DNA of 64,000 bases. Source: a bacterium SCSIO 12643 (lineage in GTDB: Bacteria; Bacteroidota; Bacteroidia; Flavobacteriales_G; Salibacteraceae). The position numbers and the translations under genes were made by a program. The notes under the pieces were generated by a model. It had not been told where the DNA came from. It searched no databases and worked only from the letters and a program-made list of their open reading frames with translations. The DNA lies in contig CP073750.1 of NCBI GenBank assembly GCA_024398135.1, forward strand, positions 2,976,001 through 3,040,000, given 5' to 3'. Within the stretch, counting starts at the first letter, position 1. Every line of letters begins with the position of its first letter. Shown here in pieces: positions 1-64,000 of the stretch.

Positions 1-135
1 TGAAATAATAATAAAGAGGAGTTTTATAGTATGCTTGCATAACAAAAATAGTGATTTATCTACTTATACCAAGTTTATTATCAGAAATTTCACATAATGG
101 TCATATTTCTACCAATTTGGGCAAGAAGAGGAAAT

Positions 136-143
136 TATTTTTG
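136..143 (+). promoter_or_regulatory. -7 box of the egtB promoter
   Basis: TATTTTTG matches the Bacteroidota -7 consensus TAnnTTTG, 23 nt before the egtB ATG. A TTTG at 116-119 could be the -33 element, but the 16-nt spacing is short. The rest of 1-166 shows no gene or RNA. Confidence 0.45.
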
Positions 144-166
144 ACAATAACATTTAAACCACGAAT

Positions 167-1330
167 ATGAAAAATGCACTCATAGAAAGATTTATGAATA
201 TACGTCTCCATACGGTGGAGATTTGTCAGCCGCTACAGGTAGAGGATTATGTGGCACAACCTATTGAAGATGTGAGTCCGCCCAAATGGCATTTGGCACA
301 TACCACATGGTTTTTTGAAACATTCGTTTTGAACACGGTGGAAGAATATGACCTTTTTGACGAACAGTATAGCTTTCTATTCAATTCCTATTATAACAAT
401 ATAGGTAAACGTGTGTCTCGAAATAAAAGGGGAGATATTACACGTCCGGGTGTGGATGAGATCATGGAATACCGTTCGCATGTCAATGATCAGATGGTGT
501 TGTTTATTGATAATATGACCCCGGATAAGTTTGAGTATTGGCGCCCGATCATTGAATTGGGTTTGCAACATGAGCAGCAACATCAGGAATTACTTTGGAC
601 CGATTTAAAATACATCCTAGGCGTGAGTCCGATTTTTCCGGTATATGCTTCGGTGAATCCAATCGACAATGAAATAGAGAAAGACGATATGGAGTTTATT
701 TCTATATCTGAGGGCGTCTATGAAATTGGGCATAAATCGGATGATTTTTGTTTTGATAATGAGTTGGGGGTACATAAGGTATTCCTGCATGACTTTGAAA
801 TTTCAGATCGTTTGGTAACCAATGCAGAATATTTAGAATTTATTGAAGCAGGAGGTTATGAAGATTTTAATCTATGGCATGATGAAGGCTGGAAATGGCT
901 ACAGGAAAACGAAATTGATAGCCCGTTGTATTGGCGACATATCAATGGAGGTTGGTTCGAGTTTACCTTAACCGGTTTAGAGGAAATTGATCCCAAACGT
1001 GCAGTAACCCACATCAGTTATTATGAAGCCTGGGCATATGCACATTGGAAAGGAATGCGTTTGCCAACGGAGTTTGAATGGGAAATTGCCAGTCAAAAAA
1101 TGGAGTGGGGTCATCGTTGGGAATGGACGAATAGTGCTTATTTAGCCTATCCAAATTATAAAAAAGCAGAAGGGGCTATTGGAGAGTATAACGGGAAGTT
1201 TATGATCAACCAAATGGTTTTAAGAGGTGCATCTGTAGCAACGAGCCCGAATCATAGTCGCTATACATACCGTAATTTCTGGCATGCGGAAGGACAATCT
1301 CAATTTACAGGAATTCGCCTTGCGAAATAG
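167..1330 (+). CDS. egtB: EgtB-type ergothioneine sulfoxide synthase
   Basis: Non-haem iron enzyme that forms the C-S bond between hercynine (trimethylhistidine) and a cysteine-type thiol in ergothioneine synthesis. The N-terminal DinB-like half carries the likely iron ligands: His45 in LAHTTWFF and His135/His139 in HEQQHQE. The C-terminal ~200 residues are a formylglycine-generating-enzyme (FGE)-like domain ending RGASVATSP and RYTYRNFW. The length of 387 aa fits short bacterial EgtB. The methyltransferase domain of the ovothiol enzyme OvoA is absent. The histidine methyltransferase gene egtD is not in the window and may lie to the left. The thiol donor cannot be read from sequence. Confidence 0.9.
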   Translation: MKNALIERFMNIRLHTVEICQPLQVEDYVAQPIEDVSPPKWHLAHTTWFFETFVLNTVEEYDLFDEQYSFLFNSYYNNIGKRVSRNKRGDITRPGVDEIMEYRSHVNDQMVLFIDNMTPDKFEYWRPIIELGLQHEQQHQELLWTDLKYILGVSPIFPVYASVNPIDNEIEKDDMEFISISEGVYEIGHKSDDFCFDNELGVHKVFLHDFEISDRLVTNAEYLEFIEAGGYEDFNLWHDEGWKWLQENEIDSPLYWRHINGGWFEFTLTGLEEIDPKRAVTHISYYEAWAYAHWKGMRLPTEFEWEIASQKMEWGHRWEWTNSAYLAYPNYKKAEGAIGEYNGKFMINQMVLRGASVATSPNHSRYTYRNFWHAEGQSQFTGIRLAK

Positions 1331-1474
1331 CCTGAACTGGAACTTTAGACAATAACATAGATCTGTTTAAAAGAAATTGTTTTTTCTTCTAATTAGATCG
1401 TGATCTCGTATTAAGTTGGACTTTGAAATGGTAATCAAATTTACCGTTAAGTGAACTTAATATAAGAGATCAAT

Positions 1475-2830
1475 ATGAGGATTCATTTTATTGCGATTGG
1501 CGGAAGTGCTATGCATAATTTGGCTTTGGCCATGCATGATAAAGGTTATCATGTAACCGGGAGTGATGATGAGGTTTTTGAACCATCAAAAGGTAGGTTA
1601 AAACAAGCTGGAATTTTACCGGAGGCTTTTGGATGGTATCCTGAAAAAATAACCGAAGACATCGATGCAGTGATTTTGGGAATGCATGCGCGAGCGGATA
1701 ATCCTGAATTGTTAAAAGCACAAGAATTAGGACTTTCGGTATACTCTTATCCGGAATTTATATACAATCAATCGGTAGATAAAAAGCGCGTAGTGATTGC
1801 CGGAAGTCATGGAAAGACTACGATTACTTCTATGATCTTACATGTGCTGAATTATTATAATCTGGATTTTGATTACATGGTAGGGGCGCAACTGGAAGGC
1901 TTTGACCGAATGGTGAAGTTGACTAAACAAGCTCCGATTATCATTTTAGAAGGGGATGAGTATTTATCATCACCTATAGACCGCAGACCTAAATTTATTT
2001 GGTACAAACCGCAGATTGCTTTGATTTCAGGAATTGCCTGGGATCATATCAATGTATTTCCAACTTTTGAAAATTATGTGTCTCAATTCTCGGATTTTGT
2101 AAAAACCATTGAACCGAATGGCGCATTGGTCTATTTTGAAGGAGATTCTGAGATTAAAAATATTGTTGGAGGAATCTCAGGAGGAGTTCAAACTTTTGGA
2201 TATGACACTCCTGAACATGAAGTGGCAGGAGGGAAGACCTCATTACTGGTTGACGGGAACAAAGTGGATTTAAATGTATTTGGAATTCACAATCTACAAA
2301 ACATGAATGGGGCACGATTGGTTTTAAATCAATTGGATATTACGGATGAAATGTTCTATGAGGCCATCGCGAATTTTGGTGGTGCGGCTAAAAGATTAGA
2401 GACGATTGCCGAAAATGAAAATACGGTAATCTATAAAGATTTTGCACATTCACCTTCCAAATTAAAAGCGACTTCATCTGCGGTAAAAGCGCAATGGCCG
2501 GAAAGAGAATTGGTGGCCGTAATGGAATTACATACATTCAGTAGTTTTAATCCGGAGTTCCTAAAAGAATATAGAGGCTCGTTTGATACCCCAGATTATG
2601 CCGTGTTGTTTTATTTACCGGAAACGGCAAAACATAAAAAGCTGCCGGAATTAACCATTCCTCAGGTTAAGGAAGCTTTTGGTAAGGAGGATCTGATTAT
2701 TATTAATACCACGGAAAAGCTTAAAGAATATTTAGAGGCCACGAACTGGAAGAATAAAAACCTACTATTTATGAGTTCTGGCAATTATGGAGGAATTCAT
2801 GTTGATTCTTATGCTCAGGAATTGATTTAG
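1475..2830 (+). CDS. mpl: Mpl-type UDP-MurNAc tripeptide ligase
   Basis: Mur-ligase family protein of 451 aa. It most resembles Mpl, which attaches recycled L-Ala-gamma-D-Glu-meso-DAP to UDP-MurNAc in the cytosol during murein recycling. The N-terminal UDP-binding Rossmann segment begins HFIAIGGSAMHNLAL. The ATP P-loop GSHGKTT is at residues 110-116, and the central domain has the EGDEY and AWDHINVFP motifs of the family. MurC is the main alternative, but the GGSAMHNLA N-terminus and the lack of a mur/fts cluster favour Mpl. A very strong terminator follows the stop codon. Confidence 0.85.
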   Translation: MRIHFIAIGGSAMHNLALAMHDKGYHVTGSDDEVFEPSKGRLKQAGILPEAFGWYPEKITEDIDAVILGMHARADNPELLKAQELGLSVYSYPEFIYNQSVDKKRVVIAGSHGKTTITSMILHVLNYYNLDFDYMVGAQLEGFDRMVKLTKQAPIIILEGDEYLSSPIDRRPKFIWYKPQIALISGIAWDHINVFPTFENYVSQFSDFVKTIEPNGALVYFEGDSEIKNIVGGISGGVQTFGYDTPEHEVAGGKTSLLVDGNKVDLNVFGIHNLQNMNGARLVLNQLDITDEMFYEAIANFGGAAKRLETIAENENTVIYKDFAHSPSKLKATSSAVKAQWPERELVAVMELHTFSSFNPEFLKEYRGSFDTPDYAVLFYLPETAKHKKLPELTIPQVKEAFGKEDLIIINTTEKLKEYLEATNWKNKNLLFMSSGNYGGIHVDSYAQELI

Positions 2831-2840
2831 AAAAAGTTTA

Positions 2841-2886
2841 AAGCAATAAAAAAGGCCTCGAATTTTCGAGGCCTTTTTTATTGCTT
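2841..2886. terminator. Bidirectional terminator between mpl and the S46 peptidase gene
   Basis: A perfect 22-bp inverted repeat with a 2-nt loop (2841-2862 and 2865-2886). The core is GGCCTCGAA/TTCGAGGCC, flanked by an A-run and a T-run, so it works in both directions between two converging genes. Confidence 0.9.
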
Positions 2887-2899
2887 AATTTTTTAGTTC

Positions 2900-5131
2900 T
2901 TAGTGAACTACATTTTGATCTACGTTTAATGAAGCTGGTTGTTGTTCTGCTTTAAGCTTTGCCTCTTCAGGAAGAACTAAATCCATTTCTTCAATTAAGT
3001 TTTTCGCACCGGCATATTTATCCATGATGAATAATACGTAACGGATATCCACAACAATCGTTCTTTGAATGTTTGGTTCGAAATAAATGTCACCACTCAT
3101 TGCTTCCCAGTTACCATCAAATGCGCAACCAATTAATTGCCCTTTTGCGTTGATTACCGGAGAACCGGAGTTACCACCTGTAATATCATTGTTAGTCAAG
3201 AAACACACTGGCATAGTACCATCCGGATTGGCATACTGACCATAGTTTTTGTCGTTGTATAAATCTACTAATTTTTGAGGAACAACAAACTCAGGATTTG
3301 AATTATCCTTTTTCTCCATCACACCTTTTAAAGTAGATTTAAAATCATAAGACACCGCATCATATGGCGCGTATGGTAATACTTGTCCATAAGTCAACCT
3401 CATAGTAGAGTTGGCGTTCGGAGCGTATTTTTTATTTGGATTCATTTCTCTCAATCCTTTTACAAATAGACGATTTCCTTTGTCTAAAAGATCGAAACTT
3501 TCTTTATACTCTCCACCCATGATTTCACGGTATTTTGCATATAAAGAACCCATTAATTTTCTTGCAGGATCTTTCTCTAAAGTTTTCAATTGCTTAGAGC
3601 TTACAAAGAACTCATTCATTTTTTCTTCAGAAGCGAAGATTGAATTTTCGAATAAACCTTCGGTCAATTTAGTAAAGTCTCCTTTGTTTTTCTTAACTAA
3701 GTCTAAGAAGTATTGAGGTTGTTGATCTTTTGGAAGATCGTTGTAGTACATTTCTAACATGGCAGCAGTAACTTCTTTATCTGTAGCCATATCGTAATCT
3801 TTAAAATGCTTAGCACTTCTACCTTTCAATCCTTGAATGAGTTTATCCACTTTCTTTGGATCAGGTTCGCCCATAGCTAAAGCTTTCTGAAGCCCATTTG
3901 CACGGTAAGAGAATAATAGAATCTCAGAACCTACAACAGCTTCGTAGAAATAAGTTGCTGATAAAACATAAGGTTTTTGTTTTTCGTAACCTTTTTCGAT
4001 TAAAGATAAAGCTTCACCGTATTCTGCTTTTCTGCTATCCGAAGCATTTACCCAATCAGAATAAGACTTTTCAATTTCTTGTTTTTTCTCGAAAACATGG
4101 TTTTTCTTCAATTGTTTGGTTTGTCCAATGAAGTATTTCCAGTAGTTAGATACACGTGCATATTTAGAAGCATATTTAATTCTGGTTGCATCGCTTTGAT
4201 CCATATGTTTTTTGTAGATATCTAATTTCTTATCACGAATTTTTACACGCGCAGGTTGATCTGTATCTACCGCTTGTTTTACTCCCCATGAAGTTAAGTA
4301 TCTATCCGTACTTCCAGGATATCCCATGATCATAGCATAATCATTTGCTTTTACACCTTGTAATGAAATAGGTAAGCTATGCTTAGGCTTTAATGGAATA
4401 TTGTTTTTAGAATAACCTGCAGGTTTTCCATCTTGACCAGTGTAAATTCTCAATACAGAGAAATCACCTGTGTGACGAGGCCACATCCAGTTATCTGTAT
4501 CACCACCATATTTACCTACTGATGATGGAGGTGCACCTACCAAACGAACATCTTTATAAGTAGTGTAAACAAAAAGGTAGAATTCATTTCCTTCGTAGAA
4601 AGACTTTACATTAGCATCAAATTTACCTTCTTCTTTCGCTACATTTTCGATTGAATCTGCTAAGTGAGAAATTATTCCCTGACGCTCTTCTTCAGTCATT
4701 TTTTCGTTTAATTGACTGTTGATGATTTCAGAAACATCTTCCATTCTTTCTAAGAAAGAAGCAGTCATTCCTTGTGCTTGTAGCTCCTGATCTTTGCTAT
4801 ACGCCCAAAATCCATCAGTTAAGTAATCGTGCTCAGGAGAAGAGTTACTTTGAATCGCTCCAAATGCACAGTGGTGATTGGTTAACGTTAAACCTTCTTT
4901 AGAAATGATCTCAGCAGTACAACTTCCACCACTTAACATTACAATCGCATCTTTCAAACTACTGTGATTGATACTGTAAATTTCCTCAGCTGTTAACTTT
5001 AATCCTTCTTTTTGCATATCAGCATAATTCAATCTGCCGATAAACATAGGTAACCACATTCCTTCATCAGCTTTTACACCAAATGGCATGGCCATCAAGA
5101 ATGCGAATACTATAATAATTCCTTTTTTCAT
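2900..5131 (-). CDS. S46 family dipeptidyl-peptidase (DPP7-like)
   Basis: Exported serine exopeptidase that releases dipeptides from peptides in the periplasm. A signal peptide covers residues 1-21. The chymotrypsin-like triad motifs are LTNHHCAFG (His, about 86-87), DTDNWMWPRHTGDF (Asp) and GGNSGSP (Ser655). The segment after the nucleophile reads AFDGNWEAMSGD. As I recall the family, Gly at this position marks DPP7 (hydrophobic P1), whereas DPP11 (Asp/Glu P1) has Arg. The 743-aa length is normal for S46. The gene stands alone, with a long terminator behind it. Confidence 0.92.
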   Translation of the reverse strand: MKKGIIIVFAFLMAMPFGVKADEGMWLPMFIGRLNYADMQKEGLKLTAEEIYSINHSSLKDAIVMLSGGSCTAEIISKEGLTLTNHHCAFGAIQSNSSPEHDYLTDGFWAYSKDQELQAQGMTASFLERMEDVSEIINSQLNEKMTEEERQGIISHLADSIENVAKEEGKFDANVKSFYEGNEFYLFVYTTYKDVRLVGAPPSSVGKYGGDTDNWMWPRHTGDFSVLRIYTGQDGKPAGYSKNNIPLKPKHSLPISLQGVKANDYAMIMGYPGSTDRYLTSWGVKQAVDTDQPARVKIRDKKLDIYKKHMDQSDATRIKYASKYARVSNYWKYFIGQTKQLKKNHVFEKKQEIEKSYSDWVNASDSRKAEYGEALSLIEKGYEKQKPYVLSATYFYEAVVGSEILLFSYRANGLQKALAMGEPDPKKVDKLIQGLKGRSAKHFKDYDMATDKEVTAAMLEMYYNDLPKDQQPQYFLDLVKKNKGDFTKLTEGLFENSIFASEEKMNEFFVSSKQLKTLEKDPARKLMGSLYAKYREIMGGEYKESFDLLDKGNRLFVKGLREMNPNKKYAPNANSTMRLTYGQVLPYAPYDAVSYDFKSTLKGVMEKKDNSNPEFVVPQKLVDLYNDKNYGQYANPDGTMPVCFLTNNDITGGNSGSPVINAKGQLIGCAFDGNWEAMSGDIYFEPNIQRTIVVDIRYVLFIMDKYAGAKNLIEEMDLVLPEEAKLKAEQQPASLNVDQNVVH

Positions 5132-5311
5132 TTTAATAGTTTTTATTCTGATTGCAAGGGTAACTAAAAAATGTCGATTATTTGATGATTTTTATGTGTA
5201 TGGAAGAGAGATTTGATGAAGGGCAATAAATAAAAATGTATTGCACTGGGTGTTCTGCACAATATTATTCATCTTTACCCTTGATATAATTTTATTTAAG
5301 AAAATTAGTCT

Positions 5312-5782
5312 ATGAAAGATTTGAGAAGAGCCAGGTGGATGTTGTGGCTGTTTAGCATTTTCAAGATTCCGTTAATAGGTTTTGTAAGACCCAGATTAAT
5401 TGAGTTGTCTGATGAAAGTATGGTGATCAAAATCCCTTTAAGAAGGAGAACCCGAAATCACCTGGACTCGATGTATTTTGGGGCTTTAGCTATCGGTGCG
5501 GATTTGGCTGGTGCATTTCAGGCATTTTATGTAGCGGATAAGCGGAAAACGAAAATGTCAATTGTGTTTAAAAACTTCCATGCTGAATTCTTAAAGAGAC
5601 CTGAAAGTGATGTCTATTTTGTATCTGAAGCAGGAAAGCAAATTGAACAAATGATTAATGAAACCCTAAAAAATAAAGAACGTGTAACGGAACCCATCAA
5701 GATTCAGGCGATCATCAACTACGGAAAGAATCAGGAGGTAGTGGCGGAATTTGATTTAGGATTATCGGTTAAGGCCAAATAG
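5312..5782 (+). CDS. DUF4442 hotdog-fold thioesterase-like protein
   Basis: A 156-aa protein with the DUF4442 pattern: a hydrophobic basic N-terminus (RRARWMLWLFSIFKIPLIGFVRPR), RRRTRNHLDSMYFGAL in the middle and a C-terminal beta-strand region. The family is related to hotdog acyl-CoA thioesterases, but its substrate is unknown. It ends 3 nt before glpD on the same strand, so the two are probably cotranscribed. A role in lipid or glycerolipid turnover is inference from that pairing. No signal peptide is visible. Confidence 0.75.
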   Translation: MKDLRRARWMLWLFSIFKIPLIGFVRPRLIELSDESMVIKIPLRRRTRNHLDSMYFGALAIGADLAGAFQAFYVADKRKTKMSIVFKNFHAEFLKRPESDVYFVSEAGKQIEQMINETLKNKERVTEPIKIQAIINYGKNQEVVAEFDLGLSVKAK

Positions 5783-5785
5783 CAT

Positions 5786-7363
5786 ATGAATAGAGCAACT
5801 GGGATTTCAAAATTGGCCGATGCTGATCACATTTGGGATGTGGTGATTATTGGCGGAGGTGCTTCGGGTTTAGGTGCTGCTGTAGACGCAGCTTGTAGAG
5901 GTTATTCTACACTTTTATTAGAACAATACGATTTTGCCAAAGGGACTTCTTCGCGAAGTACCAAGTTGGTACATGGAGGAGTAAGGTATTTGGCGCAGGG
6001 AGATATTTCATTGGTGTTGGAAGCATTACGTGAAAGAGGATTGCTGAAAAACAATGCGCCTCATTTATTTGAAAACAGAGAGTTCATTATCCCGAATTAC
6101 AGATGGTGGGGAGGTACATTTTATACATTGGGTCTGAAGATGTATGATAAAATGGCTGGTGATCTTGGATTAGGGCCGTCTACGCATATTTCTAAAGAGG
6201 AGGTGATGGATTACATTCCCAATTTGATTGAAGAGGATTTATATGGTGGGGTGATCTATCATGACGGACAATTTGATGATTCCAGATTAGCTGTAAATCT
6301 GGCACAGACCGTTCATGATTTAGGCGGAACGGTTATTAATTATTGTCGGGTGTCCGGTTTAATAAAGTCTGATGAAGGACTCATGGAAGGAGTGACGGCA
6401 ATAGATGGAGAAACTGGAAAAGAGTATCAGATTAAGGCCAAATCAGTAGTCAATGCCACTGGTGTTTTTGTCGATGAAATCTTAACAATGGATGATGAAG
6501 ATCATCAACCAATGGTCATGCCCAGTCAGGGAGTACATTTAGTGATCGAGCGTGATTTTTTACTTAATGATTATGCGATAATGATTCCTAAAACATCAGA
6601 TGGACGTGTTTTGTTTGCGGTACCCTGGCATGATAAAGTGATTCTGGGAACCACGGATATTCCAAAGTCTGAGCCTCAAATTGAACCGATGGCTACGGAA
6701 GAAGAGGTGGATTTTATTTTAGGGATGGCCAAACACTTTTTGGTACGTCATCCCAAAAGAGAAGATGTGTTGAGCGTTTTTGCCGGACTTAGACCATTGG
6801 CGGCAGTACCTTCAAATGATGGAGAAGAAACCGAAACCAAGGAGATTTCAAGAAACCATAAAGTGCTGGTTTCATTATCAGGACTGATTACAGTTATTGG
6901 AGGAAAGTGGACCACTTACCGTCAAATGGGAGAAGATGTGATCAATAAAGTGGGATTAATATTAGGAGGTACCAAACGAATGAGTACGACTGAGAATTTA
7001 ACGATTCATGGTGCTGCATACGGTTTGGATTTTGATGTCCATTGGCATATTTACGGTTCGGATTTACCCTATATTCAGGAATTGATCCAAAAGCAACCTG
7101 AACTATCAGAACCCATTCATTCAGATTTACCTTATACCAAAGCCGAGGTCATTTGGTCTGTGAGAAATGAAATGGCACGTACGGTGGAAGATATTTTAGC
7201 AAGAAGAACCCGCGCATTGTTTTTAAATGCTAAAGCCAGTATTCATATGGCTCCAATTGTGGCCAAATTAATGGCTGACGAGTTGAATTATGATGAACAA
7301 TGGGAATTAGAACAAGTCAAGGAGTTTACCCAATTGGCTCAGAATTACATTTTAGAAAAGTAA
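5786..7363 (+). CDS. glpD: FAD-dependent glycerol-3-phosphate dehydrogenase
   Basis: Oxidises sn-glycerol 3-phosphate to dihydroxyacetone phosphate and passes electrons to quinone at the inner membrane face. The FAD dinucleotide motif VVIIGGGASGLGAA is near residue 20, followed by GTSSRSTKLVHGGVRYL, which is diagnostic for GlpA/GlpD. Further motifs are GVHLVIERDF, LGTTDIP and the C-terminal DAO_C segment ending in ARRTRALFL. The length of 525 aa is normal. The start is 3 nt after the DUF4442 stop. The gene faces the symporter gene with only a 3-nt gap. No glycerol kinase or facilitator gene is nearby. Confidence 0.93.
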   Translation: MNRATGISKLADADHIWDVVIIGGGASGLGAAVDAACRGYSTLLLEQYDFAKGTSSRSTKLVHGGVRYLAQGDISLVLEALRERGLLKNNAPHLFENREFIIPNYRWWGGTFYTLGLKMYDKMAGDLGLGPSTHISKEEVMDYIPNLIEEDLYGGVIYHDGQFDDSRLAVNLAQTVHDLGGTVINYCRVSGLIKSDEGLMEGVTAIDGETGKEYQIKAKSVVNATGVFVDEILTMDDEDHQPMVMPSQGVHLVIERDFLLNDYAIMIPKTSDGRVLFAVPWHDKVILGTTDIPKSEPQIEPMATEEEVDFILGMAKHFLVRHPKREDVLSVFAGLRPLAAVPSNDGEETETKEISRNHKVLVSLSGLITVIGGKWTTYRQMGEDVINKVGLILGGTKRMSTTENLTIHGAAYGLDFDVHWHIYGSDLPYIQELIQKQPELSEPIHSDLPYTKAEVIWSVRNEMARTVEDILARRTRALFLNAKASIHMAPIVAKLMADELNYDEQWELEQVKEFTQLAQNYILEK

Positions 7364-7366
7364 GTT

Positions 7367-9256
7367 TTACCACTTCATCTTTTTCATCAAATACGAGAGG
7401 CTAAATAATCCTGCGAAGCCAATTAAAGTCCAGATACCTGCAGAAGTGTATTGACCGAAAATCCATTTTCCTACCGCAAACAAAAAGGAATAGGTCATCG
7501 TGACAGCGCTGAACCATAATCCGAATAGCATTTTCAAATTGGAGGGAGGAGCCTCTTGTCCAGCTTGTTGATATACGGGAGTCCACCAACCATCTGGTTG
7601 AATTTGATCAATAAATTGGATCAGTTTTTCAGATGCAACAGGAGGTGTACTCATCGTGGCAATAATCCATGAAATCGTGGTAAACAATACCGTAAAGTAA
7701 AAAGTACCTTTATGCGTTACAAATTCAGGTCCCATGGCTGGCGTCAATATCCAATGTCCAATAGCAAATCCAATGAATGGGGCAATCATACCCACAATTT
7801 CACTCCAGGCATTAATTCGCCACCAATACCATCGGATAATGAGTACAGCTCCTAAACCTGCACCAGCTTCCATAATAAATTCCCATACCCCGGATATACT
7901 ATTGATTTGAGTAGTGACAATAATTCCTATGATCATTAAGAACACCGTAGCCAAACGGGATATGGTGATAATCTGTTTGTTGTCTATTTCCTTTTTAGAA
8001 AAGAAAGGAAGGTATAAATCGTTTACAATAAAACTGGCTCCCATGTTCAGTTGTGTGGAGATGGTGCTTAAATAAGCGGCAAGGAAAGCCACCAATAAAA
8101 GTCCTTTTAATCCATTTGGTAAGAAGTCCTGCATGGCATACACATAACCCAGTCTCTGATTATATGCATAGTTGATGGCCCGTTCGATTTCCGGAGTGGT
8201 ATTTTGAAATGTTTGTAATACTTCTTGAAGAGTTGCTCCCGATTCTTTCATTTTGTAAATCTGTGCCGAGATTTCCTGATCTGAAATAGCATATTCCGGA
8301 GCATAAAGTGATATGGCCGCCAACGCTACAATAATCCATGGCCAGGGACGTAAAACATAATGCGCTACTTGAAAGAAGAGCGTAGCTTTCAATGAATCTT
8401 TTTCGGTTTTAACGGCCATCATTCTTTGGGCGATGTATCCACCCCCACCAGGTTCTGATCCCGGATACCAACTAGCCCACCATTGTACACCTACAAATGC
8501 CAGAAAAGCGCCAATACTTAAGGAAAATACATGCACATTATTGGAGACACTTTCATTTAAAGAAGGGAAAAAATCAAAGTAAAATTCAGGCAATTTTTCT
8601 GTGAGTGTTTGCATTCCGCCAACTTCAGAGGCGTTTAATACTAGAACACTTAATATTAAGGTTCCGGTCATGGCGATAATAAACTGGACAGTATCCGTAA
8701 TGGCAACTCCTAATAATCCTGAAAGCGAAGAATAAGTGACTGCAATAGCCATTGCACCAAAGGTGTAATAAAACACCTGACCTTCCGGAATATTAAAGAA
8801 TGTAACCAGTAAGGTGTTTAAAGCGAGATTTACCCACGCAATCACCATACTATTCATAAATATACCCAGATATACGGATTTAAAACCACGTAGTATTTTG
8901 GCTTCCTTACCGCTATATCTGATATCAATAAGTTCTAATTCGGTTAGGATATTGGCACGTCTCCAATAACGTGCAAAGAAGAATGTGGTTAACATTCCTC
9001 CAGCCAAAAAACTCCACCAAAGCCAGTTTTTGGAAATCCCGCCTTGCGCTACCAGTTCAGAAACAGCCAATGGCGTATCGGCAGCAAATGTGGTGGCCAC
9101 CATACTGATCCCTGCAATATACCAGGGTAGATTTCGGCCGCCCAAAAAGAAATTGGCCAAACTCCCTTCGGCTTTACCTTTTAGCCGAATACCAATGACA
9201 AGTGAAAGGATTAAAAATCCTACAATGATGATCCAGTCTAAAGAAGATAATTCCAT
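7367..9256 (-). CDS. Sodium:solute symporter (SSS family)
   Basis: A 629-aa polytopic inner-membrane transporter with the SSS architecture: residues 5-20 form the first membrane segment, followed by GGRNLPWYIAGISMVATTFAADTPLAVSEL, where the family's Na+ and substrate sites begin. Many further helices follow. A loop of about 60 residues rich in charged and polar positions (EISAQIYKMKESG) sits in the middle. The substrate cannot be assigned. It converges on glpD with no terminator visible in the 3-nt gap. Confidence 0.88.
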   Translation of the reverse strand: MELSSLDWIIIVGFLILSLVIGIRLKGKAEGSLANFFLGGRNLPWYIAGISMVATTFAADTPLAVSELVAQGGISKNWLWWSFLAGGMLTTFFFARYWRRANILTELELIDIRYSGKEAKILRGFKSVYLGIFMNSMVIAWVNLALNTLLVTFFNIPEGQVFYYTFGAMAIAVTYSSLSGLLGVAITDTVQFIIAMTGTLILSVLVLNASEVGGMQTLTEKLPEFYFDFFPSLNESVSNNVHVFSLSIGAFLAFVGVQWWASWYPGSEPGGGGYIAQRMMAVKTEKDSLKATLFFQVAHYVLRPWPWIIVALAAISLYAPEYAISDQEISAQIYKMKESGATLQEVLQTFQNTTPEIERAINYAYNQRLGYVYAMQDFLPNGLKGLLLVAFLAAYLSTISTQLNMGASFIVNDLYLPFFSKKEIDNKQIITISRLATVFLMIIGIIVTTQINSISGVWEFIMEAGAGLGAVLIIRWYWWRINAWSEIVGMIAPFIGFAIGHWILTPAMGPEFVTHKGTFYFTVLFTTISWIIATMSTPPVASEKLIQFIDQIQPDGWWTPVYQQAGQEAPPSNLKMLFGLWFSAVTMTYSFLFAVGKWIFGQYTSAGIWTLIGFAGLFSLSYLMKKMKW

Positions 9257-9362
9257 AAAAAATAGCTTTATACAAGAATAGTTTATTTCAAATGGAGAAT
9301 AGAGTGGTGTGGATCAATTTATATTCAGCCTGAATTGTTAATTCAAGATGGACTTAAAAAAC

Positions 9363-9370
9363 TAACTTTG
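9363..9370 (+). promoter_or_regulatory. -7 box of the rnpB promoter
   Basis: TAACTTTG matches TAnnTTTG. Its G lies about 5 nt before the predicted 5' end of RNase P RNA, the expected distance to the transcription start. A TTG at 9335-9337 is 25 nt upstream, longer than usual. Confidence 0.65.
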
Positions 9371-9373
9371 CGG

Positions 9374-9726
9374 TGCAAATCGGCTTATCGCGGTTTCATT
9401 TAATGAAAGTGAGGAAAGTCCGGACATCACAGAGTAGCCTGCTTCCTAACTGGAAGGCGTCAATTCAATTGATGACAGCAAGTGCAGCAGAGAGTAAACT
9501 ACCTCATTGGAAACAAAGGGGAAAAGGTGAAAGGGTGGGGTAAGAGCCCACCAGTACATTTGGCGACAAGTGTAGCTGGGTAAACCTCAGGCGATGAAAG
9601 GTCAAATAAACTTCGGTTTGAGGGCGACTCGTCCGAACGGAGAGGGTGGACTGCTTGATCCCGTGAGTGATTGCGGGGCTAGATAAATGATAAGCTATTA
9701 CAGAATCCGGCTTATAGATTTGCATT
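9374..9726 (+). ncRNA. rnpB: RNase P RNA, bacterial type A
   Basis: Catalytic RNA that removes 5' leaders from pre-tRNAs. The universal block GAGGAAAGTCCGGAC is at 9411-9425. GGTAAGAGCCCACC (9539-9552) and GGGTAAACCTC (around 9578-9588) are conserved internal blocks. TGCTTGATCC and GATTGCGGGGCTAGATAAATGA precede the 3' block ACAGAATCCGGCTTAT (9700-9715). The ends pair: TGCAAATC at 9374-9381 with GATTTGCA at 9717-9724, forming helix P1. Exact ends are uncertain by a few bases. Confidence 0.96.
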
Positions 9727-9730
9727 ACAT

Positions 9731-9763
9731 AAAGGAGTTGTCTACGGATGACTCCTTTTCCAT
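9731..9763 (+). terminator. rnpB terminator
   Basis: AAAGGAGT (9731-9738) pairs with ACTCCTTT (9751-9758) around a 12-nt loop, followed by a short T-rich tail, directly after the RNase P RNA. Confidence 0.65.
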
Positions 9764-9773
9764 TTTAGGGTAC

Positions 9774-9806
9774 AAAAAAGGGGAAGCAAACTGCTTCCCC
9801 TTTTTT
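9774..9806. terminator. Bidirectional terminator between rnpB and the alpha-oxoamine synthase gene
   Basis: A perfect 15-bp inverted repeat, AAAAAAGGGGAAGCA/TGCTTCCCCTTTTTT, with loop AAC. It has an A-run on one side and a T-run on the other, so it can terminate in both directions. It is 16 nt past the stop codon of the minus-strand gene. Confidence 0.9.
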
Positions 9807-9822
9807 CAAAATAATATTCTAA

Positions 9823-11067
9823 CTATTGCGCTACGAAATCATCACCAGCATATTCTCCTTGCGCTAGTTTTTGTTTGATGATTTTGAATGTATCAATAGT
9901 ATATTGAACGTCTTCTAATGTGTGCATTGCTGTTGGAATTAATCTCAACATCAATGTTCCTTTTGGAACAACCGGATATACTACGATTGAACAGAAGATA
10001 CCGTAGTTTTCTCTTAAGTCTACAACTAATTTAGTTGCCATTGGTACTCCACCATCCATAAATACTGGAGTTACCGGAGAGTTCGTTACCCCTAAGTCAA
10101 ATCCTTCAGCACGTAGTCCTTCTTGAAGTGCCGTTGCAATTTCCCAAAGTTTTGCTTTGTGCTCAGGTTGCGTTTTCATCATTTCCAATCTCTTCATCGC
10201 ACCAGCAACGATTGGGTAAGGCAATGATTTTGCATAAATCTGAGAACGCATAGTGTAGTTTAAGTATCTGATTACATCTTCATCAGCACCAATAAATCCA
10301 CCAATCAAAGCGAAAGATTTTGCGAAGGTTCCGAAATACACATCGATTCCATCCTGGACACCTTGCTCATATCCGGTACCACGTCCTTCAGGACCCATTG
10401 TACCGATACCATGTGCGTCATCCACAAATAAACGGAAGCTATGTTTTTCTTTAAGCGCAACGATTTCTTTTAATTTACCTTGATCACCTGCCATACCGAA
10501 AACACCTTCAGTAAGTACAAGAATACCACCACCAGTTTTTGCAGTAATTTTAGAAGCACGAGCCAACATAGTGTCTAATTGCTCAATGTTGTTGTGTGCG
10601 AAAACAAAACGTTTTCCCATATGCATACGCATACCGTCCATAATACAAGCGTGAGACTCAGAGTCATAAACGATAACATCGTTACGATCTACTAAAGCAT
10701 CAATAGCGGAAGCCATTCCCTGGTATCCATAGTTCAATAGAATCGCAGATTCTTTTCCTACATAATCCGCAAGTTGCTCTTCTAATTCTTCGTGCATTGC
10801 AGTGTTACCAGACATCATTCTTGAACCCATTGGGTTTCCTAGTCCATATTGTACACCCGCTTCAGCATCTACTTTTCTAATCTCAGGATGATTCGCCAAG
10901 CCTAAATAGTTATTTAAACTCCAAACCAACACCTCTTTTCCCCTAAAGGTCATTTTGTTTGAAATCTCACCTTCTAACTTTGGGAAGAAGAAATATCCAT
11001 GACCAAATTTCGAGTATTGACCTAACGGTCCATTATTACCCCTTACTTTATCAAATATATCGACCAT
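9823..11067 (-). CDS. Alpha-oxoamine synthase (serine palmitoyltransferase or cysteate acyltransferase type)
   Basis: A PLP enzyme that condenses an amino acid with an acyl-CoA/ACP, releasing CO2. Family motifs visible: LNNYLGLANHP, GSRMMSGNTAMHEELE, the aspartate loop VDDAHGIGTMG, and the Schiff-base lysine in GTFAKSFALIGGF. The 414-aa length and the acidic C-terminal tail fit the Bacteroidota enzymes that start sphingolipid (Ser) or sulfonolipid (cysteate) base synthesis. I cannot choose between these two from sequence. KBL (threonine breakdown) and BioF are less likely. It has a near-ideal promoter and an operator-like palindrome upstream. Confidence 0.85.
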   Translation of the reverse strand: MVDIFDKVRGNNGPLGQYSKFGHGYFFFPKLEGEISNKMTFRGKEVLVWSLNNYLGLANHPEIRKVDAEAGVQYGLGNPMGSRMMSGNTAMHEELEEQLADYVGKESAILLNYGYQGMASAIDALVDRNDVIVYDSESHACIMDGMRMHMGKRFVFAHNNIEQLDTMLARASKITAKTGGGILVLTEGVFGMAGDQGKLKEIVALKEKHSFRLFVDDAHGIGTMGPEGRGTGYEQGVQDGIDVYFGTFAKSFALIGGFIGADEDVIRYLNYTMRSQIYAKSLPYPIVAGAMKRLEMMKTQPEHKAKLWEIATALQEGLRAEGFDLGVTNSPVTPVFMDGGVPMATKLVVDLRENYGIFCSIVVYPVVPKGTLMLRLIPTAMHTLEDVQYTIDTFKIIKQKLAQGEYAGDDFVAQ

Positions 11068-11094
11068 ATCGAAAATTAATTTTCTTTTATAGAT

Positions 11095-11110
11095 GGTTAT
11101 TATAATAACC
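11095..11110. promoter_or_regulatory. 16-nt perfect palindrome, possible operator
   Basis: GGTTATTATAATAACC is a perfect inverted repeat immediately downstream of the minus-strand -7 box (11115-11122), about 28 nt before the start codon. It would cover the transcription start, a place where a dimeric repressor could block initiation. Regulation is inference. Confidence 0.45.
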
Positions 11111-11114
11111 GCGG

Positions 11115-11144
11115 CAAAACTATAATATATTGAAGAACTAGCAA
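11115..11144 (-). promoter_or_regulatory. Promoter of the alpha-oxoamine synthase gene
   Basis: On the minus strand, TTG (11144-11142) is followed after exactly 19 nt by TAGTTTTG (11122-11115). This is a full match to the Bacteroidota housekeeping promoter TTG-N19-TAnnTTTG. The 5' UTR would be about 40 nt. Confidence 0.8.
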
Positions 11145-11376
11145 CTTCACATATAGATGATATATATTAGTTTATTAGGCATTGACTGTTAATTTATTAT
11201 GATTAAACCTCCGAATTAAGTTAAATTACCTTAAAAGCAAATCGTTTAATAAAATGGAATTGCTATTTAATTGTTTGATTTGTATGTGCTTATAGTAGCT
11301 GTTTGTGATGTGTGAAGGTACTACTATAAATAGAAATCCACATTGTGAAGAATTAAGTAGGAATGGTTAAAAAAAT

Positions 11377-11384
11377 TACTTTTG
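11377..11384 (+). promoter_or_regulatory. -7 box of the bamD operon promoter
   Basis: TACTTTTG lies 5 nt before the ATG at 11390, so transcription should begin at or next to the start codon. It also lies downstream of the in-frame ATG at 11363, which argues against that longer start. Confidence 0.65.
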
Positions 11385-11389
11385 CACGC

Positions 11390-12211
11390 ATGATTAAAAA
11401 AGGGATAAGCTTTTGGGTGGTATTAGTTGTGGCCATTATTGTGAGTTCGTGTTCTGAATACAATAAGGTTTTAAAATCTACCGATTTGGAATACAAATAT
11501 TCTAAAGCCAACGAGTACTATGAAAAAGGTGACTATTACAAGGCTTACCCTTTAATTGAAGAATTAACTGCGATATACAGGGGGCAGAAAAGATCAGAGA
11601 AACTGTATTATATGTTTGCTTACAGTGATTTTTATTTAGAGGATTATCTGTTGGCTTCACATCGTTTTTCTGAATTCACGAAAACCTTTCCTACGAGTCA
11701 GTATGCTGAGGAATGTGCTTTTATGAGTGCTTTTTCATTGTACAAATTATCTCCTCCACCGAAATTAGATCAATCGAATACCTATTCAGCGATATCAAAT
11801 TTGCAACTTTTTGTGGATCGCTATCCAAGAAGTACAAGAGTGGATAGTTGTAATGTCTTGATTGTTGAACTAGAAAGAAAGATTGAGCAGAAGGCATTTG
11901 ATGGTGCAAATCAGTATAAGAAGATGGAAAATTATACTTCTGCTGTATTGACGTATGAGAATATTTTGAAGGATTTTCCGGATACGAAATACAGAGAAGA
12001 CATCTATTTTAACATATTTGAATCCTATTATTTGCTTGCAATTAAGAGTGTTCAAGAAAAAAAGAGCGAAAGAATTGCCAAAGCTTTCAAAGCTTATGTT
12101 AATTTTGCAGACCGTTTTCCCAGTAGCGAACGTATGAGCATGGCTCAGGAAATGTATGCGCGATTGGAAAAAATGAATGAAAAATTGAAAAAAGATAACG
12201 ATGACGTATAA
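11390..12211 (+). CDS. bamD: BamD-like outer-membrane assembly lipoprotein
   Basis: Lipoprotein of the BAM complex that inserts beta-barrels into the outer membrane. From the ATG at 11390 the protein is 273 aa with signal MIKKGISFWVVLVVAIIVSSC and lipidated Cys21. An in-frame ATG at 11363 would put nine extra residues in front and lies upstream of the promoter box. The mature part holds TPR-like helices (KANEYYEKGDYYKAYPLIEEL; RFSEFTKTFPTSQYAEEC; FVDRYPRSTRVD) typical of BamD/YfiO. The stop overlaps rpoZ by 11 bp, consistent with translational coupling in a bamD-rpoZ-coaBC-DUF4835 operon. Confidence 0.9.
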   Translation: MIKKGISFWVVLVVAIIVSSCSEYNKVLKSTDLEYKYSKANEYYEKGDYYKAYPLIEELTAIYRGQKRSEKLYYMFAYSDFYLEDYLLASHRFSEFTKTFPTSQYAEECAFMSAFSLYKLSPPPKLDQSNTYSAISNLQLFVDRYPRSTRVDSCNVLIVELERKIEQKAFDGANQYKKMENYTSAVLTYENILKDFPDTKYREDIYFNIFESYYLLAIKSVQEKKSERIAKAFKAYVNFADRFPSSERMSMAQEMYARLEKMNEKLKKDNDDV

Positions 12212-12536
12212 AAGATCTGATGCACCATTGACTACAATCACTCGTGATTCTAGTGACTTAGGAGATAAAGTAGGTAACTTGTATGAGAGTTTAGCAATTA
12301 TTTCTAAACGTGCTGACCAAATTGGTAGAGATATCAAAGAAGAATTGAATGCAAAATTGAGCGAGTTTGCGTCTTCATCTGATAATTTGGAAGAGATTTT
12401 TGAGAATAGAGAGCAAATTGAAATCTCAAAATACTACGAAAAATTGCCAAAGCCTTTAGCTTTAGCAATGGTTGAATTTGAAAATGATCAAATTTATTAC
12501 CGTAATCCTGCAAAGGAAGAAGGTAAGACTGAATAA
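12201..12536 (+). CDS. rpoZ: RNA polymerase omega subunit (Bacteroidota type)
   Basis: 111-aa protein matching the Bacteroidota Rpb6/omega family, which stabilises the beta' subunit of RNA polymerase. Visible are NLYESLAIISKRADQIG near residues 26-42, equivalent to the conserved omega helix, and KPLALAMVEFENDQIYY near the C-terminus. Sequence similarity to proteobacterial omega is low, so much of the support is the conserved gene order between bamD and coaBC. It begins inside the last codons of bamD. Confidence 0.85.
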   Translation: MTYKRSDAPLTTITRDSSDLGDKVGNLYESLAIISKRADQIGRDIKEELNAKLSEFASSSDNLEEIFENREQIEISKYYEKLPKPLALAMVEFENDQIYYRNPAKEEGKTE

Positions 12537-12556
12537 TTAATTAAATTTACGCCTTT

Positions 12557-13759
12557 ATGGATTTAAAAGGCAAAAAGATTTTACTCGGTGTAACCGGGAG
12601 CATAGCGGCCTACAAGGCCGCTTTTGTTATACGCAATTTTGTAAAATCCGGAGCGGAAGTCAGAGTAATCATGACTCCTTCAGCCAAAGAGTTTATTAGC
12701 CCGATTACGTTAGCCACGTTATCAAAGAACGAAGTTTATAGCACATATATCGGAAACCCGGAGCAGGGAACATGGAATAATCATGTAGCGCTTGGGCTAT
12801 GGGCAGATGTGTTTTTAATAGCACCAGCTACGGCCAATACCCTTGCTAAAATGAATCATGGGATTGCGGATAATTTATTGCTGGCTGTTTATCTTTCAGC
12901 AAGATGTCCGGTGATCATTGCTCCTGCAATGGATCTGGATATGTACCAACATCCGGCTACAACGGGTAATATCCAGAGTTTAAAGGATAGGAAGCATTTG
13001 TTTATAGACTCTGAATATGGAGAATTGGCCAGTGGGTTGGTCGGTCCAGGAAGAATGGCTGAACCAGATTCTATTTTGGAATATGTATCAAATTATTTTG
13101 CTGGTGATTCGGTTTTTGCAGGACAAAATTGGTTGATTACTGCAGGACCAACTTATGAGGCCATTGATCCGGTAAGATTTATTGGAAATCATTCATCTGG
13201 TAAAATGGGTGTGGAGATAGCTAAAGCTGCAGCTCGAAAGGGAGCGAACGTCACAGTGGTTTCTGGACCTGGAACACCAAAAATTGAAATGAGCGGCATA
13301 ACTCAGGTTTTTGTGCGTAATGCACAATCTATGTATGATGAAACGACTACTCGGTTTGGACAGACCGATGTGGCCATCCTTGCGGCTGCCGTAGCGGATT
13401 ATACTCCGGAAGAGGTCGCTGACCAGAAGATTAAAAAGAAATCGGATGAAATGGTGATTCGGTTGAAGCCAACAAAAGATATTTTAAAGCATTTAGGAAG
13501 TGTCAAAAAAGAGAATCAAAAACTGATTGGTTTTGCTTTGGAAACAGAGAATGAGGTAGAGAACGCGAAGCGAAAGATTGAAAGTAAAAATCTGGATTTG
13601 ATTGTTTTAAATTCTTTACAAGATAAAGGTGCAGGATTTGGATATGATACCAATAAAATAACTTTAATTGATCGGAAAAATAATTTGGAGCAATTTGAGT
13701 TAAAGTCCAAGTCTGAAGTGGCATTAGATATTTTAAAAGCGATTGAAGAATTATCATGA
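12557..13759 (+). CDS. coaBC: Bifunctional phosphopantothenoylcysteine decarboxylase/synthetase
   Basis: Two steps of coenzyme A synthesis: CTP-dependent ligation of cysteine to phosphopantothenate (CoaB) and FMN-dependent decarboxylation (CoaC). The N-terminal flavoprotein half shows LGVTGSIAAYKA, APATANTLAKMNHGIADNLL and APAMDLDM. The C-terminal half shows TAGPTYEAIDPVRFIGNHSSG and LKPTKDIL. The length of 400 aa is standard for the fusion. It starts 20 nt after rpoZ and overlaps the next gene by 4 bp. Confidence 0.96.
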   Translation: MDLKGKKILLGVTGSIAAYKAAFVIRNFVKSGAEVRVIMTPSAKEFISPITLATLSKNEVYSTYIGNPEQGTWNNHVALGLWADVFLIAPATANTLAKMNHGIADNLLLAVYLSARCPVIIAPAMDLDMYQHPATTGNIQSLKDRKHLFIDSEYGELASGLVGPGRMAEPDSILEYVSNYFAGDSVFAGQNWLITAGPTYEAIDPVRFIGNHSSGKMGVEIAKAAARKGANVTVVSGPGTPKIEMSGITQVFVRNAQSMYDETTTRFGQTDVAILAAAVADYTPEEVADQKIKKKSDEMVIRLKPTKDILKHLGSVKKENQKLIGFALETENEVENAKRKIESKNLDLIVLNSLQDKGAGFGYDTNKITLIDRKNNLEQFELKSKSEVALDILKAIEELS

Positions 13760-14661
13760 ATAAAATTATCCTAGTTTTTATTGCTCTTTTTGTTGGTTTA
13801 CAGCTGAAAGCACAGGAAGTAAGATGTAATTTAACCGTGAACACCCAACAGGTAACTGGCGGGTCAATTCAGTTGGACGTGATTGAGTCATTTGAACGTC
13901 AGGTACGTGAGTTTATCAATGAAAGAAGATGGACGAATGATGTGATCAAGGAAAACGAAAAGATTGAGTTTTCGATGTTGATCAATATTACAGAAGCAAG
14001 TGGTTCGGGGAGTTATAAAGCACAAACACAGATTCAAACAGTAAGACCGGTATATAATTCAGGTTATAATACAGCTGTCTTCAGTTATAAGGATGATAAT
14101 TTCGAATTTGTTTTCTCGCAAATGGACGTTTTGAATTTTAACATTCAGAATTCCAGTGAAAACAATTTAACAGCTATGTTGGCCTATTATGTGTATTTAG
14201 TGATAGGTTATGATTACGAAACATTTAGTCCATTTGGAGGTAAAAAGTACTTTGATCAGGCATTAAATATTGCCAATCAAAATGCCAATTCACCATTTTC
14301 CGGGTGGAAACCGTTGGAAAGTGATAAAAACAGATATTGGATTGTGCAGAATATGGTGCAGCCGAGATATGAGAATATCAACAAATGTTTGTACATGTAT
14401 CACCGTCAGGGTCTGGACCAAATGTATGAGAATCCTGCAAATGGTAGAAAAAAGATTACCGAGGCGTTACAATTGTTAGAAACAGTTTACGAGGATGTAC
14501 CGGATGCGGTAAACATCCAGATTTTCTTTAATGCGAAATCTAGTGAGATTATAGGTATTTACAAGGAGGCAACACCTGATGAAAAGAAAAAGATCATCAC
14601 TTTGTTAGATCGGATTTATCCTAGTAATACGCAGAACTGGTCTAAGATTAACGACCGTTAG
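13756..14661 (+). CDS. DUF4835 exported protein (PorD-type, T9SS-associated)
   Basis: 301-aa exported protein; signal peptide MNKIILVFIALFVGLQLKAQ. The body matches the Bacteroidota DUF4835 family, which some databases name PorD and link to type IX secretion. That link is family knowledge I cannot test here. Visible features are an N-terminal beta-rich segment with ESFERQVREFINERRWTND, a helical centre (NNLTAMLAYYVYLVIGYDYETFSPFGGKKYF) and a conserved end near NTQNWSKIND. The ATGA overlap with coaBC indicates translational coupling. It converges on mutS2 with a 17-nt gap and no clear terminator. Confidence 0.85.
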   Translation: MNKIILVFIALFVGLQLKAQEVRCNLTVNTQQVTGGSIQLDVIESFERQVREFINERRWTNDVIKENEKIEFSMLINITEASGSGSYKAQTQIQTVRPVYNSGYNTAVFSYKDDNFEFVFSQMDVLNFNIQNSSENNLTAMLAYYVYLVIGYDYETFSPFGGKKYFDQALNIANQNANSPFSGWKPLESDKNRYWIVQNMVQPRYENINKCLYMYHRQGLDQMYENPANGRKKITEALQLLETVYEDVPDAVNIQIFFNAKSSEIIGIYKEATPDEKKKIITLLDRIYPSNTQNWSKINDR

Positions 14662-14678
14662 CTCAGTTAAGTAAAGGT

Positions 14679-16793
14679 TTAAATAGCTTCAAGTTTAGCT
14701 ACTTTGGTTTTTGTTTGGAAATTCCCGAATAAGACAGTCGCATTTGTTCCTGAGATTTCCAGTACTTCCCCGGTTTCTGTTCCTGTAATGAGTCGAACTT
14801 TTGATCCTACTTCGATAGGTTTTACGACTTTTTTCTTAACTGGTAGTGGTTTCTTTTTGATTTTAGGTTTGAAAGTGCTTTTTGTTTGCTTTTTAAGTTT
14901 AGCCTTTTTCGTAGCTTCAGTCAGCTTGGTTTTCTCCATAATGAAGTACTTCCGTACATCTTCCATAAAAGGTTTACTGGCTTTGTTGCCTTTCATTTTG
15001 TTGAGGAAAAACTCAAGCTTCTTTCCCCAATTGATAAACTTATTGTTTTGCTCAATTTGGGTCTGTTGCTTTTGAATTTGTTGCGTAATATGATGCTGGA
15101 GATCTTCGTAATATGAAACAGATTCTTCCGCCTTCTTAGTAGCTTTTTTATGTGTATCTGTGATTTGTTGGATAGATGCCTTCTCTTTTTGAAGTTCAGC
15201 AATCAAACGATCCATTTCTACACGTTTAACATCCAAAAGCTTTTTAGCATCATCGATCAGTTCAATTGGAATTCCATTGGTTTGTGCGACCTCGAACGTG
15301 AATGATGATCCGGGTTGTCCTACGGATAGTTCAAACAACGGAGCCAGTGATTCGCGATCAAACAGCATACTGGCGTTCACCGCATTTCTTAATCTTGAAG
15401 CTTTTAACTTGATATTCGCATAATGCGTGGTGATCACCCCGAAACACTTTTTATTATACAGGTTTTCAAAGAACACTTCCGCTAGCGCTCCTCCCAGTTC
15501 AGGATCTGATCCTGTTCCAAATTCATCCAGAAGTAGAAGTGTTTTTCGATTGGCAACATCCAAAAAATACTTCATTCTTTGTAGGCGATAGCTGTATGTA
15601 CTTAATTCGTTTTCAATAGACTGATTATCGCCAATATCCGTTAGTACCTTATGAAACCATCCAAGTTTGGATCTGTGATCTACCGGAATTAATAGTCCCG
15701 ATTGAAACATGAGTTGTAAAAGACCTACGGTTTTCAGTGTAATGGATTTACCTCCGGCATTTGGTCCGGAAATCACCATCATACGACTGAATTTGTCCAT
15801 TTTCACAGATTGCGGAAAGGTTGGTTTTTCTAATTCATTATTAGCTAACAATAGCAGTGGATGCTGTGCTTCAATTAAATCGATAAGAACTTCTTTAAAT
15901 TCGATATGGGGTTTTAATGCACCCATTTTTTGTGCGAGACGACCTTTTGCCTGAACAAAATCTAACTCCGTTAGAAGAAACTGATATGTCTTAATGAGTT
16001 CTAAATGAACACGCAACGTTTTTGTTAGTTCTTTGAAAATTCTATTGATTTCCAAACGTTCTTCGTCTATGAGCTGATTCAGTTCATGGTGAAGCGGCTC
16101 GTTAGATTTTGGTTCAATATAGGCCACATGTCCGTTATTTGAAGAGCCAATAATGCTTCCAGGAATACTTCTTTTATGACTTGCAGATACAGCTAATACC
16201 CGTTTACCGTTCACGAATGATTCACTATTGTCTGCAAGCATTCCTGAACCATGAAGTCTTTTTAAAATGCGATCAAAATTGACATTGATTTGTTTACGAA
16301 TAGATCGGATATCCATTCGGATTTCGAACAACTTTGGTGAGGCATCATCTCTGACCTGATATTTACGGTCCAGAACTTTTTCTATTGGAGTGATGATCTC
16401 CTTAGAATAATAAGTGGTTTGAATTAACCCAAATAAGTGCGGATATTCTTCTTCAAACGGTTTTATAAATTTCACCAATTGATTTGCAATCCGGCTTGCG
16501 TGAAGAAGTGCGATAAAGCCTTCTAGCGTGAGCTGACTTCCTTTTTTATTAAGGAAAACGATTTCTTTGGTGAGTTCTGTGAATTCGAGTCTTGGAAATA
16601 CGACTTCTTCTTTTTGAATATCAACATATTCCTGAACTAAAGAAAGTGCCAGATCAGCTTCTGAAAGACTCGGAAGCGAATCTAAATTATGAATTCGTTC
16701 ACTAGCCGTAGGTCCAAAACACAGTTTCGAAAGCATTTTTTTAATGGCTTCGAACTCTAAATCCTCTATCGTTTGTTGATCTGCAAATTTCAC
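14679..16793 (-). CDS. mutS2: MutS2-family ATPase without an Smr domain
   Basis: MutS2 homologue, acting on recombination intermediates or stalled ribosomes in other bacteria. The MutS core and ABC ATPase are clear: Walker A GPNAGGKSITLKT, Walker B LLLDEFGTGSDPELGGAL, H-loop TTHYANIK. The C-terminus has a coiled coil, a Lys-rich linker and a KOW-like end (GSKVRLITGTETGEVLEI). The Smr nuclease domain of many MutS2 proteins is missing. I choose the GTG at 16793 (704 aa): a TTG-N20-TACATTTG promoter lies inside the longer reading from TTG 16832, and the new start gives the usual short lead to TIEDLEF. The start is moderately sure, the family very sure. Confidence 0.9.
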   Translation of the reverse strand: MKFADQQTIEDLEFEAIKKMLSKLCFGPTASERIHNLDSLPSLSEADLALSLVQEYVDIQKEEVVFPRLEFTELTKEIVFLNKKGSQLTLEGFIALLHASRIANQLVKFIKPFEEEYPHLFGLIQTTYYSKEIITPIEKVLDRKYQVRDDASPKLFEIRMDIRSIRKQINVNFDRILKRLHGSGMLADNSESFVNGKRVLAVSASHKRSIPGSIIGSSNNGHVAYIEPKSNEPLHHELNQLIDEERLEINRIFKELTKTLRVHLELIKTYQFLLTELDFVQAKGRLAQKMGALKPHIEFKEVLIDLIEAQHPLLLLANNELEKPTFPQSVKMDKFSRMMVISGPNAGGKSITLKTVGLLQLMFQSGLLIPVDHRSKLGWFHKVLTDIGDNQSIENELSTYSYRLQRMKYFLDVANRKTLLLLDEFGTGSDPELGGALAEVFFENLYNKKCFGVITTHYANIKLKASRLRNAVNASMLFDRESLAPLFELSVGQPGSSFTFEVAQTNGIPIELIDDAKKLLDVKRVEMDRLIAELQKEKASIQQITDTHKKATKKAEESVSYYEDLQHHITQQIQKQQTQIEQNNKFINWGKKLEFFLNKMKGNKASKPFMEDVRKYFIMEKTKLTEATKKAKLKKQTKSTFKPKIKKKPLPVKKKVVKPIEVGSKVRLITGTETGEVLEISGTNATVLFGNFQTKTKVAKLEAI

Positions 16794-16798
16794 GTCAG

Positions 16799-16829
16799 CA
16801 AATGTATTCAGACCAAATCCGTATACCAA
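16799..16829 (-). promoter_or_regulatory. mutS2 promoter
   Basis: TTG at 16829-16827, 20-nt spacer, then TACATTTG at 16806-16799 on the minus strand. The GTG start codon follows 5 nt later, so the transcript would be leaderless. Confidence 0.65.
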
Positions 16830-16961
16830 CAATTAATTAAGGATATATGAAAATGGTACTTTGAGGTAGGTGAAATAGTATTTTTATCGGAAATGTTGAT
16901 GGCTGACAATAAAAAGAAATTGTAAATTTTAGTTTAGTTTTCAAATTAAAACGATTGTGAT

Positions 16962-17486
16962 ATGAGAAGAGTATTCGAAAAAACACTGTTTTTGGGTTTG
17001 GTTTTTATAGTTGGTGCTTTGGTATCATGTAAACATGATCCAGTGGTGAGTGAATCAAATATTGATAGAGAATTGTATGAAATGGCTTTGAAAACGGACG
17101 GTTATACCTGGTTTAAGAATTCGAGTATTCCATTGGGCAGAAGTTCCGGAAGTGGACACTCAGCACCACTATTAAGAACTCGTTTTAATAATATTGCTTC
17201 TGCAAAATTAGATTCCGCTGGTAGAATCATTGATGGATCGGTATTTCCAACCGGGTCCGTGATTGTTAAGGAACTTTTGAATGCAGATCAAAGTCTGGAG
17301 CGTTATGCTATGTTATTTAAAGACCCTACCAACCAATATGCGGATGCTAATGGATGGGTTTGGGGATATATATTTCCGGGGGGGGATGTATCGATATCAG
17401 CAACCGAAAAAGGCGGAGTATGTATAGGATGTCATTCGCAAAGTGGGAATATTGACTATATGCTAATGAATAAGTTTTACCCTTAA
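16962..17486 (+). CDS. Cytochrome P460-like c-type lipoprotein
   Basis: 174-aa lipoprotein (signal MRRVFEKTLFLGLVFIVGALVSC, lipidated Cys23). The C-terminus carries one c-haem motif, CIGCH at residues 154-158. The body resembles the cytochrome P460 family: FPTGSVIVKEL, YAMLFKD, GWVWGYIFPGGDVSISA just before the haem motif, then a D-Y-M segment. Family members handle hydroxylamine or NO, or are of unknown function; no substrate can be assigned here. It stands alone, overlaps the converging pseudouridine synthase gene by 4 bp, and has no haem-maturation genes nearby. Confidence 0.65.
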   Translation: MRRVFEKTLFLGLVFIVGALVSCKHDPVVSESNIDRELYEMALKTDGYTWFKNSSIPLGRSSGSGHSAPLLRTRFNNIASAKLDSAGRIIDGSVFPTGSVIVKELLNADQSLERYAMLFKDPTNQYADANGWVWGYIFPGGDVSISATEKGGVCIGCHSQSGNIDYMLMNKFYP

Positions 17487-18433
17487 ATATAAGGTGTCCA
17501 CTTTGTATTTATAGGAGCTTCAAATTCAAACTCTATTTCAGAGAATGGAGATTTAAACTTTAACTTCCAGGAATGGAGAAAAAGTGTATCCTGATCATAG
17601 GTTAAAGGTTTTTGATCAAAATACGCGGGGTTTTTATAACCGAGGTCTCCAACGATAGGTAACCCAATATCGGCTAAATGGAGTCTGATTTGATTGGTAC
17701 GTCCACTATGAGGAGTAACTTCCAGAAGAGTTTTATCGTTAAACTTATTTTGAATTTTAAACTCGGTAAATGAGTCTTTTCCAGCTTCAATTTTTCGACC
17801 ACCAGCGGGTGTTTTTTCTTTTCCAATGGATTTGGTGCTGGAGAATTGATTCTTTTCAGGAGTTCCTTCCACAAGAGCTAGATACGTTTTTGTGACTTGC
17901 TGCTTCTGAAATTGTTCATTTAGGTTTTGTGCTATCTGTTTGTTCAATGCAACAAGTACCAATCCTGTAGTATTGGCATCCAGTCTATTGATGAGATGAA
18001 ATTGTTGTTTGGGAAAACTGGTTTCCAATAATTTCTTTAATGTGTGATTGAGATATCTGCCTCCTGCATGTACTGGCAGAGGAGATGGTTTATTGATGAC
18101 CCAAAATTCGTTATTCGCATGAATTAGATTCAAGTCATAACTTATTAGAGGTTCAGGTTTATAAGGAGATGTGTGTTGTGTGATTTGTCCTGCGCGTACA
18201 GTATGATTAGGAGAAACCTTTTTCCCATCTAGAGTAAGATTTCCTGTATTGATTTTATTTTCCCAAAAGGTTTTATCTACATGAGAAAATGATTGACAAT
18301 AAACATCAATCAATTGAAATCCATCAAATTTCTTTTTTACGGATAGGGTGAAAACTCGAGGAGTAGGGGGAATGGAATTTATTTTCTGATAGCCGCTTAA
18401 GATCGCAGATTTAAAATCAGTATTTGAAATCAT
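17483..18433 (-). CDS. RluA-family pseudouridine synthase
   Basis: 316-aa enzyme that isomerises specific uridines in rRNA or tRNA. The catalytic aspartate is in HLINRLDANTTGLVLVAL; GRTNQIRLHLADIGLPIVGD is the second family signature. An S4-like segment is at residues ~45-85 (GNLTLDGKKVSPNHTVRAGQ). The target nucleotide cannot be inferred. It follows the HAD gene by 3 nt and is probably the last gene of serC-serA-HAD-pseudouridine synthase. Confidence 0.9.
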   Translation of the reverse strand: MISNTDFKSAILSGYQKINSIPPTPRVFTLSVKKKFDGFQLIDVYCQSFSHVDKTFWENKINTGNLTLDGKKVSPNHTVRAGQITQHTSPYKPEPLISYDLNLIHANNEFWVINKPSPLPVHAGGRYLNHTLKKLLETSFPKQQFHLINRLDANTTGLVLVALNKQIAQNLNEQFQKQQVTKTYLALVEGTPEKNQFSSTKSIGKEKTPAGGRKIEAGKDSFTEFKIQNKFNDKTLLEVTPHSGRTNQIRLHLADIGLPIVGDLGYKNPAYFDQKPLTYDQDTLFLHSWKLKFKSPFSEIEFEFEAPINTKWTPYI

Positions 18434-18436
18434 ATA

Positions 18437-18871
18437 TTATCTCTCAAAAACTTCAATTTTTTTAGTCTTTGTCACTAAATCGGTAAACTTACCATTAAAT
18501 TTTGTGGCGCGTACCATGTGATTATCGATCCAATGATAGTTACCTCCTCTTGGTTTTCCAAATAGAATCCCATGATAGCGAAATCCGTTGGCTTTAAGCC
18601 ATTTTTCAGTAACTTCTCTGTGTTCTTCTGTTCTGGACGTAAAGAATGTAATCATATGTCCTTCATCATACCATTTGTTACAGATTTCCAAAGCATCCGG
18701 GTAGGGTGCACAAGTGGCCATTCTTTCAGGCTCCTCGTTAGGAATATCATCTGTAATTGTACCATCTATATCAATGAGATAGTTTTTGATATCTTCTGGC
18801 AGTGCAGGAGAAAGGTTTTCACCTTTCTCGTTCACCACTTTATGTAAGTTTTTTGATGTTTTCTCTGACAT
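18437..18871 (-). CDS. HAD-like phosphatase domain protein
   Basis: 144-aa cytosolic protein with HAD motif I IDIDGTITDD (about residues 32-41), motif II ITFFTSRTEEH, a later lysine and GNYHWIDNHMV near motif IV. There is no cap domain, so the substrate may be large (phosphoprotein or lipid-linked sugar) or the protein may be regulatory. Homologues are sometimes labelled phosphoheptose isomerase, which this sequence does not support. It is 37 nt downstream of serA and 3 nt before the pseudouridine synthase gene. Confidence 0.7.
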   Translation of the reverse strand: MSEKTSKNLHKVVNEKGENLSPALPEDIKNYLIDIDGTITDDIPNEEPERMATCAPYPDALEICNKWYDEGHMITFFTSRTEEHREVTEKWLKANGFRYHGILFGKPRGGNYHWIDNHMVRATKFNGKFTDLVTKTKKIEVFER

Positions 18872-18908
18872 ATTACCTATGGTTTTGTAAATACTTACGT
18901 TAAACCAG

Positions 18909-19868
18909 TTAGTTTATTGGGAAGTTGGTAATAATATAATTAGCCAATTCCTCACCAATTCTATCTTGAGCCTCAACAGTTGCAGCACCGGTATGAGGTG
19001 TTAAACTCAAGCTTTCATGTTTTAAGATATCCCCATTTGGATTCGGTTCGTTATCGTATACATCAATTGCAGCACCTCTTACTTTTCCATTATCCAAAGC
19101 CTCTAAAAGATCAGATTCACCAATGATACCGCCTCTAGCTAAATTGATTAGGATAACACCTTCTTTCATTTTTTCAATTTCAGCTTTGCCAATTACCGGT
19201 TTACCATCAGCCTGTGCTGGTACGTGTAAACTTATGAAATCAGATTGTGCCAGTAAGTCGTCAAATGGAATACTTGAAATTTTTACAGGGGTATTACATC
19301 CTTCAATACCTAAATCAATATGAACTTCTTTTGCAAAAGAATCTGTACCAATTACTTTCATACCCATTCCTAGTGCATACTTGGCAGTTTGTTGGCCAAT
19401 TCTTCCCAAACCAATTACGCCAAGTGTTTTGCCACGTAGTTCAATACCTTTAGCGTATTTTTTCTTTAATGACTTAAACTCTGTTTCCCCGTTGATTGGC
19501 ATTTGTCTGTTAGAATCATGTAATCCTCTGGCCAAACTTAACATGTGTCCTATAGCCAATTCTGCTACCGCTTGAGATGATGCTCCTGGTGTATTAAATA
19601 CATCTACATTATTGTCTTTAGCATAATCCACATCAATGTTATCTAATCCAACCCCACCTCGTCCAACGGCTTTTAGACCTGAACAAGCGTCAATCATAGG
19701 TTGACGTACTTTGGTTGCACTTCTTACTAATAAAATGGAAACATCATTGCTATTGATATAGTCTGTCAGTTGATCTTGTGCAACAGTTTTTGTTTCAACG
19801 GTATACCCCGCATCTTTAAGCATTTGTTCTCCAACCGGAGAAATACCATCATTTGCTAAAACTTTCAT
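18909..19868 (-). CDS. serA: D-3-phosphoglycerate dehydrogenase, short form
   Basis: First step of serine synthesis: 3-phosphoglycerate + NAD+ to 3-phosphohydroxypyruvate. The NAD-binding motif is GVIGLGRIGQQTAKYALGMG. The Arg of NLARGGII and the His of LTPHTGAATVEAQ are catalytic-site signatures of D-2-hydroxyacid dehydrogenases. At 319 aa it lacks the ACT regulatory domain, so it may be insensitive to serine. Assignment to phosphoglycerate rests on the serC gene 13 nt upstream. Confidence 0.92.
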   Translation of the reverse strand: MKVLANDGISPVGEQMLKDAGYTVETKTVAQDQLTDYINSNDVSILLVRSATKVRQPMIDACSGLKAVGRGGVGLDNIDVDYAKDNNVDVFNTPGASSQAVAELAIGHMLSLARGLHDSNRQMPINGETEFKSLKKKYAKGIELRGKTLGVIGLGRIGQQTAKYALGMGMKVIGTDSFAKEVHIDLGIEGCNTPVKISSIPFDDLLAQSDFISLHVPAQADGKPVIGKAEIEKMKEGVILINLARGGIIGESDLLEALDNGKVRGAAIDVYDNEPNPNGDILKHESLSLTPHTGAATVEAQDRIGEELANYIITNFPIN

Positions 19869-19881
19869 AATTCAATAGAAT

Positions 19882-20946
19882 TTAAGAGTTTAATTTTTTC
19901 ATTACGTTTACTAATACTTCTACACTTTCCAATGGAAGGGCATTATACATAGAAGCACGGTATCCACCTACTGATCTATGTCCCTTTATACCTGAAATGT
20001 TGGCTCCATTCCAAAGTTGATCAAATTGATCTTTGTAAGATTCATCTGTAAGTACGAAAGTCGCATTCATATTTGAACGATCTTCTTTGGCTGCTGTACC
20101 TTCAAATAGAGGATTGCTATCAATTTCATGATAAAGCATATCCGCACGGTCTTGAGCTAGTTTTTCATAATAGGATAGACCTCCATTTTTTAACATATGC
20201 TGAAGATTTAACATCGCCACATATACAGAGTATACAGGAGGTGTGTTGAACATAGAATCTTTAGAGGCGTGTGTTTTGAAATCCATCATTGCAGGAATAT
20301 TTCTTCCTGAATGATTGAAGATATCATCTTTTACGATATACAAGGTAGCTCCTGCAGGTCCCAAATTCTTTTGTGCTCCGGCATAGATTAAGTCAAAATC
20401 GGCTACATTGATTTGACGACTGAAAATGTCACTACTCATATCACATACTTTTATTCCGTCAAATTGAGGGAATTCTTTGTATTGTGTACCGTAAATTGTG
20501 TTATTTGAAGTAAAGTGGAAATAATCCGCATTGGATGGGATTTCAAATCCCTTAGGAATGTAATTATAGTTTTTGTCTTTTGAGGAAGCTACGATATGGA
20601 TGTCTCCAAACCTTTGAGCTTCTTTAATCGCTTTAGATGACCATGTTCCAGTATCTGCATATGCAGCAGAACCACCTTCTTTAAGTAAATTATAGATAGT
20701 CATTAAAAAGCCGGTACTTGCACCACCTTGAAGAAACAATATCGAATAATTATCCGGTACATTCAACATCTCCTTTACCATGGCAATGGCGTTATCCATT
20801 ACTTTTACGTAAGAAGGACTTCTATGTGAGATTTCAAGAATGGATAGGTTTAAATTGTCAAAATTGGTAACTGCTTCGGAAGCCTGTTTTAACACCTCTT
20901 GTGGTAAAATACATGGCCCGGCACTATAATTATGAACTTTACTCAT
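19882..20946 (-). CDS. serC: Phosphoserine aminotransferase
   Basis: PLP enzyme converting 3-phosphohydroxypyruvate + glutamate to phosphoserine + 2-oxoglutarate. Family signatures are HNYSAGPCILPQEVL at the N-terminus, the Schiff-base lysine in YAGAQKNLGPAG, and KGHRSVGGYRASMYNALP at the C-terminus. The length of 354 aa is normal. It is the first gene of the serC-serA-HAD-pseudouridine synthase run. No phosphoserine phosphatase (serB) is adjacent. The HAD gene downstream is a tempting but unproven candidate. Confidence 0.96.
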   Translation of the reverse strand: MSKVHNYSAGPCILPQEVLKQASEAVTNFDNLNLSILEISHRSPSYVKVMDNAIAMVKEMLNVPDNYSILFLQGGASTGFLMTIYNLLKEGGSAAYADTGTWSSKAIKEAQRFGDIHIVASSKDKNYNYIPKGFEIPSNADYFHFTSNNTIYGTQYKEFPQFDGIKVCDMSSDIFSRQINVADFDLIYAGAQKNLGPAGATLYIVKDDIFNHSGRNIPAMMDFKTHASKDSMFNTPPVYSVYVAMLNLQHMLKNGGLSYYEKLAQDRADMLYHEIDSNPLFEGTAAKEDRSNMNATFVLTDESYKDQFDQLWNGANISGIKGHRSVGGYRASMYNALPLESVEVLVNVMKKLNS

Positions 20947-21023
20947 ATGATTTGTTTTTGAAGCGACTAAATTAGATTGAATTATTGTAACGGTATTACC
21001 AAAGTATTAATTATTCGAAAAAA

Positions 21024-21048
21024 AATCACTACCCCTAAAATCGTGATT
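21024..21048 (-). terminator. Terminator of the S4-domain gene, overlapping its stop codon
   Basis: On the minus strand AATCAC pairs with GTGATT around a 13-nt loop and is followed by eight Ts. The first arm includes part of the stop codon. Confidence 0.5.
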
Positions 21049-21442
21049 AGGATTCATCTTCACCGTAATAATTTCTTTGTTCCAATGTCTTCATAATGTT
21101 TCTACGATCTCTTTTTGTGGGACGACCTTTAATACCAAAATAGGAATTGACTTTTTTCTGTTGGTTGATTTCATTTAATAAGTCCAAATTTTCTTGAGGG
21201 GTAATTTCTTTCATATAATCAGGAACCAATTTGGCACCGACACGACTTTTAGGAAAGCCCAATACTTTGAATACCCGAACAGTTGGAGTATATTTTATAG
21301 AGATGGAATCGTTGGTTTCTAGCTCTTTACTCGCTTTGACGACTTTCTCATTGACCATGATCTTTCCATCTTTAACTGCTTTTGTAGCTAGACTTCTGGT
21401 TTTAAATAGTCGAATGCACCATAGATATTTATCGATTCTCAT
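21047..21442 (-). CDS. S4-domain RNA-binding protein (HslR-like)
   Basis: 131-aa protein with an N-terminal S4 domain (MRIDKYLWCIRLFKTRSLATKAVKDGKIMVN..., residues 1-60) and a basic C-terminal tail with KGRPTKRDRR. This is the Hsp15/HslR layout. In E. coli that protein recycles blocked 50S subunits carrying peptidyl-tRNA. The equivalent role here is inference from the family. It lies alone between serC and the LPP20 lipoprotein gene. Confidence 0.85.
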   Translation of the reverse strand: MRIDKYLWCIRLFKTRSLATKAVKDGKIMVNEKVVKASKELETNDSISIKYTPTVRVFKVLGFPKSRVGAKLVPDYMKEITPQENLDLLNEINQQKKVNSYFGIKGRPTKRDRRNIMKTLEQRNYYGEDES

Positions 21443-21458
21443 AAGGTGAAGGTATAAA

Positions 21459-21486
21459 AAAAGCCCTCGAAAATTCGAGAGCTTTC
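21459..21486 (-). terminator. Terminator of the LPP20-type lipoprotein gene
   Basis: AAAGC-C-CTCGAA / TTCGAG-A-GCTTT stem with one mismatch and a 2-nt loop, followed on the minus strand by a T-run. Confidence 0.75.
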
Positions 21487-21508
21487 AGAATATTATTGAT
21501 TCAAAAAA

Positions 21509-22081
21509 TTATTTTCCAATTTTTGCCATTTCAGCGTCAAAAGTTTCTTTGAATTTTTCGTAGTTATAATCTGCTTTTAAAGATTCTTCTTTAGATAAAC
21601 GCTCGTTATATTTTGATAAGATTTCGTCAGCAGAAAGCTCAATCGCGATATAAGTTTTGTATTTACCTTCAGCAGTTCTGGTTTGTTTTTCACAAATTAC
21701 TCTGATTCCGTTTAAAGACTGGTCCACAACTGTACGTGCGTTTTGTTGGAATGTTTCAGTAACTTCTTCTTTGTTGTTGAATTCAGATGATTTCACATAG
21801 TTATCACCAACAATTTTCATTGTTGAACTCATATCTGTAGCCAATTGAGCTCTTGCGTTAGCCATAGCTTTTTTCTTAGCCACCATTTGGTCTAAAGATT
21901 CTCCGATTGCATTTGCTCTGAAAAACTTTTTATCGGTGAAGTACTCAGGACCTGAGCAGTAAACGTCAACTAATACTTCTCCTTTTGCAGGTCCTGCATC
22001 TTTTTTTCCTTTACATCCTACTACACCTGCAGATAGAATTCCGGCTGCAAAAATGATCGATAATGTTTTTAATGTCTTCAT
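21509..22081 (-). CDS. LPP20-like lipoprotein
   Basis: 190-aa lipoprotein: signal MKTLKTLSIIFAAGILSAGVVGC with lipidated Cys23. The mature part has the LPP20 pattern: KKKAMANARAQLA followed by a beta-strand region (QTRTAEGKYKTYIAIELS) and a charged helical end. Function is unknown; outer-membrane lipoproteins of this fold are common in Bacteroidota. It is a single-gene unit with a full-consensus promoter and its own terminator, which suggests strong constitutive expression. Confidence 0.75.
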   Translation of the reverse strand: MKTLKTLSIIFAAGILSAGVVGCKGKKDAGPAKGEVLVDVYCSGPEYFTDKKFFRANAIGESLDQMVAKKKAMANARAQLATDMSSTMKIVGDNYVKSSEFNNKEEVTETFQQNARTVVDQSLNGIRVICEKQTRTAEGKYKTYIAIELSADEILSKYNERLSKEESLKADYNYEKFKETFDAEMAKIGK

Positions 22082-22104
22082 GGTAATGTTTGTTTAATGA
22101 ATTT

Positions 22105-22134
22105 CAAATTTAGATAATAAATCTTTTTTTTCAA
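22105..22134 (-). promoter_or_regulatory. Promoter of the LPP20-type lipoprotein gene
   Basis: TTG (22134-22132), exactly 19 nt, then TAAATTTG (22112-22105) on the minus strand. The ATG follows 23 nt later. Confidence 0.8.
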
Positions 22135-22166
22135 CTCCTTTAGCAAGTGATGTGCCAAAAATATTT

Positions 22167-23336
22167 TTAATTCTTTTCAATGAGGTTTAAAATAGGAGTG
22201 CTATTGGTTTCCCAGTTGTAATTATAACGCACAAAATTAAGAGCATTAGAAGTGATTTTTTTTGCTAAATCCTGATTCTCCATTAATTGGGTAATGTATC
22301 CTACATAATCATTTGGAGCGTCCCCAATTAAAATGTTTTGCTCATGGGTGGCTTTAATGGCATTTCCCGCCAGTTGAGATGTGATACATGGAACTTCCAT
22401 GGCCATCGCTTCTAGAATTTTGTTTTGCATTCCGGTACCAATTTGCATTGGCGCGATAAAAATGCGGGCTTTATTATAAGCATCTGTAATTCTATCCATC
22501 CATCCGGTAACTATAACGTTTTTTGAAGCTAGTCTTTTCACCGATGCATGGGGATTAGTTCCAGCAATAGCCAATTTGATATTTGGATATTTTTCAATCA
22601 ATAATGGAATAATCTCGTTGGCTAAAAAATGAGCAGCTTTGATATTAGGAGGATAGCTCATATTTCCGGTAAAGACCAGATCGTATTCTTTATCGATTTG
22701 AGAATCTTTTTTAAATCTATCGAAATCTACTCCGTTTGGAAGAATTACGATTTCATTATTATCCGGATGTTCGATGAGATTTCTGTCCGTTTCAGAAATT
22801 ATTGTAGTATTTGTAAATTGATTAAAGACATAGTTTTCATATTTCTTTAGTCTAGTTGCTTCGATAACCAACAATGTCTTGATTCCAGGAATTGCTTTTT
22901 TGATCCTTCTTTCAGCTCCCATAGAGAAAGCATCCATATAATCAAAGGTAGAGTCAATGACATGGTATTTTTTGACATATTCGGCTGTTCGCACCAATTG
23001 CACAAACAAATGTCTAGGCATGTGTTTTTCAATAATTTGATCGACTTTTTTCTGTGCCTTTTTTTGATAGAAATAGTTTACCTGAAAAGGTTTGTCATTG
23101 AATACCGAAGTAGCTAGATTCCAAAAAATTCCCAGCTTGGAAAGCTTAATGAAATGAATTTCTTCACAATATGGAGAAAGATTATCTATGGCGTCCGGGT
23201 GTGGAGTAGAGTCAGTAAGACATACCAGGATCACCTCATGTTTTTGTGAAATCACTTTGATATGGTGAAAGGCACGTAATTTATCACCTTTTTCCAATGG
23301 CCATGGGATTCTGGATAATAGTACTAAAACTTTCAT
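22167..23336 (-). CDS. GT4-family glycosyltransferase
   Basis: 389-aa GT-B fold glycosyltransferase. The N-terminal domain starts MKVLVLLSRIPWPLEKGDKLRAFHH. The C-terminal donor-binding domain has VFTGNMSYPPNI, ITDAYNKARIFIAPMQIGTGMQNKILEAMAMEVPCITS (the E-x7-E-like region of GT4) and AGNAI. It resembles the family annotated as sugar transferase in exopolysaccharide loci. It overlaps the preceding glycosyltransferase by 4 bp. Acceptor and sugar are unknown. Confidence 0.88.
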   Translation of the reverse strand: MKVLVLLSRIPWPLEKGDKLRAFHHIKVISQKHEVILVCLTDSTPHPDAIDNLSPYCEEIHFIKLSKLGIFWNLATSVFNDKPFQVNYFYQKKAQKKVDQIIEKHMPRHLFVQLVRTAEYVKKYHVIDSTFDYMDAFSMGAERRIKKAIPGIKTLLVIEATRLKKYENYVFNQFTNTTIISETDRNLIEHPDNNEIVILPNGVDFDRFKKDSQIDKEYDLVFTGNMSYPPNIKAAHFLANEIIPLLIEKYPNIKLAIAGTNPHASVKRLASKNVIVTGWMDRITDAYNKARIFIAPMQIGTGMQNKILEAMAMEVPCITSQLAGNAIKATHEQNILIGDAPNDYVGYITQLMENQDLAKKITSNALNFVRYNYNWETNSTPILNLIEKN

Positions 23337-24526
23337 TTCTTAAAAGTTTGAACCATTTCCAATAATTTCTTTTGCGTACGGCTAATATCAAATTCTTGTT
23401 CCGCAAGAATCCTGGCATGCTTTGAAATGCTTTCGGATTTATTTGAGGATTTCAAAGTATCCAAGATTTCACGTGCCATTTGTTTTGGTGTATCCGCAAT
23501 GAGAATATCTTTTTCATTTTGAGCAGGAATCCCCTGCGCACCTTTTGAGGTAGTTGCAATGACTTGCCCCAACGCCAGTCCTTCAATGATTTTGATTCGA
23601 ATACCACTGGCTTCAAACAGAGGAACGACCATGAGTTGGCCACTTAAAATAAAACTATGGGCATCGGCCACTTCACCGTGAAAAATAACGCCTTCAGGAA
23701 GCTGTTCTCCAAAATCTTTTGGTGCATTTCGACCACCGATATAAAATTGAATATTTGGATTTTTAGCTCTGATGATTGGCCATACTTCGTTTAAGAACCA
23801 TTTTAATCCATTGACATTGGGTTCCCAGTCCAGAGCTCCCAGAAAAACAATTTTATTTTCAGTATCATCGTCTACCACCATCTCATCAGGCAGGGAAATA
23901 CCAAATGGAACGTAAATGGTTTTTGACAACCCAAAGTATGAATTAAAATAGGCCTTGTCACTCATGCTAATGGTGGCTACAACATCGAATTTTTTTAATT
24001 CGTTTAATTCAAATTGCTTGAGTTGTTTTACCGGAGATTGAAGTAGAAAACGTTTTAGCGCGTGTGTTTCATTTAATATTCGATCTTCCCATAATTGAAA
24101 TTCCACATTATGAGAACGCATCATTAAGATAGCATCACTATTTTTCTTAACCAGATCAATATACGGAGCAGTAAAAGTTCCTTCAAAAACGACTAAATCA
24201 TAAGTGTTTTCTCCAAGTGTTTTTTGAATCAGATTCGCAAAATCAGGATGATCAAATCTATTGACAATATAGTTGTCTTTTTTCCAAACGCTTTTGAGTA
24301 GTGCACTCACTTTGGGAGTGGTGTCCACTTCAATATATTCAGGAACTGTTTTCTTAAATACCGGATCCAGGGGCATCTCTGTGTATGGATGTTTGGAGGT
24401 AGCAATACTTAATATTTTAACTTCCCATCCCATATCAATCATGGCTTTAGCCAATTGATAGGTAGCCAAAGTTCCACCGTCATTTGGAGGAAACGGTATT
24501 TTATGACATAATTGAAGCACTTTCAT
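23333..24526 (-). CDS. GT4-family glycosyltransferase
   Basis: 397-aa GT-B glycosyltransferase, paralogous in layout to the next gene. N-terminal MKVLQLCHKIPFPPNDGGTLATYQ; C-terminal FLGALDWEPNVNGLKWFL, then FEASGIRIKIIEGLALGQVIATT, the donor-phosphate and sugar-binding region. It sits 2 nt after the LptF/LptG-type permease gene and overlaps the following glycosyltransferase by 4 bp, so all three are one transcription unit. A role in building a surface glycan or lipid-linked sugar is inference from this context. Confidence 0.88.
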   Translation of the reverse strand: MKVLQLCHKIPFPPNDGGTLATYQLAKAMIDMGWEVKILSIATSKHPYTEMPLDPVFKKTVPEYIEVDTTPKVSALLKSVWKKDNYIVNRFDHPDFANLIQKTLGENTYDLVVFEGTFTAPYIDLVKKNSDAILMMRSHNVEFQLWEDRILNETHALKRFLLQSPVKQLKQFELNELKKFDVVATISMSDKAYFNSYFGLSKTIYVPFGISLPDEMVVDDDTENKIVFLGALDWEPNVNGLKWFLNEVWPIIRAKNPNIQFYIGGRNAPKDFGEQLPEGVIFHGEVADAHSFILSGQLMVVPLFEASGIRIKIIEGLALGQVIATTSKGAQGIPAQNEKDILIADTPKQMAREILDTLKSSNKSESISKHARILAEQEFDISRTQKKLLEMVQTFKK

Positions 24527-24528
24527 AA

Positions 24529-25974
24529 TTAGGCTTCTTTATTTTTTTTGAAAATTTTTAAAATCGGTGCAAAAATTTTCTTGAGCTTATTGGTCAAAGA
24601 AGAATAAAATGAAGAATCCAATAAAACCGAATCGGTTGTGGCTTTATAGGTGAGGAAGATTCCCAAAGGTACCAGAGTTGCAGTGGCCATCCACATTCCG
24701 ATAATCGCTGGCAATTCTCCCTGTTTAACCAACTTCATTCCCGACATCGATATAATGTGGTAGATGATGAATATAAGAATAGAAAATACTACAGGCATTC
24801 CTAAACCACCTTTACGAATAATAGCTCCTAATGGGGCTCCGATAAAGAATAATACTAAACAAGCAATTGAAAGCGTGAATTTTTTATGCCATTCAATTTC
24901 ATGTAAGTGAATTCTTTTTAATCTCATTTCTGTTTCATCATCAATACTCTCCGAGTATGTTTTAGACGAACGCGCAATATTGATTGCGGTAGAATAGATC
25001 CCAATTTTTTCTCTGTCATTCATTCCTTCAAAAACGTCTAATGTTGAAGTTGTATCCTCAGGGAGTCCATTAACGGCCACATTTGAGTCTGAATAAATTT
25101 GTAATCTATTATGCATAGATTTTCTATAATCTGATAATCTTTCGTCTAGCTTAAAGTTGAGGGTATCCATTGAAGCGACTAACTGATCCAGATTAAGCAT
25201 TTCATAGTGATCTTTAAACAGATCATCGTCAGTACGGTTAAACTGGAAAGAAGAAAGGTCAAACCTTACCGTATGTTGATCAATTTCTGAATACGTAAAT
25301 GGATGTGTTTTCCCTTTATTTTCCTTGTATTGTTTTACATTATACATGTCGAAGATCAGATATCTTTGATCCGGAGATAATGCCATTTTACCCCTTTCAG
25401 CTAAGGTAACCTGTTTATTCCCGTTGTGCTCAGAATGATCATAAATCTGAATACTACGCATGTTCTGTCCATCATCATCTTTTTCCTTGATGCGAATGAC
25501 ATAGCCATCGATCCCCTTATAAAAAACTCCCGGTTTAAACTCTAATGCCGGTCTTTGATGCATCACATCATAAAGCAATGTTTTAAACTTAAGATTGGCA
25601 ACAGGCATTACATAATTAGAATGGTAAAATGCCATACTACTGATGATGAGGTTGAATATCAGAAGTGGTCGCATGATACGGTTGAGTGAAATCCCGGAAG
25701 ATTTCATCGCTACTAATTCGTAATTCTCACCAAGATTACCAAACGTCATAATAGAGCTTAGCAAAACGGCTAAAGGCAGCGCCATGGTAACAAGGTTCGC
25801 AGACGCAAAAGCAAATAGTTCAATTAGGACAATAGCTTCCAGACCTTTTCCAACCATGTCTTCTAAATAATTCCAAAGGAACTGCATTTCAAAAATGAAA
25901 AGCGTAATAAAGAAGGTCATAATAAATGGCCCCAGATATGTCTTAATGATGAAAATGTCGAGCTTCTTCAACAC
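24529..25974 (-). CDS. LptF/LptG family lipid export permease
   Basis: YjgP/YjgQ-type permease of 481 aa, part of the inner-membrane machine that extracts LPS for transport to the outer membrane. Layout: three membrane segments in residues ~10-120 (LDIFIIKTYLGPFIMTFFITLFIFE...), a periplasmic beta-jellyroll domain of ~250 residues, and three more segments near residues 360-450 (LSIACLVLFFIGAPLGAIIRKGGLG). Which of LptF or LptG it is cannot be told. Cotranscription with two glycosyltransferases is notable. Confidence 0.9.
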   Translation of the reverse strand: MLKKLDIFIIKTYLGPFIMTFFITLFIFEMQFLWNYLEDMVGKGLEAIVLIELFAFASANLVTMALPLAVLLSSIMTFGNLGENYELVAMKSSGISLNRIMRPLLIFNLIISSMAFYHSNYVMPVANLKFKTLLYDVMHQRPALEFKPGVFYKGIDGYVIRIKEKDDDGQNMRSIQIYDHSEHNGNKQVTLAERGKMALSPDQRYLIFDMYNVKQYKENKGKTHPFTYSEIDQHTVRFDLSSFQFNRTDDDLFKDHYEMLNLDQLVASMDTLNFKLDERLSDYRKSMHNRLQIYSDSNVAVNGLPEDTTSTLDVFEGMNDREKIGIYSTAINIARSSKTYSESIDDETEMRLKRIHLHEIEWHKKFTLSIACLVLFFIGAPLGAIIRKGGLGMPVVFSILIFIIYHIISMSGMKLVKQGELPAIIGMWMATATLVPLGIFLTYKATTDSVLLDSSFYSSLTNKLKKIFAPILKIFKKNKEA

Positions 25975-25994
25975 GAGAAAGATTTATGCAAATG

Positions 25995-26002
25995 CAAAGA
26001 TA
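25995..26002 (-). promoter_or_regulatory. -7 box upstream of the LptF/LptG permease operon
   Basis: TATCTTTG on the minus strand, 20 nt before the ATG. The -33 position holds CTG instead of TTG. Confidence 0.6.
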
Positions 26003-26068
26003 TCCCATCATTCATTGAGAACAGATGAGATATCTATAAAAAATGTTAGAAGAATTGTAACTTAAGTA

Positions 26069-26449
26069 TTAAGATCCAATTACGTGTTTTAAAGCGTCAA
26101 TTTGACGATCCCACAATTGTTTGGATTCTTCAATTTCGTCAGGCTCAGCAAAGTCAGTAACCAATAGAGCAACGTCTTTGGTTAACGAATCAATTTTAAT
26201 GGCCATCTCCCAGTAATAATCAGTATCAGCATCATCTTCCCATTGGAAACGAATAGAAACTTCTTTAGTTTTAGATACCAGTTGTGCGTATTCTTCAGCA
26301 CCATCCCAGGTAAATGTAAAGTTACCGTCTTTGTTTACAACGTTATCCGCAAACCACTCTGCTAATGCACTAGGAGCACTTATATAATTGTATAATACAT
26401 GCGGAGAAGAACGCATGTAATATTCTTTAGTATATTTTTCTTTTACCAT
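26069..26449 (-). CDS. START-like domain protein
   Basis: 126-aa cytosolic protein conserved in Bacteroidota, with a START/AHSA1-like helix-grip pattern: MRSSPHVLYNYISAPSALAEWFADNV at the start, a strand containing FTWDGAEEYAQLVS, and a C-terminal helix (ESKQLWDRQIDALKHVIG). It could bind a small hydrophobic ligand, but none can be named. It stands alone, about 70 nt upstream of the PAP2 stop on the same strand. Confidence 0.8.
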   Translation of the reverse strand: MVKEKYTKEYYMRSSPHVLYNYISAPSALAEWFADNVVNKDGNFTFTWDGAEEYAQLVSKTKEVSIRFQWEDDADTDYYWEMAIKIDSLTKDVALLVTDFAEPDEIEESKQLWDRQIDALKHVIGS

Positions 26450-26522
26450 TATGTTTAGTTTTTCTTGTCAAATTGTTGCCGCACAATATATGCAAATTGT
26501 GAGAACAAAAGAATTATTCTGG

Positions 26523-27182
26523 CTATTTAGTATGAAAATTAATTAACGGTTGGTCCAAATTCACCTTTAATTTCATTTTGCTGGAATATAATATGTTATA
26601 AGCCAACAAAGCGATTAAGATACCTAAAATGGAACCTGCAAAGACATCAATCAAAAAATGTTGAGAGAGATACATCCTGGAATATCCAACCAGAACCGCA
26701 ATTAGGATTAGTAAGAAATCAAATTTGGTGTTTTTTTGAGCTAAAAGAAGTGCTGTAGTCAGTCCAAAAATAGCGGTGGTATGGCCCGAAGGAAAGCTAA
26801 AAGCGGTATGCATATCAACTCCATCAATGAAGTACAAAGGAATATCTAATTGTTCAAAATACGCAGAAGGTCTTGGGACTGGTCCAAAAACAACTTTCTT
26901 AAAAAATTGAGAAATTATTCCAACTAAAACTCCTGTTAAAATAATTTGAAGAGAAAGCCTTTTACTGATGAATAAGCATGCCAAAGCAACAGCCACAAAA
27001 GCAAATCCATCTCCTACATAAGTGAAATATTTGAAGAAAAAATCAAATAAACCACCATGTATATTGTTGATAAAAAGATGAATATCTTTTTTCTCGAAAA
27101 GCAGCAATATCAAACCGGAAAGGGAAAATAAAAGCGCATAGACGCCAAAAAAAAGCTTGTGTTTTTGAATATTTTGGATCAT
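26523..27182 (-). CDS. PAP2-family membrane phosphatase
   Basis: 219-aa membrane phosphatase of the PAP2 superfamily. Motifs: basic KKVVFGPVPRP, SFPSGHTTA (catalytic His) and SRMYLSQHFLIDVFAG (second catalytic His and Asp). Five to six hydrophobic segments. Likely substrates are lipid phosphates such as undecaprenyl-PP, lipid A or phosphatidate, but none is fixed. I use the ATG at 27182. The in-frame TTG at 27191 that would extend it by three codons is the TTG of the -7 box TACTTTTG. Confidence 0.9.
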   Translation of the reverse strand: MIQNIQKHKLFFGVYALLFSLSGLILLLFEKKDIHLFINNIHGGLFDFFFKYFTYVGDGFAFVAVALACLFISKRLSLQIILTGVLVGIISQFFKKVVFGPVPRPSAYFEQLDIPLYFIDGVDMHTAFSFPSGHTTAIFGLTTALLLAQKNTKFDFLLILIAVLVGYSRMYLSQHFLIDVFAGSILGILIALLAYNILYSSKMKLKVNLDQPLINFHTK

Positions 27183-27188
27183 AAAAAT

Positions 27189-27196
27189 CAAAAGTA
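27189..27196 (-). promoter_or_regulatory. -7 box of the PAP2 gene
   Basis: TACTTTTG on the minus strand with 6 nt to the ATG, implying a leaderless transcript. Confidence 0.6.
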
Positions 27197-27263
27197 GTTT
27201 TTTAGGATTGTTTGAAACCTAAATAAATTTAAAAAAGCATGTTTTATGTGACAATTATTATTA

Positions 27264-27271
27264 TATATTTG
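27264..27271 (+). promoter_or_regulatory. -7 box of the tRNA-Met promoter
   Basis: TATATTTG ends 11 nt before the tRNA 5' end. The -33 position, 19 nt upstream, has TTT rather than TTG. Confidence 0.65.
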
Positions 27272-27282
27272 CACCCCAATTT

Positions 27283-27356
27283 GGCGAGGTAGCTCAGACG
27301 GTTAGAGCGCAGGATTCATAACCCTGAGGTCGGCAGTTCAATTCTGCCTCTCGCTA
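27283..27356 (+). tRNA. tRNA-Met (CAU)
   Basis: 74-nt cloverleaf. The acceptor pairs GGCGAGG with TCTCGCT (G-U at both ends of the stem) and discriminator A. The D arm is GCTC/GAGC, the anticodon loop TTCATAA (anticodon CAT), the T arm GGCAG-TTCAATT-CTGCC. The paired 1-72 position argues for the elongator rather than the initiator. tRNA-Ile with a modified CAU cannot be fully excluded. CCA is not encoded. Confidence 0.95.
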
Positions 27357-27361
27357 CGGTA

Positions 27362-27392
27362 AAAAGCTCGAATGAAAATTCGGGCTTTTTTT
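27362..27392 (+). terminator. Terminator of tRNA-Met
   Basis: AAGCTCGAAT pairs with ATTCGGGCTT (one G-U) around loop GAAA, followed by a run of Ts. Confidence 0.8.
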
Positions 27393-27483
27393 ATGTGTTT
27401 TAAATGGATATTCGTCCTAAAATGCCAAGTATTCAGCAGAGAAAAGTTTACTTTAGCGTATATAAACCAAATAAATCATTGTC

Positions 27484-28017
27484 ATGTTAAAAAAAATAAT
27501 CTTAGCAATTGTGGCTATCGTAGCGTTAGTTCTAATAGTCGCAGCTATTGTTCCTTCGGAATATAGCGTGAAAAGAGAAGTTGTTATTCAAAGATCGAAT
27601 CAAGAGGTTTTCGATTACATCAAATATTTAAAGAATCAGGATAATTTTAGTACCTGGGCACAGAAAGATCCTAATATGGAGAAAACTTTTACCGGAGAAG
27701 ATGGTAAGGTAGGTTTTACTTCACATTGGAACAGTGAAGTAGAAGATGTTGGAGAAGGAGAGCAAGAGATAATGAAAATTGAAGATGGAAAAAGAATTGA
27801 TTTCCAATTGAGATTTATTAAACCTTTTGAAGCTACTGATATGGCGTATATGACTACAGAAGATATGGGTGGTCAAACTAAAGTGGTTTGGGGATTTGAT
27901 GGGAACATGCCTTACCCTTCCAATTTGATGCTTTTATTTATGGATTTTGAGCAGATGTTAGGTCCGGAATTACAAACCGGATTAAATAATTTGAAATCTA
28001 TCATGGAAAATCAGTAA
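27484..28017 (+). CDS. SRPBCC-family (polyketide cyclase-like) protein
   Basis: 177-aa protein with an N-terminal membrane anchor (MLKKIILAIVAIVALVLIVAAIV) followed by a START-like SRPBCC fold: REVVIQRSNQEVFDYIKYLKNQDNFSTWAQKDP, GFTSHWNSE, and a C-terminal helix that ends LQTGLNNLKSIME. This pattern is common in Bacteroidota and has no known ligand. The gene is 28 nt upstream of the FKBP lipoprotein gene on the same strand. Confidence 0.8.
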   Translation: MLKKIILAIVAIVALVLIVAAIVPSEYSVKREVVIQRSNQEVFDYIKYLKNQDNFSTWAQKDPNMEKTFTGEDGKVGFTSHWNSEVEDVGEGEQEIMKIEDGKRIDFQLRFIKPFEATDMAYMTTEDMGGQTKVVWGFDGNMPYPSNLMLLFMDFEQMLGPELQTGLNNLKSIMENQ

Positions 28018-28045
28018 ATTGCGTCTTTAACGGAAATACTTAGTT

Positions 28046-28513
28046 ATGAAATTTAGACTGTCTTTTGCTTTAGCCGCGTTACTATCTCTATTTGTTTTCT
28101 TTTCTTCCTGTAAGAAACAAGAAGATGAAATAAATTATGATACGATCGATAGAGCAAAAATTCAGGAATACATTAAAGATCATAATCTGGATGCTGATTC
28201 TACTTCCAGCGGGTTATACTACGTGATTAAAAAGCCTGGAATTGGGCAAACGCCAAGTTTGTATTCAAATGTAAAAATTAAGTACAAGGGGTATTTGTTA
28301 TCAGGTAAAATATTTGATGAAGCAAAGTCTCCGGTGGTTTTGAATCTTTCGCAGGTCATCAAGGGATGGCAAGAAGGAATTCCTAAGTTTAAGGAAGGGG
28401 GAGAGGGCATCTTATTGATTCCTTCTAAACTAGGCTACGGAGGACAAGCCAATGGCTCAATTCCTGCAAATTCAGTTTTGATTTTTGATATAGAATTAGA
28501 AGAGGTGCTTTAA
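28046..28513 (+). CDS. FKBP-type peptidyl-prolyl isomerase lipoprotein
   Basis: 155-aa lipoprotein (signal ...ALLSLFVFFSSC, lipidated Cys22) with one C-terminal FKBP domain: VKIKYKGYLLSGKIFDEA, VIKGWQEGIPKFKEGGEGILLIPSKLGYG, IPANSVLIFDIELEEV. It catalyses proline cis-trans isomerisation during folding of exported proteins, probably on the periplasmic side of a membrane. The terminator hairpin overlaps the stop codon. Confidence 0.93.
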   Translation: MKFRLSFALAALLSLFVFFSSCKKQEDEINYDTIDRAKIQEYIKDHNLDADSTSSGLYYVIKKPGIGQTPSLYSNVKIKYKGYLLSGKIFDEAKSPVVLNLSQVIKGWQEGIPKFKEGGEGILLIPSKLGYGGQANGSIPANSVLIFDIELEEVL

Positions 28514-28526
28514 TAGCACCTTTTTT
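28503..28526 (+). terminator. Terminator overlapping the FKBP stop codon
   Basis: AGGTGC (28503-28508) pairs with GCACCT (28516-28521) and is followed by six Ts. The stop codon TAA lies in the loop. Confidence 0.75.
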
Positions 28527-29328
28527 ATTCGATAGCTGCAAAGTCTACGTAATATCCTGAAAACTTACGGATATTAAGAACTTCGCCATCTTCAAATATG
28601 AGATATTGACCTCTGATTCCTGCAAGAGTTCCACTAATCTCAGGTGTTTTATCAAAGTTTAAACTTTTAATTTTTTCAGGATACTCATCAACAGGAAACA
28701 CGAGTTCAGTAACCTCTTCATCTTTTAAAGCATATTTCTGTAAATCTTCCGGTATTAGTGTAATTGCTTTATCTCGTAATTCTAAAAGATTAATTGAGGT
28801 ATCACGAACATCTTTTAACATATCTCGCCAGGGCGTTTTATCACCCATATGTTTTTTTAAACTCACTTCGATTAATCCTGCTTCCTGACGTTGTGAAGTT
28901 TTTGCAATAGCAATAGCTTTCCATGCACCCTGATCAATCCATCTGGTAGGAATCTGATCCATTCTGGTGACACCAACTTTAACTTTACTGGTTAATGCCA
29001 GATAGACGTAATGCGGTTGTAGATGATTTTTTTTCTCCCACTTAACATCTCGACCCTTACCCAAATGAGCTTCGCATAATTCCGGTCGGATAATACATTC
29101 GGCATTCATAGGAGAATTCATAAAACAACTGTAACAGAAACCCTGTCCAAAAGCTTTTTTAGTGATTTTACCACAGGAAACACAGTTAATGCGTCCATTG
29201 AAAGTGAGTGAAATCTCTGAGCCAATATAATCGTTCATTTCTATGATGTCATCACCTAGATATAAAGCATATTCTACCTCACTTCCCAGCTCGGCTTTCA
29301 TTTTGGATAAATTCCCTGAAGCTTCCAT
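28525..29328 (-). CDS. DUF2797 family protein
   Basis: 267-aa cytosolic protein of the DUF2797 family. The N-terminal part has a zinc-binding pattern CVSCGKITKKAFGQGFCYSCF (about residues 50-70), then CIIRPELCEAHLGKGRDV. The central segment YVYLALTSKVKVGVTRMDQIPTRWIDQGAWKAI resembles a GIY-YIG-like core. Function is unknown. It starts 6 nt after the C1 peptidase gene, so it likely shares the sixA-peptidase transcript. Confidence 0.8.
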   Translation of the reverse strand: MEASGNLSKMKAELGSEVEYALYLGDDIIEMNDYIGSEISLTFNGRINCVSCGKITKKAFGQGFCYSCFMNSPMNAECIIRPELCEAHLGKGRDVKWEKKNHLQPHYVYLALTSKVKVGVTRMDQIPTRWIDQGAWKAIAIAKTSQRQEAGLIEVSLKKHMGDKTPWRDMLKDVRDTSINLLELRDKAITLIPEDLQKYALKDEEVTELVFPVDEYPEKIKSLNFDKTPEISGTLAGIRGQYLIFEDGEVLNIRKFSGYYVDFAAIE

Positions 29329-29334
29329 GTTGAT

Positions 29335-30483
29335 TTAGTTGAGTTTCTTGGCAATAGATTTTGGCACCGCATCCTGATGAATCATGATCCCGATGGTTTT
29401 CATTGCCATATATGCTTTTGAAACGTATACATATCCGTCATTTGCACGTTCTGACCCCCAGGAGTTTTTCACGATATAATATTCGTTACCATTTTGATCA
29501 ATGGCCGTACCGATGATATGCATCAAATGATCATCAGTGGTTTGAAAGTTTAAAAACAACTCTTGTCTGGCTTCTTGCGTAGGAGTCATTTCCTCAATTA
29601 CTGTTTTAAATAGTTCTTTTTGCTCTTCAGCTGATAACTCTTTGAAAGGTTTATATGGCATAATCGCGATTCCCTTTTTACGGGACCATGTTTTTTCACT
29701 GATATCAGCATCCCAGGCAATAGTGTATCCATTTCCCAACGCATGATCAATAATGGTCATGAGTTCACTTAAAGGAACATTGTTAAAAGAACCATTCGCC
29801 CAGTTATCAGGAACCTGAAGGATATATTTTTCGTAAAACGGAGCGTTAGTAAATGAAGTAAAGGTTACGTATTCCGAAGGTTTAAGCCCTAGGTAATCCA
29901 CAAATGATTTCGGGGTATAAGTTTTACCTTCATAAGTGAACTCTTTTGGTGCTTCTCCCATATAATTGTTCAATGTACCTTCTACATTTCCCATCCAAAT
30001 GGGAGAGATGTTTTTGGCGTTTTTCACCACCGTTTTTACCGTGGATTCTAAAATTGCGGCCATTTCACTATGGTCATGTTTTGAAGAATCGTATGTATTG
30101 CCTGAATAGGCACTTTCAGGAACCAATCCATATTTTTTGATGGAATTCATGACATCATGACTGAGTCCTCCTTCACCAAATTGAGCTCTACCTTGCCTAA
30201 GGACATAGTTCTGTGCCTTTTCAACGTAATTCATTCTTACATTGAACATTTCAGAAAGATCAATGGCAGGTTTCCCCATACGAATAAGTTCACTTTCAAT
30301 AAAAGAAGTGGTGCAATAGCTCCAACATGTTCCCGTATTTTGTTGGTTTTTTACTGCAGTAGCATCGATAAATATTTTGTGCGTAAATAAATAGTTTTCA
30401 GGTTGTTTTTTTTCTTGTGCAATGAGATTTAGAGTTAAGAAACAACTCAAAAAAATACTGATATAAGCCTTCATATTTATCAT
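29335..30483 (-). CDS. Exported C1-family cysteine peptidase (bleomycin hydrolase/PepC type)
   Basis: 382-aa papain-fold aminopeptidase with a signal peptide (MKAYISIFLSCFLTLNLIAQ). Catalytic residues: Cys in NTGTCWSYCTTSF, His in DDHLMHIIGTA, Asn in YYIVKNSWGS. This matches PepC/bleomycin hydrolase, but exported, so it probably degrades peptides in the periplasm. The ATG at 30483 overlaps the sixA stop as ATGA; an in-frame ATG at 30474 gives a more typical signal start (MKAY) and is an alternative. Confidence 0.9.
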   Translation of the reverse strand: MINMKAYISIFLSCFLTLNLIAQEKKQPENYLFTHKIFIDATAVKNQQNTGTCWSYCTTSFIESELIRMGKPAIDLSEMFNVRMNYVEKAQNYVLRQGRAQFGEGGLSHDVMNSIKKYGLVPESAYSGNTYDSSKHDHSEMAAILESTVKTVVKNAKNISPIWMGNVEGTLNNYMGEAPKEFTYEGKTYTPKSFVDYLGLKPSEYVTFTSFTNAPFYEKYILQVPDNWANGSFNNVPLSELMTIIDHALGNGYTIAWDADISEKTWSRKKGIAIMPYKPFKELSAEEQKELFKTVIEEMTPTQEARQELFLNFQTTDDHLMHIIGTAIDQNGNEYYIVKNSWGSERANDGYVYVSKAYMAMKTIGIMIHQDAVPKSIAKKLN

Positions 30484-30983
30484 ATTGAAATTTTTTGTTT
30501 AAACATTTTAGGGTAAATAAAGAAACCTAGTTTTCCATTGTTTTTGATCTCCGACCAGGAATCAATATCAAATAGAATACAGGCAATACCCGCAGTAGGA
30601 ATGTTTTCAAAGTGCTCCTTCGCTAAAAAGTTAACTACTTGTGTAACTCCCGGATTATGGGCGACTACCATAAGTTCATTAACAGATGAATCAGTATTTT
30701 GAATTTGATTAATGATGGTTTTGGGAGATGCTAAATACAATTCTTTTTTGTAAGAAATGGATGCAGTATCTAATCCCAGAACTTCGTTCATTAATGATGT
30801 GGTTTTTTTTGTTCGTTTAGCAGAACTACTGAGGATATGATCAATTTTTGCTCCTCTGGAAATTAATTTGCCCGCCATGAATGGGCTGTTTAATTTTCCT
30901 CTTTTCTTGAGTCCTCGGTCATAATCATCCACTTCTTCTTTCCAGGATGATTTGGCATGACGAACGATGTAAAGTTTCTTCAT
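30480..30983 (-). CDS. sixA: SixA-like phosphohistidine phosphatase
   Basis: Histidine-phosphatase family protein of 167 aa from the ATG at 30983, which yields the canonical beginning MKKLYIVRHAKSSW with nucleophilic His9. A second catalytic His is in VVAHNPGVTQVV. In E. coli SixA removes phosphate from histidine phosphotransfer proteins. The substrate here is unknown. Starts further upstream would add a 14-residue tail that does not fit the family. Confidence 0.88.
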   Translation of the reverse strand: MKKLYIVRHAKSSWKEEVDDYDRGLKKRGKLNSPFMAGKLISRGAKIDHILSSSAKRTKKTTSLMNEVLGLDTASISYKKELYLASPKTIINQIQNTDSSVNELMVVAHNPGVTQVVNFLAKEHFENIPTAGIACILFDIDSWSEIKNNGKLGFFIYPKMFKQKISI

Positions 30984-31145
30984 TAGTATATACCTGATAC
31001 CACAAAGAAATATTTTTCTAGTCAATAGAAAAAGAAAAAACAGGAGAACAACAAGGTTATATTATGGTAAACAACATTTAGTTTTGAGAATCTGCCGTTT
31101 AGGCAGTAAATTAAAAATGGATTGATTTTCGATAGATCGATATTC

Positions 31146-31901
31146 ATGATAGAAGCGTACCAAAGGAAAAATGAACAGCAGCAATATCAACTTTTAAGAA
31201 GTATGATTTTTCCAGTTTTTATGTTGTTGATCATGTGGGGCGTTTTTATTTGGGAAACCGTATTTCTGGTAAGTTTTAATACGTATGGTATTTATCCACG
31301 AGATCTAATTGGGTTACGTGGAATCTTATTTTCTCCATTTATTCATAGTGATTTTCAGCACATCATTAATAATTCATATCCGGTACTCATATTGGGAACT
31401 GCTATTTTTTATTTCTATAGACGTTCTGCGAAGTATGTCCTTTTGTACAGTTTTTTAATGACAGGAATTTGGGTATGGGCTATGGGGAGGTCTTCGTTTC
31501 ATATCGGAGCAAGCGGCTTGATATATGCCTGGGGTGCCTTTTTGTTTACGAGCGGAGTTTTAAATCGAAATAAGCGAATGATGGGGTTATCATTGCTCGT
31601 GGTGTTTTTATATGGGTCGATGATTTGGGGGGTGCTGCCATTGATGCCAGAAATTTCCTGGGAGTCTCATTTATTTGGAGCAATTGCAGGAACAGTTTTA
31701 GCCTTTGTATTTAAAAAGGAAGGACCGAAAAGAAGAAAGTATGATTGGGAAACCAATGAAGAGGAATACGAGATTGAGTTTTGGAATATGACACAGGAAG
31801 AAATCAATCAGTATTATATTAAAAAATCGCAAGAAAAAACCTCAGGCGGTAGGCCTGAGGTTTCCATAAAATATGATTTTAAACCGAAGAAAGACGATTA
31901 A
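31146..31901 (+). CDS. Rhomboid-family intramembrane serine protease
   Basis: 251-aa rhomboid with six hydrophobic segments. The catalytic Ser is in HIGASGLIYAWG and the catalytic His in WESHLFGAIAG. The motif HSDFQHIINN sits in the second segment. A cytosolic tail of ~60 charged residues follows. I use the ATG at 31146; an in-frame TTG at 31122 is a weaker option. Its last 4 bp overlap the end of converging dnaN, and its tail codons also contain the dnaN terminator. Confidence 0.9.
   Translation: MIEAYQRKNEQQQYQLLRSMIFPVFMLLIMWGVFIWETVFLVSFNTYGIYPRDLIGLRGILFSPFIHSDFQHIINNSYPVLILGTAIFYFYRRSAKYVLLYSFLMTGIWVWAMGRSSFHIGASGLIYAWGAFLFTSGVLNRNKRMMGLSLLVVFLYGSMIWGVLPLMPEISWESHLFGAIAGTVLAFVFKKEGPKRRKYDWETNEEEYEIEFWNMTQEEINQYYIKKSQEKTSGGRPEVSIKYDFKPKKDD
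31837..31863 (-). terminator. dnaN terminator lying inside the rhomboid coding sequence
   Basis: On the minus strand AAACCTCAGGC pairs perfectly with GCCTGAGGTTT (11 bp, 5-nt loop), followed by a T-run (GTTTTTTC). It begins 34 nt past the dnaN stop and is within the last 25 codons of the opposite rhomboid gene. Confidence 0.8.
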
Positions 31902-33016
31902 TGATTTAGCATTACCGGCATTACCAACATTAATACTTCTTCGTTTTCATCTCCACCTTCAGGAACTAATAATCCTGCACGATTCGGTTCAGATAATAAA
32001 AGTCTTACTTGTTCACTGTTTAAGTTATTAAGCATCTCCACAAGGAATCTTGAGTTGAATCCAATTTCGATATCCTCTCCTTCGTACTGACAAGTTAATC
32101 TTTCTTTCGCTTCGTTTGCGTAATCTAAATCTTCTGCAGATATGTTTAATTCACTTCCAGAGATTTTTAATCTTACCTGATGTGTAGTTTTATTTGAGAA
32201 AATAGATACACGCTTTACTGAAGCCAGGAAGCTTTTTCTATCAATGGTTAGAACGTTGTTGTTTTCTTTAGGAATAACAGCTTCGTAATTCGGATAAGTT
32301 CCATCAATTAATCTACAAATCAATTGAACATTGTTGAACTCAAAATACGCGTTCATATTATTGTATTGAATCTTCACATCTGTATCCGCATCTAAAATTC
32401 CTTTTAAAAGAGTTAAAGGTTTTTTAGGCATAATGAAAGATGCCGCTTTGTCAGCTTTTGCATCTAATCTTCTATAGCGAACTAATTTGTGTGCATCTGT
32501 AGAAACGAATGTAAGATTGTCTTCGTTTAATTCGAACATTACACCAGACATCACCGGTCTTAATTCATCATTTCCAGTAGCAAATAATGTTTTTGATACG
32601 GCATTGCTCAATGCATTTGAAGATACAGTTAGCTCAGATGCTTTTTCAATGCTTGGAATTCTAGGGAATTCTTCTCCGTTAAATCCGGTTAATTTAAATT
32701 TACCATTGCTTGAAGCCATTTCAATACCGAACGAATTGTCATCAACAGTAAATGTCAAAGGTTCATCAGCAAAAGTCTTAAGCGTATCCAGAATAAATCT
32801 AGCAGGAACAGCCACAGCACCATCTTTGTCTGCATTATTAAGCTCAATCTCTGTGGTCATCGTGGTTTCCAGGTCACTAGCTGATACAATCAATTTGTGA
32901 TCAGAGATTTTAAATAAGAAATTATCTAAGATCGGAAGTGTATTATTGGTATTTAATACTCCACTTATACTTTGCAACTGTTTTAATAATACCGTACTGG
33001 ATACAATAAATTTCAT
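31898..33016 (-). CDS. dnaN: DNA polymerase III sliding clamp (beta subunit)
   Basis: The ring that tethers the replicative polymerase to DNA. 372 aa with three clamp domains: MKFIVSSTVLLKQLQSISGVL at the start, ATGNDELRPVMSGVMFE and FVSTDAHKLVRYRR in domain II, and the C-terminal LLSEPNRAGLLVPEGG...LVMPVMLN that forms the partner-binding pocket. It is not next to dnaA or recF here. A terminator follows in the converging gene. Confidence 0.97.
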   Translation of the reverse strand: MKFIVSSTVLLKQLQSISGVLNTNNTLPILDNFLFKISDHKLIVSASDLETTMTTEIELNNADKDGAVAVPARFILDTLKTFADEPLTFTVDDNSFGIEMASSNGKFKLTGFNGEEFPRIPSIEKASELTVSSNALSNAVSKTLFATGNDELRPVMSGVMFELNEDNLTFVSTDAHKLVRYRRLDAKADKAASFIMPKKPLTLLKGILDADTDVKIQYNNMNAYFEFNNVQLICRLIDGTYPNYEAVIPKENNNVLTIDRKSFLASVKRVSIFSNKTTHQVRLKISGSELNISAEDLDYANEAKERLTCQYEGEDIEIGFNSRFLVEMLNNLNSEQVRLLLSEPNRAGLLVPEGGDENEEVLMLVMPVMLNH

Positions 33017-33101
33017 AATGTTCTAATTAATTTGTGTCACTTATACCATGGGGTTCTTAGAAGAATATTCATAGAAAACCTTGAATATAAAGAGGTACAA
33101 G

Positions 33102-33109
33102 CAAAATTA
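33102..33109 (-). promoter_or_regulatory. Possible -7 box of dnaN
   Basis: TAATTTTG on the minus strand, 85 nt before the dnaN ATG. No TTG at the expected -33 position, so it is a weak candidate. Confidence 0.35.
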
Positions 33110-33180
33110 ATTTTTGAGGTTAATTTCCTACATGTAAAATGCCAATTTTACTGAAATTTTATTAACAATAAAACCTTGAC

Positions 33181-34188
33181 CTATTTCTTATAAAAATATG
33201 AGATATCGTGATTTAAAGGATCGAAAACAAAGTACTGAATAATCATGAATTCTTTGTCGTTTAGAAGTCCATACATTCGGTCCTGATCGTGATCAATTGG
33301 ATTCCCATCGATATCCATTCCGCTTTTAAGTGGTTTTAGTAAAGTCTTAATCGTTGTTGTTTCTCCGGCCATATTGGTAACAGTATATACCTCAAGAGGT
33401 ACAGAGTTACTTACGGAGTCGATAAAGATTGGCGTTTTGGTTTCTTCCCACATTTCAAAATTTACGGATCTGAATCGCTCCATATAATCAAAAATGTAAC
33501 CGGTATCCCATCCATCTACAGGAACCAAAGCGTTGTTGTATAATGATACCTGGCCGTCAATGGTTTGTTTGATCACAAACCCTTTTTCAGGTCTTCCAGG
33601 GAAACTTAACCTGATTTCGGCAATATCTTTTGGATTGTAGTTAAATACAACTTTTGTTCTCCAGTCATTTTCAAATGGTGAAAAACGAGGGGATAAAAAA
33701 CCTTTAAAACCTTCGATATGTACCAGGTATGGAAGGTTTGTGCCTTCAATCATCATATATGAACCTGTGTGATTTTGGTTTGGTGTCCCAATATAAATTA
33801 CTTTTTCGGGTGTTGAGCCACTGTTATAAAACTCTACCTTGGTACCACTTGCAGATAAATCACGAATGGTTTTATCATATCGTGCGGTTGCTACAGGTGC
33901 TTTAACCGTCATAAGGTTTACGGTTTCAAGAATATTGTTGATATTACTTTGTTTAGCTACATATTCACCATTTACCATCCATTTAGATGGTTCAGTTCTT
34001 TCCAATAAGACTTGATTGCCATTTCTATCCGCAATGAATATTTTATTGATTGAACCAGTATCAGAAATACTAAAATCACTTACAGATGCTTTAATAGTAG
34101 ACTTAGATTCGTTAAAGTACTGACTGATAACTAACGCAGTAAGACCAACTAAAACAACTATGATAATTATATTCTTGTATTTACCCAT
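33181..34188 (-). CDS. DUF4340 domain protein
   Basis: 335-aa protein with one N-terminal membrane anchor (NIIIIVVLVGLTALVISQYF) and an extracytoplasmic beta-rich DUF4340 domain (IFIADRNGNQVLLERTEPSKWMVNG...). DUF4340 genes commonly follow gldG-type ABC genes in Bacteroidota and other phyla. It sits 19 nt after gldG, the last gene of gldF-gldG-DUF4340, and so probably contributes to the same envelope complex. Precise role unknown. Confidence 0.85.
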   Translation of the reverse strand: MGKYKNIIIIVVLVGLTALVISQYFNESKSTIKASVSDFSISDTGSINKIFIADRNGNQVLLERTEPSKWMVNGEYVAKQSNINNILETVNLMTVKAPVATARYDKTIRDLSASGTKVEFYNSGSTPEKVIYIGTPNQNHTGSYMMIEGTNLPYLVHIEGFKGFLSPRFSPFENDWRTKVVFNYNPKDIAEIRLSFPGRPEKGFVIKQTIDGQVSLYNNALVPVDGWDTGYIFDYMERFRSVNFEMWEETKTPIFIDSVSNSVPLEVYTVTNMAGETTTIKTLLKPLKSGMDIDGNPIDHDQDRMYGLLNDKEFMIIQYFVFDPLNHDISYFYKK

Positions 34189-34207
34189 TTGATGATTTTA
34201 AAAACAA

Positions 34208-35926
34208 TTAAAAACGACTATATCTACGTTTACGTAAAAAACTAATGATAGAGCCAATAATAACGATAAAAATTATTGGTAAAGCCGTGTTAAATATTTG
34301 CCATTGTCTTTTTTCCTTAGCGATTTTTTGCCGGTTAAGTAGGCGTAATTTGAATTCTTTTACTCTTGAAAAAATGAGACCATCTTCTTCGAGCATGTAA
34401 TTCATACTGTTAAGAATAAAATCTTTATTACCATAAACACGATTGGTATACTTGTAATATCCCAGGTCATAAAACTGCTTGCCATCCGGAGAAACGTCAT
34501 TCTTGATCACATCTGCATCCGATACCACAATCATTTTATTCTCCTCACTTTTTGATTTGAATTTGAACTCTGGGTTTTCAGAAATCTTTTCGCTGATTCG
34601 ATTTTTAAATACAGACTCAAATTTACCTTCTAATAAAACGGCAACCATTTGCTGACCTTTATTGAATCTTCTTTCATCTGGCGGATCTCTTAGAATATTT
34701 AAGGCAACTCTGGTAGGTGCATTGGTAACTTTAGAATATTTAGAACTATAGAGGAGAGGTGTCTTCTTGATGTTTTTTCCTCCAACCGTATCAATACTCC
34801 CCACATATTTTGTAGCAATCGCATCCAGATTATTGGTGATCGGATGTTTAACCATGCTAAAAATTAGAGGGAAATAATACCATGGGAATAACTCCTGTTT
34901 AGGTTGATCTCCAACCATTCCGGTAACAACGGGAATAGGTAAAGATTGCATGTCCATAACAAAGTCTGAGTTTACCCGCGCCCCATATTTAAAAAGTTGA
35001 TCTGAAAGATTGTTTTCTACGGCAAGCCCTAAACTAATTCCATTTTTTCTTAAGCTATCAGAATTTACCTGTGCGTTTTCGATAAACCACATCATTTTTC
35101 CACCATTCATGACAAATTGGTCTAAGACGTATTTATCTTTTTCTGAAAAAGCAGAATCCGGTCCAACAACAATGGCGGCTGAGAAACCTCTTAAGGCTTG
35201 AATTTGTCCATCAATTTTTACATGCTGATATCTGTAGAATTCACCTAAAGATCTGGCGATGGACTGCACCTCCATTTTACTGGCTTCACCATGGCCTTGA
35301 ATAAATGCGATTCGTTTAGGATTATGTTGTGAAGCCTTTTTTATGGCACTGGAAATTTCATATTCTAATTGTTGAATAGAGTTATTTAACATCACCTCAG
35401 GATTGGTTCCCATGGTGTTTTTTAACAATTGAATTGGAAATTCCTTTTCGCGATAAACCATTACTGCTCCAGGGAAAACAATCTGTTCGGATTTTTTATC
35501 TCCATCACGGCTGGTGATATTTGTATATTTTAATCCTTTTTCAGAGAGTTCTCTGTAAATGTTTTGACGAATTTTTTCGTCAGGATTTTCAGATGGGTCA
35601 ATGAATTCATACTGAAGATTATCTCCGGCATAAACACGCATCTCATCCAGAATCTCTTTGGTAGCGTTTTGTAGTTGTTTGAAACTAGCTGGTAAATCAC
35701 CATCTAAATAGACTCTAAGAAAAACGATGTCTTCCAGATTCTCTAATTGATTTTTGCTAAAATCATTTAATGAATACCTGTGATCCGTTGTGAGATCAAA
35801 ACGTTTAAAGAAAACCTGTCCAGCTAAATTAGCGAGGATAATAATAACCAGAAAAATGCCTAATGAGACAAATGAACTTAATTTGGTGATCGGCTTTCTG
35901 TTTTTTGAAGAAGACTTGTTTACCAT
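34208..35926 (-). CDS. gldG: GldG gliding-motility ABC component
   Basis: 572-aa protein with an N-terminal membrane segment (SFVSLGIFLVIIILANLAGQVFF), a large extracytoplasmic domain containing RYSLNDFSKNQLENLEDIVFLRVYLDGDLPASF and RIAFIQGHGEASKMEV, and a C-terminal membrane segment (ALPIIFIVIIGSIISFL). This is the GldG pattern. With GldF and the separate ATPase GldA it forms an ABC-type complex needed for gliding in some flavobacteria. It overlaps gldF by 7 bp. gldA is not in the window. Confidence 0.92.
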   Translation of the reverse strand: MVNKSSSKNRKPITKLSSFVSLGIFLVIIILANLAGQVFFKRFDLTTDHRYSLNDFSKNQLENLEDIVFLRVYLDGDLPASFKQLQNATKEILDEMRVYAGDNLQYEFIDPSENPDEKIRQNIYRELSEKGLKYTNITSRDGDKKSEQIVFPGAVMVYREKEFPIQLLKNTMGTNPEVMLNNSIQQLEYEISSAIKKASQHNPKRIAFIQGHGEASKMEVQSIARSLGEFYRYQHVKIDGQIQALRGFSAAIVVGPDSAFSEKDKYVLDQFVMNGGKMMWFIENAQVNSDSLRKNGISLGLAVENNLSDQLFKYGARVNSDFVMDMQSLPIPVVTGMVGDQPKQELFPWYYFPLIFSMVKHPITNNLDAIATKYVGSIDTVGGKNIKKTPLLYSSKYSKVTNAPTRVALNILRDPPDERRFNKGQQMVAVLLEGKFESVFKNRISEKISENPEFKFKSKSEENKMIVVSDADVIKNDVSPDGKQFYDLGYYKYTNRVYGNKDFILNSMNYMLEEDGLIFSRVKEFKLRLLNRQKIAKEKRQWQIFNTALPIIFIVIIGSIISFLRKRRYSRF

Positions 35927-36648
35927 TTGAAACTATCCAATTTTATTTTCGTTAAATACAGAAAAACAGAGCTTAAGCTAAGGAAGTACAGCAAGTCACG
36001 TGTGTCAATTACCCCACGACTCATTGAAACATAATGTTCATTAATTCCCAATTGAATGATGATAGAATCTAATCCAGGGATAGAGAAGAAATCACTGATT
36101 TGCTCAAAGCCAACATAGAAAAAGAAAGACAAGAACACTGCAGATATAAAAGCCACGATTTGGTTTTTGGATAACGCGGAAGCAAAAATGCCTATAGCCA
36201 CAAAACCACTGGCAAGGAATAATAATCCAAAATAAGAACCCCAGGTTGCGCCTTCATCAATACCAGGAGCAAGGCTTAATCCTTTTACCGACCAATAATA
36301 CGTAAGTGTGGGTAACAAAGAAAAAATGACAATAAATAAGCCTGCAAAAAACTTTGCAGTAATGATTTGCCAATCGGTTAAAGGCTTGGTAAGTAGTAGT
36401 TCAATAGTTCCATTACGCCATTCTTCTGAAAAAGAACGCATGGTAACAGCAGGAATCAAAAACATAAAAACCCAGGGAGCGATAATAAAAAGTGTATCAA
36501 TATTGGCATATCCATTATCAATAACATTGAAGTTTCCAGGGAATACCCACATAAAGAGACTTATAGCTGCGAGAAAGACTATTATTGCTAAATAGCCGGT
36601 GAGAGAACTAAAAAAAACTGAAATTTCCTTCCGGAGAAGTGCGATCAT
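35920..36648 (-). CDS. gldF: GldF gliding-motility ABC permease
   Basis: 242-aa ABC-2 type permease with six hydrophobic segments, beginning MIALLRKEISVFFSSLTGYLAIIVFL. The hallmark ABC-2 stretch VTMRSFSEEWRNGTIELLLTKPLTDWQIITAKF is near residue 65-97. It pairs with GldG (7-bp overlap) and is the first gene of the unit. It has a full-consensus promoter. Confidence 0.92.
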   Translation of the reverse strand: MIALLRKEISVFFSSLTGYLAIIVFLAAISLFMWVFPGNFNVIDNGYANIDTLFIIAPWVFMFLIPAVTMRSFSEEWRNGTIELLLTKPLTDWQIITAKFFAGLFIVIFSLLPTLTYYWSVKGLSLAPGIDEGATWGSYFGLLFLASGFVAIGIFASALSKNQIVAFISAVFLSFFFYVGFEQISDFFSIPGLDSIIIQLGINEHYVSMSRGVIDTRDLLYFLSLSSVFLYLTKIKLDSFKW

Positions 36649-36672
36649 TTACAACCGATTTTAAAAAGAGTA

Positions 36673-36702
36673 CAAAATTAATTCAATTTTATCTGGTGGC
36701 AA
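36673..36702 (-). promoter_or_regulatory. gldF operon promoter
   Basis: TTG (36702-36700), exactly 19 nt, then TAATTTTG (36680-36673) on the minus strand. The ATG follows 24 nt later. Confidence 0.8.
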
Positions 36703-36736
36703 TATATGTGATAAAACCCGAAAAATTGAGCAAAAA

Positions 36737-36764
36737 AAAACAAGAACGCAAATGTTCTTGTTTT
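36737..36764 (-). terminator. Terminator of the small membrane protein gene
   Basis: AAAACAAGAAC pairs with GTTCTTGTTTT (11 bp, 6-nt loop) and is followed on the minus strand by a T-run. Confidence 0.85.
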
Positions 36765-36784
36765 AGTTCAATGTTTTTTGTGTT

Positions 36785-37003
36785 TTAAGCGATTTCTGCC
36801 TTTCTGAAGTCTATAAGCTTCTTAATACCGAACGCCAAACCGGCAACTAATAAAAAGACAACGCCACCATCAATAGGAGTCACAGGAGTTGAACTTCCTG
36901 GATTTGGTGGGATAGGTGGTGCAAACATGATACTTGGGATCAAAATAAAGACTACCAATTGTACCGTGTTAACCACTTTTAGCACTAATTTATTCGTCAT
37001 CAT
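36785..37003 (-). CDS. Small PID-motif membrane protein
   Basis: 72-aa protein with a hydrophobic N-terminal segment (VVNTVQLVVFILIPSIMF), a proline-rich linker (APPIPPNPGSSTPVTP) and PIDGG leading into a second hydrophobic segment (VVFLLVAGLAFGIKKL). This small Bacteroidota protein type is often seen but unexplained. I use the ATG pair at 37003/37000: a TATATTTG box at 37038-37031 lies between it and an upstream ATG at 37093, which would add 30 residues not resembling the family. Confidence 0.75.
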   Translation of the reverse strand: MMTNKLVLKVVNTVQLVVFILIPSIMFAPPIPPNPGSSTPVTPIDGGVVFLLVAGLAFGIKKLIDFRKAEIA

Positions 37004-37030
37004 ACTAAGGCAATTTTTGTGTGTTTTGGG

Positions 37031-37038
37031 CAAATATA
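37031..37038 (-). promoter_or_regulatory. -7 box of the small membrane protein gene
   Basis: TATATTTG on the minus strand, 27 nt before the ATG at 37003. Confidence 0.6.
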
Positions 37039-37114
37039 TGGGTAATACGTTACCTGAAAAAGAAAAAAAAGAAAAAAAAGAAGTTATTAACACTGAGTTT
37101 TTAGTTAAATCAAA

Positions 37115-37408
37115 TCAGTTTTTAGTTAAAACATTGTAAGAAATTGCCTTTGGAGTATCAGAAAATAACTTTTTAGTTAAAGGCCAAATTTCGCCAAAAA
37201 GTGCCGATTTTCTGTAGGTTTCGAGGTGTTTTTCATCTTCCCAAAAACTCAATGTTGAGATCAAATTAGGCTGATTTTGATCTTGGATTAAATCCAATTT
37301 TAAACAGCCTTCTGAGGCCTTAATTTGATGTTGATATTTTTTGAAAATGTTCATAAAAACGTCAACATTCTCCTTTTCGAATGTCATGTGGACCAATCTG
37401 ACGATCAT
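37115..37408 (-). CDS. Antibiotic-biosynthesis-monooxygenase-like (ABM) protein
   Basis: 97-aa ferredoxin-fold ABM-domain protein (IVRLVHMTFEKENVDVFMNIF, ASEGCLKLDLIQD, TLSFWEDEKHLETYRKS). Members include quinol monooxygenases such as YgiN, but many have unknown roles. It overlaps the SAM hydrolase gene by 4 bp, so the two are cotranscribed. Substrate unknown. Confidence 0.85.
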   Translation of the reverse strand: MIVRLVHMTFEKENVDVFMNIFKKYQHQIKASEGCLKLDLIQDQNQPNLISTLSFWEDEKHLETYRKSALFGEIWPLTKKLFSDTPKAISYNVLTKN

Positions 37409-38181
37409 ATAAAATTGATTGAAATAGTATCATTTATGCGAATTCCAAGTAAGCCTGCTGCTTTTCCGGAATTAATTGCGATTTCCAGTAATCCGGCTGA
37501 ATTAAACAAAGCCACAATGTCTCCGCCATCTACATCGCTATACTTATTGCTAATCTTGGTTACTCTGGCATGAGGAATTCTAAATCTGATATCCACATTT
37601 CTGCCCATTGCATATTTAGAGAAAATGTCCCTACTTAAGTTCGTAATGACGTTTCCATAACCATCAATATGTTGAACTGAGGCGCGAATGGTGTCGTTTT
37701 GAATGACCGGAGCGTAGCTAATCATTGAGGCTAAACTCTGTATTTGTTCGCCAATTACTTCAGGAACTCCTCCACGAGAAAGATGGGAAGCAGCCTGCAC
37801 CAAAATTGATTTTTCCGGAAAACTGGCTAGTTCGGGTGGTGCACTCAAATTGAGTTGATAAGCTAGAATAGGTTCATTTTCAAATACTAAAGAAAATAAG
37901 CCGTTATCCTGCCCCACGAAATATTGATCTTTATGTTTGATGATAATATAATCAATATCTGGACTGCTAATTCCGACTAAAACAATGTGTACTGTTGAAG
38001 GAGGAAAATTCGTATAGCTATTTTTTAAGATAAATGCAGCCTGAGGGATATTGAATTTTTCAATATCGTTACTGATATCAATAATATTTACGGCTCCCAA
38101 TTGAGATAGAAGCTGACCTTTCATAGCGGCTAAGTAATGGTCGGAACTCCCTAAATCACTGGTAATTGTAATTGTTGACAT
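37405..38181 (-). CDS. SAM hydroxide adenosyltransferase (SAM hydrolase) family protein
   Basis: 258-aa member of the fluorinase/chlorinase-like family (DUF62). Motifs: TSDLGSSDHYLAAMKG at the N-terminus, GQDNGLFSLV in the centre, HIDGYGNVITNL in the C-terminal domain. Most family members split S-adenosylmethionine to adenosine and methionine using water rather than halide. The halogenase insertion loop is not evident, so hydrolase is the better call. It is first in a two-gene unit with the ABM gene. Confidence 0.85.
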   Translation of the reverse strand: MSTITITSDLGSSDHYLAAMKGQLLSQLGAVNIIDISNDIEKFNIPQAAFILKNSYTNFPPSTVHIVLVGISSPDIDYIIIKHKDQYFVGQDNGLFSLVFENEPILAYQLNLSAPPELASFPEKSILVQAASHLSRGGVPEVIGEQIQSLASMISYAPVIQNDTIRASVQHIDGYGNVITNLSRDIFSKYAMGRNVDIRFRIPHARVTKISNKYSDVDGGDIVALFNSAGLLEIAINSGKAAGLLGIRINDTISINFI

Positions 38182-38365
38182 ACAGTATTAATCCTTTCTT
38201 AAATCGCAATACTTATTGAACCACGCGAAAGTAGGAATGTTTAAGCGTTCTAAGAAACGAAAGCTTTTGTTTTTAAATAAAATGGTGCGTTAAAAAACGT
38301 TGATAAAGAGTGAGAATAGTGTTTAAAAAAAGAATCCGAATATTTAGGTAGGTTTTAATTTAAAT

Positions 38366-38373
38366 TAAATTTG
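38366..38373 (+). promoter_or_regulatory. -7 box of the phoH-purC operon
   Basis: TAAATTTG, 58 nt before the phoH start. The -33 position has TTA rather than TTG. Confidence 0.55.
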
Positions 38374-38431
38374 CCGCACTGCCTTGAAAGGGTATGATTT
38401 ATAAAAGTATTACTTAATTAGAAAGAAGAAT

Positions 38432-39376
38432 TTGCAAGAGACGGTCATTAGTTTTTATTCCAAAAACCCGGTAGAATTATTTGGGATAAATAATGTTAAC
38501 ATAGCTACAATATCCAAGCATTTTCCCAGACTGAAAATTACAGCTCAGGGTACAGATATTATTGCGCGTGGAGAAAAGTCAGAATTAGAGAACTTTACCA
38601 TCCGAATGAATTTTCTGATTGAGTTTTTTAATAATCATAATCGGCTAACACCAGCGAATATTGAATCGTTACTTACCGAGAAGGTCGAAGCTGTTATTAA
38701 GGCGAAAATTGGTAAAGAAGATGTCCTGGTGTATGGAACCGGTGGAGTTTTAATCAAAGCCAAAACAAAGAATCAGCAGGATTTGGTACGGTCCATTGAT
38801 AAAACAGATATGGTTTTTGCAGTAGGACCTGCCGGAACAGGAAAATCTTATACAGCAGTAGCATTGGCAGTAAGAGCTTTAAAGGCCAAAGAAGTGAGGC
38901 GTATAATTTTAACCAGACCTGCGGTTGAAGCAGGTGAGAAGTTGGGTTTCCTTCCAGGAGATTTAAAAGAGAAATTAGATCCGTATTTGATGCCTTTATA
39001 TGATGCATTATTTGATATGATCCCTGGTGAAAAACTAGAAGATTATATAGATAAAGGTACTGTTCAAATTGCACCTTTGGCATTTATGAGAGGCCGTACT
39101 TTGGATAATGCATTTGTAATTTTGGATGAGGCACAAAATGCAACTGTGAGTCAGATGAAGATGTTCTTAACACGTATGGGAGCAAGTGCAAAGTTTATCA
39201 TTACCGGAGATAAATCCCAGGTGGACCTACCTAAAAACCAAAAGAGTGGTTTGATTCATGCCATGCAGGTATTAGATGGTGTGGAAGGAATCTCATTTGT
39301 GAAGTTTGATGAGTCAGATGTGATTAGACATCGTTTAGTGAAGAAAATTATTAAAGCATATAAACAGGAGGAGTAA
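38432..39376 (+). CDS. phoH: PhoH-family ATPase
   Basis: 314-aa P-loop ATPase: Walker A GPAGTGKSYTA, Walker B VILDEAQN. The N-terminal domain (VELFGINNVNIATISKHFPRLKITAQG) is of the type found in RNA-associated PhoH proteins. Start: TTG at 38432 preceded by AGAAAGAAGAA. The nearest upstream in-frame ATG (38393) runs into a stop codon. It is 3 nt upstream of purC. Confidence 0.93.
   Translation: MQETVISFYSKNPVELFGINNVNIATISKHFPRLKITAQGTDIIARGEKSELENFTIRMNFLIEFFNNHNRLTPANIESLLTEKVEAVIKAKIGKEDVLVYGTGGVLIKAKTKNQQDLVRSIDKTDMVFAVGPAGTGKSYTAVALAVRALKAKEVRRIILTRPAVEAGEKLGFLPGDLKEKLDPYLMPLYDALFDMIPGEKLEDYIDKGTVQIAPLAFMRGRTLDNAFVILDEAQNATVSQMKMFLTRMGASAKFIITGDKSQVDLPKNQKSGLIHAMQVLDGVEGISFVKFDESDVIRHRLVKKIIKAYKQEE
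39366..39371 (+). promoter_or_regulatory. Strong Shine-Dalgarno for purC
   Basis: AGGAGG 8 nt before the purC ATG, inside the last phoH codons. Full Shine-Dalgarno sequences are uncommon in Bacteroidota, so this one suggests strong translation of purC. Confidence 0.6.
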
Positions 39377-39379
39377 GGT

Positions 39380-40327
39380 ATGGAGAATACTTTGTTAAAA
39401 ACAGATTTCAATTTTAAAGGGCAAAAGTCAGTGTATCATGGAAAGGTACGTGATGTATATCAAATTGAAAATGATGTTTTGGTGATGGTCGCATCAGATC
39501 GTATTTCGGCATTTGATCATGTATTGCCTAAAGGAATTCCTTTTAAAGGTCAGGTGTTGAATCAAATTGCAGAGAGATTTTTGGATGCAACCCGTGATAT
39601 CGTACCAAATTGGAAAATGGCTTCTCCAGATCCAAATGTTACAGTAGGTAAAAGCTGTGAGCCATTTAAGGTAGAAATGGTGATTCGAGGGTATTGTACA
39701 GGACATGCATGGAGAGAATATAATTCGGGAAAACGTACTTTATGTGGAGTGGCTTTACCTGAAGGGTTAAAGGAAAATGATAAATTTCCACAACCTATTA
39801 TCACACCATCAACGAAGGCAGATGAAGGACATGATGAAGATATTTCCAGAGAAGAAATTATTGCGCAGGGAATCGTTTCAGAAGCGGATTATGTGGAATT
39901 AGAAAAGTATACTCAGGCCTTATTTTCCAGAGGAACCGAAATTGCAGCTGAGAAGGGGTTGATCCTGGTAGATACTAAATACGAGTTTGGAAAAGATGCA
40001 AATGGTGTCATTACACTTATTGACGAAATTCATACTCCTGATTCATCCAGATATTTCTATAAAGAAGGTTACGAGGAGCGTCAGGAAAATGGAGAGAAAC
40101 AAAAGCAATTGTCTAAAGAATTTGTAAGAGAGTGGTTGATCGAAAACGGGTTTCAAGGATTAGAAGGGCAAACAATTCCGCATATGTCTGAAGAACTGGT
40201 TTCCAGTATCACGGACAGATACGTAGAGTTGTATGAAATTATTACCGGTGAGAAATTTGTAAAGTCGGATGCGACTCAAATTCTAAGTAGAGTAGAAAAA
40301 AACGTTTCTGATTATTTGTCAGAATAA
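39380..40327 (+). CDS. purC: SAICAR synthase
   Basis: Phosphoribosylaminoimidazole-succinocarboxamide synthase, step in de novo purine synthesis (CAIR + Asp + ATP). Motifs: [77 protein letters not shown] and [14 protein letters not shown]. The length of 315 aa is normal for this form. Translationally close to phoH. Confidence 0.96.
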
Positions 40328-40344
40328 TCAATACAGACTAAAAT

Positions 40345-40372
40345 AAAAATAGAGGGCTAGCCCTCTATTTTT
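40345..40372. terminator. Bidirectional terminator between purC and the HEAT-like gene
   Basis: AAAAATAGAGGG pairs with CCCTCTATTTTT (12 bp, loop CTAG). Flanking T-runs occur on both strands. It partly overlaps the end of the converging gene. Confidence 0.85.
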
Positions 40373-40890
40373 TTGTCTATTAGTATGGATTTGATCTCGA
40401 GTAAAACACCTTGACTTTCCGATTTATTTTTGAGAATAAAATCGTTAAGTTTTCTCAGGTTCATGTCAACTTTGTCTTCTGTTGTCTCATCAAATTCACT
40501 ATTATCGATAATGGTCATGATATCTATAGCATTGGTGTAAGAGTTCGTTAATGCAAAATCGATAAGTTCTGTAAGGTATTCAGAGGCATCATAACCTGAT
40601 TGCCAAATGGCATTTAAAGCCAACCATTTTTTTTCGTCCGAAACATCGGCTTGAATATATTGAATCAAAGACTCTAAAGCACTTTTATCTTTTAGTCCAA
40701 ACATCAATGACTCAACTTTGTTTTTGATCTTTTGAGAATCGGACTCTGCCCAAAGAGAAATCAATGTTGGAATGAGAGACACGTCTCCTTTAGACTCCAT
40801 TTTGTCTAAAGCTTTTTGAACTAATACCTCTTCAGACGATAACAATCCACTTTTAATATCAGCAATTTCTTTAGCTCTTTTTGTGCTCAT
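40357..40890 (-). CDS. HEAT-repeat-like protein
   Basis: 177-aa helical protein with HEAT-like repeats: VQKALDKMESKGDVSLIPTLISLWAESD, KSALESLIQYIQADVSDEKKWLALNAIWQSG, SEYLTELIDFALTNSYTNAIDIMTIID. Conserved in Bacteroidota, no known function. The start is the ATG at 40890. An in-frame TTG at 40905 belongs to the -7 box TACTTTTG (40910-40903), so the longer reading is rejected. Confidence 0.75.
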   Translation of the reverse strand: MSTKRAKEIADIKSGLLSSEEVLVQKALDKMESKGDVSLIPTLISLWAESDSQKIKNKVESLMFGLKDKSALESLIQYIQADVSDEKKWLALNAIWQSGYDASEYLTELIDFALTNSYTNAIDIMTIIDNSEFDETTEDKVDMNLRKLNDFILKNKSESQGVLLEIKSILIDKKIEG

Positions 40891-40902
40891 AAATTTTTTT
40901 TG

Positions 40903-40910
40903 CAAAAGTA
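40903..40910 (-). promoter_or_regulatory. -7 box of the HEAT-like gene
   Basis: TACTTTTG on the minus strand, 12 nt before the ATG at 40890; its TTG imitates a start codon. Confidence 0.55.
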
Positions 40911-40930
40911 TAGGGAAACCTGAAATAGAA

Positions 40931-41806
40931 CTACCTTTTTGGAGGTTTTAAGTCTTTTGGGTTGTGGTAGACCTTTCCATCTTTTTCATTTCTAGGACTG
41001 ATGTCTTCAACACGTGCCCAATTCCCCTTTTTATATTGGAATCCATCATATTGTAAGGTGGGCTGATAAAAACTATAAACCCCTTCTAATTCTGGCTTGG
41101 ATGGTTCTAAACGGTTGTAAATAATCTGTTTTAATTTTTCGTTGTATCTCAACATGAAGTAGGCTTCCTTACTATATTCGAAAATGACTCTTCTTTTATT
41201 CATTCGACTAGACTCGAAAACGGCTTTCCCAAACATAGGTTCACCTTTATTATTGAAATACAAACATTCCATTACTTTTTTGTTTGAGAACTTGTTATGT
41301 CCTTCCCAACCCAAAAGCACATACATAGTTTTTTTGTCCTTTTTAAAAGGAATGATACTATAATAAAGTGCCCCATACCAGTTGTCCTTTTTTAAACTCC
41401 GGTATTCCGGTCTGGAAATATCTTTGTGATGATCCGAAAGTTCAAACCATTTGGAAGACCCGTTTTCTGAAGATTTCATTTGAATGAAACAGAAATAATC
41501 ATAGGTCCCATCACTTAGTGTAAGATTCCAGGTAATCATTCTAAAAGCGCCATCTGGTGAAAAAATATCACCCAGATAAGGGATGTTAGTTAGATGTTGA
41601 TCAAAACTATTTTCCTGATCCAGAAAGAGCGCTATTTGTTTTCTTAGAGAATCGGAATAGGTATGTTTTAACCTATCGGTCTCAGATGAAACAGCCAGTT
41701 TACGATAAGCGATTACCAATGAATCATTATACTCTTGGGATACTCCTGGAAAATGAGACCCTAAAAATATAATGAGGTATAAAAATGTGTGTTTGATTTT
41801 GAACAT
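40931..41806 (-). CDS. Exported conserved hypothetical protein
   Basis: 291-aa protein with a signal peptide (MFKIKHTFLYLIIFLGSHFPGVSQ) and a beta-rich secreted body: MITWNLTLSDGTYDYFCFIQMK, NWYGALYYSIIPFK, and the C-terminal motif NGWARVEDISPRN-like (GNWARVEDISPRN). I recognise this only as a Bacteroidota-type unknown. It has no T9SS sorting tail. The gene is isolated, upstream of the HEAT-like gene on the same strand. Confidence 0.7.
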   Translation of the reverse strand: MFKIKHTFLYLIIFLGSHFPGVSQEYNDSLVIAYRKLAVSSETDRLKHTYSDSLRKQIALFLDQENSFDQHLTNIPYLGDIFSPDGAFRMITWNLTLSDGTYDYFCFIQMKSSENGSSKWFELSDHHKDISRPEYRSLKKDNWYGALYYSIIPFKKDKKTMYVLLGWEGHNKFSNKKVMECLYFNNKGEPMFGKAVFESSRMNKRRVIFEYSKEAYFMLRYNEKLKQIIYNRLEPSKPELEGVYSFYQPTLQYDGFQYKKGNWARVEDISPRNEKDGKVYHNPKDLKPPKR

Positions 41807-41870
41807 TCTGTCTTAAAACGTTTCGATTCGAAATATGTTATCAGATGAATAAATCATGAACTATGAATAT

Positions 41871-41878
41871 TAGATTTG
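41871..41878 (+). promoter_or_regulatory. -7 box upstream of the acyl-CoA reductase gene
   Basis: TAGATTTG, 24 nt before the ATG at 41903. Confidence 0.5.
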
Positions 41879-41902
41879 CAAAGATATTGCCAAAGCTAGA
41901 AC

Positions 41903-42925
41903 ATGGAATTAAAAGATAGGATAAAAGCATTTTCGAATTTAGGACAGCAATTAAGATTGTGGTTAAGTGAAAGGTCAGAGGGAGTAGATAATCCATTAGA
42001 TTCAGTATTGCGAAGAACATTTCATGCCAATGGTTGGTTTGATGAATCTCAGGTTTTAAGCTCTTTAAATGAAATTGTTGAGTGGTTGCAAGAAGATAAG
42101 CTTCAAGAGTGGACTGCAGATTATGACTTTGGTGCCGTAAAAAACGCAAAGAGGGTAGGTGTGATTATGGCCGGGAATATTCCTCTGGTTGGATATCATG
42201 ATTATCTATCTGTGATCATAAGCGGGCATTTTCTTAAGGCTAAATTATCTAGTAAAGATACTGTGCTTATTCAGTTTTTACATGATGAATTGCTTAAGAT
42301 AGCACCTGAATTATCTGAGATGGTAGATCTGGGGGGGGAGCGATTTACAGATATTGATGCGGTGATTGCTACGGGGAGCAATAATAGTTCGAGATACTTC
42401 GATTATTATTTTTCTAAAATTCCGCATATTATTAGAAAGAATAGAACATCGGTAGCTGTTTTATCAGGCAACGAAAGTGAAGTTGAACTAAAGCAGTTGG
42501 GAAATGATATCTTTAGATATTATGGGTTAGGCTGTAGAAACGTGACCAAAGTATATTTTCCAAAAGATTTTGATATCAATTGGTTTTATCAGGGTATTGT
42601 ATCACATGGTAAAGTCATGGACAATCATAAGTATCAAAACAACTATGATTACCATAAAAGTTTGTTCTTGCTGAACCAGGAGAAAATGTGGGATAATAAC
42701 TTTTTAATTTTAAAGAATGACTCAGGATTGACATCTCCTGTCGGTACATTGTTTTATGAAGAGTATGACGATTTAGGCCATGTAGAGGCTGATTTAAGTA
42801 TGCTTGAAGAGCAAATTCAGTGTCGTGTTGGACTGGGAGGATTGGAATTGGGAAAAGCGCAAAAGCCCAAACTGACTGATTATTCGGACAATATTGATGT
42901 TTTAGAGTTTTTATTGGAGCTCTAA
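41903..42925 (+). CDS. LuxC-like acyl-CoA reductase
   Basis: 340-aa protein of the acyl-CoA reductase family (LuxC relatives), which reduce acyl-CoA to aldehyde with NAD(P)H. Visible segments: VGVIMAGNIPLVGYHDYLSVIISG, DAVIATGSNNSSRYFDYYFSKIPHIIRKNRTSVAVLSG and a nucleophile-region YGLGCRNVTKVYFPKDF containing the conserved Cys. A role in making fatty aldehydes or alcohols is inference. It stands next to a T9SS adhesin gene, with no ferredoxin gene adjacent. Confidence 0.85.
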   Translation: MELKDRIKAFSNLGQQLRLWLSERSEGVDNPLDSVLRRTFHANGWFDESQVLSSLNEIVEWLQEDKLQEWTADYDFGAVKNAKRVGVIMAGNIPLVGYHDYLSVIISGHFLKAKLSSKDTVLIQFLHDELLKIAPELSEMVDLGGERFTDIDAVIATGSNNSSRYFDYYFSKIPHIIRKNRTSVAVLSGNESEVELKQLGNDIFRYYGLGCRNVTKVYFPKDFDINWFYQGIVSHGKVMDNHKYQNNYDYHKSLFLLNQEKMWDNNFLILKNDSGLTSPVGTLFYEEYDDLGHVEADLSMLEEQIQCRVGLGGLELGKAQKPKLTDYSDNIDVLEFLLEL

Positions 42926-43000
42926 TTGATAAATGATATTAGATATTTGGTTTTTTTAGGTATTGGCGTTAATTTGGCGCTCAAATTTGAAAAGACATCT

Positions 43001-44644
43001 ATGCGAAAGATATCTAAGGGTTTATTGCTGTTTTTAGGGTTTTTGTTAGGGGTAACTTTAAACAGTAATGCACAAACTGCCATAATAGCAAGCCCTAATC
43101 CCGTACCTTTAAGTATATGTAATGGAGATACTATTTTCTTTGTTGCGGACAATTCTACAGGAACGTTAACTTCATTCCAATGGAATTTTAATGGAGCCGC
43201 TGCCGGACCGCAAACGGTTTTTGGACAGAATGTCACTTTTGTAGCGGGAAATGTTGGTTCTTACACCATGCAATTAGTTGTTAGTGACGGAATAGCTCTG
43301 GATACGTTAGATTTCAATATGGTGGTGAACGCATGTACACCTCCAACTATCAATATTAGTGGTACTCCGACCACCATTTGTGAAGGAACGCAAGTACAGT
43401 TTACAGATGCAACCACGCCAGGATCTCAACCTATTATTTCCAGACTGTGGTCATTCCCAGGTGGAACCCCAGCGACATCTAATGTGACTAATCCATCGGT
43501 GACTTATGCTGCGGCAGGCACCTATAATGTATTTTATGAGGTAACAGATGCGAATGGAACTTATAAAGATACTTTAGTGGCATATATTAATGTGGTAAGT
43601 TGTCCTCCACCTGTAGCAGATTTCATTGCCAATAAGGTGCAGATTTGCCCGGGAGATTGTATTAATTTCTTAGATCAAAGTCAAAATGTGGTTGTGGGAC
43701 AGTCTACATGGAGTTGGTCTTTCCCTGGATCTGATTCTGCGGTTTCGGTTCAACAAAACCCAACTAATATTTGTTATCAAATCCCTGGAAAGTATACAGT
43801 TACACTTTCTGTGACCAATGCTTTTTCTGGCGATACTGAAGAAAAGATTAATTACATTACAGTAGATTCATGTTTGCCTCCGGAGTCTAAATATTCTGCA
43901 GAAAAATTGAAAATTTGCCAGGGAACATGTGTACAATTCTTTAATCAATCATTAAGAGCTGATACCGTGACATGGCATTTCTTTAATGCGGATCCATTGT
44001 ATGAATGGAGTACTGAGGATGATCCTATTGTTTGTTATTCAGATACAGGGAAATTTGATATTCAAATGGTAACCAATAATCAATATGGTCCTCCAAGTAT
44101 TTTATTGCATACTGAGGTTGTTGATGTAGAGGCTTTTCCTGAAGTTCAGGCACCAAATGATGAATCTGTTTTAATTGGGCAGTCTGTTCGCTTACAGGCG
44201 TATGGTACTGCACCTAGATTTAGATGGACTCCTAGTGATGGAACTATAGATTGCGAAACGTGTTCTCGTGTGAATGTATCTCCTTTGGAAAATACAAAAT
44301 ATTACGTCACAAATATTTCTGATAATGGTTGTGAAAGAACAGATTCAGTGAATGTAATTGTGGTGAAGAATTACTACCGAGGTGTACCGGATGCGTTTAC
44401 TCCAAATGCAGATGAAGAGAATGATGTGTTATTGGTATACGGTAATGGAATCACGAAAATGGAATTTTATGTTTATGATCGTCATGGTAGACTTGTATTT
44501 GAGTCGAGAGATCAAAACGTTGGCTGGGATGGTACATACAAAGGCGAGCCTTTGCAAGCTGGTGTATATGCATACTTCGTAAAACTGACTTATGAAAGTG
44601 GGTTCCAGGAAATTTTAAAAGGTGATGTAACGTTGGTTAGATAG
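43001..44644 (+). CDS. PKD-repeat adhesin with CHU_C (T9SS type B) sorting domain
   Basis: 547-aa secreted surface protein. Signal peptide MRKISKGLLLFLGFLLGVTLNSNA from the ATG at 43001; a TTG at 42926 directly after the previous stop would add 25 unlikely residues. Four PKD-like repeats of ~90 residues each begin with a Cys (SICNGD, TICEGT, QICPGD, KICQGT), and the first three close with another Cys before Pro (ACTPP, SCPPP, SCLPP). A final Ig-like segment leads to the CHU_C domain (VPDAFTPN, MEFYVYDRHGRLVFE, GWDGTYKGEPLQAGVYAY). It is exported by T9SS and probably anchored with the PorP/SprF partner 5 nt downstream. Confidence 0.9.
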   Translation: MRKISKGLLLFLGFLLGVTLNSNAQTAIIASPNPVPLSICNGDTIFFVADNSTGTLTSFQWNFNGAAAGPQTVFGQNVTFVAGNVGSYTMQLVVSDGIALDTLDFNMVVNACTPPTINISGTPTTICEGTQVQFTDATTPGSQPIISRLWSFPGGTPATSNVTNPSVTYAAAGTYNVFYEVTDANGTYKDTLVAYINVVSCPPPVADFIANKVQICPGDCINFLDQSQNVVVGQSTWSWSFPGSDSAVSVQQNPTNICYQIPGKYTVTLSVTNAFSGDTEEKINYITVDSCLPPESKYSAEKLKICQGTCVQFFNQSLRADTVTWHFFNADPLYEWSTEDDPIVCYSDTGKFDIQMVTNNQYGPPSILLHTEVVDVEAFPEVQAPNDESVLIGQSVRLQAYGTAPRFRWTPSDGTIDCETCSRVNVSPLENTKYYVTNISDNGCERTDSVNVIVVKNYYRGVPDAFTPNADEENDVLLVYGNGITKMEFYVYDRHGRLVFESRDQNVGWDGTYKGEPLQAGVYAYFVKLTYESGFQEILKGDVTLVR

Positions 44645-44649
44645 GGTCT

Positions 44650-45693
44650 ATGAATAAATTAATATCGTTTTTAGCAATAATTATTTTTTCTGGGGTAGCA
44701 CTGGGTCAATCTACGGAGCCTATAATGACTCAGTTCTACAATACACCGTTACAGGTTAATCCTGCCAATGCAGGATTGTTTGCCGGAAGAGCCAGAATCA
44801 TATCAAATTTTAAGCGTCAATGGGAATCCATTGGACAACCTTTTCAGACTATTGCAGCCTCTGGTGATTTTCAATTGGCAAGAGATGTGACCGGTGGTGA
44901 TTTCTTTGGAATGGGAATTGACATCAATCAGGATAAAGCGGGTATTTCTGAGTTGTCTAATCTTTCTGCAAACGTTTCTTTGAGTTTTACCAAAGCAATG
45001 GATGGCAGAAAAAGTCACTTTGCGTCTGTTGGATTTCAAGGTGGATATGGACAAAGAAGTATTTCTACATCAAATATTAACTGGGGAAGTCAATGGACAA
45101 ATACAGGATTTGATCCAACAATTAAAACTCCGGATCAGGCACTGGATGAGTCTTCAAGTTATTTTGATTTGGCAGCAGGTGTGAATTATTTTTACTCAAG
45201 ACCAGATGATGCTGTAAAAATGTATTTAGGTGTTGCGGCTTATCACTTAACACAACCAAAAATTTCATTTTTAGGAAATGATGATGAGGTAATAGAGCGA
45301 AAGTTCAACGTGAGTGGTGGGTTACGTTACCAATTTGGACGATCTGAGAACTTCTCCGTTTATCCTAATTTCTTATATGCTTGGCAAGGTCCGGTAAATG
45401 TGTTGATCTATGGTTCTGATTTGGAATATAGAATTAGTGATGGATCAAGATCTACGGGAACACGTAAGTATACCAGTTTTGCGGTTGGGGTATATCATAA
45501 ATGGAAGCAAACTATTGCTCCAGTGGTTAAGCTTCATAAAGCCGGATTCTCATTGTATGTAACGTATGAGTTTGAAATTGGAAATATTACTCGTGTAACC
45601 AATGGTCAGGGTGGAATGGAAGTGGCTTTGAAATATCGTGTAGATTTTAGAAGTGGAAAGAATAAGAAGAACATTAATAACGCCTTCTTATAA
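44650..45693 (+). CDS. PorP/SprF family outer-membrane protein
   Basis: 347-aa outer-membrane beta-barrel of the PorP/SprF family: signal MNKLISFLAIIIFSGVALGQ, then the family hallmark QFYNTPLQVNPANAGLF. Alternating beta strands follow to the C-terminus. Family members partner with CHU_C-type T9SS cargo for surface attachment. The adhesin gene ends 5 nt before this start, so the pair forms a cargo/anchor module. Confidence 0.92.
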   Translation: MNKLISFLAIIIFSGVALGQSTEPIMTQFYNTPLQVNPANAGLFAGRARIISNFKRQWESIGQPFQTIAASGDFQLARDVTGGDFFGMGIDINQDKAGISELSNLSANVSLSFTKAMDGRKSHFASVGFQGGYGQRSISTSNINWGSQWTNTGFDPTIKTPDQALDESSSYFDLAAGVNYFYSRPDDAVKMYLGVAAYHLTQPKISFLGNDDEVIERKFNVSGGLRYQFGRSENFSVYPNFLYAWQGPVNVLIYGSDLEYRISDGSRSTGTRKYTSFAVGVYHKWKQTIAPVVKLHKAGFSLYVTYEFEIGNITRVTNGQGGMEVALKYRVDFRSGKNKKNINNAFL

Positions 45694-45719
45694 ATATATT
45701 TAGAAAAGTATTTTTTTTA

Positions 45720-45749
45720 CCTCGTCAAATTTTTTGGCGGGGTTTTTTT
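45720..45749 (+). terminator. Terminator of the adhesin-PorP unit
   Basis: CCTCGTCAA pairs with TTGGCGGGG (two G-U) across a T-rich loop, followed by seven Ts. Confidence 0.75.
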
Positions 45750-45764
45750 ATGCTTTGAAAATAC

Positions 45765-45796
45765 CCCAATAGAGACTGTTTTACAGTTCTATTGGG
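45765..45796 (-). terminator. Possible lysA terminator
   Basis: CCCAATAGA-G-ACTG pairs with CAGT-TCTATTGGG (13 bp with one bulged G, loop TTTTA), just after the lysA stop. The T tail on the minus strand is short, so termination is less sure. Confidence 0.5.
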
Positions 45797-45804
45797 AGTA
45801 AATA

Positions 45805-47031
45805 TTATAAGTCTATATCGACAACGTTTTTAAAAAGGTCATCTAACGTTTCTCGTTTACGGATCAATTGTGCCTTGCCCTTATGAATAAGGACTTCGGC
45901 CGGTCTGTATCTCGAATTGTAGTTTGAAGCCATACTATAGCAATAAGCCCCAGCATTTTTAAACCCTAAAATATCACCTTCTTTAATCTCATTAATTCGT
46001 CTATTATATCCGAATGTGTCTGATTCACATATATAACCAACAACCGTGTAAATTCTAGGTTTCCCATTTGGATTTGAAACGTTGTAAATCTCATGATGTG
46101 CATTATAAAACATCGGACGAATCAAGTGATTAAAACCAGAGTCAACAGACGCAAAAATGGTGCTTGTCGTTTGTTTAATCAAATTGGTCTTTACGAAGAA
46201 ATAACCCGATTCACTTACCATAAATTTTCCTGGTTCAAACATCAATGTAAGAGGTTTGCCATAGTTCTTTTCAAAAGCGTTAAAGCGTTCGCTCATGACT
46301 TGTCCAAACTCCGCTATATCCGTTTCATGATCATCCTCTTTATAGCGGATTTTAAACCCTGATCCAAAGTCAATGTATTTCAGATGATCGAATTTTTCTG
46401 CAACGTCAAATAAAATATCAGCGGCCTGTAGGAAGACATCTACATCTAAAATATCTGATCCTGTGTGCATATGGACACCTTCCACATTTATGTTTAGCGT
46501 ATCTACAATTCTTTGTACTAAAGGGATTTGATGAATGGATATCCCAAACTTAGAATCAATATGTCCTACGGAGATATTGGCATTTCCGCCCGCCATCACA
46601 TGAGGATTAAAGCGAATACAAATAGGAACATTAGGATGCTCGTGTCCAATATATTCCAGAGTATGAATATTATCTACATTGATTTTTGCCCCAAGTTCAA
46701 TGGCTTTTTCCAGTTCTTTATGAGACACTCCACTTGGTGTAAATACGATATTTTTTGGTTTGAATCCCGCAGCTAATCCAAGCTGGAGTTCTTGAATAGA
46801 TACCGTATCAAGATTAGAACCTAACTTTTTGAATAACTTGAGAATGTTTGGATTAGATAAAGCCTTTACCGCATAGTTGATGGTTAAGGATTTAACCGAA
46901 AAACTATCTTTAAAAAAATTGAACTTGTTTATGATCGTATCTGCATCATAAACATATAATGGAGTACCATACTCTTCGCAAAGAGATTCTACCGAAACGC
47001 CTTGGATTTCGGTCGCATTTTTTTGTAACAT
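45805..47031 (-). CDS. lysA: Diaminopimelate decarboxylase
   Basis: PLP enzyme that makes L-lysine from meso-diaminopimelate. The PLP lysine is in NYAVKALSNPNIL. Other signatures: GSNLDTVSIQELQLGLAAGF, VEGVHMHTGSDI, FEPGKFMVSESG, GYICESDTFG (Cys of the partner subunit) and the C-terminal AGAYCYSMASNYNSRYRPAEVL. The length of 408 aa is normal. Ornithine/arginine decarboxylases lack the CESDTFG motif. Confidence 0.95.
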   Translation of the reverse strand: MLQKNATEIQGVSVESLCEEYGTPLYVYDADTIINKFNFFKDSFSVKSLTINYAVKALSNPNILKLFKKLGSNLDTVSIQELQLGLAAGFKPKNIVFTPSGVSHKELEKAIELGAKINVDNIHTLEYIGHEHPNVPICIRFNPHVMAGGNANISVGHIDSKFGISIHQIPLVQRIVDTLNINVEGVHMHTGSDILDVDVFLQAADILFDVAEKFDHLKYIDFGSGFKIRYKEDDHETDIAEFGQVMSERFNAFEKNYGKPLTLMFEPGKFMVSESGYFFVKTNLIKQTTSTIFASVDSGFNHLIRPMFYNAHHEIYNVSNPNGKPRIYTVVGYICESDTFGYNRRINEIKEGDILGFKNAGAYCYSMASNYNSRYRPAEVLIHKGKAQLIRKRETLDDLFKNVVDIDL

Positions 47032-47099
47032 AATCCTATTAATCTAAAAGTTGATAATGATAGGATCAGTAGAGGCTGAATCCAAATAAGCGTATTCGT

Positions 47100-47618
47100 C
47101 TAGATCTTGCCCATTTGTTGTTTAATCATCTTAATTTGGTCTGTAAGCATCTTTTTGGTATCATCTTTCTTAGCTTGTGCTAACCAATTAAGAGCTTCCC
47201 GTTTTCGTCTTTTTGCTCCGGCAATAGCAGCTAGGTTAAGCTTGGCCATAGCCTTATCATGATCCATATATAATCCTGTGTTAAGTGCCTTTTTGAAAAA
47301 TCCTTCTGATTTACTCATTTGGTTTCGTTGAATAAGAATCATGCCTCTCATCAAGTAGTAATAAGCTTCTTGTCCACTTACCATTAATTCTGGTTTTTTA
47401 ATCAGGTCAAGTCTTTTTTCCGCTTTATCGAAGTTTCCTCTTCTTACAGCTAAAAACACCATAAGCATTACTTCGTTAAACCAGATGGTAATAATGGAAA
47501 GAATCATCAGAAGTAATACGAATATTCCATTACCTATTTCTCCATCCCAAAACTGATAAATGGATAAACCAAGTAATGCTACTGATAAAATAATTCTTGT
47601 TATATACGAAAACCACAT
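47100..47618 (-). CDS. TPR-like membrane protein
   Basis: 172-aa protein with two N-terminal membrane segments (ITRIILSVALLGLSIYQFW and GIFVLLLMILSIITIWFNEVML) and a cytosolic TPR-like region (NFDKAEKRLDLIKKP, GQEAYYYLMRGMILIQRNQMSKSEGFFKKALN). This type is conserved in Bacteroidota; function unknown. It is 68 nt upstream of lysA on the same strand. Confidence 0.75.
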   Translation of the reverse strand: MWFSYITRIILSVALLGLSIYQFWDGEIGNGIFVLLLMILSIITIWFNEVMLMVFLAVRRGNFDKAEKRLDLIKKPELMVSGQEAYYYLMRGMILIQRNQMSKSEGFFKKALNTGLYMDHDKAMAKLNLAAIAGAKRRKREALNWLAQAKKDDTKKMLTDQIKMIKQQMGKI

Positions 47619-47645
47619 AATCTAACGACTCATTTTTACGGACGC

Positions 47646-47653
47646 CAAAATTA
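47646..47653 (-). promoter_or_regulatory. -7 box of the TPR-like gene
   Basis: TAATTTTG on the minus strand, 27 nt before the ATG, back to back with the plus-strand box at 47722-47729. Confidence 0.5.
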
Positions 47654-47721
47654 TAATTCTGTTGAAACTGTAAACTATGTTAATCTCTTTTTATTTTTAT
47701 GAATAGCAGAGCTTTGATAAT

Positions 47722-47729
47722 TATATTTG
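47722..47729 (+). promoter_or_regulatory. -7 box of the carboxypeptidase-regulatory protein gene
   Basis: TATATTTG with 6 nt to the ATG at 47736. Its own TTG (47727) is in frame and imitates a start codon. Confidence 0.6.
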
Positions 47730-47735
47730 GCCAAT

Positions 47736-48464
47736 ATGAGGTTAGGAGTTCTCGGTCTACTATTGATATTATTCCATTTTACGCAAGCTCAGGAAAGCAA
47801 AGTGGTTGTAAAAGGGCAGGTGTATGGTGTAAATCAGACTACTGATCTTTTAACACTTTTTGTAGTTAGCCAGGAATATCAAACAGGAAATTTCGGTAAT
47901 CCGGATGGAACTTACGAGATTAAAATAAATCGAAACGATACGATATTAATTGGATCGATAGGGTATTTTACTTCTAAGGTTTGTGTGAAGGATAGTACGC
48001 TAAAGGACACTATTTATGTGGATGTGCAGTTAAAACAGTTACAGTATTATTTGCAAGAGGTAACCGTTTTGGCCCCAAGAGAGATGCGCAGGATATATGA
48101 GGATATTGAAAAACTAGGTTACGATCCTAAAGATGATCGTTTAAGTGGTTTTGTGGACCCTTTATCTAGCCCGATTACCGCGTTGTACGAAATGTATAGT
48201 CGTCATGCGCGTCAGGAACGATTAGCTAAAAAGTTGATTAATGATGCCAAACGAAGAGACCTCTTAAAAGAGTTGTTGGCTAAATATGTGGATTATAACA
48301 TTATTGATTTAGATGATGATCAGTTTGATGATTTCATCGAATATTTAGATGTAACGGATGAGTTTTTAAAGAGTTCTTCACAATATGATTTTATCATCTT
48401 CGTAAAAAAGAAGTACCAATATTATATGCGTCAGCATAAATACGATGGTTGGGAATCCTACTAG
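47736..48464 (+). CDS. Exported CarboxypepD_reg-like domain protein
   Basis: 242-aa exported protein: signal MRLGVLGLLLILFHFTQAQ from the ATG at 47736, then a CarboxypepD_reg-like beta-sandwich (VVVKGQVYGVNQTTDLLTLFVVSQEYQTGNFGNPDGTYEI, residues ~20-115) and a charged helical C-terminal half (SRHARQERLAKKLINDAKRRDLLKELLAKYVDYNI). There is no TonB-plug or barrel, unlike SusC proteins. Conserved in Bacteroidota; function unknown. Confidence 0.8.
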   Translation: MRLGVLGLLLILFHFTQAQESKVVVKGQVYGVNQTTDLLTLFVVSQEYQTGNFGNPDGTYEIKINRNDTILIGSIGYFTSKVCVKDSTLKDTIYVDVQLKQLQYYLQEVTVLAPREMRRIYEDIEKLGYDPKDDRLSGFVDPLSSPITALYEMYSRHARQERLAKKLINDAKRRDLLKELLAKYVDYNIIDLDDDQFDDFIEYLDVTDEFLKSSSQYDFIIFVKKKYQYYMRQHKYDGWESY

Positions 48465-48465
48465 G

Positions 48466-49566
48466 TTACTCTACAACGAAAGAGTTTTTGTAAATCTTAA
48501 AGTAAATGAAATTTAAGATAGGAATGCTTAAGAAGTAAATCAACCCGATATTAAATGAAGTAAATAACCCTACAATTATTGCTTGAAGAAGATAAACGAT
48601 AAACGATAGGAAAATACCAAATACCAAATCCAAAGAAGATTCAAAAGCCGGATCTGCAGCCAGTTTTGTCGTAAGTGTTCTAACCAACTTAAATGCAAGG
48701 AAATTATTGATATACATGAACAATCCGAAAGGGAAAAACAAGACTTTAACCCATTTAGGTGTATCTGAAACCTGACGAGGTGGAAGTTCGGTTTCATTAA
48801 CGATGGCGTCTAATAATTTTTGATTGCTATCAAAACTAGCTTCTAAATCATGTGTGCCACTGGCATTACTAACCCATTCTTTAGATACCTGATGATATTT
48901 TAGACCTCTTGGCATATCAATTGTCAGCGGGCGCATTCTTTTATCCAGCTCAGCCAATAATTCAATATATCCTTTATTGTTATTTTCCAAATATGATTTG
49001 TAAAAAGGTTTTACCCTAAATGGTTCTCCATATTTGACAAACAAATCTGATCTGAACCTTCTATGTGCGCTATAATTAATTCCTATGGGAACAATCTTAA
49101 GATCGGTATCCGGATTTTTATCTAATACACTAAATGCAATTCTGGCAATTCCTTTCTGAACTGGACGGATAGCTCTTCTGAGGTTATGATTTCCTTCTGG
49201 AAATATCGTTAACGGATGTTCGCCTTCAATAATTACATCGACACATTTATCAATAATCTTTTTGTTTCTTTTTACCGTATGCATGCCATCACGCTCTCTG
49301 TAAATAGGCATCATATAGATAAAGCCGAAGAATTTGGCTCCAATTTTAGACTGAAATACTTTGGCTTGAGTCAAAAAATAAGAGAAGCGATTTTGGGTCA
49401 TCACTACAGCAAGAGCATCCATAAATGCGTTTTGATGCGTAGGGGCAAAGATGATAGAACCCGACTCTTCAAATTTCGGATGTTTAACGCTTTTAAAGTT
49501 TCTATAAAAAAATGAAAGACCGAGTCTCACATAGATTCTCAAAATAATATAAAAGGCTTTCTGCAT
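48466..49566 (-). CDS. PlsC-like glycerolipid acyltransferase
   Basis: 366-aa membrane-bound acyltransferase. Motif I reads THQNAFMDAL, with His and Asp five residues apart instead of the usual four. Motif III is FPEGNHN; PIGINY matches motif IV. The C-terminal ~90 residues contain two to three hydrophobic segments. Probable role: acylating lysophosphatidate or an ornithine/aminolipid; not decided. Start at the ATG 49566; an in-frame TTG at 49578 belongs to the -7 box at 49583-49576. Confidence 0.85.
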   Translation of the reverse strand: MQKAFYIILRIYVRLGLSFFYRNFKSVKHPKFEESGSIIFAPTHQNAFMDALAVVMTQNRFSYFLTQAKVFQSKIGAKFFGFIYMMPIYRERDGMHTVKRNKKIIDKCVDVIIEGEHPLTIFPEGNHNLRRAIRPVQKGIARIAFSVLDKNPDTDLKIVPIGINYSAHRRFRSDLFVKYGEPFRVKPFYKSYLENNNKGYIELLAELDKRMRPLTIDMPRGLKYHQVSKEWVSNASGTHDLEASFDSNQKLLDAIVNETELPPRQVSDTPKWVKVLFFPFGLFMYINNFLAFKLVRTLTTKLAADPAFESSLDLVFGIFLSFIVYLLQAIIVGLFTSFNIGLIYFLSIPILNFIYFKIYKNSFVVE

Positions 49567-49575
49567 AATTGGCGG

Positions 49576-49583
49576 CAAATTTA
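49576..49583 (-). promoter_or_regulatory. -7 box of the PlsC-like gene
   Basis: TAAATTTG on the minus strand, 9 nt before the ATG at 49566. It lies in the gap after the upstream symporter gene. Confidence 0.5.
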
Positions 49584-49590
49584 GGTAGAT

Positions 49591-50487
49591 TTAGTGGTTA
49601 AATCGGTTAAAGAAATAAGAAATTGTACTTCCGGATAAAATATGCCAAATCCCCCACCAGGCAGCTAATAGAGCCATGCCTCCGTTACCATTAAAGATGG
49701 AAAAAATTAAAACTAAAGACAATCCTGAATTTTGAATTCCCGTCTCAATAGTAATGGTTCGGGTATCTTTATTTGGCACTCCGGCTATTTTCCCAGAGGA
49801 ATAGCCTACGAGGAATGATAGACCATTATGAATAAAAACCAACACCAGAATATGTTGGTAATATGCGGTAAAAACATCTACGTTTTTAGAAAAAGCTACA
49901 ACCATAAAAACAATTAGAATCAGGAAAGATACCTGTCTGACCGGCTTTGAAATTTTTTGTGTTAAATCTGGCCATCTCGCTGCAAAAAATAATCCGGCAG
50001 CTAATGGCAGAATAAGAATCGAAACAACTGTTTTAACCATTGACCAGAATTCTACGGTAATTACTTTACCTGGACCATCTCCTAAATACAAACCACTGTA
50101 AAATTCAAAATTTAGTGGGGTCATAAAAACAGAAGCTACAGTAGCGATTGCAGTTAAACTCACAGATAGCGCCACGTTACCTTTAGATTGTTGCGAAAAG
50201 AAGTTAGATACATTACCTCCGGGTGACGCTGCAACCAGAATCATACCCATGGCAAGTTCAGGAAGTGGTTTGACTACTAAAATAAGTAGATACGTGAATA
50301 AAGGGAGAAGTACAAATTGACTGGTTGCACCCACCAGAACAGATTTAGGATTTCGTGTAATCTCTACAAATTCATTTCGGTTAATACCTAAAGCTACGCC
50401 AAACATGATAAATGAAATGGCCAGATTTAGGATCATTAAACTGTCCTGACTGAAATCAATATGTAGGTCCGAAAATTCCTTACTCAT
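49591..50487 (-). CDS. Bile-acid:sodium symporter family (BASS) transporter
   Basis: 298-aa inner-membrane protein with nine to ten hydrophobic segments. The family signature MGMILVAASPGGNVSNFFSQQSKGNVALSVSLTAIATVASVF lies near residues 78-120. Later segments include ETGIQNSGLSLVLIF, the second Na+ site region. Bacterial members import organic acids such as pyruvate, pantoate or bile acids; the substrate is not determined. It is upstream of the PlsC-like gene by a 24-nt gap. Confidence 0.9.
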   Translation of the reverse strand: MSKEFSDLHIDFSQDSLMILNLAISFIMFGVALGINRNEFVEITRNPKSVLVGATSQFVLLPLFTYLLILVVKPLPELAMGMILVAASPGGNVSNFFSQQSKGNVALSVSLTAIATVASVFMTPLNFEFYSGLYLGDGPGKVITVEFWSMVKTVVSILILPLAAGLFFAARWPDLTQKISKPVRQVSFLILIVFMVVAFSKNVDVFTAYYQHILVLVFIHNGLSFLVGYSSGKIAGVPNKDTRTITIETGIQNSGLSLVLIFSIFNGNGGMALLAAWWGIWHILSGSTISYFFNRFNH

Positions 50488-50567
50488 TAATTAAAATGTT
50501 TGTGTGCATAGATAATAAAAGTAATTGTGATTAATGGGTGTAAGTTGATACTTATGGGGATAAAAAA

Positions 50568-50596
50568 AATCCTGAACTGTTAGCCAATTCAGGATT
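50568..50596 (-). terminator. Ferredoxin gene terminator
   Basis: AATCCTGAA pairs with TTCAGGATT (9 bp, 11-nt loop), followed on the minus strand by eight Ts. Confidence 0.8.
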
Positions 50597-50617
50597 CTAA
50601 GATTTTTTGCAAAAGGA

Positions 50618-50962
50618 TTATTTATGCATACAACCTTTTTTATTCAATAACAATTCGTTTGATTCCGGATTCATTTCATCCACATGAATAGCATCTACCG
50701 GACAAACTGTAGCACATTGAGGCTCATCATGGAAACCTTTACACTCGGTACATTTATCGGCAACGATGTAAAAGAACTCATCGCTTTCAGCTTCTCTCTT
50801 TTTATCTGCGTCTACTTCTCTTCCGTCCCATAAATTTACAGTACCGGTAAGATCCGTACCGTCAGCATAAGACCATTCTTCGTCTGGTTCGTAAATAGCG
50901 TGATTTGGGCATTCTGAGACACAAGCGTCACAGTTGATACAGTCATCATTTATTACTAGCAT
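50618..50962 (-). CDS. Dicluster 4Fe-4S ferredoxin (Alvin/YfhL type)
   Basis: 114-aa electron carrier with two cluster motifs: CINCDACVSECP (CX2CX2CX3C) at residues 8-18 and CTECKGFHDEPQCATVCP (CX2CX8CX3C). The insertion between clusters and the CX8C spacing are typical of the Alvin/YfhL group. Its gene is divergent from korAB, so it is a plausible electron acceptor of the 2-oxoacid:ferredoxin oxidoreductase. This is context-based inference. Confidence 0.93.
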   Translation of the reverse strand: MLVINDDCINCDACVSECPNHAIYEPDEEWSYADGTDLTGTVNLWDGREVDADKKREAESDEFFYIVADKCTECKGFHDEPQCATVCPVDAIHVDEMNPESNELLLNKKGCMHK

Positions 50963-51337
50963 AAAGTATAAATTTTATTCCCTGCGGGATGTTTTTTCTT
51001 AATTCTCTCACATGCAAATTTAATGACATAAATGAAATGATCAGAGAAATTCAGAATTTGTATTCAATCTAAATGCAAATTAAGGAGAAATTAGGGGTGT
51101 TAATTTAGGTCTAAAATGAGTGTTAGAAGCGCTAAGATACCGTGACGATTTACAGAATTTTTCTGAGAAAAAAAATGAAAGAAATTTTTATAGTGTATTA
51201 AATTAAAATATGACCAATATTTGACTCTATATTGACGAAGAGAACTAATATTGTGTCGCAGTGTTTGAAATGTCAAAGATTTATTGAAAACACAGTGAAA
51301 ATGCATTCTTATTCAAGTGCAATTCAAGACAGAATTA
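50963..51337. other. Divergent intergenic region between ferredoxin and korA
   Basis: 375 bp without a gene. Contains the ferredoxin -7 box (51015-51022) and a weak plus-strand candidate (TTG 51221-51223, 22 nt, TAATATTG 51246-51253) for korA. The rest is AT-rich, with no RNA gene visible. Confidence 0.6.
51015..51022 (-). promoter_or_regulatory. -7 box of the ferredoxin gene
   Basis: TAAATTTG on the minus strand, 52 nt before the ATG. -33 position has CTG. Confidence 0.5.
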
Positions 51338-53185
51338 ATGGAAAAAACCAAAATAAAAGAATTAGAAAAAGTTGTCGTAAAATTCGTTGGAGATTCAGGG
51401 GATGGTATGCAATTGACTGGGACTCAGTTTGCAGGTACGTCAGCTTTTTTAGGTAACGACATTGCAACTTTTCCGGATTACCCGGCTGAGATTCGTGCAC
51501 CTCAGGGAACTGTGGCAGGAGTTTCGGGATTCCAGGTACATATTGGTAAATCTCATATTCATACGCCAGGAGATAAGTCAGATGTTTTGGTAGCGATGAA
51601 CGCGGCTGCTCTAAGGGCTAATTTGTATTCGGTACCTTCAGGTAATACCATCATTATTGATACCGATAATTTCAAAAGAAAGGATTGGGAAAAAGCAGGG
51701 TATGATTCAGATCCGTTAGAGAGTGAAGAATTAAAGAAATTCAATGTTGTAAAAGCGCCAATTACTTCTTTAACAAGAAAAGCTTTAGAAGGAATCGGTC
51801 TGGATAATAAAAGTATCACACGAAGCAAAAACATGTTTGCTTTAGGGGTCGTATACTGGTTATTTAGCCGCCCAATGGATTATACCGAACGTTTTCTTAA
51901 AGGAAAATTCGGTAAAAAAGAAATGATTTTAGAAGGGAATATGAAGGCTTTAAAAGCTGGATATTACTTTGCTGAAACGATTGAGGCTTTACCATCAGCG
52001 TACACGGTTTTACCTTCCGATATGGAAAAAGGAAGGTATAAGAGTGTGATGGGGAATGAAGCTACGGCCTGGGGTTTTCTTGCGGCTGCAGAGAAATCTG
52101 ATAAGAATTTATTTTTAGGATCGTATCCGATTACCCCGGCTACAGATATTTTACAAGAAGTAGCAAAACATAAGCACTTTGGTGCAAAGGCATTTCAGGC
52201 GGAAGATGAGATTGCAGGAATTGCAGCAGCAATAGGTGCTGCTTTTGCTGGAGATTTTGCCATAACAACTACATCAGGTCCAGGATTGGCACTAAAAGGT
52301 GAGGCTATTGGTTTAGCTGTAATGACAGAGTTACCAATTGTGATTGTTGATGTTCAACGAGGAGGTCCTTCAACTGGTTTGCCAACAAAAACCGAGCAGT
52401 CTGATTTGTTACAGGCTCTATATGGAAGAAATGGAGAAAGCCCGGTCGTGGTGGTGGCTGCCAAGTCACCAAGTGATTGTTTTGATATGGCTTATAATGC
52501 ATCTAAGATTGCGATGGAACACGTAACTCCGGTAATCTTATTAACTGATGGATATGTAGCGAATGGTTCGCAACCGTGGAAAATCAAGAAAATGGCTGAT
52601 TTGGATGATATCGTTCCATATACCATTAACAGTTCAGATAATGCTGAAACATGGGAGCCATATATCAGAGATGAAAATACATTAGCCAGAAAATGGGTGG
52701 TTCCCGGAACTGAAGGTTTTGAACATAGAATCGGAGGTTTGGAAAAAGATGAAACCACGGGAAATGTTTCTTATGCTCCTGAAAACCATGAGAAAATGGT
52801 AAAAGTAAGAGAGGAGAAAGTCGCACGTGTGGCTAATTATATTCCGGATCTTAAAGTGGAAGGAAATCAAGAAGGTGATTTACTTATCGTAGGTTGGGGA
52901 GGTACATTTGGTGCTTTACTTACTGCAGGTGAAGAAGTGGAAGCGAATGGAAGAATAGGATTGGCGCACTTCAATTATATCAAACCATTACCCAAAAACA
53001 CAGCTGAAGTTTTTTCCAGATTCAAGAAGATTGTGGTATGTGAGTTGAATAATGGCCAGTTTGTTAAATATTTGAGAGCGGAATTACCGCAATTCGATTA
53101 TTTGCAATACAACAAGATTCAGGGATTACCATTTAGCACCTCTGAATTGATTGATAGATTTACTGAAATTTTAAAGGAAGACTAA
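51338..53185 (+). CDS. korA: 2-oxoacid:ferredoxin oxidoreductase, fused gamma-alpha subunit
   Basis: 615-aa subunit of a KOR-type enzyme that oxidatively decarboxylates a 2-oxoacid (probably 2-oxoglutarate) to acyl-CoA using ferredoxin. N-terminal gamma domain: VVKFVGDSGDGMQLTGTQFA and PDYPAEIRAPQGTVAGVSGFQVHI. Then the alpha domain with GSYPITPATDILQEVAK, FQAEDEIAGIAAAIGAAFAG and TTSGPGLALKGEAIGLAVM. Start: ATG at 51338; a GTG at 51317 would add seven residues. korB follows after 2 nt. Confidence 0.93.
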   Translation: MEKTKIKELEKVVVKFVGDSGDGMQLTGTQFAGTSAFLGNDIATFPDYPAEIRAPQGTVAGVSGFQVHIGKSHIHTPGDKSDVLVAMNAAALRANLYSVPSGNTIIIDTDNFKRKDWEKAGYDSDPLESEELKKFNVVKAPITSLTRKALEGIGLDNKSITRSKNMFALGVVYWLFSRPMDYTERFLKGKFGKKEMILEGNMKALKAGYYFAETIEALPSAYTVLPSDMEKGRYKSVMGNEATAWGFLAAAEKSDKNLFLGSYPITPATDILQEVAKHKHFGAKAFQAEDEIAGIAAAIGAAFAGDFAITTTSGPGLALKGEAIGLAVMTELPIVIVDVQRGGPSTGLPTKTEQSDLLQALYGRNGESPVVVVAAKSPSDCFDMAYNASKIAMEHVTPVILLTDGYVANGSQPWKIKKMADLDDIVPYTINSSDNAETWEPYIRDENTLARKWVVPGTEGFEHRIGGLEKDETTGNVSYAPENHEKMVKVREEKVARVANYIPDLKVEGNQEGDLLIVGWGGTFGALLTAGEEVEANGRIGLAHFNYIKPLPKNTAEVFSRFKKIVVCELNNGQFVKYLRAELPQFDYLQYNKIQGLPFSTSELIDRFTEILKED

Positions 53186-53187
53186 TC

Positions 53188-54198
53188 ATGAGCGAAAATC
53201 CTAAAGTAGAATATAGAGCAAAAGATTTTGCGAGTGATCAGGAAGTAAGATGGTGTCCTGGATGTGGTGATTATGCTATTTTGAAATCCGTTCAAAAAGC
53301 GATGCCGGAACTTGGTATTGACAAAAAGGATATCGTTTTTGTTTCTGGAATTGGATGTTCTTCCAGATTCCCATATTATATGGATACTTATGGTTTCCAT
53401 TCTATTCATGGTCGTGCACCGGCTATTGCGAGTGGTGTGAAAATGGCTAATCCAAATTTAAGTGTTTGGCAAATCACTGGTGATGGAGATGCTTTAGCGA
53501 TTGGTGGAAATCATTTTATTCATGCACTGAGAAGAAACATCGATATTAATATTTTGTTGTTTAACAACAGAATATATGGATTAACAAAAGGGCAGTTTTC
53601 TCCAACAACGAGTTTGGGACATAAAACCAAAACATCGCCACAGGGAAGTATTGATAATCCGTTTAATCCTGGTGAATTGGCTTTGGGTGCGGGCGCACAG
53701 TTTTTTGCAAGAATTGAAGATATTAATCCTAAAGGAATGGTAGATATTTTTATTGAAGCTGAAAAGCACAAGGGGACGTCTTTGATTGAAATCTTACAGA
53801 ATTGTGTGATTTTCAATGATAAAGTCTTCAAAGAATGGACTGCAAAAGAAGTAAAGACCGAAGCATTCCTGAGAGTAGAACATGGAAAGCCAATGATTTT
53901 TGGAAAAGAACGAAACAAAGGAATTATCCAAAATGGCTTTAAATTGGAAGTTGTTGAGATTGGCAAGGATGGAATTACTGAAGATGATTTGGTAGTTCAT
54001 GATGCACATGAGGAGGATATTACATTACACATGATGTTGGTCAACTTAAGAATGCCTATGGTAACTGGAGTGATTCGTTCCGTAAAAAGAGATACCTTTA
54101 ATGAAAGATTGTCTCAACAATTGGAAGAAATTAAAGCAACCACGAAGTTCAAGACCGTTGATGATTTATTAGAAAGCGGTGAGACTTGGGAGATTTAA
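53188..54198 (+). CDS. korB: 2-oxoacid:ferredoxin oxidoreductase, beta subunit
   Basis: 336-aa thiamin-pyrophosphate-binding subunit. TPP motif: TGDGDALAIGGNHFIHALRRN ... NILLFNNRIYGLTKGQ. WCPGCGDY at the N-terminus carries cysteines of the 4Fe-4S cluster, with a further Cys in GIGCSSR and ILQNCV. Partner of KorA 2 nt upstream. 2-oxoglutarate is the most likely substrate, but pyruvate or branched-chain acids cannot be excluded. Confidence 0.94.
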   Translation: MSENPKVEYRAKDFASDQEVRWCPGCGDYAILKSVQKAMPELGIDKKDIVFVSGIGCSSRFPYYMDTYGFHSIHGRAPAIASGVKMANPNLSVWQITGDGDALAIGGNHFIHALRRNIDINILLFNNRIYGLTKGQFSPTTSLGHKTKTSPQGSIDNPFNPGELALGAGAQFFARIEDINPKGMVDIFIEAEKHKGTSLIEILQNCVIFNDKVFKEWTAKEVKTEAFLRVEHGKPMIFGKERNKGIIQNGFKLEVVEIGKDGITEDDLVVHDAHEEDITLHMMLVNLRMPMVTGVIRSVKRDTFNERLSQQLEEIKATTKFKTVDDLLESGETWEI

Positions 54199-54223
54199 AT
54201 ATCTAAACAATATAAAATGAATT

Positions 54224-54256
54224 AAAACCACTGGAGGAAACTTCGGTGGTTTTTTG
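54224..54256 (+). terminator. korAB terminator
   Basis: AAAACCACTG pairs with CGGTGGTTTT (one G-U) around a 10-nt loop, followed by Ts. Confidence 0.8.
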
Positions 54257-54301
54257 TTTGGAAAGGATTCTGTTATCTTCGTTACGCTTAAAACGGGAAA
54301 A

Positions 54302-54754
54302 ATGAAAATACTTAGAAATATTTTGGCGCTTATTGGAGGAGCTATTGTTGGAATGATTGTTAACATGGGACTGATCTTAATGAGTAGTTCTATTATTGCG
54401 CCACCTCCAGGAGCGGATATGACCACAGCAGAAGGAATTACAGCTGCTATGCCTATACTAGAGTATAAACATTTTATTATGCCGTTTTTAGCACATGCAC
54501 TGGGAACTTTAGTGGGAGCATTAGTTGCAGGATTAGTTGCCGCTTCCCATCAAACCAAATTTGCTTTAGGGATTGGGGCCTTTTTTCTATTAGGAGGAAT
54601 AGCGAATATGTACCAAATTCCGCATCCAACATGGTTTGCCATAATTGATATGACTTTAGCATATATTCCAATGGGTATACTTGGAGGTATGTGGGCGATG
54701 AAAATTATGGCACCCAAAGATTCTAATGAGGAAGTACTGGATCTAAGTGATTAA
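54302..54754 (+). CDS. Small polytopic membrane protein
   Basis: 150-aa protein with four hydrophobic segments (ILRNILALIGGAIVGMIVNMGLIL; FIMPFLAHALGTLVGALVAGLVAAS; FALGIGAFFLLGGIANMY; IIDMTLAYIPMGILGGMWAM). I do not recognise a named family. Start at ATG 54302; an in-frame TTG at 54254 lies inside the korAB terminator. It overlaps the converging YeiH gene by 12 bp. Confidence 0.75.
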   Translation: MKILRNILALIGGAIVGMIVNMGLILMSSSIIAPPPGADMTTAEGITAAMPILEYKHFIMPFLAHALGTLVGALVAGLVAASHQTKFALGIGAFFLLGGIANMYQIPHPTWFAIIDMTLAYIPMGILGGMWAMKIMAPKDSNEEVLDLSD

Positions 54755-55702
54755 ATAGGTCATCATTCCCAATATTAAAATCTGGAAGGCAAAAATTAAA
54801 GCGCCAAACCCAAGCGCATTTTTACCCTGAGTATACAGTTGTTTAAAATGAATACTTAATCCTATAGCGGCCATAGAGATGGTCAATAGTGCTTTGCCAA
54901 CGATTCTGAAAATTTCGATCAACTCCACAGGTAGCTGAAAAAATGTGATCATGCTTGAAGCAAGAATAAAGCCTACGATATAATAAGGAAGTTTCAGATT
55001 TTCTTTAATCGAAGCATTTCTATTGATCAAAAAGTTAAAGAAAATCAAAGCAGGAGCGAGTAAAGCCACGCGTCCGAGTTTTATTGTTAATGACAAGTCC
55101 CCTATAGTTTCTCCCATTGCGTATCCGGCTCCGGCTACATTTGAAACTCCATGTAAAGTACCGCCAATCATTAATGCTGCTGCATCCATGATGATATCGG
55201 AGCTAAATACAATTGGAAAAGCTAGCATACCAATAAGTCCGTAAAGATTAATTACAGCGATAGAAATCCCAATTTCACTTTTACCGGAGTTGAGTTTTGG
55301 AGCAAGTGCGGCAATAGCACTAGAACCACAAATAGCAGTTCCAAAACCAATTAAATGACCACAAGAATCCTGGATGTTAAATCGTTTTACAATAAAATAG
55401 GTGAAACCTAAAACGACCAAAATACTTAATGATAATACAATAATGATTTGCCATCCCAAACTGGCAATATCATAAAAACTGATTCCGAACCCGAGGAAAA
55501 TAATTGCGATTTCGAGTAGATTTTTAGATGAAAAATGAATCCCTGAAGACCACTTTTCTGGAGTAGGAGCTATATTGGCATACAGCATTCCCATGATTAG
55601 AGCCAGCACAATGGAATTAATCATGGGGATATATAGTGCACCGAGATAGGCTACCATTCCAATAAAAAAGCTGAAAACAATTCCCGGAATTCTGGATTTC
55701 AT
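54743..55702 (-). CDS. YeiH family putative sulfate exporter
   Basis: 319-aa inner-membrane protein of the YeiH/UPF0324 family with ten or so hydrophobic segments. Signature stretches: NIAPTPEKWSSGIHFSSKNLLEIAIIFLGFGIS, FGTAICGSSAIAALAPKLNS and ALMIGGTLHGVSNVAGAGYAMGE. Some members have been linked to export of sulfate from sulfonate catabolism; specificity here is unknown. Tail-to-tail overlap with the preceding gene. Confidence 0.88.
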   Translation of the reverse strand: MKSRIPGIVFSFFIGMVAYLGALYIPMINSIVLALIMGMLYANIAPTPEKWSSGIHFSSKNLLEIAIIFLGFGISFYDIASLGWQIIIVLSLSILVVLGFTYFIVKRFNIQDSCGHLIGFGTAICGSSAIAALAPKLNSGKSEIGISIAVINLYGLIGMLAFPIVFSSDIIMDAAALMIGGTLHGVSNVAGAGYAMGETIGDLSLTIKLGRVALLAPALIFFNFLINRNASIKENLKLPYYIVGFILASSMITFFQLPVELIEIFRIVGKALLTISMAAIGLSIHFKQLYTQGKNALGFGALIFAFQILILGMMTYLIT

Positions 55703-55786
55703 AATTGAATTTGAATTGCAATGATACGATCTGGCCGATATATCATGTGTAATTAGTGTTACGGTTTTTTAGAATTACTTTTTAGG

Positions 55787-55794
55787 TACTTTTG
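55787..55794 (+). promoter_or_regulatory. -7 box of the holin-family gene
   Basis: TACTTTTG, 20 nt before the ATG; -33 position has TTT. Confidence 0.55.
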
Positions 55795-55814
55795 TTAAAG
55801 CAAAACAATATACA

Positions 55815-56174
55815 ATGAATTTTCTAACTAAAGTTTTGATCTCCTCATTAGCGGTAATGGTTTCCCAATATATTTTACCTGGTGTTCATGTGGATAGTTT
55901 TTTTACAGGGATTATGGTCGCATTGCTGTTAGGGTTGTTTAATTCAACAATAAAACCGGTTCTGGTGATTTTAACATTGCCAATTACTGTGGTTACATTA
56001 GGATTCTTTTTGTTGGTAATCAATGTATTTGTGATTCAATTGACGGCCGGGTTTTTAGATGGATTTACGGTTGACGGATTTTGGTGGGCTTTGATATTTA
56101 GTTTGGTATTGTCTTTTGTGACTTCGATTTTCAATGGAATTGATAAATCCGATGACCGAAGAGATAGATATTAA
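55815..56174 (+). CDS. Phage holin family IV (DUF360-like) membrane protein
   Basis: 119-aa protein with three to four hydrophobic segments (FLTKVLISSLAVMVSQYILPGVHV, GIMVALLLGLFNSTIKPVLVILTLPITVVTLGFFLLVINVFVIQLTAGFL, WWALIFSLVLSFVTSIFNG). The family is widespread on bacterial chromosomes as single genes. The name holin does not imply phage here, and no phage genes are nearby. Function unknown. Confidence 0.85.
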   Translation: MNFLTKVLISSLAVMVSQYILPGVHVDSFFTGIMVALLLGLFNSTIKPVLVILTLPITVVTLGFFLLVINVFVIQLTAGFLDGFTVDGFWWALIFSLVLSFVTSIFNGIDKSDDRRDRY

Positions 56175-56175
56175 A

Positions 56176-56203
56176 AAATGCGTCAGGGATTCCTAACGCA
56201 TTT
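56176..56203 (+). terminator. Terminator of the holin-family gene
   Basis: AAATGCGT pairs with ACGCATTT, with a partly paired 12-nt interior. The T tail is short. Confidence 0.5.
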
Positions 56204-56228
56204 CCAAAACAACACTACTAACCAAGAT

Positions 56229-56984
56229 CTAGTTTTTTATAATTCGATGTATCTGAACCCCGTCCTCATCTTTTAATCTGAGTATATAGATTCCATTTTG
56301 AAAAGTTGAGATATCAATGGAAACGGTAGTGAGTGAGGGTTCGTCTATTTGATATACAATCTTTCCACTCAAATCATATAGAGTTAAGGCTTGGGTAATA
56401 AGCGGATTAGTAATATTTACTAATCCGCTGCTAGGGTTCGGGTAAATGGTTATTGATGATTTCACAGGGTTATGAATGAGTTGATAGCCGGGTAAAAGGG
56501 TATCTAAAGAGTCACTATTTAATTTTTCTTCTTCGAATAAGTCTACGATTTTGTCATTATGATTAATGGTTTTTAAAGTATATCCACAGGCAATAATTTT
56601 GGGAGCATCAGGATTATGGCTGAGTTCAAAATTTACTGTTTTTGAAGTTTTCCCATTTAGTTGAATGATGTATTCTGAGTTTGAGTACATTGATGAATAA
56701 TATTTTGTTTTTAAAGTATATGTACCTGAATTTGGAAGATTAATAAGGTAAAATCCATCAAAATCGGTTTGACCACCGGTAATAGTTTTCCTATCTTGTT
56801 CAAGAATCAGGGTTACAAATGCCAAAGGTTCTTTGGTAGATTTAGATATGATTTGGCCACGTATTTCATAGCTTTTTGATGGTTTGATTTCAATTTGATT
56901 TGAGAGTGCAGATCTTTTGATTTCAATCTGAGCGTTGCATAAAACATGAGCTAATAGAAGCCCAATTAGTATAGATATTCTCAT
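56229..56984 (-). CDS. T9SS-secreted protein with CarboxypepD_reg domain and Por sorting tail
   Basis: 251-aa exported protein: signal MRISILIGLLLAHVLCNAQ, a CarboxypepD_reg-like beta-sandwich (YEIRGQIISKSTKEPLAFVTLIL ... GQTDFDGFYLINLPNSGTYTLK) and a C-terminal type A sorting domain (ITIYPNPSSGLVNIT, LTLYDLSGKIVYQ, FQNGIYILRL). It is a probable surface or secreted cargo of T9SS. Monocistronic. Binding partner unknown. Confidence 0.88.
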   Translation of the reverse strand: MRISILIGLLLAHVLCNAQIEIKRSALSNQIEIKPSKSYEIRGQIISKSTKEPLAFVTLILEQDRKTITGGQTDFDGFYLINLPNSGTYTLKTKYYSSMYSNSEYIIQLNGKTSKTVNFELSHNPDAPKIIACGYTLKTINHNDKIVDLFEEEKLNSDSLDTLLPGYQLIHNPVKSSITIYPNPSSGLVNITNPLITQALTLYDLSGKIVYQIDEPSLTTVSIDISTFQNGIYILRLKDEDGVQIHRIIKN

Positions 56985-57144
56985 AGCGTTGTTTTATTTG
57001 GTTAATAATATTCTGTGGTGGTTTTCATTTATTATCACGTTCAAAATATGTGGGTGGTTAGGTAAGAGTTTGTAAAATTTTGTTTTGATGGTTGTATTTA
57101 GAATCATTATAGATAAGCTAAAATAGGTTTGAGCGAATAATCGC

Positions 57145-57152
57145 TACTTTTG
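57145..57152 (+). promoter_or_regulatory. -7 box of the DUF6155 gene
   Basis: TACTTTTG with only 4 nt to the ATG at 57157, implying a leaderless transcript. Confidence 0.6.
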
Positions 57153-57156
57153 AACG

Positions 57157-57672
57157 ATGAGCAAGAGGGATCTAAAGAAGTATTTGGAAACACTGACCAA
57201 ATCTCAAATGGAAGAGCAAATTCTGGATTTGTATTCCAGATTTAAGGATGTAAAAGTGTATTATGATTTTGCTTTCAATCCTAAAGAAGACCAGTTATTA
57301 GAAAATGCCAAGCTAAAGATCTCAAAAGAATACAATTTAAATGTTCGGAAGCCGAAAGCCAGAAGGTCGGTAGCACAGAAGCTGATCAAACATTTTAAAA
57401 CGCTGGAAGTACAGCCTGAAATTATTGTTGATCTTATGCTGTATAACATTGAAATTGCTCAGGTTTTTTCAAGTGAACGTAGAATCAGACAAGACGCATT
57501 TTATGTGAGTATGTTGAATTCATTTCGTGATACTTTGGGTTTTGTAAAGTTGCATGGTTTGGAATCACAATTTCAAAAACGACTTGAGCAAATTGTAGAT
57601 GAAACGGATCTGCAAAACTGGATCAATTCTCCAGCTTTTGAGACGGAAATTCAAAATACATTTCGTGCATAA
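57157..57672 (+). CDS. DUF6155-like protein
   Basis: 171-aa all-helical cytosolic protein starting MSKRDLKKYLETLTKSQMEEQILDLYSRFKDVKVYYDFAFNP. I associate this with the DUF6155 family, unknown function. No catalytic motif is visible. The middle is basic (NVRKPKARRSVAQKLIKHF) and could bind nucleic acid, which is inference only. Followed 71 nt later by accC. Confidence 0.75.
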   Translation: MSKRDLKKYLETLTKSQMEEQILDLYSRFKDVKVYYDFAFNPKEDQLLENAKLKISKEYNLNVRKPKARRSVAQKLIKHFKTLEVQPEIIVDLMLYNIEIAQVFSSERRIRQDAFYVSMLNSFRDTLGFVKLHGLESQFQKRLEQIVDETDLQNWINSPAFETEIQNTFRA

Positions 57673-57711
57673 ATTTCAGGTGAAGCATCCCTGAAATATG
57701 GGATGAAAAAT

Positions 57712-57719
57712 TAAATTTG
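57712..57719 (+). promoter_or_regulatory. -7 box of accC
   Basis: TAAATTTG, 24 nt before the accC ATG. Confidence 0.55.
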
Positions 57720-57743
57720 TCATTCGATCTTTAATCAAAAATT

Positions 57744-59219
57744 ATGAAGAAAATACTTGTTGCCAATAGAGGGGAAATCGCATTGAGAATAATGCGCACA
57801 TGTAAAGAAATGGGAATTTCAACAGTTGCAATTTATTCTGAGGTAGATGCAGATTCACTATTTGTGAAATTTGCAGATGAAGCAGTTTGTGTGGGACCGG
57901 CACCATCTTCTGAATCATATTTGAGAGGAGATTATATTATTGAAAAAGCTTTAGAATTAGGTGTGGATGGAATCCATCCTGGATATGGTTTTTTATCTGA
58001 AAATGGTGATTTTGCGCAGAAAGTAACAGATGCGGGCATTAAGTTTATTGGTCCATTACCGAAATCTATGGCTATGATGGGTGATAAACTGGCAGCAAAA
58101 GCAGCTGTAAAGAATTATAACATTCCTATGGTTCCGGGTACCGATCAGGCGATTGAAGATCCTGCCGAGGTAATTGAAATTGCGAAGGAAATCGGTTTCC
58201 CAATTTTGATTAAAGCAGCTGCCGGTGGTGGTGGTAAAGGAATGCGTATTGTTAACGAAGAAGCTGATTTAGAAGAACAAATCAGAATGGCAACCAATGA
58301 AGCAAAATCTGCTTTTGGCGATGGATCAGTTTTTATTGAAAAATATGTAGAATCACCAAGACATATTGAAATCCAGGTTTTGGCCGATGAACATGGGAAT
58401 ATTGTTCATTTGTTTGAAAGAGATTGCTCAATTCAAAGAAGACATCAAAAGGTAATTGAAGAAGCGCCTTCTGCTGTTTTAACTCCTGAATTACGTGCGG
58501 AAATGGGTGCATGCGCTTGTGATGTGGCCAGAGCATGTGATTATTGGGGTGCAGGAACGGTAGAATTCTTATATGATAATGGGAAGTATTATTTCCTTGA
58601 AATGAATACCCGTTTACAGGTGGAGCATCCGGTATCTGAATTAATAGCAGGATTAGATTTAGTAGAAGAGCAGATTAAAGTAGCCAGAGGAGAGAAACTT
58701 TCATTTACGCAAGCAGATTTAAAAATTCATGGACACTCTATAGAAGTACGCGTATACGCTGAAGATCCTGAGAATAATTTCTTGCCGGATATAGGTAAGT
58801 TAAGTACCTACCGTTTACCGCAAGGAGAGGGAGTACGTGTGGATGATTCTATGGAAGAAGGAAAGCAAATTCCAATCTATTACGATCCAATGATTTCTAA
58901 GTTAATTGTATGGGGAGAGAATAGAGAAGAGGCGATTGAAAGAATGATCAAGGCAATTGATGAATATCAAATTAATGGTGTGGAAACCACATTAAGTTTT
59001 TGCCGATACGCAATAGATCATGAAGCTTTTAGAACCGGAGAATTTGATACGCACTTTGTAAAGAAATATTTTGATCCGAAGAACTTCAGATACATAAAAC
59101 CTGAAGAAGAAGAATTAGCAGCCTTAATTGGAGCTCATTTGACCGCAGAACGTAAAGGAAGATTGACAGTTGGCGCGAAATATGAGGTACAATCCGCATG
59201 GAAGCTAAATCGTTTGTAG
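57744..59219 (+). CDS. accC: Biotin carboxylase subunit (acetyl-CoA carboxylase type)
   Basis: ATP-dependent carboxylation of biotin on the carrier protein, first half of malonyl-CoA (or propionyl-CoA carboxylase) synthesis. The N-terminal domain begins KKILVANRGEIALRIMRTCKE. ATP-grasp motifs: KAAAGGGGKGMRIV, HIEIQVLAD, RDCSIQRRHQKVIEEAPS, EMNTRLQVEHPVSE. It is 491 aa, about 40 longer than E. coli AccC, with a C-terminal extension after KKYFDP. No accB gene is adjacent, so the partner carrier cannot be inferred from the neighbourhood. Confidence 0.95.
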   Translation: MKKILVANRGEIALRIMRTCKEMGISTVAIYSEVDADSLFVKFADEAVCVGPAPSSESYLRGDYIIEKALELGVDGIHPGYGFLSENGDFAQKVTDAGIKFIGPLPKSMAMMGDKLAAKAAVKNYNIPMVPGTDQAIEDPAEVIEIAKEIGFPILIKAAAGGGGKGMRIVNEEADLEEQIRMATNEAKSAFGDGSVFIEKYVESPRHIEIQVLADEHGNIVHLFERDCSIQRRHQKVIEEAPSAVLTPELRAEMGACACDVARACDYWGAGTVEFLYDNGKYYFLEMNTRLQVEHPVSELIAGLDLVEEQIKVARGEKLSFTQADLKIHGHSIEVRVYAEDPENNFLPDIGKLSTYRLPQGEGVRVDDSMEEGKQIPIYYDPMISKLIVWGENREEAIERMIKAIDEYQINGVETTLSFCRYAIDHEAFRTGEFDTHFVKKYFDPKNFRYIKPEEEELAALIGAHLTAERKGRLTVGAKYEVQSAWKLNRL

Positions 59220-60265
59220 GAATTAAAAAATCAATTATTGGTTGGATGAGCATCGTTTTACTAAGCGGTTGTGCTTCATCCAAGATTTCAATTGATATAC
59301 TTAAGTTACCCGATTCGCCACTCTCACAACCTGTGAGGAATGTGGTATTGATGAATCGTGTAGATATCAATAGTTCCAAAACGAAACAATTTGTTCAGGG
59401 ACGAGTTGTTGCACAATATAATTCCATTACAGATATTATGGTCAATGAAACCATATCGGAAATGGAGTCGATATTTAATAGCAACCAGTATTTCAATGTT
59501 TTTGATACCAGCTTTACATTTATTCCTAAAAATGGGAGTTATGGCAGTAGTCCATTACCTATTCGGTTTGTAAGTCAAATGTGTCAAAGTGTAAATGCCG
59601 ATGCACTTGTGGTGATAGAAGGCTATAACGCTGAGGTGGATACAGATAGTGATGTGCTTTTTTCAACTCCGGTAGAAAGAACGTATGGAACAGTTAGAGT
59701 TCCCTACTTCAACGGAGAGCAAAGTGTCTATATGCAGATGCTATTTAGAGCTTACACTTGTAAAAATGGAGAAGGTAAAGTGGATCTGGAGTCAGATGTG
59801 AGTACACAGGTCTCGGTTTCCGCATCAGGAAGTACACCATATGAAGTAAATAACAGGATTGCAGATGCCAATAATGTATTAATTCAGGCAGCTAGAAAGT
59901 TGGCGAGTGACTATACCGAACAAATTGCCCCAAAGTGGGAAACTAAATCTCGAAAAATTTATAGTACCGGAACTGAGCAAATGAAGCAGGCTTATATCTA
60001 TGCTAAAGGAGGAAACTGGTCGGGAGCGTCAGATATCTGGTATTTATTAGCAACTTCGAATAATACGAAACTGGCGAGTCGGGCAACTTTTAATTTGATA
60101 GTTGCCAGTGAAATATCGGGTGATATTGATTTGGCTTTAGAGTGGGCGAATCTATGCGTAGATAAATACAAAATGGATCAGGTGAAGTCATATATCGCAG
60201 AACTTGAAGAACGAAAAAAGGAGATTACTAAGATGGAGTTTTTGTTTCCCGAGTTAAAGATGTAG
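59198..60265 (+). CDS. DUF6340-like lipoprotein
   Basis: 355-aa lipoprotein. Signal region MEAKSFVGIKKSIIGWMSIVLLSGC, lipidated Cys25. The mature protein has an N-terminal alpha/beta domain (SKISIDILKLPDSPLSQPVRNVVLMNRV, then SQMCQSVNADALVVIEGYN) and a helical TPR-like end (MKQAYIYAKGGNWSGASDIWYLLAT). I place it in DUF6340, function unknown. It overlaps accC by 22 bp in another frame, so it is likely coexpressed with accC. Confidence 0.75.
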   Translation: MEAKSFVGIKKSIIGWMSIVLLSGCASSKISIDILKLPDSPLSQPVRNVVLMNRVDINSSKTKQFVQGRVVAQYNSITDIMVNETISEMESIFNSNQYFNVFDTSFTFIPKNGSYGSSPLPIRFVSQMCQSVNADALVVIEGYNAEVDTDSDVLFSTPVERTYGTVRVPYFNGEQSVYMQMLFRAYTCKNGEGKVDLESDVSTQVSVSASGSTPYEVNNRIADANNVLIQAARKLASDYTEQIAPKWETKSRKIYSTGTEQMKQAYIYAKGGNWSGASDIWYLLATSNNTKLASRATFNLIVASEISGDIDLALEWANLCVDKYKMDQVKSYIAELEERKKEITKMEFLFPELKM

Positions 60266-60319
60266 TCGATCGAGATAGAAATGAATTTTTTGTATTCTTG
60301 TGAACAATAAAAGTGAACT

Positions 60320-60781
60320 ATGAAAATTGAGGCAAATTCTCCAGATGAGTATGTATCCAAACTTCCCGAGGATCGCGCGGAAGCGATTCAAAGATTAAGG
60401 GATATATTCAATAGTAATTTGCCGGAAGGATTTGAAGAGGTTATGAGTTATGGGATGATTGGATATGTTGTGCCTCATTCACTTTACCCCAAGGGATATC
60501 ATGTAACTCCGGATTTGCCATTGCCATTTATCAATATCGCATCACAAAAGAATTTTGTGGCTTTGTATCATTCCGGAATTTATGCTTTCCCGGAACTATT
60601 GGAATGGTTTAAAGCTGAATACCCGTCTTATGTGAGGACAAAGTTAGACATGGGAAAAAGCTGTATCCGTTTCAAGAATGTAAAGACGATCCCATATGAA
60701 CTGATTACAGAGTTGGCCACAAAAATGACCCCAGAGCGTTGGATAGAAATCTACGAGTCCAATTTAAAATTAAAGAAATAA
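60320..60781 (+). CDS. DUF1801 (YdhG-like) protein
   Basis: 153-aa protein of the DUF1801 family: IEANSPDEYVSKLPEDRAEAIQRLRDIF, EVMSYGMIGYVVPHS, FINIASQKNFVALYHSGIY, LDMGKSCIRFKN. A small cytosolic alpha/beta fold; family role in stress or metabolite binding is unproven. Followed by the DUF819 gene after 24 nt. Confidence 0.88.
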   Translation: MKIEANSPDEYVSKLPEDRAEAIQRLRDIFNSNLPEGFEEVMSYGMIGYVVPHSLYPKGYHVTPDLPLPFINIASQKNFVALYHSGIYAFPELLEWFKAEYPSYVRTKLDMGKSCIRFKNVKTIPYELITELATKMTPERWIEIYESNLKLKK

Positions 60782-60805
60782 GCGTTTAAAATAAGAAAAC
60801 AGAAT

Positions 60806-62221
60806 ATGGAAGAAGTTGTATCGGACATTCCCTTAATTACCAATGACGCGGTTGTTTTTGGTATACTCATCGGTTTATTAACACTGATTTTTAAAGCTAC
60901 TGAAACACCTCAGTTTAGCAAATTTTTTAAGGTGATTCCCGCATTGTTATTGTGTTATTTCTTACCGTCACTATTTAGCACATTTGGAATCATCTCTCCA
61001 AAATGGATTGATGTGGCTCAAGCTACAGCGTTCTTAGCAGATAATGGTTTTGATATGTCCGGGATCAGTAATTTCAAAGATTTAAAGCATTTTGTTTTAA
61101 CCAATGAAGTAGATGCTTCTTTGTTAAATCCATTCATTGGAAAATCGCAATTGTATTATGTGGCTTCTAGATATTTGCTTCCGGCTAGTTTGATCTTGTT
61201 GACTTTAAGTATCAATCTAAAAGAAGTTTTTCAACTGGGACCGAAGGCGCTTATAATGTTTTTCACTGGAACGATCGGTGTTGTTATTGGTGGGCCGTTA
61301 GCGATCTTATTGTTTTCTTTTATTTCGCCTGACGTAGTTGGTGGAGTACCACCAAATGAAGTATGGAGAGGGATGACCACAGTAGCAGGAAGCTGGATTG
61401 GTGGAGGAGCCAATCAAGCTGCTATGTTTGAAATTTTTAAAGAAGGAGATCAAAACTTAATTACGGGAAGCATGTATTCTATGATGATTACTGTAGATAT
61501 TGTAGTAGCTGAGATTTGGATGTTCTTTTTGTTGTTGGGCGTTGGAAAAGCTGCGAAAATTGATGCTTTCTTTAAGGCAGATGCGAGCTCTGTGGAGACT
61601 TTAAAGAACCATATGCATGAGTTTAGTCAAAAGATTGCGCGTATTCCATCATTTAATGATTTGGTGGTGATTTTAGGACTGGGACTTGGATTCACTGGAT
61701 TAGCTCATTTATTGTCCGGACATATTGCTCCGTTTATTAAGGAAAACGCGCCATACCTGGCAGAAACGTTTAGTCTGGGATCAGGCTTCTTTTGGTTGAT
61801 TGTATTAGCGACTACTTTTGGAATCTTATTGAGCTTTACAAGCGCACGAAATTATGAAGGTGCAGGGGCGTCTAAAGTAGGAGGTGTATTCATTTATATT
61901 TTGGTTGCAACTATTGGGATGAAGATGGATATTCTGGCTGTATTTGATAATCCGGCTATATTCCTTGTAGGATTGGTCTGGATGGCAGTTCACGTGGGGT
62001 TATTGTTTATTGTAGCTAAATTAATCCGTGCGCCATTCTTCTTCCTGGCTGTAGGAAGTAAAGCGAATATTGGAGGGGCAGCATCAGCTCCGGTGGTAGC
62101 TGCAGCATTCCACCCATCGTTGGCTCCTGTAGGTGTATTATTAGCGGTTTTAGGTTACGCGTTTGGAACCTATGGTGCTTTAATTTGTGGATACCTGATG
62201 CAAGGTGTGGCACCGATGTAG
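60806..62221 (+). CDS. DUF819 family membrane protein
   Basis: 471-aa inner-membrane protein with 10-12 hydrophobic segments, family DUF819 (YjcL-like), probably a transporter by its layout. Characteristic stretches: PPNEVWRGMTTVAGSWIGGGANQAAMFEIF, LSFTSARNYEGAGASKVGG, SKANIGGAASAPVVAAAFHPSLAPVGVLLAVLGYAFGTYG. The two-fold repeat of Gly-rich, Asn-containing loops suggests ion or solute coupling sites. Substrate unknown. Confidence 0.88.
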   Translation: MEEVVSDIPLITNDAVVFGILIGLLTLIFKATETPQFSKFFKVIPALLLCYFLPSLFSTFGIISPKWIDVAQATAFLADNGFDMSGISNFKDLKHFVLTNEVDASLLNPFIGKSQLYYVASRYLLPASLILLTLSINLKEVFQLGPKALIMFFTGTIGVVIGGPLAILLFSFISPDVVGGVPPNEVWRGMTTVAGSWIGGGANQAAMFEIFKEGDQNLITGSMYSMMITVDIVVAEIWMFFLLLGVGKAAKIDAFFKADASSVETLKNHMHEFSQKIARIPSFNDLVVILGLGLGFTGLAHLLSGHIAPFIKENAPYLAETFSLGSGFFWLIVLATTFGILLSFTSARNYEGAGASKVGGVFIYILVATIGMKMDILAVFDNPAIFLVGLVWMAVHVGLLFIVAKLIRAPFFFLAVGSKANIGGAASAPVVAAAFHPSLAPVGVLLAVLGYAFGTYGALICGYLMQGVAPM

Positions 62222-62237
62222 CGCGAAAAAGAACAAC

Positions 62238-62272
62238 AAAAAAGCCAGTATTGATTCAATACTGGCTTTTTT
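62238..62272. terminator. Bidirectional terminator between the DUF819 and aminotransferase genes
   Basis: AAAAAAGCCAGTATTG pairs perfectly with CAATACTGGCTTTTTT (16 bp, loop ATT), A- and T-runs on the two sides. Confidence 0.9.
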
Positions 62273-62289
62273 GTTTCTAATAGGTTTGA

Positions 62290-63483
62290 CTATCTATTAT
62301 TGTATGCTGTAATCGCTTTATCTAAAATTTCTACTGCTTCCAGTAGCAATTCGGTCTTTAATACATAAGCAATACGTACTTCGTCCTGACCATTTCCTGG
62401 GGTGGAGTAAAAACCTGAAGCAGGTGCCATCATCACCGTTTTACCATTATGGCTAAAGTCTGATAAGATCCATTGACAGAAATCATCCGCATTGTCTACA
62501 GGTAATTTAGCAACGCAATAGAACGCCCCAGATGGATTCGGGCACGTAACCCCTTCAATTTTATTTAAAGCACTGACCAATGTATCTCTGCGTTCTACAT
62601 ACTCCGCTTTTACTTCGTCAAAATATGACGGTGGCGTTTTTAAAGCTGCTTCGGATGCAATTTGTGCATATGTTGGAGGACTTAATCTGGCTTGAGCGAA
62701 TTTCATTGCTGTAGCCATCACTTCTTTGTTTTTAGAAATAATAGCTCCAATACGTGCACCACACATGCTGTATCTTTTAGAAACCGAATCCACCAAAATG
62801 GTGTTTTGTTCAATTCCTTTTAAGTTCATTACAGAGTAGTGGGTTTTGTTATCATACACAAATTCACGATATACTTCATCCGCAAATAAGAAAAGATCGT
62901 GTTTCGCTACGATATCACGAATGATCTCCAGTTCTTCTTTAGTATATAAATAACCCGTTGGATTACTTGGATTACAGATTAAGATTCCTTTGGTTTTATC
63001 TGTAATTAGACTTTCAATTTCATTTACCGGAGGTAGTGCAAAACCATTTTCAATTTTAGCAGTAACCGGAACAACTTTTACTCCACTTGCTGTGGCAAAA
63101 CCATTGTAGTTTGCGTAAAATGGTTCGGGAATGATGACTTCATCGCCCGGATTAAAACAGCTTAAGAATCCAAATAAAAGAGCTTCAGAGCCTCCTGTGG
63201 TCACAATGATTTCTGAAGCATCTACATCGATATTCACCGATTTATAATACTCCGATAATCCATTTCTATAAGATTCAAAACCTGCAGAATGGCTATATTC
63301 TAAAACATCAATAGAACAATTTTTAATCGCATCTAATGCCACTTGTGGCGTTACAATATCCGGTTGTCCAATGTTTAAATGGATCACTTCATGACCGTTT
63401 TTTTTCGCAGCTTCTGCAAAAGGAACCAATTTTCTAATTGGTGACTCTGGCATTGCCAGTCCGTTATTTGAAATTGTTGGCAT
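62290..63483 (-). CDS. Aspartate-type class I aminotransferase
   Basis: 397-aa PLP enzyme, aspartate aminotransferase group Ib. Signatures: HLNIGQPDIVTPQVALDAIK, TTGGSEALLFGF, CNPSNPTGYLYTKEEL, DEVYREFVYD, and PLP lysine in DSVSKRYSMCGARIGAI. FYSTPGNGQDEVRIAY near the C-terminus carries the substrate-carboxylate Arg. It transfers amino groups between aspartate (or a related amino acid) and 2-oxoglutarate. Exact specificity not determined. Confidence 0.92.
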   Translation of the reverse strand: MPTISNNGLAMPESPIRKLVPFAEAAKKNGHEVIHLNIGQPDIVTPQVALDAIKNCSIDVLEYSHSAGFESYRNGLSEYYKSVNIDVDASEIIVTTGGSEALLFGFLSCFNPGDEVIIPEPFYANYNGFATASGVKVVPVTAKIENGFALPPVNEIESLITDKTKGILICNPSNPTGYLYTKEELEIIRDIVAKHDLFLFADEVYREFVYDNKTHYSVMNLKGIEQNTILVDSVSKRYSMCGARIGAIISKNKEVMATAMKFAQARLSPPTYAQIASEAALKTPPSYFDEVKAEYVERRDTLVSALNKIEGVTCPNPSGAFYCVAKLPVDNADDFCQWILSDFSHNGKTVMMAPASGFYSTPGNGQDEVRIAYVLKTELLLEAVEILDKAITAYNNR

Positions 63484-63586
63484 CTTATAAAATTTTGAGA
63501 TGCAATAATAATAGGATTGTCAAAAATTGATGAATGATTTAATCTAAAATCAGAAAAATGTGAATAAATATCTACCCGTTGAAATT

Positions 63587-63970
63587 CTATTGCGCTATAA
63601 TAGTTCCCTGAATTCTAAGCTCTATGTTGGGACTTGAACTTGCATTAGAAGTGATTTTGACTGACTTTTTAAATGGGCCAACTCTTTTAGAATCGTATTT
63701 GACAACAATGACCGCTGATGCTCCTGGAGCAATGGGGTGTTGTGGCCAGGTAGGGATCGTACAGCCACATGTACCTTCAGCATTGGAAATAATCAGAGGT
63801 GCATTTCCGGTATTTGTAAATTTGAATTCATATGTGGTTGGTGTATGTTGTTTCATGCTTCCAAAATCATGAATGGTTTTTTCAAAAGTAATTTCAGGAC
63901 CTGATAATTGTCCTAAGACTGAGAAACTAAGAGAGAATATAAAGCCTAATAATAATGTAAATGTTTTCAT
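63587..63970 (-). CDS. Exported DUF1573 protein
   Basis: 127-aa exported protein: signal MKTFTLLLGFIFSLSFSVLG and one DUF1573/ASH-like immunoglobulin domain (ITFEKTIHDFGSMKQHTPTTYEFKFTNTGNAPLIISNAEGTCGCTIPTWP). The CGC pair at the end of the first strand block is typical. It likely sits on an envelope surface; function unknown. Its promoter would lie in the last 30 bases or beyond the window. Confidence 0.92.
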   Translation of the reverse strand: MKTFTLLLGFIFSLSFSVLGQLSGPEITFEKTIHDFGSMKQHTPTTYEFKFTNTGNAPLIISNAEGTCGCTIPTWPQHPIAPGASAVIVVKYDSKRVGPFKKSVKITSNASSSPNIELRIQGTIIAQ

Positions 63971-64000
63971 CTTGAATGTATTTAATTTGAATGTAAATGT

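Follow-up and report, generated by a model that had tools for sequence, protein, structure and literature searches.

In Flavobacterium johnsoniae, the -7 box of the promoter follows the consensus TAHHTTTG, and 4 or 5 nt separate the box from the RNA-seq-predicted start in 241 of the 434 candidate promoters; the -33 element is described as "much less evident", and among transcripts with a probable promoter, 87% were reported to have leaders longer than 10 nt (PMC6847099). The box lies at -12 to -5 in F. psychrophilum, where 5.5% of the mapped mRNAs are leaderless (PMC9723704), and about 3.7% of the 5' UTRs of B. thetaiotaomicron are shorter than 10 nt (PMC7366714). Leaderless genes, at a few percent, have already been described in Bacteroidota. 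The passages on leaderless mRNAs in these two reports (PMC9723704, PMC7366714) discuss neither GTG starts nor mutS2, and no title or abstract opening that we surveyed on leaderless genes in Bacteroidota reports leaderless GTG genes in the phylum or a leaderless mutS2. When leaderless genes were surveyed by way of Pribnow-like promoters only, they turned up in 1 of 37 Bacteroidetes/Chlorobi genomes; the authors named this limit, yet thought large omissions unlikely (PMC3160421). As for the start codon itself, a 5'-terminal GUG is used well by mycobacteria (PMC4633059) and poorly by E. coli (PMC9031893, PMC4633059).

The proposed mutS2 start and its promoter elements

The locus examined here is the 5' end of mutS2 on the minus strand of the window, the whole 64-kb stretch of DNA analysed, which was taken from the home genome (G000; one contig, 4.12 Mb). 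Its parts are as follows.

16799..16806, minus strand: -7 box TACATTTG of a Bacteroidota sigma-A promoter, fitting the consensus TAHHTTTG and recurring at an identical offset in two further genomes from this genus (G001 and G002)
16827..16829, minus strand: putative -33 element TTG, 20 nt ahead of the -7 box, read from the sequence
16793..16794, minus strand: predicted transcription start, at the G of the GTG (5 nt past the box) or the preceding C (4 nt)
16791..16793, minus strand: GTG start codon of mutS2, kept in G001 and G002
14679..16793, minus strand: mutS2 coding sequence, 704 aa and stop, without an Smr domain (TIGR01069)
16830..16832, minus strand: TTG start of a longer reading (717 aa), judged not to be the start, as its extension LLVYGFGLNTFAD is unconserved
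16962..17486, plus strand: divergent cytochrome P460-like neighbour (Pfam PF16694, 27.6 bits against a cut-off of 27)

The order of these elements on the minus strand is TTG (16829-16827), a 20-nt spacer, TACATTTG (16806-16799), CTGAC and GTG (16793-16791). In a Bacteroidota sigma-A promoter, the -33 TTG or TTTG would stand roughly 19-20 nt ahead of the -7 box. The preliminary description, which had TTG-N20-TACATTTG ending 5 nt before an in-frame GTG at 16793, was exact in this respect. It had also called this the best -33 match among the near-leaderless cases, and indeed six starts in the window have a perfect -7 box 3-9 nt upstream, with a TTG at a spacer of 18-21 only at mutS2. The same TTG at 16829 is the second in-frame TTG of the rejected longer reading, and the mechanical list of open reading frames puts the mutS2 start at TTG 16832 (717 aa). 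No match was obtained at the mutS2 site in a scan for sigma-70 promoters, as expected for Bacteroidota. The box-to-start spacing of F. johnsoniae puts the start of mutS2 transcription at 16793 or 16794, and a leader of 0 or 1 nt is predicted from the promoter placement together with this spacing (PMC6847099). A folding prediction gave a weakly structured leaderless 5' end (-3.3 kcal/mol, z 0.89), in which the first base is left unpaired and bases two and three belong to a weak stem.

The identity of the gene product was supported by a TIGR01069 score of 545 bits, against a cut-off of 400; this NCBIfam match extends to position 687 of the 790 in the profile. A Pfam search gave a MutS_V match, a sub-threshold MSSS match and no Smr match at E 0.001, and a separate Smr-type stretch that matches TIGR01069 lies elsewhere in the genome (G000:C1:95151-95693). 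The MutS2 frames in the class are either near 700-750 aa or near 780-865 aa in length.

Conservation of the start within the genus and across Bacteroidia

The MutS2 identity of the two genus-mates is 79-81%. All three genes have the same GTG, preceded at exactly 5 nt by TTG-N19/20-TAnnTTTG, with a spacer of 20 nt in G000 and G002 and of 19 nt in G001. The box reads TACATTTG in G000, TATTTTTG in G001 and TACCTTTG in G002, each matching TAHHTTTG; its six consensus bases are the same throughout, and the two free positions differ (CA, TT and CC, respectively), no two genomes agreeing in both. A fixed consensus with varying free bases is the pattern that would be expected of a selected promoter. 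The 100 nt upstream share just 30-40% identity in ungapped comparison. This three-genome conservation supported the earlier claim that mutS2 has a GTG start at its own promoter, and it is from the position of that promoter that we infer the leaderless state.

In all three genomes, mutS2 is divergent from the cytochrome P460-like gene, so that the intergenic DNA is where its promoter would be expected. On the mutS2 strand of this DNA, G000 (168 nt) and G002 (153 nt) contain no perfect -7 box besides the one at 5 nt, and the 589 nt of G001 hold one further perfect box, 574 nt from the mutS2 start. These counts bear on the alternative that translation begins at GTG 16793 but most transcripts carry a leader, being initiated at an unrecognised upstream promoter, with the -7 box secondary or one of two. 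Beyond the distant perfect box of G001, this alternative can draw on boxes with one mismatch at 148 nt in G000, at 37, 43, 451 and 540 nt in G001 and at 33 and 108 nt in G002, and on the scope of the scan, which covered -7 boxes of the sigma-A class among the sigma factors of the phylum. Those boxes, however, differ in place from one genome to the next, and the perfect box at 5 nt is common to all three; we regard a mainly leadered mutS2 mRNA as unlikely.

In the second alternative, a transcript that begins further upstream is translated from TTG 16832 or 16829 into a protein of 717 or 716 aa. This reading corresponds to the longest open reading frame, and TTG is a permitted start codon. Comparison of the N-termini of close relatives, suggested as a check in the preliminary description, nevertheless favoured the GTG: the GTG, the -7 box and the 5-nt gap are kept in both genus-mates, but the residues added by the longer reading (LLVYGFGLNTFAD in G000) are unlike in them, and in G001 the frame from the upstream stop to the mutS2 GTG is free of ATG, GTG and TTG codons. 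The longer reading would also put the -7 box inside the coding sequence, finds no perfect -7 box further upstream within the 168-nt intergenic stretch of G000 on the mutS2 strand, and relies on a codon, TTG, that is not enriched 4-5 nt after boxes; it is therefore highly improbable. That the promoter is correct but translation begins at the ATG of codon 20, after a leader of about 57 nt, is hardly credible. All three genomes (G000, G001 and G002) do have a methionine there, but such a start would remove the stretch up to ..EDLEF that aligns in the relatives compared; in many of these relatives an ATG stands where the GTG does or one codon away at most, and residue 6 of the short form is where the TIGR01069 match already begins.

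The first seven codons from the GTG are identical in the three genomes, which is the longest such run in the gene (the next longest is three), and 27% of the same-residue codons of mutS2 are identical in all three. In a control of 38 orthologous genes from two genomes, 89 of 150 codons at the 5' end were identical versus 3295 of 6844 (in the subset with aligned starts), and initial runs of five to seven identical codons occurred in four other genes (seven in g38 and six in g34). Because the control genes show a general 5' effect, the run at mutS2 was given less weight and is taken as mild support.

The comparison was extended over the class with 85 mutS2 5' ends, of which 21 came from the first search, 24 from a class search that matched 168 of 296 genomes, and 40 were fetched; a script set each start at the start codon nearest to the first residue of the query. 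A perfect box was found 3-8 nt before the start in 17 of the 85, and in 38 when up to one mismatch was allowed, leaving 47 with no box at 3-8 nt even on these terms. The 17 boxed starts comprised nine GTG (families f1, f21, f5 and f23), seven ATG and one TTG, and seven of the remaining 68 starts were GTG. Because the rows are related, the boxed GTG starts represent four lineages, not nine events. Among the ten rows of family f55, seven have an ATG with a perfect box 23-27 nt away, two a TTG with the box at 19-20 nt, and one has none; four mutS2 rows outside the 85 (L023, L024, L025 and L027) have no box at 3-8 nt. Given the 47 unboxed ends and the distant boxes of most f55 genes, the leaderless-type layout is not universal for mutS2. 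Of 17 mutS2 loci in a named collection, eight carry the perfect box at 4-5 nt (L066-L072 and L080, L066 being the G001 contig), one has it at 8 nt (L079), one has none (L082), and in seven (L073-L078 and L081) a box ending in A, not G, stands 4 nt before an ATG; L080, L079, L082 and these seven were read by eye.

Box placement in the genome background and other near-leaderless genes

The box alone is not special, as TAHHTTTG occurs 51 times in the 64-kb window versus 60 expected by shuffling. A perfect box at an identical offset was shared by 3 of 43 orthologous pairs (the window against one G001 contig), versus 0.095% of non-orthologous pairs. The three pairs are mutS2, g11, in which the box lies inside the gene, and g43, which is leadered, and the third genome, G002, also has the mutS2 box at that offset.

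The home-genome background was taken from 864 kb of G000, with 708 open reading frames of at least 90 aa in a mechanical list. The distance from the box end to an in-frame ATG in this sample was 4 nt in 8 cases, 5 nt in 14, 6 nt in 2 and 7 nt in 4, with 6 cases in all at 8-13 nt. The 22 boxes 4-5 nt ahead were found at 1157 ATG codons, versus 3 at 3238 for the control codons ATA, ATC and ATT together and 11 at 2077 for AAA. GTG occurred twice at 5 nt (mutS2 and the gene in L140) and once at 7 nt, and TTG never at 3-8 nt. The base before the ATG or GTG was C at 12 of 16 boxes at 5 nt, versus 30 of 85 boxes 16-40 nt away (Fisher P 0.005); such a C followed by a purine initiator is as expected if transcription begins on the start codon. 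At a distance of 4 nt, C preceded the start in just 2 of 8 cases. A -33 TTG with a spacer of 19-21 was present 16 times at 121 sites in G000 (binomial P 0.0014), and the element counts as weak evidence in this genome. The pattern TTG-N18-20-TANNTTTG-N4-RTG gave 15 matches over the whole of G000, all ATG, versus 10 with the reversed pattern; as this difference was too weak, the -33 element was dropped as a criterion.

A count over 35 family genomes used the pattern box-N4-Y-codon at 5 nt, with an offset of 10 nt as the control. The counts at 5 nt versus the control were 238 versus 159 for GTG, 667 versus 377 for ATG and 466 versus 575 for TTG. Over the same genomes, box-N4-Y-GTA/GTC/GTT occurred 1051 times, or 4.42 per GTG, versus a background ratio of 4.6 taken from 1.02 Mb of G000, G001 and G002. 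No GTG-specific excess 5 nt after the box was thus observed over the 35 family genomes; since GTA, GTC and GTT follow in proportion, the rise in GTG looks like a base preference and not start-codon use. Within G000, box-N4-Y-GTG occurred 5 times versus 8 at the control offset. The 1.02 Mb of the three genus genomes gave, at 5 versus 10 nt, 3 versus 3 for YGTG and 16 versus 7 for YGTH, and, as the ATG control, 16 versus 4 for YATG and 31 versus 30 for YATH; the comparison with codons other than start codons covers whole family genomes for GTG and the local 1.02 Mb for ATG. So leaderless GTG genes would be few, individual cases. A recurrent site, TACCTTTGTTWCCGTG, was also encountered in several family genomes. 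In the copies retrieved, just short open reading frames follow it, and it was put aside; its 16 letters also occur at mutS2 of G002.

For four genes of the window with a perfect box within 10 nt of the start, the G001 contig contains an orthologue, and each of these orthologues has such a box too. One of the four is the gene starting at 49566, with a perfect box 9 nt away. Two near-leaderless genes of the window are listed here.

11363-12211, plus strand: bamD-like lipoprotein open reading frame, listed from ATG 11363; TACTTTTG ends 5 nt before ATG 11390
47727-48464, plus strand: secreted-type protein; TATATTTG lies 6 nt before ATG 47736

The signal-peptide-like sequence of the bamD-like gene begins at ATG 11390, and its G001 orthologue has the same layout at 4 nt. 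The G001 orthologue of the secreted-type protein has a GTG 4 nt after the box, an exchange of ATG and GTG at a near-leaderless start. Rules that choose the longest open reading frame misplace such starts, as seen for mutS2 and the bamD-like gene.

Outside the window, the -7 box TATTTTTG ends 5 nt before the GTG of dnaG (primase by Pfam) in both G000 (L225, G000:C1:2413500-2415000) and G002 (L243, G002:C22:14900-16400). Upstream in frame there is no ATG, GTG or TTG in G000 and an ATG at 75 nt in G002. In these two genomes, dnaG appears to be a second conserved GTG gene of the leaderless type. A perfect -7 box also stands 5 nt before the GTG of two orthologous-looking membrane-protein genes, on the minus strand of L140 (G000) and at 284-808 of L238 (G001), with no ATG, GTG or TTG upstream in frame in G001 and a GTG 6 nt upstream in G000. 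A Pfam search with the L238 gene gave no match; the L238/L140 gene may resemble exosortases.

Several further sites were noted. Near G000:C1:4101172, in L159 (G000:C1:4098001-4118000), two genes have perfect boxes 4 and 5 nt before their ATG codons; the pair appears divergent, with the boxes about 22 nt apart, as back-to-back leaderless-type promoters. In the window, the listed TTG start (40905) of the gene at 40357-40905, minus strand, falls inside a -7 box, TACTTTTG, at 40910-40903, and translation more likely begins, after a short leader, at the ATG that follows the box by 12 nt. Near-leaderless ATG starts at 27182 (minus strand) and 57157 (plus strand) have perfect -7 boxes 6 and 4 nt upstream, respectively, and no orthologue of either gene was found on the compared G001 and G002 contigs.

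Proposed initiation at mutS2 and comparison with known systems

In the reading that we propose, the housekeeping sigma-A RNA polymerase would transcribe mutS2 from the -33/-7 promoter abutting the gene. The first base of the mRNA would be the G of GTG 16793 or the base before it, which would make the mRNA leaderless or give it a 1-nt leader. Ribosomes would then start at the 5'-terminal GUG and produce the 704-aa MutS2, and, to judge by leaderless mRNAs elsewhere, the GUG would be recognised by a 70S ribosome together with initiator tRNA. We consider it very probable that the mutS2 mRNA has a leader of at most 1 nt, arises from the abutting sigma-A promoter and is translated from the GUG into the 704-aa protein, the exact transcription start and GUG initiation being what we infer. 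Less expected was the conservation of a putative 5'-terminal GTG at mutS2, in four families, and at dnaG and the membrane-protein gene, within the genus. The conserved cases suggest that Bacteroidota can initiate at a 5'-terminal GUG, and mutS2 offers a specific, testable case for ribosomes of this phylum doing so.

MutS2 of B. subtilis splits stalled ribosomes and acts as a rescue factor (PMC10897456), and undissociated 70S ribosomes have been reported to bind leaderless mRNA directly (PMC9031893). By analogy, the leaderless GUG might be a regulatory device that keeps the basal rate low and lets MutS2 output rise when intact or stalled 70S ribosomes accumulate. We consider this very doubtful; if true, it would explain why a GTG beside the box recurs at mutS2 in four families.

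The protein shares with the MutS2 family the MutS_V ATPase domain and a score above the family cut-off, and it differs from the layout of B. subtilis MutS2, which has a C-terminal Smr domain, in having no Smr match. Mycobacterial leaderless GUG mRNAs have a 5'-terminal GTG start, as proposed for mutS2; the mycobacterial cases were established with reporters and from RNA-seq and ribosome-profiling ends that coincide, whereas here the start is a predicted one, in few genes (PMC4633059). The mutS2 case is a prediction from sequence. The box placement observed here suggests that the survey of Pribnow-like promoters undercounts this phylum (PMC3160421). Between mutS2 and the leaderless mRNAs described in Bacteroidota, the promoter class and the position of the box at the start codon are the same, and the 22 boxes found 4-5 nt before an ATG in G000, relative to 708 open reading frames, are of the same order as the published 5.5% and about 3.7% (PMC9723704, PMC7366714).
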